Shown one piece after another: positions 1-20,081 of a stretch of 20,081 bases of DNA (position 1 is its first letter; the number at the start of each line of letters is the position of its first letter). Below the pieces are notes generated by a model. It was not told where the DNA came from. It ran no database searches and saw only the letters and a list, made by a program, of their open reading frames with translations. The position numbers and the translations under genes are program-made. The stretch lies in IMG/VR virus record IMGVR_UViG_3300030430_000048, positions 1 to 20,081 of that record; one strand, given 5' to 3'. The DNA is from a virus.

Positions 1-41
1 GCATCTTTTACTGCTCTGTTATTTAATTTAATTATACTCAT
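1..41 (-). CDS. 5' end of a further tandem fiber-family gene (partial)
   Basis: An open frame starts at ATG 41-39 and runs off the left edge after 13 complete codons. It begins M-S-I-I-K-L-N-N-R-A-V-K-D. Its start overlaps the TGA stop of the preceding gene in the ATGA arrangement. The opening resembles the N-termini of the two preceding genes, which read M-x-L-x-x-N-N-N-S-(L/I)-S-x-(V/I)-T-A-L. I infer another member of the same tail-tip family. No good Shine-Dalgarno sequence is seen; translation may be coupled to the upstream gene. Only the start is visible, so the product is uncertain. Confidence 0.5.
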   Translation of the reverse strand, partial: MSIIKLNNRAVKD

Positions 42-643
42 GATTTACTTAATCCAAACATCTTGATAACTCCGCTATCAATGTTACCACTTCCAAATTT
101 AAAATCTACACCATCAATAGCGGCAGTTACATTACAATAACCAGCAAAATACATATCAGCAGTTAAATCATTTTGGCTATAAGTATTACCTCTAACAATA
201 AAATGCTTTACGAACGTAGTTGATGAGGGAGAAAATAAAAACATTTCTCCACTAAAACTTTCGTCATTTAAGTTTCCTACTGTTCCTGAAATAGATTGAT
301 AAGATGTAGATTGTGCTAAATCTAAACCTGTTAAATAAGTTAAATCAGTTCCACCACTTTCACCGTGATAAGCATACCAAGAAGTAGTTGTTTTTGTTGC
401 GTCAAAAGCTGAACTTCCATCTCTAAAATTAACTTGTAAATGTTGGCTATCTGTTGCTGGATGAATGTTTATAAACTTAAATAAGTAAGTATCGTATGTG
501 CTATCAATATTAGAAGTAAAAGAAGATGACGATACTCCTGATGTGATAGTGTTTGTAGCAAGTAAAACTAATGAACCACTTGCTATACTATCTAAAGCCG
601 TTACACTTGAAATTGAATTGTTATTGTATTTAACTAACTCCAT
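38..643 (-). CDS. Small tail-tip/fiber family protein, 201 aa, tandem paralog
   Basis: Predicted virion surface protein of unknown exact role. The N-terminus (about residues 1-20) carries N-N-N-S-I-S-S-V-T-A-L. The rest is a Ser/Thr/Gly-rich, probably beta-sandwich domain. It has the family signatures D-S-T-Y near residue 47, then FKFINIHPATD, DLAQSTS, N-D-E-S, TTFVKHFI, A-I-D and a closing I-D-S-G-V-I-K-M-F-G. The same signatures occur in the 203-residue upstream neighbour, and weaker versions end the 352- and 261-residue proteins, so this is one paralogous family. ATG 643-641 lies inside the 3' end of the upstream gene with a 14-bp out-of-frame overlap. The likely ribosome site is an AGGAG in the upstream gene's conserved S-G-V codons. 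There is no signal peptide or membrane segment. A receptor-binding or tip role is inferred from position only. Confidence 0.8.
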   Translation of the reverse strand: MELVKYNNNSISSVTALDSIASGSLVLLATNTITSGVSSSSFTSNIDSTYDTYLFKFINIHPATDSQHLQVNFRDGSSAFDATKTTTSWYAYHGESGGTDLTYLTGLDLAQSTSYQSISGTVGNLNDESFSGEMFLFSPSSTTFVKHFIVRGNTYSQNDLTADMYFAGYCNVTAAIDGVDFKFGSGNIDSGVIKMFGLSKS

Positions 644-1241
644 ATAATTTTATAACTCCTGAATCTATTGCTCCTGAACTCATTTTAAATTGAATAGCAT
701 CTATTGCTGATGTTGTATTAAAATAACCTGCTGGGTAAGTATTATATTCATAACCACTACCACTAGCATTATATGATGATCCTGATGCAATAAAATGTTT
801 TACAAAGGTTGTATTTGATGGGTCAAATAAGTGTAGAGTTCCAGCAGCACTCTCATCATTTTGATTTCCAATTCCGTGTAATAATCTTTGAAAAGATGTG
901 CTTTGTGCTAAATCAGATGCTGCTTGGTAAGTTAAAGTTGCTTCACTGTCATCTTCTGCGTGATATGCTAAAGTATAACTTGAAGTTATATTAACTCCAT
1001 AACTTGACCCACCATCAGTTGATCCTTGAAAAGTTAAATGTGCTTCGTCTGTTGCTGGGTGTATATTAATAAATTTAAATATATATTCTTTATAAGTAGA
1101 GTCTATTCCACTTGTAAAATCTATCGTTGAACTGCTACTAGCTGTCTGTGTAGATATTAAATTTAATCCACCACCTGATATTGAAGCTGGTAAAGCTGTG
1201 ATTGCTGATAAGGAATTGTTGTTGCAAAAATTAAGAGACAT
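630..1241 (-). CDS. Small tail-tip/fiber family protein, 203 aa, tandem paralog
   Basis: Close paralog of the 201-residue protein encoded next. It opens M-S-L-N-F-C-N-N-N-S-L-S-A-I-T-A-L, followed by a beta-rich domain with FKFINIHPATD (identical in the neighbour), SDLAQSTSFQ, G-N-Q-N-D-E-S, L-F-D-P-S-N-TTFVKHFI, S-A-I-D and a final I-D-S-G-V-I-K-L-Y-G-V-S. The start is supported by AGGAG eight nucleotides upstream, whose first bases belong to the TAG stop of the preceding gene. Length and composition fit a short tail-fiber or tip protein rather than a long fiber shaft, since there is no coiled coil. The function is inferred from its location after a recognisable fiber gene. Duplication followed by divergence is the simplest origin. 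Confidence 0.82.
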   Translation of the reverse strand: MSLNFCNNNSLSAITALPASISGGGLNLISTQTASSSSTIDFTSGIDSTYKEYIFKFINIHPATDEAHLTFQGSTDGGSSYGVNITSSYTLAYHAEDDSEATLTYQAASDLAQSTSFQRLLHGIGNQNDESAAGTLHLFDPSNTTFVKHFIASGSSYNASGSGYEYNTYPAGYFNTTSAIDAIQFKMSSGAIDSGVIKLYGVS

Positions 1242-1250
1242 TTTTTACTC

Positions 1251-2309
1251 CTAACTTACACCATACAACTTGAAAATTCCTGAATCTATTGTTCCACCAC
1301 TACAATAAAATCTTATACCATCAACTGCTGATGTTGATTCAATTCTTCCTGAACCTGTAGAACCCATGTGATAATCTCCGTTCTCTTGTTGGCTTGTATG
1401 AAATGTTATATTTTTATTGAAAGTTGTTTCAGATGGGTCATAAAGAAAAAATCTTCCACTCAAAGCTGATGTGTCTTGTGAATCAAGGTCGGTGCTAACT
1501 TGTATAAATGTTGTATTTTGATTTCTAGCCACATAAGCAGATGTAGTAGTTGATTTTTGTCTGCTATAAGCAAAATCATAAACTGAACTAGAATTTACAG
1601 AACCACCTTGAAAAAATCTTAAATATAAACTTACTCCATCATCTGAATTGTGTAAATTAATTACATCAATCATATAAATTTTATATGTGTTATCAATATT
1701 AGAACTTATATCAACTTGTGAAACACTACTCGATACTGTTGTTGTAGATAGTAAAGCATGCGCGCCACTTGGTTTATCAACAAAACTCAAAACTCCTGAT
1801 GAGTTAGTTTGTATAATTTTATCTGTCGCTGGAGCAGTAGCTGGTAAAGTCAAAGTGTAAGATTGACCAGCAGAATGCGCTGGTGATTTAAGTTTTACTC
1901 CATGTGAATTTTGTGAGCAGTTTAATTGTAAAGTTCCATCTGTTGTTCCATCACCTTTAATTTGTAATCCAGCACCTGATGAAGTAGATACAAAGTTTGC
2001 TTTAGCATCTGTTACTGTAGCATCACTTGGAACACCTAAATCTAAAACATTACCAAGTAAAATAATAAAATCTATAACGTCACCTGTTGCTAAGTTTGAT
2101 GCAAAAGTTATTGTAGAACCTGAGATAGTAAATGATGAGTTTGGTTTTTGTAATACACCATTTAGAGATACAAGCATATGATTAGCAGACTCAGGTGTTA
2201 CATTAGCTGATGATACTTGCATTGTATAAGATGCTTGACCATTGACTACACTTATTGCATCGCAGACTTGAAAGTTTCCTGTTATTGGTGGGTTACCTAT
2301 ATATGCCAT
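1251..2309 (-). CDS. Tail fiber-like protein, 352 aa, modular
   Basis: A modular structural protein. Residues 1-105 form an N-terminal module that I recognise from many marine phage fiber proteins: it opens M-A-Y-I-G-N, then V-S-L-N-G-V-L-Q near 47-54, S-G-S-T-I-T-F-A near 63-70, and a hydrophobic F-I-I-L-L-G-N-V-L-D-L-G stretch that is a beta segment rather than a membrane helix. A linker of about 106-185 contains a repeat-like T-L-T-L-P-A/I-Q-T-N-S-S-G-V-L region. Residues 186-352 form the beta-rich family domain shared with its neighbours (N-T-Y near 207, L-Y-D-P-S-E-T-T-F, STSAVDGIRF, T-I-D-S-G-I-F-K-L-Y-G-V-S). The start has a strong AAGGAG, which overlaps the TAA of the upstream gene. 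It is probably attached to the virion through the N-terminal module; the ligand is unknown. Confidence 0.83.
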   Translation of the reverse strand: MAYIGNPPITGNFQVCDAISVVNGQASYTMQVSSANVTPESANHMLVSLNGVLQKPNSSFTISGSTITFASNLATGDVIDFIILLGNVLDLGVPSDATVTDAKANFVSTSSGAGLQIKGDGTTDGTLQLNCSQNSHGVKLKSPAHSAGQSYTLTLPATAPATDKIIQTNSSGVLSFVDKPSGAHALLSTTTVSSSVSQVDISSNIDNTYKIYMIDVINLHNSDDGVSLYLRFFQGGSVNSSSVYDFAYSRQKSTTTSAYVARNQNTTFIQVSTDLDSQDTSALSGRFFLYDPSETTFNKNITFHTSQQENGDYHMGSTGSGRIESTSAVDGIRFYCSGGTIDSGIFKLYGVS

Positions 2310-2319
2310 TTATATCTCC

Positions 2320-3105
2320 TTAACTTGTTTTTCTTCCATAAATTGAAAATACTCCTTGATCAATATTTCCTCCTGTGCTTGAAATTTTTGCTCCATTAAA
2401 AACAGTATCTTCTGAACCAGAGGCTTTATAACCACCACCACCATAATTATTTAATACTTTATTATCGCTTGTGTAATTTACTGTTCTATATGTACAGCTA
2501 AAAAATTTATCATCTGACGATTGATTCAATGGGTCATATAATTCTATTACACCTGATACGTTTTCACCTGTTGCATTACCTGAATCAGAAACGTGAAGTC
2601 TTATTTTATTATCATCTTGACTTTCTTTTGACCTTAAATTTCCATCAGAACCCTCTCCATGACCTCCATAAAAATAATCTGTTGTTGTAATAAAAGAAGA
2701 TCCTCCATCACTACTTATAAGAAATTCCATTTGACCACCATCATAAGTTAGTCCTACACCTGAAAAAATTATTAAATAATCAAGATGAGAAGTTGTAAAT
2801 TGAGAACTTGTAAATTCTACACTTGACACTGCACTTGAAATTGTTTGAGTCTGAATTAACTCATACATCCCACCACCTTTTAAATAAGAAAAATCTACTC
2901 TTTTTAAAGTTCCAGCATCAGAAATTAATAACTCGTCTGTGTCTGCTGGTGTTGCACCTAAAGCTGTATGACCTGTAATAACATTTGCGTTAAGGTGTTC
3001 GTTCTCAACTGCGTTGTCTGCTATCTTTGCTTCTGTTACCACATCAGCACTTAAATCACTTGATGTAATAACTTTTGGTGCTGGTTGTTGTCCTATGTAA
3101 CCCAC
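2320..3105 (-). CDS. Tail fiber-like protein, 261 aa, GTG start
   Basis: The start codon is GTG (3105-3103), chosen because AGGAG sits seven nucleotides upstream and the N-terminus (V/M)-G-Y-I-G-Q-Q-P-A matches a common phage fiber opening. Residues 1-45 contain a short D-L-S-A-D-V-V-T-E-A-K-I-A-D-N-A-V stretch typical of fiber N-terminal modules. Residues 45-80 resemble a connector. Residues 81-261 are a diverged version of the beta-rich family domain found in the next three genes (S-S-V-E-F-T-S, E-L-Y-D-P, G-N-I-D-Q-G-V-F-S-I-Y-G). It is the most divergent of the family, with a Gly-rich loop near residues 220-232. A virion tip or fiber role is inferred. The stop TAA is fused to the next gene's Shine-Dalgarno sequence. 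Confidence 0.8.
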   Translation of the reverse strand: MGYIGQQPAPKVITSSDLSADVVTEAKIADNAVENEHLNANVITGHTALGATPADTDELLISDAGTLKRVDFSYLKGGGMYELIQTQTISSAVSSVEFTSSQFTTSHLDYLIIFSGVGLTYDGGQMEFLISSDGGSSFITTTDYFYGGHGEGSDGNLRSKESQDDNKIRLHVSDSGNATGENVSGVIELYDPLNQSSDDKFFSCTYRTVNYTSDNKVLNNYGGGGYKASGSEDTVFNGAKISSTGGNIDQGVFSIYGRKTS

Positions 3106-3114
3106 TTAAAACTC

Positions 3115-3480
3115 CTATGTTATTTCCATGACTGACAGTGTGCCTGAAACTTTATCAGCAACTGAGCAATCGATTTGAATTTTGTCACCAGCTTCTAAAA
3201 TAACTTTAGAACCTGATAAAATTTCTAATGAACTTCCTGTTGGTATGGTTACATCCTTAACTAAAAAAGATGTTCCATTAGCAACATTGTTTGCACCACC
3301 TCTATTTGCTGTTGTGCTAACGTGTTCTACTTCAACTGTTACTGCTGTTGTATGAATGTTAGCTAATACAAGACCAAGAACTACAGTTGTTGTACTTCCT
3401 GCTGCTGTGTACATCACGTAAGGTGTTCCAGCTGAAGCTGGTTCTGCTGCGAAGTTGATTGCTTTAAAAGTATTTGCCAT
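3115..3480 (-). CDS. Small beta-rich structural protein, 121 aa
   Basis: I recognise this as a family common in marine phage structural clusters, without a firmly assigned function. The protein is short, with alternating hydrophobic/Thr/Val residues predicting a single beta sandwich: a Y-T-A-A-G-S-T-T-T-V-V-L-G-L stretch near residues 24-37, then I-P-T-G-S-S-L-E near 95-102 and a final L-S-V-M-E-I-T. There is no signal peptide or coiled coil. The start has a strong AGAGGAG seven nucleotides upstream. It sits between the main fiber and the tandem fiber-like genes, so a tail-fiber adaptor or accessory virion protein is plausible, but this is inference. Confidence 0.75.
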   Translation of the reverse strand: MANTFKAINFAAEPASAGTPYVMYTAAGSTTTVVLGLVLANIHTTAVTVEVEHVSTTANRGGANNVANGTSFLVKDVTIPTGSSLEILSGSKVILEAGDKIQIDCSVADKVSGTLSVMEIT

Positions 3481-3505
3481 TTATATCTCCTCTATCCTTT
3501 TACTC

Positions 3506-4711
3506 TTATCCCAATGCTATTGCAAGAGCTGTTGGATCGTCAGTCACAGCTATGGTTACTGTATCTGTTGCACTACCTGTCGTGGTAATACCTGATCCTG
3601 CAGCGATTGTTAGTGTGTTTCCGTTTGAAATAGTTTGGCTTGAACCGCTTGACCCTGCAACAGTAAAGCTCGTCATACCTGCGTCTATTTCAACAAACGC
3701 ACTTCCGTTAAATACACGAAGTCTATTCGTGCTAGAATTAAAATATAAATCGCCTGTGGTTAAAGCATCACCATCATTGTCTACTGATGGGTCTGAAGAT
3801 TTTGATCCTAAATAAGTGTCATCAAAAGCATCAGCACTCGCTGCCGCTGCTGTGGCACTAGCTGCTGCTGCAGTTGCAGAACTTGCTGCATTAGTTGCTT
3901 GTGTCGATGCAGTGGATGCAGATGTAGAAGCATTGGATGCTTGAGTTGCAGCTGAAGAAGCTGAACTTGCTGCGGCTGTAGCCGAACTCGCTGCTGCGGT
4001 TGCAGATGAAGCTGCCTCACTAGCTTTTGTTGTTGCTGTAGCAGCATCGACTAATAAATCATATTTTGATGCGTTGGCGTTTGTTGTTAATGGTTGTGAA
4101 CCTGAAGATGTATGAGCTGTATTAATCATGAAGATATTGTTTGTCGATGTATCTTTAACAATATCTCTTACAACATAAGCTGTACCAGCAGACCAATCAC
4201 CTTTGTTAGCACCAATCTCAGCTGTAACATTTAACTCACCTGAACTATCAAATCCTAAAACTTTACCAGCTCTATCTGTTGCAGAGTTTGTAAACTCTGT
4301 TGAGGTCATTGTGTTTGTTCTTGATAATTTAATCGATCTATCTAACTCTTCTTGAACTTGTTGAAGAGTCATCATAGCACGATCCAAACCCTCTTCGTGT
4401 GATTCCGCAGGGAATGGATCATTAGCGATATAGTCAATCGCCTGTGTTTGCGGAACTGCTCTTCTCAACACGACTGTTTCACCTGAAGCAGGTATATTTC
4501 CTGATGTGAAAGTGACACTTCCACCATTCGCATCTCCTGCACCAGCCACTGTGTAATGTGTGGTGATTGTTTTAACAGTCTCAATGCCTGTTGATGATCT
4601 TATGATGACCTGTAAGTCAGAGTCCGCAAAAATTTTAAATGTATAATTAAATGCAGTTGTAGAGCCATTGCCTGAATATGAATTTTTTACTGTAACCGAA
4701 GATATTGTCAT
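3506..4711 (-). CDS. Tail fiber protein with T7 gp17-type N-terminal domain
   Basis: Residues 1-130 match the virion-attachment domain of T7-type tail fibers: M-T-I-S-S-V, F-N-Y-T-F-K-I-F, an H-Y-T-V turn, V-V-L-R-R-A-V-P-Q-T-Q, Y-I-A-N-D-P-F-P-A-E-S-H-E-E-G-L-D-R and a helix M-M-T-L-Q-Q-V-Q-E-E-L-D-R-S-I. Residues 171-222 (D-W-S-A-G-T-A-Y-V-V-R-D-I-V) resemble a small carbohydrate-binding-like module frequent in fibers. Residues 224-296 are an Ala/Ser/Thr repeat, probably a trimeric shaft. Residues 300-345 contain a G-D-L-Y-F-N-S-S-T-N-R-L-R-V-F-N-G motif. At 401 residues it is shorter than T7 gp17 (553) and lacks an obvious long tip. The downstream small fiber genes may supply that function (inference). 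The start has AAGGA about ten nucleotides upstream. Confidence 0.92.
   Translation of the reverse strand: MTISSVTVKNSYSGNGSTTAFNYTFKIFADSDLQVIIRSSTGIETVKTITTHYTVAGAGDANGGSVTFTSGNIPASGETVVLRRAVPQTQAIDYIANDPFPAESHEEGLDRAMMTLQQVQEELDRSIKLSRTNTMTSTEFTNSATDRAGKVLGFDSSGELNVTAEIGANKGDWSAGTAYVVRDIVKDTSTNNIFMINTAHTSSGSQPLTTNANASKYDLLVDAATATTKASEAASSATAAASSATAAASSASSAATQASNASTSASTASTQATNAASSATAAAASATAAAASADAFDDTYLGSKSSDPSVDNDGDALTTGDLYFNSSTNRLRVFNGSAFVEIDAGMTSFTVAGSSGSSQTISNGNTLTIAAGSGITTTGSATDTVTIAVTDDPTALAIALG
3824..4042 (-). repeat. Ala/Ser/Thr-rich imperfect repeat inside the fiber gene
   Basis: Codons for about residues 224-296 are imperfect short repeats of the type A-S-S-A-T-A-A, A-S-T-S-A-S and A-A-A-A-S-A-T. 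This gives a GCT/GCA-rich stretch that stands out from the AT-rich surroundings. Such repeats form extended shafts in phage fibers and tend to change length by slippage. The alternative frames here also lack stops, which is a by-product of composition. Confidence 0.8.
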
Positions 4712-4713
4712 AT

Positions 4714-7263
4714 TTAAAATCCTTTAAATAGCTTTGATGGTTTAGTCAATAAAAATTCTTGACCTGTTTCCTTTTTCATTTTCTTTTCCATTTTTCTTAA
4801 ATGTCCTGGAGATAATGTTTCCAGTATTTGATAACCTATAGCATAATCAAAGGCAGTTTTTAAGTAAAATAAATTTAAGAATGGTATATTACCTACTAAA
4901 GATTTATAGGCTTGTTTTCCTGCTTTTGATGGCTCTCCTTGAAAAGCATATCTAAAAGCATTAGCAACTTTAGCAAATTCAGTAATCGCAGGACCTGCTG
5001 CTGTAGCTAAAATGTCTAAACCACTAAAACTTTTACCAAATAAAAAATCACCATAAATACCCAATCCACCTCCTTGAAGCATAGCAGCATAATATGTTCT
5101 TTTTTTAGTTGGGTCTTTAGGTGATTTACCTCTTAATAAATCTTTTGCAGTCATTGAAATATAGCCAAATATAGCAGACCCTACAATTAAACTGACTACA
5201 CCAAAAAATGCTTCTGCATTTCGACCAGCTCTAAATGATGATATTTCTCTACCCATAGCTTTTTGTAATATTGCAAGAGGAAACGCTTTAAATTGAAATA
5301 TAAATCTTGTTGCTTCACCCCAAAAAGTTCCTGCGTGTAAGCCACCTTTCATAAATGATCTTGTTCTTGCATCAGGTTCAATAACTGCATAAGTAGAACG
5401 ATCTAAAAACATACCCATTACTTTTGTTTTGAGATTATCCTTAAAAATAAATAGCTCTCTTGCAGACATTCTTTTTTTACCTGCTAACGATCTAATAACA
5501 TCATCAGATAAATTATCGATATTTTTAACTGAAAAAAATTCTTTTCCATCATCAGCTCTTTCTACATCCATTTTTCTAATTGTATTCCATATTTTTTCAT
5601 CAATACCAAAATGTTTTATTAACCTTTTAAATTTAAAATCTAAATTTTTAAAAGATATGTTTCTTTGTTTTGCAACATAATTTCCCATACCCAGCATAGC
5701 ACCTTCTTTAAGAGAATTAGTCCACCATTGTAACAAATTAAGTTTAAAAAAAGTTCTTTGTAATTTTGTAAAACCTCTATTTAAAGTGTCTCCCACTGAA
5801 TATCTTGCTGCTAAATCATAAATAATATTATCAGCCATGAATCCTAATTGTTCTGCTATTTCTTGTTTAGCTTTAGAATTTTTAATTTTTGCTAACCGTG
5901 TCATTGCTTCAGCAATACCACCTAAATAACTTCTACCTTGATATTTCAATTCTCTTCCATATAAATGAACATCAGCTAAAGCAGAAACAACAGCAGCACC
6001 TAATTTTGCCATAGACATAATAGAACGTGTAATACCACTCCATTTTGCTCCAGGAAAACTATTAATAGAATTGACCGAACCATCAATTTCAGCAAAATGT
6101 CTTTCATGTCTACCTTGAATTTTCATATAATCAGCAACCTTCATAGATTTACCTTGCTGACCTTTTTTAATTAAAGCATTTTGAACTAATTTTCCTATTT
6201 TTGTAAAACTATCTTTTGGCTTTGTACCTAATGTACTCATCAAACCAATATTTCTTCCAGCATAATTGAAACCAGCAAATAATGATTCTCTTAAATTTCC
6301 ACCACCAAACTTAGAATTATAATCAAACCAATCATCAGCAGTTTTAAAATGTAAAATTCTTTTTGCATTAAGTTTAGAAGTCATATCTCGACTACCATAA
6401 GAACCACCTGAACCTTCAGCAATTTGATGTTCATTTCTAATTAAAGAGTTGTAAGCATAAGTTAAAAATTCATCTCTATCTTTAACATTGTCAAAAGTTC
6501 TTTCGGCAAGTTTTGGTTTTATAAACGCTTTCCATGCTGCTAGATTTCTTTCTGCTGATCCATTGATGTCTTTAACATTTTTACTATTTTTTAAATTTAA
6601 AACATCAACAGCATTTCTTAGTTGAAAAGGATCGTGAGATTGTCTAACGATCCAACCTGGAAGTTTACCGATATTAGCACCAAAGTTATTATATTGTATT
6701 CTTAATGATTCCGAAAATTCATCTATTAGTTTTGCAAGTTCAACAATATCTTTATTTTTTTCTGTAATCGTTTTACCCTCTCCTATCTCCCATATTGTTC
6801 TTGATATTCTTCTATCAATATCAGAATTAGCTTTTGCAAATAATGTAGTCAGATTTTTTTGTCTTAATTTTTCTGAAAATGATGTAGCAATTTGTCTATA
6901 TTTAGAAAGTTGAGCAAGTGCAACTGAAGCTCTTGATCCTGCTTTTTGAAAATTAGAACCCACTAAAACTGCAGTTAAACCTTCTACTGGATTTTCAGGA
7001 AACTCTTTAAGAACATAATCAACTGTATTTCTAATTTTAATTTCGTTTTCTAAATTATTTCTTTGATTAATTTTCTTTTTTATTTCTTGTTGTTTTAAAA
7101 TTTTTTCTGATAAATCATTAACTAATGTCTCATCTAAATTTTGTACACCTACTTCTCTTTGAGCTTGTTGAATGTCTTTAAGAATATCCTCAGCTTTTGT
7201 AGTTTCAATAGATGATCGTTTTAAAGTTTCTCTTATTTGTATTAAACATTTATCTTCTGCCAT
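4714..7263 (-). CDS. Internal virion protein, gp16-like C-terminal part, 849 aa
   Basis: A large, basic, mostly helical protein at the T7 gene-16 position, directly before the fiber. Residues 1-80 are strongly helical and charged, probably coiled coil (D-I-Q-Q-A-Q-R-E-V and E-K-I-L-K-Q-Q-E-I-K-K-K-I). Residues 410-432 (I-M-S-M-A-K-L-G-A-A-V-V-S-A-L-A-D-V) and 684-705 (A-F-F-G-V-V-S-L-I-V-G-S-A-I-F-G-Y-I-S-M) are hydrophobic and could insert in a membrane. Residues 505-530 are amphipathic with W-W. These traits fit a protein ejected to form a DNA-transfer channel across the cell envelope. Together with the 427-residue protein encoded just before, its length approaches that of T7 gp16 (1318). 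The start follows AAAAGG; the gap to the previous stop is two bases. No muramidase motif is seen. The family assignment is moderately sure. Confidence 0.78.
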   Translation of the reverse strand: MAEDKCLIQIRETLKRSSIETTKAEDILKDIQQAQREVGVQNLDETLVNDLSEKILKQQEIKKKINQRNNLENEIKIRNTVDYVLKEFPENPVEGLTAVLVGSNFQKAGSRASVALAQLSKYRQIATSFSEKLRQKNLTTLFAKANSDIDRRISRTIWEIGEGKTITEKNKDIVELAKLIDEFSESLRIQYNNFGANIGKLPGWIVRQSHDPFQLRNAVDVLNLKNSKNVKDINGSAERNLAAWKAFIKPKLAERTFDNVKDRDEFLTYAYNSLIRNEHQIAEGSGGSYGSRDMTSKLNAKRILHFKTADDWFDYNSKFGGGNLRESLFAGFNYAGRNIGLMSTLGTKPKDSFTKIGKLVQNALIKKGQQGKSMKVADYMKIQGRHERHFAEIDGSVNSINSFPGAKWSGITRSIMSMAKLGAAVVSALADVHLYGRELKYQGRSYLGGIAEAMTRLAKIKNSKAKQEIAEQLGFMADNIIYDLAARYSVGDTLNRGFTKLQRTFFKLNLLQWWTNSLKEGAMLGMGNYVAKQRNISFKNLDFKFKRLIKHFGIDEKIWNTIRKMDVERADDGKEFFSVKNIDNLSDDVIRSLAGKKRMSARELFIFKDNLKTKVMGMFLDRSTYAVIEPDARTRSFMKGGLHAGTFWGEATRFIFQFKAFPLAILQKAMGREISSFRAGRNAEAFFGVVSLIVGSAIFGYISMTAKDLLRGKSPKDPTKKRTYYAAMLQGGGLGIYGDFLFGKSFSGLDILATAAGPAITEFAKVANAFRYAFQGEPSKAGKQAYKSLVGNIPFLNLFYLKTAFDYAIGYQILETLSPGHLRKMEKKMKKETGQEFLLTKPSKLFKGF

Positions 7264-7265
7264 AA

Positions 7266-8549
7266 TTACCTTTTAGTTACACAGTTGATACCATCTTTAA
7301 TAGCATCTTTAATTTCTTTAGATTTTTGATTAAATTCATCAACAGCTCTTTTAGTCGTTTGTATTTCTGCACTATCTTCAATGCCTAAATCTTTTTGTCT
7401 TTCTTTTATCAATGTTAATTGACTATCTAAATCCGCATTTTCTTGATCTAAATTTTTTGTTTCTAAATCTCTTTTTTTACTTTGTATTTCAAAATTATCT
7501 AATTCTCTTTGATCAGGACTTTTAACTATATCGCTTCCTGTATTTTGATCTGTGATTTCTTTATCTAAACCTTTAATATTATCATCAACTTGATTAACAT
7601 TTACTGTTTGATTTTTAGGCACAGCTTCGTTGATTTGAGCATTTCTTAATTTAGGGTCTAAATCTGCAATCGGTTTTACATTAATAGGTTTATCATCAAT
7701 TAAATCAGTTAAAGCTCTTTGTAATAAAGTAACTCGTATTTCAGGATCAGTCTCTGCTAGTTCTTTCATAATTCTTGAGTTTTCAGGATAGTATGCTTTA
7801 TAAGCATTCCATTCAGGTGTTTCTGCATTTGTAATACCTGCTTTTTCTTTTGCTGCAGCAACTTTTTTTTCAAACTTTCTTCGAGTTCTAAAATCTTTTA
7901 ATTTACCAGCACCAACATGAAGTCCACCACCAAGAATAGTTCCAAAACTAACAGCTAAAAAACTATCTAATAAATCATAATCTGATTGTTCTCGTTGTGC
8001 AGCTGTATAAACCACTGGCTCAATTAATGAAGTTCCTACTGTACCTTCTATTGCACCTTTTGCTAATCTTGCTCTTGTAAAACCATATTTAGCAACTAAA
8101 GAAGCAAATCGCATTTGACCTACGATAGGAACAAAAGCTAATGCTAAATTAAATGGGTCAGCAGCACTAGCAACAAAAGAAGTTCCTAATTTTAAGGCTG
8201 AAACACCAAAACCTTTAGGACCACGTTGAATAATACTTTGTCTCTCTCTTTCTTCTTTTTTTCTTTCAACTAAAATATCAACAGTTGATTGTTTTTCATC
8301 TTGATCAAAAAATAAATCTAAATTTGAATATTTTTTATTTAGTTCTTGTCTGTCAATAAGAGGTTCATCTCCAACTGTTGATCGATTGCCTTCAAGTTCG
8401 GAAAGCCTAATCAAAGAGGATGTTGGATTATATTTCCAAGCATCTGCTGCAACTGTGCTTAAAGTTTCACCTAATGTTGTTTGGTAAAGATCATAACCTC
8501 TTTCTTTTGCATTTTTATTATCTTGTAATCCAAATCCAATATTTGCCAT
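7266..8549 (-). CDS. Internal virion protein, gp16-like N-terminal part, 427 aa
   Basis: Residues 115-180 contain a Gly/Ala-rich hydrophobic region (S-F-V-A-S-A-A-D-P-F-N-L-A-L-A-F-V-P-I-V-G), then A-I-E-G-T-V-G-T-S-L-I-E-P-V-V-Y. A second hydrophobic run at 190-216 reads L-L-D-S-F-L-A-V-S-F-G-T-I-L-G-G-G-L-H. From memory, this D-P-x-N-L / E-G-x-V-G-x-x-L-x-E-P / G-G-G-L-H pattern occurs inside the very large internal proteins of related podoviruses. Residues 90-107 and 330-420 are highly charged helices, the latter probably coiled coil. The start ATG overlaps the previous stop (TAATG) with GGTGGAG upstream. It likely acts with the 849-residue protein in DNA ejection. No catalytic site is visible. 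Confidence 0.75.
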   Translation of the reverse strand: MANIGFGLQDNKNAKERGYDLYQTTLGETLSTVAADAWKYNPTSSLIRLSELEGNRSTVGDEPLIDRQELNKKYSNLDLFFDQDEKQSTVDILVERKKEERERQSIIQRGPKGFGVSALKLGTSFVASAADPFNLALAFVPIVGQMRFASLVAKYGFTRARLAKGAIEGTVGTSLIEPVVYTAAQREQSDYDLLDSFLAVSFGTILGGGLHVGAGKLKDFRTRRKFEKKVAAAKEKAGITNAETPEWNAYKAYYPENSRIMKELAETDPEIRVTLLQRALTDLIDDKPINVKPIADLDPKLRNAQINEAVPKNQTVNVNQVDDNIKGLDKEITDQNTGSDIVKSPDQRELDNFEIQSKKRDLETKNLDQENADLDSQLTLIKERQKDLGIEDSAEIQTTKRAVDEFNQKSKEIKDAIKDGINCVTKR

Positions 8550-10645
8550 TATGCTCCACCTGCTTCTTCCTCAATAGTTTTTTCTTTTTCCATAGTCATA
8601 ATTACATCAGTGTGAGGTAATAAAAAAGAATCATCGTCAAAATTTAATTTTAATTGTTTACCTTCTTTGTTAGTTACAATTCCAAACGTGCCATCGTAAA
8701 ATTTTATAGCAAAAACAATACCACTACCATCTGCTGTGTTAAGCCAAACACCATTTCTTTTAGCTTGATCAATTACTGATTCATTAAGTTCATCTACAGT
8801 AACTTCTTCATTTTCAGATTTAAAAGATTCAATATTAAATTCATTTAAATATCTTTCTTTAATAACATTAGCTTTCTTTTTGATAAACTCTATTTGACCT
8901 GAAGATAGTCTATCATTATTATAAATTCTTGGAATAAAATAAGTTTCTTCACTTAAATCAAAATTATTTGTGATAAAACCTGTAGCAAAATTTACAGCAT
9001 CTTTTTCGTCTGCACCTCGTGATAATTCATTAATAGTCATGTAAGTTAAAATTTCTGTAATTTCATCTAATTCTTTGTTAGCTTTTTGTGTATTGTAAGG
9101 ATTAGAATACAAAACCACTTGTCTAAATTCTTCTATTTCATCTGCAACAGATTTTTGCACTTCGCTAAATGTTATATCTGTGCCTTTTAAAAAATTTTTT
9201 AATCTATCTTTTTCTTCTTTAGTATCAATAGAAAGAGAGCTTAAAGCAAATTTTTCATCTCCTAAATAAGAAACTAATTTTGCAGTTACAGGTAAACCAT
9301 TAGCAGATAATTGACTTAATACTACACCATAATACTCACCATACTGTTCCTCTAATGATCTTAAATAACCAATTTTTTCTTGAGCTGTTCTACCATTATA
9401 ATCATCAACAATGCTTATAGCTTGTGCTTTTGGAATAACTTTTATTAAATCAGAATCAACACCTATATTAGTTTGTGCTTCTACAGTCATTGTTAAATAT
9501 TCTTTAAATAATTTATTTTTAACTTCAGGTTCTGTAGCTGATCTAAATTCTTCGTATTTATTTTTAACGTCATTATTAAAAGTTAAAACTAGATTAGCAG
9601 CATCCTCTTTAATTAATTCATCTTTTTTACTTAAAAAATTATTTAACTTTTGTTTGTATTGTAAATCTTGAGCATAATTCTCAGTTCTAACAGGATAAGA
9701 GTCAATAATTTTTCTTTCTTCTCCAATTTTAGAATTAAATAATTGACTTTTATAAGAACTAAAATTAATAACATTTTTTTCAGTTTCTTTAAAATTTTTA
9801 TAAGCATCATTACCAAAGGCTTCTATAATTGATTGTTCATTAATATCAATTTTTTTACCATCTTCTAAAGCAGCTAAATAATTAACCATATTTTCTTTGA
9901 TTTGAGGTTTTAAAGCATTTAAAGCATCTTTTTCTAAATCCATTCTTGTATCTAAAGAAATATTAGTAAATTTATCTTTGTTTCTTAAATCTTGTAGAGC
10001 TTGAGTTGGATTATTAGTAATCATTTGATTTACTTCAAAAACTTCTAATTCAGCAGGAATACCAAGAATTATTCTATCATAATCATCATTATCAATTTTA
10101 CCTTTAAAATTTTCTTCATATAGTTTTTCTAATTCTGTTCCAATAGTTTTAAATGCAAGTTTATTATTACTTAAATATGCTTCAGTAAGTAGTCTATTTT
10201 TTTTGATTGAAACTTGATTATCTAAAGATTGAATAATATTTGTAGAAACTCTTGTATTTGTTTTAAAAATACCTTTTTGTACTTCACTATAAAAATTATT
10301 ATTAAAAGTATCTCTAACAAATTTATTTGACGCTTTATTAGCGTATATATTTCTTATTTTATCAGATTCTGTTTGAATAATTTGAAAGGCTTGATCTTTA
10401 TTGTCTAACCTTCCAGCCTTTTCAAAAACTTCAGTTAATTCTAATAATGATTCGTTTTCTAATTTAAGAGCTTCTGTTTTATTTTCTAAATTTTTTTCGG
10501 TAACTCTATGTTTTACAATAGCTTGAGTCGCAGATTTCAAAGCGTTAGAAATGGTTGAAGTTAAAGGTATTGAAACATCTGCTTTTACAGAAGGTGTTGC
10601 AGCTGTTGGTCTAGCCTCTGTTGTAAATGTAGGTATTTTAACCAT
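8549..10645 (-). CDS. Internal virion protein, gp15-like, 698 aa
   Basis: A long, charged, almost wholly helical protein rich in Lys, Glu, Asn and Ile, with no membrane segment or signal peptide. Its position, after the gp14-like gene and before the gp16-like pair, and its length (T7 gp15 is 747) suggest the gp15-type internal core/ejection protein. The N-terminus is Pro/Thr-rich (about residues 1-35), followed by helical repeats with K-N-L-E-N-K-T-E-A-L-K and similar charged runs. The C-terminus is acidic to the last residues (M-E-K-E-K-T-I-E-E-E). The start codon overlaps the previous stop as TAATG, with AAAGG ten bases upstream, so translation is probably coupled. The assignment rests more on synteny and architecture than on specific motifs. 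Confidence 0.75.
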   Translation of the reverse strand: MVKIPTFTTEARPTAATPSVKADVSIPLTSTISNALKSATQAIVKHRVTEKNLENKTEALKLENESLLELTEVFEKAGRLDNKDQAFQIIQTESDKIRNIYANKASNKFVRDTFNNNFYSEVQKGIFKTNTRVSTNIIQSLDNQVSIKKNRLLTEAYLSNNKLAFKTIGTELEKLYEENFKGKIDNDDYDRIILGIPAELEVFEVNQMITNNPTQALQDLRNKDKFTNISLDTRMDLEKDALNALKPQIKENMVNYLAALEDGKKIDINEQSIIEAFGNDAYKNFKETEKNVINFSSYKSQLFNSKIGEERKIIDSYPVRTENYAQDLQYKQKLNNFLSKKDELIKEDAANLVLTFNNDVKNKYEEFRSATEPEVKNKLFKEYLTMTVEAQTNIGVDSDLIKVIPKAQAISIVDDYNGRTAQEKIGYLRSLEEQYGEYYGVVLSQLSANGLPVTAKLVSYLGDEKFALSSLSIDTKEEKDRLKNFLKGTDITFSEVQKSVADEIEEFRQVVLYSNPYNTQKANKELDEITEILTYMTINELSRGADEKDAVNFATGFITNNFDLSEETYFIPRIYNNDRLSSGQIEFIKKKANVIKERYLNEFNIESFKSENEEVTVDELNESVIDQAKRNGVWLNTADGSGIVFAIKFYDGTFGIVTNKEGKQLKLNFDDDSFLLPHTDVIMTMEKEKTIEEEAGGA

Positions 10646-11103
10646 TATGCTGTACCTTTACTCATTGTTAATAAACTTGTGCCAGTATCTGTAAGTGTTT
10701 TTAATTGTGCTAATCTAGCTTCTTGTCTTTTTATTTGACCTGAAATAACTGCAAAGTTAGATTCTTCCATTTTTCTCGCAATACCAATATTAGCATTATA
10801 TTCAATTATACTTTTTTGAAGCTCTGCCTCTAATGCGTTAGATAATTTTATATTATAATCTGTTCCTGTGCCTACAGTAACTCCAGCTTTAGCTGCTGCA
10901 ACAGTTTGTGATCCTTCTAATTTTTGAAATTGTTTATTAAATTGATATAAATCAAATTCTTTTTGTTGTTCAATAGCTTTTGCTTCTTGTTTTAAAACTT
11001 CAGATTTTCTGTTTTGTACAGCTTGATTATATTTACCAATAGCACCTTGTTGTTGAAATTGTGCTACTCCTAATGCACCTACGACTGCCATTTGCCAACT
11101 CAT
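10645..11103 (-). CDS. Internal virion protein, gp14-like, 152 aa
   Basis: A small Gln/Ala-rich helical protein. The N-terminal 15 residues (M-S-W-Q-M-A-V-V-G-A-L-G-V-A) are hydrophobic. A long charged helix follows, with many Gln and Lys residues (about 20-70). Residues 70-85 have a V-A-A-A-K-A-G-V-T-V-G-T-G-T hinge, and the protein ends in another helix. T7 gp14 (196 residues) has the same place in the gene order, just after the gp13-like gene and before gp15. It also has a similar Ala/Gln-rich helical character, and in T7 it enters the outer membrane during DNA ejection. The start directly abuts the upstream stop (TAA-ATG) with GAGGA eight bases before it. Identification is by synteny and composition. 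Confidence 0.75.
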   Translation of the reverse strand: MSWQMAVVGALGVAQFQQQGAIGKYNQAVQNRKSEVLKQEAKAIEQQKEFDLYQFNKQFQKLEGSQTVAAAKAGVTVGTGTDYNIKLSNALEAELQKSIIEYNANIGIARKMEESNFAVISGQIKRQEARLAQLKTLTDTGTSLLTMSKGTA

Positions 11104-11556
11104 TTAAAAAATCCTCGCATATCTATAATGATCTGAACCATCAAAACCATAATGTTTCATCAGACCTTCGTTTTCTAATCCTAACCATTTAGCAAACTTT
11201 AGACCAGTTTTAAAGTCTGCTCTTACAGCAGTTTGAACTCTTTTTATTTTATTTTCTCTAGCTAGTCTTGCAAAATTTTTTTTAATAGCTCTTGCTATGA
11301 TTAATGGATGATCCCAAACTTTACTTGTTGCCAAAACCCAACCCTCTGCTACACCACCCCAAATAATTTTCATTCCAGCAGATGCGATAGGTTCATTGTT
11401 AATCATGCAAGTATAAGCCAATCCTTGTTGTTCAAGTTCCATTGCGTCACCATCAAACTGAGCATCCTTATCCATAAGAACGTGGTTCATTTGACTAGCA
11501 AGAATAATCTTACCATGCTTTGAGATATAAGGCACTATATTTAGTAATTTATCCAT
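11104..11556 (-). CDS. gp13-like internal virion protein with GNAT-type fold
   Basis: A 150-residue protein resembling the T7 gene 13 family, whose members have an N-acetyltransferase (GNAT)-like fold. Visible traits are a central strand-rich part (Y-T-C-M-I-N-N-E-P-I-A-S-A-G-M-K near 48-63), W-V-L-A-T near 73-77, an amphipathic helix with I-K-K-N-F-A-R-L-A at 91-99, and a C-terminal A-K-W-L-G-L-E-N-E-G-L-M-K-H-Y-G near 122-137. That C-terminal sequence is very like the last part of GNAT domains. The canonical Q/R-x-x-G-x-G/A acetyl-CoA loop is not seen, so it may not be catalytic. The start overlaps the end of the tubular B gene by eight bases without a clear Shine-Dalgarno sequence, suggesting coupled translation. 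In T7, gp13 is needed for assembly of the internal proteins. Confidence 0.78.
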   Translation of the reverse strand: MDKLLNIVPYISKHGKIILASQMNHVLMDKDAQFDGDAMELEQQGLAYTCMINNEPIASAGMKIIWGGVAEGWVLATSKVWDHPLIIARAIKKNFARLARENKIKRVQTAVRADFKTGLKFAKWLGLENEGLMKHYGFDGSDHYRYARIF

Positions 11557-13810
11557 CGTTTGTAACTAGATTTGGGTATAACGATAAAACAGTTAAGGGT
11601 AAAGGTTGAGTTTGTCTAACAAAGATAAACCCATCTGTTTCATAGTTTCCTCTAAACTCTATCTCCTTATCTCCTGTAAATACAGGTATTGCAGTGTCCA
11701 TATCATCAGCAGATGATCTAAAAGGTATTCTTTCCATATTACTTAGGTCAGGTCCAACCTCTACACCAACGCTTTCAAATAATCTTAATGAAATATCATA
11801 TATTCTTTTTGTTTTACCTTGTGATGTGCCATTAGCAGCTCCTGCATCTAATCTCATCGTTTGTAGTAAAGATGTATAGGACAAACCTACTTTGACTTTA
11901 GTGGATGATCGATCTAAAGTTATAGCTCCTGAACTTACAGTCTTGTCAGGATGAGTTGAGCCATCAGCTAAAATCGATACAACCTGACCTTCTAAATGTT
12001 CTAATCCCGTAATCGTTGTTGTGGCACTACCACTATAATCAAGTTGTGAATCTAAAAAATTAAAAGTTGTATTATCTGTTTCTGTAAAATCAAAATTATT
12101 TAAATATTCTACGTATCTTCTTGTAATACTGTTGATGGTTCTTTTTACGATAACATAAACTTGATACTCAGTATCGTCTGTAGGTATAACAGCTACGCTT
12201 TCACACACTGCATTACCTGAACCAAAACTACCACCAAAAATTTGTCTGTGCCAAGCTGTAACTTGTTGTTCTCTTTGATACGTTAAACCAACTAACTCAC
12301 CATCACTTCTTGTCATCCAAACAATCTGATTAGGCTCTTGTTGATATGCCATCTGTGTTATACCACCTTCAGTGATATGTTCTGCAAGGATTGTCATATC
12401 AGGTGCAAGATAACCATCAACATCAAAGTTATAAGCTAGTTCTCTAATCTTTCTTTTTGCTCTTTGTAAAAAGAGAGTTGCATTACCTGCTGAGATAGCA
12501 TCCACATTAGCTGCACCATGATTTGATTGTTTTTTAATTAATATGTTTGTAGGTGTAATGGCAACGTCTGTCCCTCCCCCTGATACAGTAAACTCACCAC
12601 CAGCTGTTCCAACAATTAAAGTTCTTGTTGCTGTCATAAATCTAATGGCATTAACTTGGTTAGATGCAATAGTATAGATGATAGCATCATCATCAGCTAT
12701 CGTTCCACCAATGTTTGCATCCATGTTTTCATAATCACCTGATCTTGAAAAAAATAAAGTTTGAGGTTCATTGCTTGTACCTGCAAAAACTAATCTTTGT
12801 TCAAAGAAAGTTACAGAAGATGGATGACCTGTTGTATCTGAAAAAGAACCTAGTCTCCAATCTGATGTTGCAGTTGATGCACTTAATGTTGTTAAAATTT
12901 CTATTGTTGCATTTGTTGTGTCTGTAACTGCGGTGATCTTTGCGTAACCACCATGTAAAAAAACAAATCTACCAACATCTGTTGAAAGAAAACCTGATCC
13001 ACTATTTATTCCTGTAGTCGCAGAAGCCGCAAGTGAAACACCTGTTCCTACTGCAGTAGCTCCTGGATTCAAAGTTGTGTCTGTTGTATTTGCATCTTGC
13101 ATTGGTCCTTTGGTGAAATCAACATCACTCAAAGTCCAAGACGTATGACCTGTTCTTGAAAGTTTTTCTACTTCATGATTAGGATGTGTAATGTACATCA
13201 CGTCAGCAGACTGTGCATATTTAATATCAAATAGTTCCGCTGTTAAATATGGAGTAGATATTTCATAAACTCTATTTGCTACACCGCCTGAAGTGTAAGC
13301 AGTAAAACTTGTACCATTAATGTTTGTGCCATCAACATTTGTAATCTCAAATGTATTCGTTGTTTTGTTTGCAACTAAATATCTTTTGTTATTAAGCTCT
13401 GTCATACCTGCAACACTTGTAATAGATATTTCATCACCATTAGAATATCCATGACTTGTTGCTGTAATCACAACTGGATTAGCTTGAGTTGCTCCACTAA
13501 TTGTTTTATCGCCTTCTAATATCTGACCATTATCTTTATAGAAACGAATATACTGATTACCAAACTCCATCATGTAAGTTTGTGTTGTAGAAAATTCAAA
13601 AGGTATTAATCTTGTTTTAGCTGCACTACTTTTTACTTCAGCTATAAAACGTGAGCCTGATCTTCTTGCTGCTGAGCCATGAGGATAAACAATCATGTTC
13701 TCTAAAGTTTTACATCCTGAAGAATATTTATTTAAATCATTACGACCATCGAGTCTTGGTGATAATTCACCGCCAGTGAAGTTAGTTAATTGAACTGCAA
13801 CTCTTGCCAT
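11549..13810 (-). CDS. Tail tubular protein B (nozzle), gp12-like, 753 aa
   Basis: The N-terminus reads F-T-G-G-E-L-S-P-R-L-D-G-R near residues 11-23, then C-K-T-L-E-N-M-I-V-Y-P-H-G-S-A-A-R-R-S-G-S, the hallmark opening of podovirus nozzle proteins. The length agrees with T7 gp12 (794). The protein forms the distal tail tube through which DNA leaves. Residues 108-180 hold an inserted small beta domain (A-N-P-V-V-I-T-A-T-S-H-G-Y near 110-122, V-A-G-M-T-E-L-N, T-F-E-I). It resembles the domain annotated in databases as the E1 FCCH-like domain, seen in several phage nozzle proteins. The start is preceded by GAGG and follows the tubular A stop by three bases. The downstream gene starts inside its last codons. 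Confidence 0.92.
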   Translation of the reverse strand: MARVAVQLTNFTGGELSPRLDGRNDLNKYSSGCKTLENMIVYPHGSAARRSGSRFIAEVKSSAAKTRLIPFEFSTTQTYMMEFGNQYIRFYKDNGQILEGDKTISGATQANPVVITATSHGYSNGDEISITSVAGMTELNNKRYLVANKTTNTFEITNVDGTNINGTSFTAYTSGGVANRVYEISTPYLTAELFDIKYAQSADVMYITHPNHEVEKLSRTGHTSWTLSDVDFTKGPMQDANTTDTTLNPGATAVGTGVSLAASATTGINSGSGFLSTDVGRFVFLHGGYAKITAVTDTTNATIEILTTLSASTATSDWRLGSFSDTTGHPSSVTFFEQRLVFAGTSNEPQTLFFSRSGDYENMDANIGGTIADDDAIIYTIASNQVNAIRFMTATRTLIVGTAGGEFTVSGGGTDVAITPTNILIKKQSNHGAANVDAISAGNATLFLQRAKRKIRELAYNFDVDGYLAPDMTILAEHITEGGITQMAYQQEPNQIVWMTRSDGELVGLTYQREQQVTAWHRQIFGGSFGSGNAVCESVAVIPTDDTEYQVYVIVKRTINSITRRYVEYLNNFDFTETDNTTFNFLDSQLDYSGSATTTITGLEHLEGQVVSILADGSTHPDKTVSSGAITLDRSSTKVKVGLSYTSLLQTMRLDAGAANGTSQGKTKRIYDISLRLFESVGVEVGPDLSNMERIPFRSSADDMDTAIPVFTGDKEIEFRGNYETDGFIFVRQTQPLPLTVLSLYPNLVTNDG

Positions 13811-13813
13811 GTA

Positions 13814-14395
13814 TTAGAACCTCGAATTGATAAACGTATCAGCTCCAATAACATCCGCCATTCCTTTTTCAGGATTCATGTTTTGACCCTCTGTTGAATC
13901 TACAAATCTAGCTTCTTTCAATTTATCTTGAAACAACTTATACATATTAGAAGCTGTAGGATTTGAAGAGGTTACAGCATAAGCAATGTCAGCAGCTAGA
14001 GCAGCTGATAAAGTTTCTCTTAATAATTCATCATACTCATTAGGGTCAGTAACTCTCGAAACATATAAAATTTTCATTGAAGAATTGTCTGTTAATATTT
14101 TTCTACCTTCAATTTTATGATCTGAATCAAAATCTAATATGCTTAAAACTCTTAAACAATCAGCAGGTATAGTAAATTGTGATGTGAAACCCCATGCTGG
14201 AGTATCAGTATCTGCTGCTAATTCTACTCTTTTTTGTAGACAATTCCATGGATGTGATCTGAATACTGAATCTCTTATTTGTGTAAATCTAGCATTACAT
14301 AGTCGAGCATTTTTTGAATCTTCAGTTAAGGTTATAATTGTTGATGCTCCTAACTGATTTAATGCTCCGTTACAAATGTCTACTATTGATGCCAT
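13814..14395 (-). CDS. Tail tubular protein A (adaptor), gp11-like, 193 aa
   Basis: The N-terminus I-V-D-I-C-N-G-A-L-N-Q-L-G-A near residues 4-17 and the following A-R-L-C-N-A-R-F-T-Q-I-R-D-S-V-F-R-S-H-P-W-N-C near 30-52 are characteristic of the gp11 / P22 gp4-type head-tail adaptor. This protein sits as a ring under the portal. A later A-A-L-A-A-D-I-A-Y-A-V-T helix is also typical. The length is close to T7 gp11 (196). It is the first gene after the intrinsic terminator at 14411-14448. No strong Shine-Dalgarno sequence is visible before its ATG, the upstream bases being almost only A and T. Expression may therefore depend on read-through or an unrecognised promoter. Confidence 0.9.
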   Translation of the reverse strand: MASIVDICNGALNQLGASTIITLTEDSKNARLCNARFTQIRDSVFRSHPWNCLQKRVELAADTDTPAWGFTSQFTIPADCLRVLSILDFDSDHKIEGRKILTDNSSMKILYVSRVTDPNEYDELLRETLSAALAADIAYAVTSSNPTASNMYKLFQDKLKEARFVDSTEGQNMNPEKGMADVIGADTFINSRF

Positions 14396-14410
14396 AATAT
14401 TTTATATTCT

Positions 14411-14448
14411 AAAATTTAAATAAAAGATAGGGGATTTCTCCCCTATCT
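14411..14448 (-). terminator. Intrinsic terminator after the capsid block
   Basis: On the minus strand a perfect 10-bp stem AGATAGGGGA / TCCCCTATCT (14425-14448) with a 4-base loop is followed by CTTTTATTTAAATTTT. The GC-rich upper stem and T-rich tail fit a factor-independent terminator. It lies between the accessory head gene and tail tubular A. It probably reduces transcription of the tail genes relative to the capsid genes, but does not need to stop it completely. Confidence 0.88.
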
Positions 14449-14459
14449 CTATAACACGA

Positions 14460-14957
14460 TTAGCTTACTATATATTCTATAATAAAACTTAAGTCACCAG
14501 CAGTATCACCTGCAGCGTCAAAAGTTAAACCAACATAGTAGTAACCACCTGGGTCAGAAGATTGACCTGCATCTTCCCATACTTTTTGACCCATTTTGTT
14601 TATGTCTCTTGCTTCGAATGCTACTTCAGTTCCTGTCGTTACAGCACCTCTAAGGTCTGTAATTGCAGAAGCATACGCATCGTCATCTACTGCAGCTATT
14701 GCTGTAGTAAATAATCCTACATCAGTAGTATTAGTAGTACCGCTATCTAAATCATCGTTAAATAATTTGATAGAAGTTATACTCGCATTCGTTGGTATCG
14801 GAGCTAACATTACAGTATCAGTTGCTGATAAATCACCAGCAGCTAAAGCGATAGTACCTTGAGCTACACGTTTAATTCCATGTAACTGTTGGCTATCGTT
14901 TTTTACCATAGGAGTAGCTACGAAGTTTGTTACTAGATCACTATTTACATTCGCCAT
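14460..14957 (-). CDS. Probable accessory head protein, 165 aa
   Basis: A small acidic Ala/Asp/Thr-rich protein, predicted to be beta-rich, directly downstream of the major capsid gene. Recognisable features are M-A-N-V-N-S-D-L-V-T-N, D-T-V-M-L-A-P-I-P near 47-55, S-I-K-L-F-N-D-D-L-D-S-G near 62-73, E-A-R-D-I-N-K-M-G-Q-K-V-W-E-D-A-G near the C-terminal third, and D-P-G-G-Y-Y-Y. I recall similar proteins next to capsid genes in many marine podoviruses, where they are called virion structural proteins; a decoration or head-stabilising role is an inference. It has a strong AGGAGG seven bases upstream. It is followed at once by the strong terminator, so it should be produced at a high level with the capsid. 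Confidence 0.8.
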   Translation of the reverse strand: MANVNSDLVTNFVATPMVKNDSQQLHGIKRVAQGTIALAAGDLSATDTVMLAPIPTNASITSIKLFNDDLDSGTTNTTDVGLFTTAIAAVDDDAYASAITDLRGAVTTGTEVAFEARDINKMGQKVWEDAGQSSDPGGYYYVGLTFDAAGDTAGDLSFIIEYIVS

Positions 14958-14969
14958 AATTTCCTCCTA

Positions 14970-15824
14970 TTACGATTCTGTACATTGCACTTCAACAACT
15001 TTATCTTCTTCCATTCTAGTTGCTCCGAAAGATGCACAGTAGTACACTTGAGTAGCATACCCTTTGTCTGATCTTTCATCGATTCTAGCCATGACGTCTT
15101 TACCTATTCCAAGAGCAATTCCGTCTTGAGCATAAGCTATGCACGATCTTGTTGTGCCGTCTAAAGATAGTCTGTTTGATACAATGAAGTTAAAACCAAG
15201 AAACGAATTGATCTCACCATTTGCCAATGCTTTGACAGTGTTGAAATCTGAACTTGTTACCTCAGTCGTTCCAAGTAAATCAGTGATCTGTTTAGGACCA
15301 ACAATGATAAATCTTGGGATTGATGGATCAACACTATTTAAATCAAGAGTCTGTTTTGCAGTTCTTAATTTTGCAATAGTTAAACCAGCAGAACCATGTA
15401 CGATTTGATTCGCATTAGATGTGCTAGTTGATCCTGTTTCACCAGTGAACGCTGTTCCTAAAGCGGCACTAATGATTTCATCATCCATAGCTCTACCCAT
15501 AGCAAACGCTGCAGCTTGAGCATAAGATGACGTTGGGTCGATTAAAAGACGTACTTTGTCTTGTTCATCAATTAAATCAGCAAATTCATAATCCACTAGA
15601 GATACCCTTCTTCTTGCATGAGGAGTATCAATCTGAGGAGTATCAGAATGTCTGCTCGTTCTTTTTACAGCAGTCACTGATCCAACTTGATCGAAGAAAG
15701 CATTTTTTCCTACAACGCTTTCGACTCGTACTTTATCTCTTAACAACGAACCCATTTGTTGTGACAACATTTGAATGTTAGCAGAATACTGCTGTACAAA
15801 TGCTGTAGTTACTTGTGATGACAT
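14970..15824 (-). CDS. Major capsid protein, 284 aa
   Basis: Forms the icosahedral shell (HK97-type fold). Features seen: the N-terminal region V-Q-Q-Y-S-A-N-I-Q-M-L-S-Q-Q near 10-23, then K-R-T-S-R-H-S-D-T-P-Q near 54-64, A-R-R-R-V-S-L-V-D-Y near 70-79, A-D-L-I-D-E-Q-D-K near 82-90, a spine-helix-like A-Q-A-A-A-F-A-M-G-R-A-M-D-D-E-I near 102-117, and an S-F-L-G-F-N-F-I-V-S-N-R stretch in the last third. This is the capsid type found in many marine podoviruses (the Phage_capsid_2 family, from memory) rather than the T7 gp10 type. There is no protease gene and a separate scaffold precedes it. The start is backed by AGGAGG and a 97-base structured leader. Confidence 0.92.
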   Translation of the reverse strand: MSSQVTTAFVQQYSANIQMLSQQMGSLLRDKVRVESVVGKNAFFDQVGSVTAVKRTSRHSDTPQIDTPHARRRVSLVDYEFADLIDEQDKVRLLIDPTSSYAQAAAFAMGRAMDDEIISAALGTAFTGETGSTSTSNANQIVHGSAGLTIAKLRTAKQTLDLNSVDPSIPRFIIVGPKQITDLLGTTEVTSSDFNTVKALANGEINSFLGFNFIVSNRLSLDGTTRSCIAYAQDGIALGIGKDVMARIDERSDKGYATQVYYCASFGATRMEEDKVVEVQCTES

Positions 15825-15853
15825 ATTAATGTCCTCCTGTATTGTTAAGGTTA

Positions 15854-15880
15854 GTTATAATCAGAAAGGTTCTCTGTCGA
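15854..15880 (-). promoter_or_regulatory. Candidate sigma70-type promoter before the capsid gene
   Basis: On the minus strand TCGACA (15880-15875), then 15 bases, then TATAAC (15859-15854), preceded by T-G two bases upstream of the -10 box. One base differs from each consensus box, and the spacer is two bases shorter than ideal. The site lies about 30 bases upstream of the capsid ATG, in the only leader before a highly expressed gene. AT-rich DNA gives many such matches, so confidence is limited. Confidence 0.35.
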
Positions 15881-15924
15881 TGACAGGCATCTCTTGGATT
15901 TAAAGTCTTTTAGACTAGAGTCTA
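15874..15924 (-). promoter_or_regulatory. Hairpins in the capsid leader
   Basis: Three small inverted repeats lie in the 97 bases between the 57-residue gene and the capsid gene: CTGTC-3-GACAG (15874-15886), AGTCT-3-AGACT (15904-15916) and TAGACT-2-AGTCTA (15911-15924). The last two share the middle arm, so only one can form at a time. The last also includes the stop codon of the upstream small gene. They may affect RNA stability or processing upstream of the capsid message. Confidence 0.45.
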
Positions 15925-16095
15925 TTCCCTCTTGTCAGCAGGGTTCTTTCGAATTGTCCCACCTTTTATCCATTTATAATATTTATCACAAATTGGCAAG
16001 GGGTCTTTTTTTTGATACTCCGTACCTGTTTCTTTTACGATACGGAGTATTTCTAATCTTATTTCTTCTTGATTTAAATGATCGTTACTTGGCAT
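15922..16095 (-). CDS. Small conserved-looking gene between scaffold and capsid, 57 aa
   Basis: An open frame of 57 codons fills most of the apparent gap before the capsid gene. It starts at ATG 16095-16093, overlapping the last eleven bases of the scaffold gene in another frame, and ends at TAG 15924-15922. The product starts M-P-S-N-D-H-L-N-Q-E-E-I-R-L-E-I-L and is charged. It has an amphipathic helix (E-E-I-R-L-E-I-L-R-I-V), a D-P-L-P-I-C-D-K-Y-Y-K-W-I motif near residues 31-43 and a basic tail. This resembles small phage proteins with an R-L-E-x-L ... D-x-Y-Y-x-W-I pattern. The function is unknown. The overlap suggests coupled translation; an AT-rich purine stretch precedes it but no clear ribosome site. 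Confidence 0.72.
   Translation of the reverse strand: MPSNDHLNQEEIRLEILRIVKETGTEYQKKDPLPICDKYYKWIKGGTIRKNPADKRE
16015..16050. repeat. Perfect 10-bp inverted repeat within the small gene
   Basis: ATACTCCGTA (16015-16024) and TACGGAGTAT (16041-16050) are perfectly complementary with a 16-base loop. A run of eight T (A on the coding strand) sits just beside it. It lies in coding sequence of the 57-residue gene. There is no T-tract on the 3' side in the transcribed direction, so it is not a normal terminator. It could be an RNA structure or a protein site. Confidence 0.6.
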
Positions 16096-16966
16096 TCTGC
16101 ATTTCTCTTAAAGTCAATACTTGCTGAACAACTTTTGCATGATCAGGATGTGTACTGTTCCAATAAGGACCTGTTTTATCATTTATGATTTGAGATATTT
16201 CTGAGTCATAATCTCTACCTTGATTTACATTTTCACTTTCTGTGGATATAATTTTATCTTCAGAAAGCATATCAGCAATCTTAGCAAAGCCTTTGATAAT
16301 ATCAGGATTATCTCCAAGTCTTGATCCATCTTTCATTGGTAAATCTAAAACTTCAGCTTTCATATTTGCTTTAGCAAGTGATGCAGCTTTTTGAATATTT
16401 GCATCATAGGATTTACCCCACTCTTGTCTTAGCACTTGTTGAGCTTGTGCTTGTGCAGTTTCAGCATCTATTTGAGTTTGCTTTGCAGTTTGTTCCATAG
16501 AATTTTTATAAAACTCTAAGATGCCTTGAGCTTGTTTATTATTTAAACCTAGCTTGTGAGCATTCTCTGCAAACTGTTTGACTGCAGTTTCTTCGATTGG
16601 CACAACTTCTGACTTGGCTTCAAGTTTATATTTTTCAGCAGACTCAGGTCTACCTAGTTTATCATAAACTTCATTCCAATGATCTTCTGTTGAGTTTTGA
16701 TTTGGCACAGCAACTTTATCCGTACCAATCATTCGTGTTGCGTTAATATATGATTTAGCTAACGCATCAATCTCAGTAAACTTAGCGATGTTTGGATCGT
16801 TTCTAAATTCTTCTGATATTGTTTCCTTCCATGACGTTGCAACTTTTGGCTGCTCAGTTGTGGCAGAAATTTGTTGAGTTGTTGTTTCTTGTTTAGTTTC
16901 TGTAGGCGTTTTTGTCGTTTCTACAGGCGAAGCTGGTTGCTCCGTTATCTGCGTTTGTTCTGACAT
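16085..16966 (-). CDS. Scaffold protein, gp9-like, 293 aa
   Basis: An acidic, helical, Gln/Thr/Glu-rich protein directly upstream of the capsid gene. Residues 1-45 are low-complexity (E-T-T-K-T-P-T-E-T-K-Q-E-T-T-T). Residues 46-115 have W-K-E-T-I-S-E-E-F-R-N-D-P-N-I-A-K-F near 46-63, then D-A-L-A-K-S-Y-I-N-A near 67-76, P-N-Q-N-S-T near 88-93 and Y-D-K-L-G-R-P near 101-107, as in podovirus scaffolds. Residues 130-205 form a long helix rich in Gln and Ala. Scaffolds guide prohead assembly and leave the shell before packaging is complete; the length agrees with T7 gp9 (307). The start has AAGGAAG upstream, and the previous gene ends two bases before. Its last codons overlap a small gene. Confidence 0.9.
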   Translation of the reverse strand: MSEQTQITEQPASPVETTKTPTETKQETTTQQISATTEQPKVATSWKETISEEFRNDPNIAKFTEIDALAKSYINATRMIGTDKVAVPNQNSTEDHWNEVYDKLGRPESAEKYKLEAKSEVVPIEETAVKQFAENAHKLGLNNKQAQGILEFYKNSMEQTAKQTQIDAETAQAQAQQVLRQEWGKSYDANIQKAASLAKANMKAEVLDLPMKDGSRLGDNPDIIKGFAKIADMLSEDKIISTESENVNQGRDYDSEISQIINDKTGPYWNSTHPDHAKVVQQVLTLREMQNAK

Positions 16967-16968
16967 TT

Positions 16969-17217
16969 TTATCTTCCTTTTTCATTATCGTTCAGTAGCA
17001 TTTGTTTTATAAATAGAAGTACGCTACGTTGTCCTTCCATATATGCACTTTCATGACTATCACCTTTGATGTTAGTCGTATGATAAAAGTGGCATCTCTT
17101 TTCTAAATCAGACAATACTTTTTTACCATCGTCTGTTTCAAAAACTTGTTTATAGCTAATTCTTAATGCAGCTATTTGTTTTTCAAAATCTTCTTGTTTT
17201 CTTTTTGCTTCACCCAT
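16969..17217 (-). CDS. Bbp19-like small podovirus protein, 82 aa
   Basis: A short conserved protein between portal and scaffold. It begins M-G-E-A-K-R-K-Q, followed by a helix and Y-K-Q-V-F-E-T-D-D-G-K-K-V-L-S-D-L near 22-38, R-C-H near 41-43, then G-D-S near 52-54 and E-G-Q-R-S-V-L-L-F-I near 61-70. This agrees with the Bbp19-like family found in many podoviruses at the same spot; its molecular role is not established. The Cys/His residues at 42-46 are notable, but no full metal site is present. The start codon overlaps the portal stop as TAATG and lacks a clear Shine-Dalgarno sequence, so translation is likely coupled to the portal. Confidence 0.8.
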   Translation of the reverse strand: MGEAKRKQEDFEKQIAALRISYKQVFETDDGKKVLSDLEKRCHFYHTTNIKGDSHESAYMEGQRSVLLFIKQMLLNDNEKGR

Positions 17218-18845
17218 TATTCTGCTTCGGCATTAGCAACTAATTTTGCTTCTTCAGGTAAGGCTTTAGCTAATGGTGCTATATCACCTCCTGCTTTTGC
17301 TACTTGTTGAAGTTGTTGCATTTGTGCCATTTGCTCCTGTTGTTGTTGCTTCTCTTGTCTTTCTGCATTCATCTGTGATCTTGGTTTTAAAATCTTTTGT
17401 GGAACACCTACAATGTCTGCAAGATGTCTTACAAGATTATCCATATTCACATGATCAAACACAGGAGCTACATTAGCTAAACTTCCCATGATTTCAATAG
17501 CTCTCATTATTGATTGTAACTCTGTGGATTTCTGTGCTTTAGCTAATGGTGATACATATTCAATTTCTATATCTTGACCTGATAAAAAATCAGGTGCTGG
17601 TCTAAATTGATTCTTTCTAAATAAAATATTGAAACATCTATCAATTAAAGGTTTTAATAATTCAGATTGTAGTCTACCTAATACTGGTCCAAGTAATCTC
17701 ATCTTCTCTTCGTTTCTCTGTATAACTTCTGTTGCTGTCATTTGTGGACCTTGTTGCATCATCAGTTGATTAACATAAAAAGCATTTCTTATTGAGCTAC
17801 GTCTTTGCTCTTCCATGTTCAATCCTAATGGTGTGTTTGCACCAATATTCAAAGGTTCAATTCTATCTCTCGTACCTGCTCTGTAAAAATTTAAACCACC
17901 TGGTACAGTTCTTACTGGTAAAATGAATCCATCATCAGGCACAAGTAATGGTGGGTCTACTTGTTTCTGTGCAGCTTTGATTGTTGTTTTAGACATTTCA
18001 TTTAACATCTTGACATCAGGCAATGCTGTCATCGCAGGTGATCTTCCATAGATTTCATGTGAAGCCTTGAGGTATCTTGGAACAACAAATGGAAACTCTC
18101 TAAATCCTGATACTGATAATTCATCACCGCTTTTGTATTCCATATACACAGATTCAAATGGCATGTTTGCACTATCTTGTTTTGTTATGTCAAAGTCTGA
18201 TCTTGGATAAACTGCGTGTATAATTTCTACTTCTTCGTAAGGGTCTTTGTTTGCTACTGTTGTAACTTTAGTTGAAACTTTATCACCAAATCTTTGTATC
18301 GCTGCTCTCGCACTAATTTTAAATCTTCTGTAAACTGTATCTATTCTACCTTTACCATCTTCAGCAATATAGATTTCATTAATATGTCTTGTAGAAAATT
18401 TTAATAAATCTTCATCATCTTCTTCAATAAACATAGCAGCCGTACCAAACGTGATGAGGTCATGATATAATTCAAATATTTCTTGTTGAAAGTTAGAACG
18501 ATTGAATGCTGTATACATAACATCGGTTGCAGACTCTAACCATTCTTTTGCTTCATCTTGATCATCCATTTCTGAATTTTTAAAACGTAAAGAAAACCAA
18601 GGTGTTGATGGATTGGTTAGCATACCATGTAATGATGCTGATAATAATTCTACCGCTTGTAAAGGTGATGAATCAAAAATACGTTCTGTTCTTTTATCAC
18701 CTCTTGATCTTGTTTTAGTTACATCTGCTTTTCTTGGCATCATAAAGTCTGCCACTTCTTGCCAGTGTGTTTCCCAGTTTTGTCTTTGAGATGTTAATCT
18801 GTCAAATCGTTTTAATAATTTTTTTGTTAAATCTGTTTTTGCCAT
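17217..18845 (-). CDS. Portal (head-tail connector) protein, 542 aa
   Basis: Forms the dodecameric portal at one vertex, through which DNA enters and leaves and to which the tail binds. Hallmarks: an N-terminal helix with W-E-T-H-W-Q-E-V-A-D-F-M-M-P-R near 24-38, R-I-F-D-S-S-P-L-Q-A-V-E-L-L-S-A-S-L-H-G-M-L-T-N-P near 55-79, S-T-P-W-F-S-L-R-F near 80-88, a central P-P-L-L-V-P-D-D-G-F stretch, and a C-terminal Q-rich segment (about residues 495-515). The length equals the podovirus head-tail connector family (T7 gp8 is 536). The start overlaps the upstream stop as TAATG, with AGGA six bases upstream that is part of the previous gene's final L-L-G codons. Confidence 0.95.
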   Translation of the reverse strand: MAKTDLTKKLLKRFDRLTSQRQNWETHWQEVADFMMPRKADVTKTRSRGDKRTERIFDSSPLQAVELLSASLHGMLTNPSTPWFSLRFKNSEMDDQDEAKEWLESATDVMYTAFNRSNFQQEIFELYHDLITFGTAAMFIEEDDEDLLKFSTRHINEIYIAEDGKGRIDTVYRRFKISARAAIQRFGDKVSTKVTTVANKDPYEEVEIIHAVYPRSDFDITKQDSANMPFESVYMEYKSGDELSVSGFREFPFVVPRYLKASHEIYGRSPAMTALPDVKMLNEMSKTTIKAAQKQVDPPLLVPDDGFILPVRTVPGGLNFYRAGTRDRIEPLNIGANTPLGLNMEEQRRSSIRNAFYVNQLMMQQGPQMTATEVIQRNEEKMRLLGPVLGRLQSELLKPLIDRCFNILFRKNQFRPAPDFLSGQDIEIEYVSPLAKAQKSTELQSIMRAIEIMGSLANVAPVFDHVNMDNLVRHLADIVGVPQKILKPRSQMNAERQEKQQQQEQMAQMQQLQQVAKAGGDIAPLAKALPEEAKLVANAEAE

Positions 18846-19075
18846 TACTGTCCTAATAAACTTCTTCTTCCTAATGTTACTGTTTCTTCTTCAACACCCA
18901 TAGGTCCTGTCATAATTGTTGCCGATCTACCTCTTCGCTTTGTTCTTCTGCTATCATAACCATCCATGCTAGTTGCCGTTGCTTGAGAAACTTCTGCTTG
19001 AGTTGGAGCAGGAGCTGGTGCAGGGGGTGGAGTTGGTCTCCTAGGTCTTAAAGGTCTTGGTACTGCTCCTCCCAT
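18845..19075 (-). CDS. Small Pro-rich protein with GR-x-STI motif, 76 aa
   Basis: Paralog of the 74-residue protein encoded just upstream. Residues 1-27 are Pro/Ala/Arg-rich (R-P-R-R-P-T-P-P-P-A-P-A-P-A-P). Residues 46-76 contain K-R-R-G-R-S-A-T-I-M-T-G-P-M-G-V-E-E-E and end R-R-S-L-L-G-Q. I know similar G-R-x-S-T-I-L-T ... L-L-G proteins beside portal or terminase genes in many podoviruses and siphoviruses; no function is established, and the chain is probably largely disordered. The start overlaps the upstream stop (TAATG) with a strong AGGAGG. A role in packaging or head-tail joining is only suggested by position. Confidence 0.8.
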   Translation of the reverse strand: MGGAVPRPLRPRRPTPPPAPAPAPTQAEVSQATATSMDGYDSRRTKRRGRSATIMTGPMGVEEETVTLGRRSLLGQ

Positions 19076-19299
19076 TAGTCGCCTCCTAATAAAGTTTTCT
19101 TTTCTGTTTCAGCTTCTTCTTGAATACCAAGTGGACTTGTTAAGATTGTAGACCTACGACCTCTTCTTCTTCGTTCCGCATCTCTTTGTTCTTTTGCTAT
19201 TCTATCTTTTTCTTCTTGTGATAGTTCTCCGCTTGGAGCTGGTGGTAAAGGTTGCACTGGTGGCAACGATGGCATTTTAGGTGAAAAAAGTGATCCCAT
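19075..19299 (-). CDS. Small Pro-rich protein with GR-x-STI motif, 74 aa
   Basis: First of two tandem paralogs between terminase and portal. Residues 8-23 are Pro-rich (K-M-P-S-L-P-P-V-Q-P-L-P-P-A-P). Residues 25-46 are a charged helix (E-L-S-Q-E-E-K-D-R-I-A-K-E-Q-R-D). Residues 44-61 form the shared motif R-R-R-G-R-R-S-T-I-L-T-S-P-L-G-I-Q-E, and the end reads K-K-T-L-L-G-G-D. The codons for the last residues hold the AGGAGG that serves the next gene. The start lies two bases after the terminase stop; AGGA is some 11 bases upstream. The function is unknown; it probably belongs to the packaging or connector module. Confidence 0.82.
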   Translation of the reverse strand: MGSLFSPKMPSLPPVQPLPPAPSGELSQEEKDRIAKEQRDAERRRRGRRSTILTSPLGIQEEAETEKKTLLGGD

Positions 19300-19301
19300 A
19301 A

Positions 19302-20081
19302 TTATATTATCCTATATTCATTTTCTGCTACACTTTGTGGTGCTGTTTGTCTAGTGTCTAATTCTTGTAAACCTACAGCTAAATATCTCATCGCATCACA
19401 CGCATGAGACGACCAGTCGTGTACAGGCTTTGATCGGAACATACGATTTTTATCTATATACTTCCGATGATAATGTCTTAACGCATCTATTAACTTTTTG
19501 CAATGGTCAGTATCAATCCAACATCTTGGAAGCACCATGGTTGTAGCGTGTATGCCATCTTCTAAAGGTATTTTTGGAACAACTTTAAACCTGATACCTA
19601 GCTGATAAGCTACTTCTCGTCTTGTTTTTCCATTACTAAAATCAGTAACTTCTATATCATGCGGAGCAAAATGATCTTTATAAACGTAATCTTTATTTTT
19701 TATAAGTTGAATATAGTGCGGTAAGCCTTGACCTCTTTCTTCATGATAATCAATAATATTAATCGCTTTACCTAATTGTTGATAAAAAATAATACTGCTG
19801 TGATCTGAGACTCCTAAATCCCAGGATGTAGAGACAGGTAAACTAGGGTCATAGGGTACTCGTGCTACCTGTTTTTTATCTTCCATTTTTGCTAAGACAT
19901 CTGCATAGATTGCACCTTCAATGTTTGCAATCCAATCACACTCAAACTCTTGCATATACTTTTTCTCACCCATCACCTCTTTTGCTTTGGTCAGCTCCTC
20001 TTCATCTACAATTTTAGTTTCTGATGCTTTAGCTTTATAGTTAAACCAATCTTCAGCTCCCTGTGCGTGTTGATACAATTC
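19302..20081 (-). CDS. Terminase large subunit, C-terminal part (partial)
   Basis: The frame is open to the right edge, so the N-terminal ATPase part lies outside. About 259 residues are present. They include the last part of the motor region (E-F-E-C-D-W-I-A-N-I-E-G-A-I-Y near 44-58) and the RNase H-like nuclease. The nuclease shows S-T-S-W-D-L-G-V-S-D-H-S-S-I near 83-96 with a first acidic residue at D87, H-F-A-P-H-D-I-E-V near 136-144, and D-W-S-S-H-A-C-D-A-M-R-Y-L-A near 221-234 with final acidic residues. The enzyme packages DNA and cuts concatemers. It lies upstream of the portal rather than at the distal end as in T7. A TTG near the edge is probably internal, not the start. Confidence 0.93.
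   Translation of the reverse strand, partial: ELYQHAQGAEDWFNYKAKASETKIVDEEELTKAKEVMGEKKYMQEFECDWIANIEGAIYADVLAKMEDKKQVARVPYDPSLPVSTSWDLGVSDHSSIIFYQQLGKAINIIDYHEERGQGLPHYIQLIKNKDYVYKDHFAPHDIEVTDFSNGKTRREVAYQLGIRFKVVPKIPLEDGIHATTMVLPRCWIDTDHCKKLIDALRHYHRKYIDKNRMFRSKPVHDWSSHACDAMRYLAVGLQELDTRQTAPQSVAENEYRII

Follow-up and report, generated by a model that had tools for sequence, protein, structure and literature searches.

Phage fibres are generally seen as homotrimers, such that a change in one gene alters all three binding sites. T7 gp17 is a single homotrimeric fibre gene with its own receptor-binding tip. Dishui Lake virophage 2 (DSLV2) has three paralogous tail proteins encoded by consecutive genes, for which a trimeric fibre is proposed; they form clades by position and co-purify as a heterotrimer, and one three-gene set per genome is described (PMC12724248). 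The neck fibre of the Anabaena myophage A-1(L) consists of homotrimer beads of gp82, gp81 and gp80, which are encoded in one operon and joined through beta-hairpins at their N termini; per single trimer of gp82 and of gp80 there are ∼14 of gp81 (PMC10966104). In pelagiphages, C1q-like proteins that are hypervariable in metaviromes lie beside the tail fibres; in HTVC010P relatives these are receptor-binding candidates (PMC3909814), as the proteins described here may be.

The window analysed here (20,081 nt) is a 20-kb IMG/VR fragment from a pelagiphage of the HTVC010P type, with a gene array at positions 1-3,105. As in DSLV2, three consecutive ∼200-aa paralogs have a fixed order and clades by position. 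DSLV2 is, however, a virophage rather than a tailed phage, its proteins have the T4 gp37 collar/tip fold (PF07484), and its description gives one three-gene set, where pelagiphages carry one to three triplets. A Pfam search of the A, B, Y1 and Y2 proteins of the window (listed below) found no PF07484 match (E up to 1), and the fold comparison lists a GH32 beta-sandwich and galectin, without gp37. The likeness to A-1(L), taken from its published description, lies in several small separate proteins with N-terminal segments as joints; its homotrimeric beads, at a ratio of about 14:1:1, are unlike the heterotrimer proposed below. The C1q domain (PF00386) gave no Pfam match at E up to 1. Vertebrate C1q is an A–B–C heterotrimer. 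In the open-access literature searched, no description of the triplets in phages was found.

The gene array and its shared head domain

The window encodes a fibre-like protein of 401 aa, with matches to tail-fibre families mostly in its N-terminal part, and then a multi-gene array. This makes the contrast with the single fibre of T7, drawn in the original prediction, a fair one, and the gene coordinates and lengths given there (261, 352, 203 and 201 aa) were all correct. The features are:

1..41 (−): gene C of a type I triplet; 5′ end only, MSIIKLNNRAVKDA..., truncated at the window edge
38..643 (−): gene B of the type I triplet, 201 aa; stem MELVKYNNNSISSVTAL and head domain, residues 23-198
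630..1241 (−): gene A of the type I triplet, 203 aa; stem MSLNFCNNNSLSAITAL and head domain, residues 24-202
1251..2309 (−): Y2, single fibre gene, 352 aa; N-terminal module YIG...CDAISVVNGQASYTM and shared head domain, residues 182-351
2320..3105 (−): Y1, single fibre gene, 261 aa, GTG start; N-terminal module YIGQQPAPKVITSSDL and divergent head domain, residues 79-257
3115..3480 (−): gene for a 121-aa protein; its positional counterpart in HTVC034P and HTVC010P is annotated 'virion structural protein'
3506..4711 (−): gene for the 401-aa tail-fibre protein, upstream of the array; N-terminal part matches phage tail protein families

Genes A and B overlap by 14 nt, and the start codon of gene C (ATG, 39-41) shares bases with the stop codon of gene B (TGA, 38-40). 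Gene B ends in the tail FGLSKS, the longer form that is typical of position B in our tail statistics, and the N-terminal module of Y2 matches the profile PHROG_18673 (tail fibre). The cut gene C had been credited with the N-terminal motif only. This did not hold: in a near-identical contig (L006) its counterpart is a complete 200-aa member (ORF 9210-9812) with the full domain at E 1.3e-63. In the siphophage contig L008, the array is preceded by a protein of 116 aa that falls in the PHROG families of the 121-aa protein, and an unrelated 104-aa protein in the place of the 401-aa protein ends ...LAIALG, as compared with ...TALAIALG in the latter.

A C-terminal beta-sandwich domain is common to the 261-, 352-, 203- and 201-aa proteins. 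PHROG_14820 matches the 203-aa and 201-aa proteins over their whole length (1.4e-82 and 3.5e-67) and residues 180-352 of the 352-aa protein (2.2e-21). The 261-aa protein had no PHROG_14820 match in the profile search and joins the family only via a profile built in this analysis. That profile, made solely from short relatives with the 261-aa class left out, finds the domain in the 352-aa protein at 4.8e-32 and in the 261-aa protein at 1.2e-15, with zero matches to reversed decoys. In agreement, AlphaFold2 monomer models of the 203-aa protein (pLDDT 90.2) and the 261-aa protein (block means mostly 92-97) are both all-beta domains and retrieve the same solved folds, a GH32 beta-sandwich and galectin (galectin-8 N-CRD: Z 7.7, rmsd 3.3, 122 aligned, 13% identity). 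Profiles, decoys and predicted folds rule out a chance likeness of the C-terminal motif, and the consecutive genes are related, as first suggested, far above chance. The shared ending domain stood, but the 261-aa protein follows its proposed signature, I-D-x-G-V/I-x-K-x-Y/F-G, only loosely (IDQGVFSIYG). No Pfam galectin match was found for the head proteins, and a sequence search of solved structures gave a single match (E 1.5). For the 261-aa protein, a likeness of its model to the Haloferax virus 1 tail fibre (9h5b; Z 6.5) was too weak for use, and a PT-VENN match (E 0.021, below the Pfam cut-off) was judged spurious.

Ordered triplets, position code and head exchange

The ∼200-aa genes form ordered A–B–C triplets in IMG/VR, in isolates and in single-cell genomes of SAR11, and the last three array genes of the window (203 aa, 201 aa and the cut ∼200-aa gene) are one such set, of type I. 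We counted 115 runs that reach no contig edge: 93 consist of three genes and 18 of six; the run of L164 has six genes with one frameshifted, and the exceptions are L104, L044 and isolate Lederberg, which has one distant gene. When type IV, V and VI queries were used in later scans, in which some contigs overlap the 115-run set, 61 of 67 complete runs had exactly three genes. Stem class and gene order agree in nearly all of 175 triplets. Neighbouring array genes are tightly packed, mostly with 14-, 4- or 1-nt overlaps, nearly all copies are intact, and of 221 chaperone-like ORFs none separates A from B or B from C. The idea of one chaperone per fibre unit was dropped, since most type II triplets run directly into the next set without one. 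A few arrays are irregular: L158 combines stem types (IIA IIB IC), the L317 array numbers five genes and L044 includes one chimeric gene, which short-read misassembly of the repeats could explain. L249 and L250 carry a single type V gene just downstream of a triplet and its chaperone.

The same cassette is found in podoviruses, an Autographivirus and a siphovirus. HTVC010P gp30-32, HTVC034P gp37-35 and HTVC019P gp45-47 are the same A–B–C triplets, recorded as 'hypothetical proteins' with no function or assembly stated, and PHROG_14820 is the same family. As HTVC019P is an Autographivirus, the cassette crosses phage groups.

Each of the three positions has its own N-terminal stem. Stem lengths for A/B/C are close within most triplet types (23/22/23 in type I, 36/35/36 in type II, about 40 each in type IV), only roughly so in types V and III (16/18/20 in the latter), and unmatched in type VI. 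Stem distances between triplets correlate at 0.66-0.81 among A, B and C, despite the ∼540-nt head between stems, but at only 0.16-0.34 with the stem's own head and 0.22-0.30 with the adjacent chaperone. Part of this co-variation is shared lineage, because stems of two triplets within one array correlate at 0.40-0.76.

The heads are also marked by position, on four strands (28-32, 52-58, 135/137 and 196-202). Positional information is carried by residues 28, 30-32, 52/54/56/58, 135/137 and 196/198/202, and is ∼0 in the other seven strands. Residue 198 of type I is K in all A (108/108) and B (108/108) heads and never in C; in type II it is K in A (45/45) and B (45/45) and absent from the common residues of C. 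The tail after YG has 2/4 (or 3)/2 residues in A/B/C of types I, II and nearly all of IV. On the domain tree, the positional label changes 76 times, compared with 246 (minimum 230) when permuted within triplets. Position-specific residues near the stem could reflect ancestry outside the recombination tract, a reading against which residues 135/137 speak only moderately.

The middle of the head swaps between positions while the four-strand residues stay position-specific. Heads >90% identical occur on different stems (L116 type II and L046 type I; L105 A-I and L202 C-III), with mismatches concentrated at the N- and C-terminal ends, which supports the duplication and module exchange proposed originally. 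In 39 cross-position head pairs (>72% identical), mismatches reach 36% at residues 24-60 and 28% at 192-203 but 13% in the centre, whereas same-position control pairs have 17%, 12% and 22%, respectively. Between A and B heads, and between A and C heads, co-variation is slight (r 0.10-0.21). Coordinated movement of complete head sets was mostly rejected: only L116 and L046 share all three heads (96-98%), and other high-identity pairs share one head with the remaining two at background. A joint loop insertion in B and C heads was set aside as contact evidence; two triplets of one array agree equally well, so it may be lineage.

Proposed assembly of the A, B and C chains

The shared domain, strict triplets, positional stems and residues, head exchange and several phage backbones observed here suggest that A, B and C probably make up a single heterotrimeric fibre tip whose heads can be exchanged one at a time. 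In the window, the 203-aa, 201-aa and cut ∼200-aa proteins would be the A, B and C chains of a single tail-fibre tip on the virion. Each chain would consist of a galectin/ConA-like beta-sandwich head behind a short N-terminal stem (22-23 aa in type I) that pairs with its two partner stems. Position would be encoded in the stem and the four head strands, presumed to be the faces touching neighbouring chains. The remaining head would face the receptor and could be exchanged between positions and phages with assembly kept intact. A phage carries one to three triplets of different stem types along with single-gene fibres (261- and 352-aa types), and after these one tail-fibre assembly chaperone. 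Between alternative and joint use of the tips, left undecided in the original prediction, the data favour joint use, although as one heterotrimer, a form it did not propose.

In a trimeric fibre, a heterotrimer dictates a gene number of three, and DSLV2 offers a precedent. Three homotrimers at fixed virion places, inherited together, would also give ordered triplets. In our judgement, a fibre of three distinct homotrimers, one each of A, B and C, arranged head to tail so that every bead docks through its N-terminal peptide on the one before, is unlikely. The A-1(L) neck fibre, a one-operon chain of homotrimer beads (PMC10966104), is a precedent, and short N-terminal peptides and gene-specific features are compatible with it; however, a chain gives no reason why the number should be three in several unrelated stem types, why the three stems should be equal in length, or why their co-variation should be stronger among themselves than with their own heads.

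Independent homotrimeric tips in joint or alternative use, as first suggested, with gene order as inherited co-location, would account for the single exchange of heads and for the same-domain single-gene relatives (Y1, Y2, Lederberg_4 and the type V gene of L249 and L250), which are probably homotrimers. Loss or gain of single genes should then be common, yet complete runs have three or six genes with rare exceptions, and the position code persists even where head centres move between positions, making this explanation very unlikely. A variation reservoir, with a single copy in expression or assembly and the rest as sequence donors, fits the recombination of head segments between positions and phages. 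Nearly all copies are intact, tightly packed and one per position, and their position-specific residues are conserved, which unused donors are not expected to keep; we consider a reservoir highly improbable.

Implications for pelagiphage adhesion

More broadly, marine phages of unrelated morphologies may share a plug-in adhesion cassette, with heterotrimeric tips, an A–B–C code in stems and interface strands, three heads picked independently from a common pool, and one to three triplets per phage; we regard this wider model as evenly balanced between right and wrong. If true, n heads would yield many three-part receptor specificities. Podophages and siphophages have one adhesion cassette in common. 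The position code is directly testable on proteins of cultured phages (HTVC010P, HTVC034P and HTVC019P), and our results suggest a candidate function for PHROG_14820, annotated 'unknown function'.

Textbook phages have three copies of one protein per tip. The exact gene triplets in phages of SAR11, the most abundant bacteria in the ocean, suggest that these phages differ, each tip being three different related proteins whose receptor-facing parts can be swapped singly. If A–B–C heterotrimers form, a phage would display three different binding heads at once on each tip and its host specificity would change head by head, which bears on how pelagiphages keep pace with highly diverse SAR11 surfaces.

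A head domain shared across the fibre cassette

The fibre genes analysed here lie on an IMG/VR virus fragment (20,081 bp). The named phages closest to this fragment, HTVC035P, HTVC034P, HTVC100P and HTVC010P, are pelagiphages of the HTVC010P type. Coordinates of the four named genes were exactly as originally given, and the C-terminal domain proposed to unite them (the head) proved to be one family by PHROG_14820 and a purpose-built profile. PHROG_14820 matched 3 of the 4 window proteins, and the purpose-built profile, constructed from no members of the 261-aa class, recovered the 261-aa domain (E 1.2e-15) and the 352-aa domain (E 4.8e-32); searching reversed decoys with the same head-domain profile gave zero matches. 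The fifth gene had been read as carrying the N-terminal motif only, which did not hold: it is cut, and in the near-identical contig L006 it is a full domain member.

AlphaFold2 predicted all-beta domains for the 203-aa protein (pLDDT 90.2, pTM 0.83) and the 261-aa protein (pLDDT 80.8 overall; first 50 residues of low confidence). Both models resemble the same solved structures, namely galectins and the GH32 beta-sandwich, with modest Z scores (6-9), and the fold is common to more than 100 predicted viral proteins at E < 0.001. Upstream, the cassette encodes a protein of 121 aa and two single-gene fibres, Y1 (261 aa) and Y2 (352 aa). Downstream of the triplets lies a 95-98-aa protein that matches tail-fibre assembly families (PHROG_4912; hereafter chaperone).

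Window 3506-4711: 401-aa protein of the fibre region, preceding the cassette

Number and order of the short fibre genes

Four scans of IMG/VR and isolates yielded 170 non-redundant arrays, whose short genes (~195-225 aa) sort into types by their N-terminal peptide, or stem.

Stem peptides by gene position (A, B, C)
Type I (window type): A MALNFANNNSLSAIT-like; B MALVKYNNNSISSVT-like; C MSIVKLNNRAVKDAT-like
Type II: A VAISKANFNSFNVTP; B MALTKFNFNSFDVTT; C MALNKLKFNSLNVTP

Types III-VI are different again, and the SAR11 single-cell contig L331 has yet another. Among 115 runs clear of contig edges, 93 had three genes and 18 had six; L164 is one further six-gene run with one gene frameshifted. The exceptions were a run of five (L104), a single gene (L044) and a single, 30% identical gene in isolate Lederberg. 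When the search was later repeated with queries of types IV, V and VI and covered bacterial genomes too, 61/67 runs had exactly three genes; some of its contigs also belong to the first set. On inspection, L298 has a triplet with a larger gap than usual, L329 appears to span a join to foreign DNA, and L249 and L250 contain a triplet, the chaperone and then a single gene; the five-gene run of L317 is still an exception. Single type I triplets occur in the isolates HTVC010P (gp30-32), HTVC034P (gp37-35), HTVC019P (gp45-47) and the SAR11 single-cell contig AG-439-N16. The odd arrays below are either real recombinants or repeats misassembled from short reads.

L044 748-1353: chimeric gene, A stem on a C-like end
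L104 1945-2559: chimeric gene, C stem on an A-like head
L158 4777-5397: triplet mixing types II and I
L317 2473-3757: run of five genes

The lone genes of L249 (4956-5851) and L250 (2317-2910) have type V stems and follow a type V triplet and chaperone; the one in L249 is accompanied by a second chaperone. The arrangement would fit a homotrimeric relative next to the three-gene set.

Positional identity and exchange of heads

Stem class agreed with gene order almost without exception in 175 complete triplets, and stem lengths (A/B/C) were 23/22/23 in type I, 36/35/36 in II, 16/18/20 in III and ~40 each in IV. On a tree of heads only, the positional label required 76 changes, against a mean of 246 (minimum 230) when permuted within triplets. 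Positional information (numbering of the 203-aa protein) falls mainly at residues 28-32, 51-58, 135/137/140 and 196/198/202, with almost none in the other seven strands. Because the signal alternates residue by residue along strands 52-62, 132-139 and 192-203, with conserved core residues between, it marks one face of these strands. At residue 198 every type I A and B head has lysine, which is absent among the C-head residues seen; type II shows the same pattern. The C-terminal tail is longer in one chain per triplet, namely B in types I and II and almost all of type IV, and A in types III and V. Separately, B and C heads either both carry or both lack a ~6-aa insertion at about residues 43-50 (Fisher 1e-10 for type I, 3e-9 for type II), which A almost never has; as two triplets of one array are concordant too, lineage may explain this.

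Different stems bear heads more than 90% identical. As a rule, two triplets have a single head in common, and their remaining heads show only background identity; L116 (type II) and L046 (type I), however, have all three in common. Near-identical heads at different positions differ mostly at residues 24-60 (36% mismatches) and 192-203 (28%; centre 13%), whereas in same-position controls the trend is opposite (17%, 12% and 22%). Exchange therefore affects the centre, and the frame stays with the position. Stems co-vary within triplets (r 0.66-0.81), more strongly than a stem does with its head (0.16-0.34) or with the neighbouring chaperone (0.22-0.30). Common lineage accounts for part of this, as stems also correlate between the two triplets of a single array (r 0.40-0.76).

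We consider it probable that A, B and C form one heterotrimeric fibre. Three distinct subunits in a trimer would set the gene number at three, their stems would match and co-vary, and one head face would be position-specific while the remaining head was free to move. The leading alternative, which is less probable, would be a chain of homotrimers, for which the A-1(L) neck fibre provides a precedent (PMC10966104). For the heterotrimer, the precedent is virophage DSLV2: its tail proteins, three paralogues from consecutive genes, group into clades by position and co-purify as a heterotrimer (PMC12724248); gene arrangement and clades resemble the triplets, but the fold differs. Chaperone-like ORFs never separated A from B or B from C (0/221).

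Spread of the cassette among phages

Besides the podovirus window, the cassette is carried by the Autographivirus HTVC019P and by L008. There it follows a central tail fibre of the lambda J type (PHROG_31, 6.7e-83), which places it in a siphophage.

L008 (IMGVR_UViG_3300030330_000448) 1634-10164: Y1, type II and type I triplets, chaperone
L008 4610-4924: 104-aa protein in the place of the window's 401-aa protein

The 401-aa and 104-aa proteins look unrelated, yet end alike (TALAIALG and LPLAIALG), and LAIALG is a possible docking element for the fibre set. In L025 (842-1654) and L069 (6895-7692), a Y2-type N-terminal module carries a different C-terminal tip (...ITAIEIGA), and a small ORF (~100 aa) comes next; these appear to be further tip exchanges. 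The phage search found no head-domain match in the related pelagiphages HTVC035P and Skadi-1, which carry other genes in the slot after the tail fibre; therefore, the cassette is replaceable. Receptor-binding candidates beside pelagiphage fibres are hypervariable in metaviromes (PMC3909814), and the place behind the tail fibre, the exchange and the lectin-like fold together make the heads candidate receptor binders.
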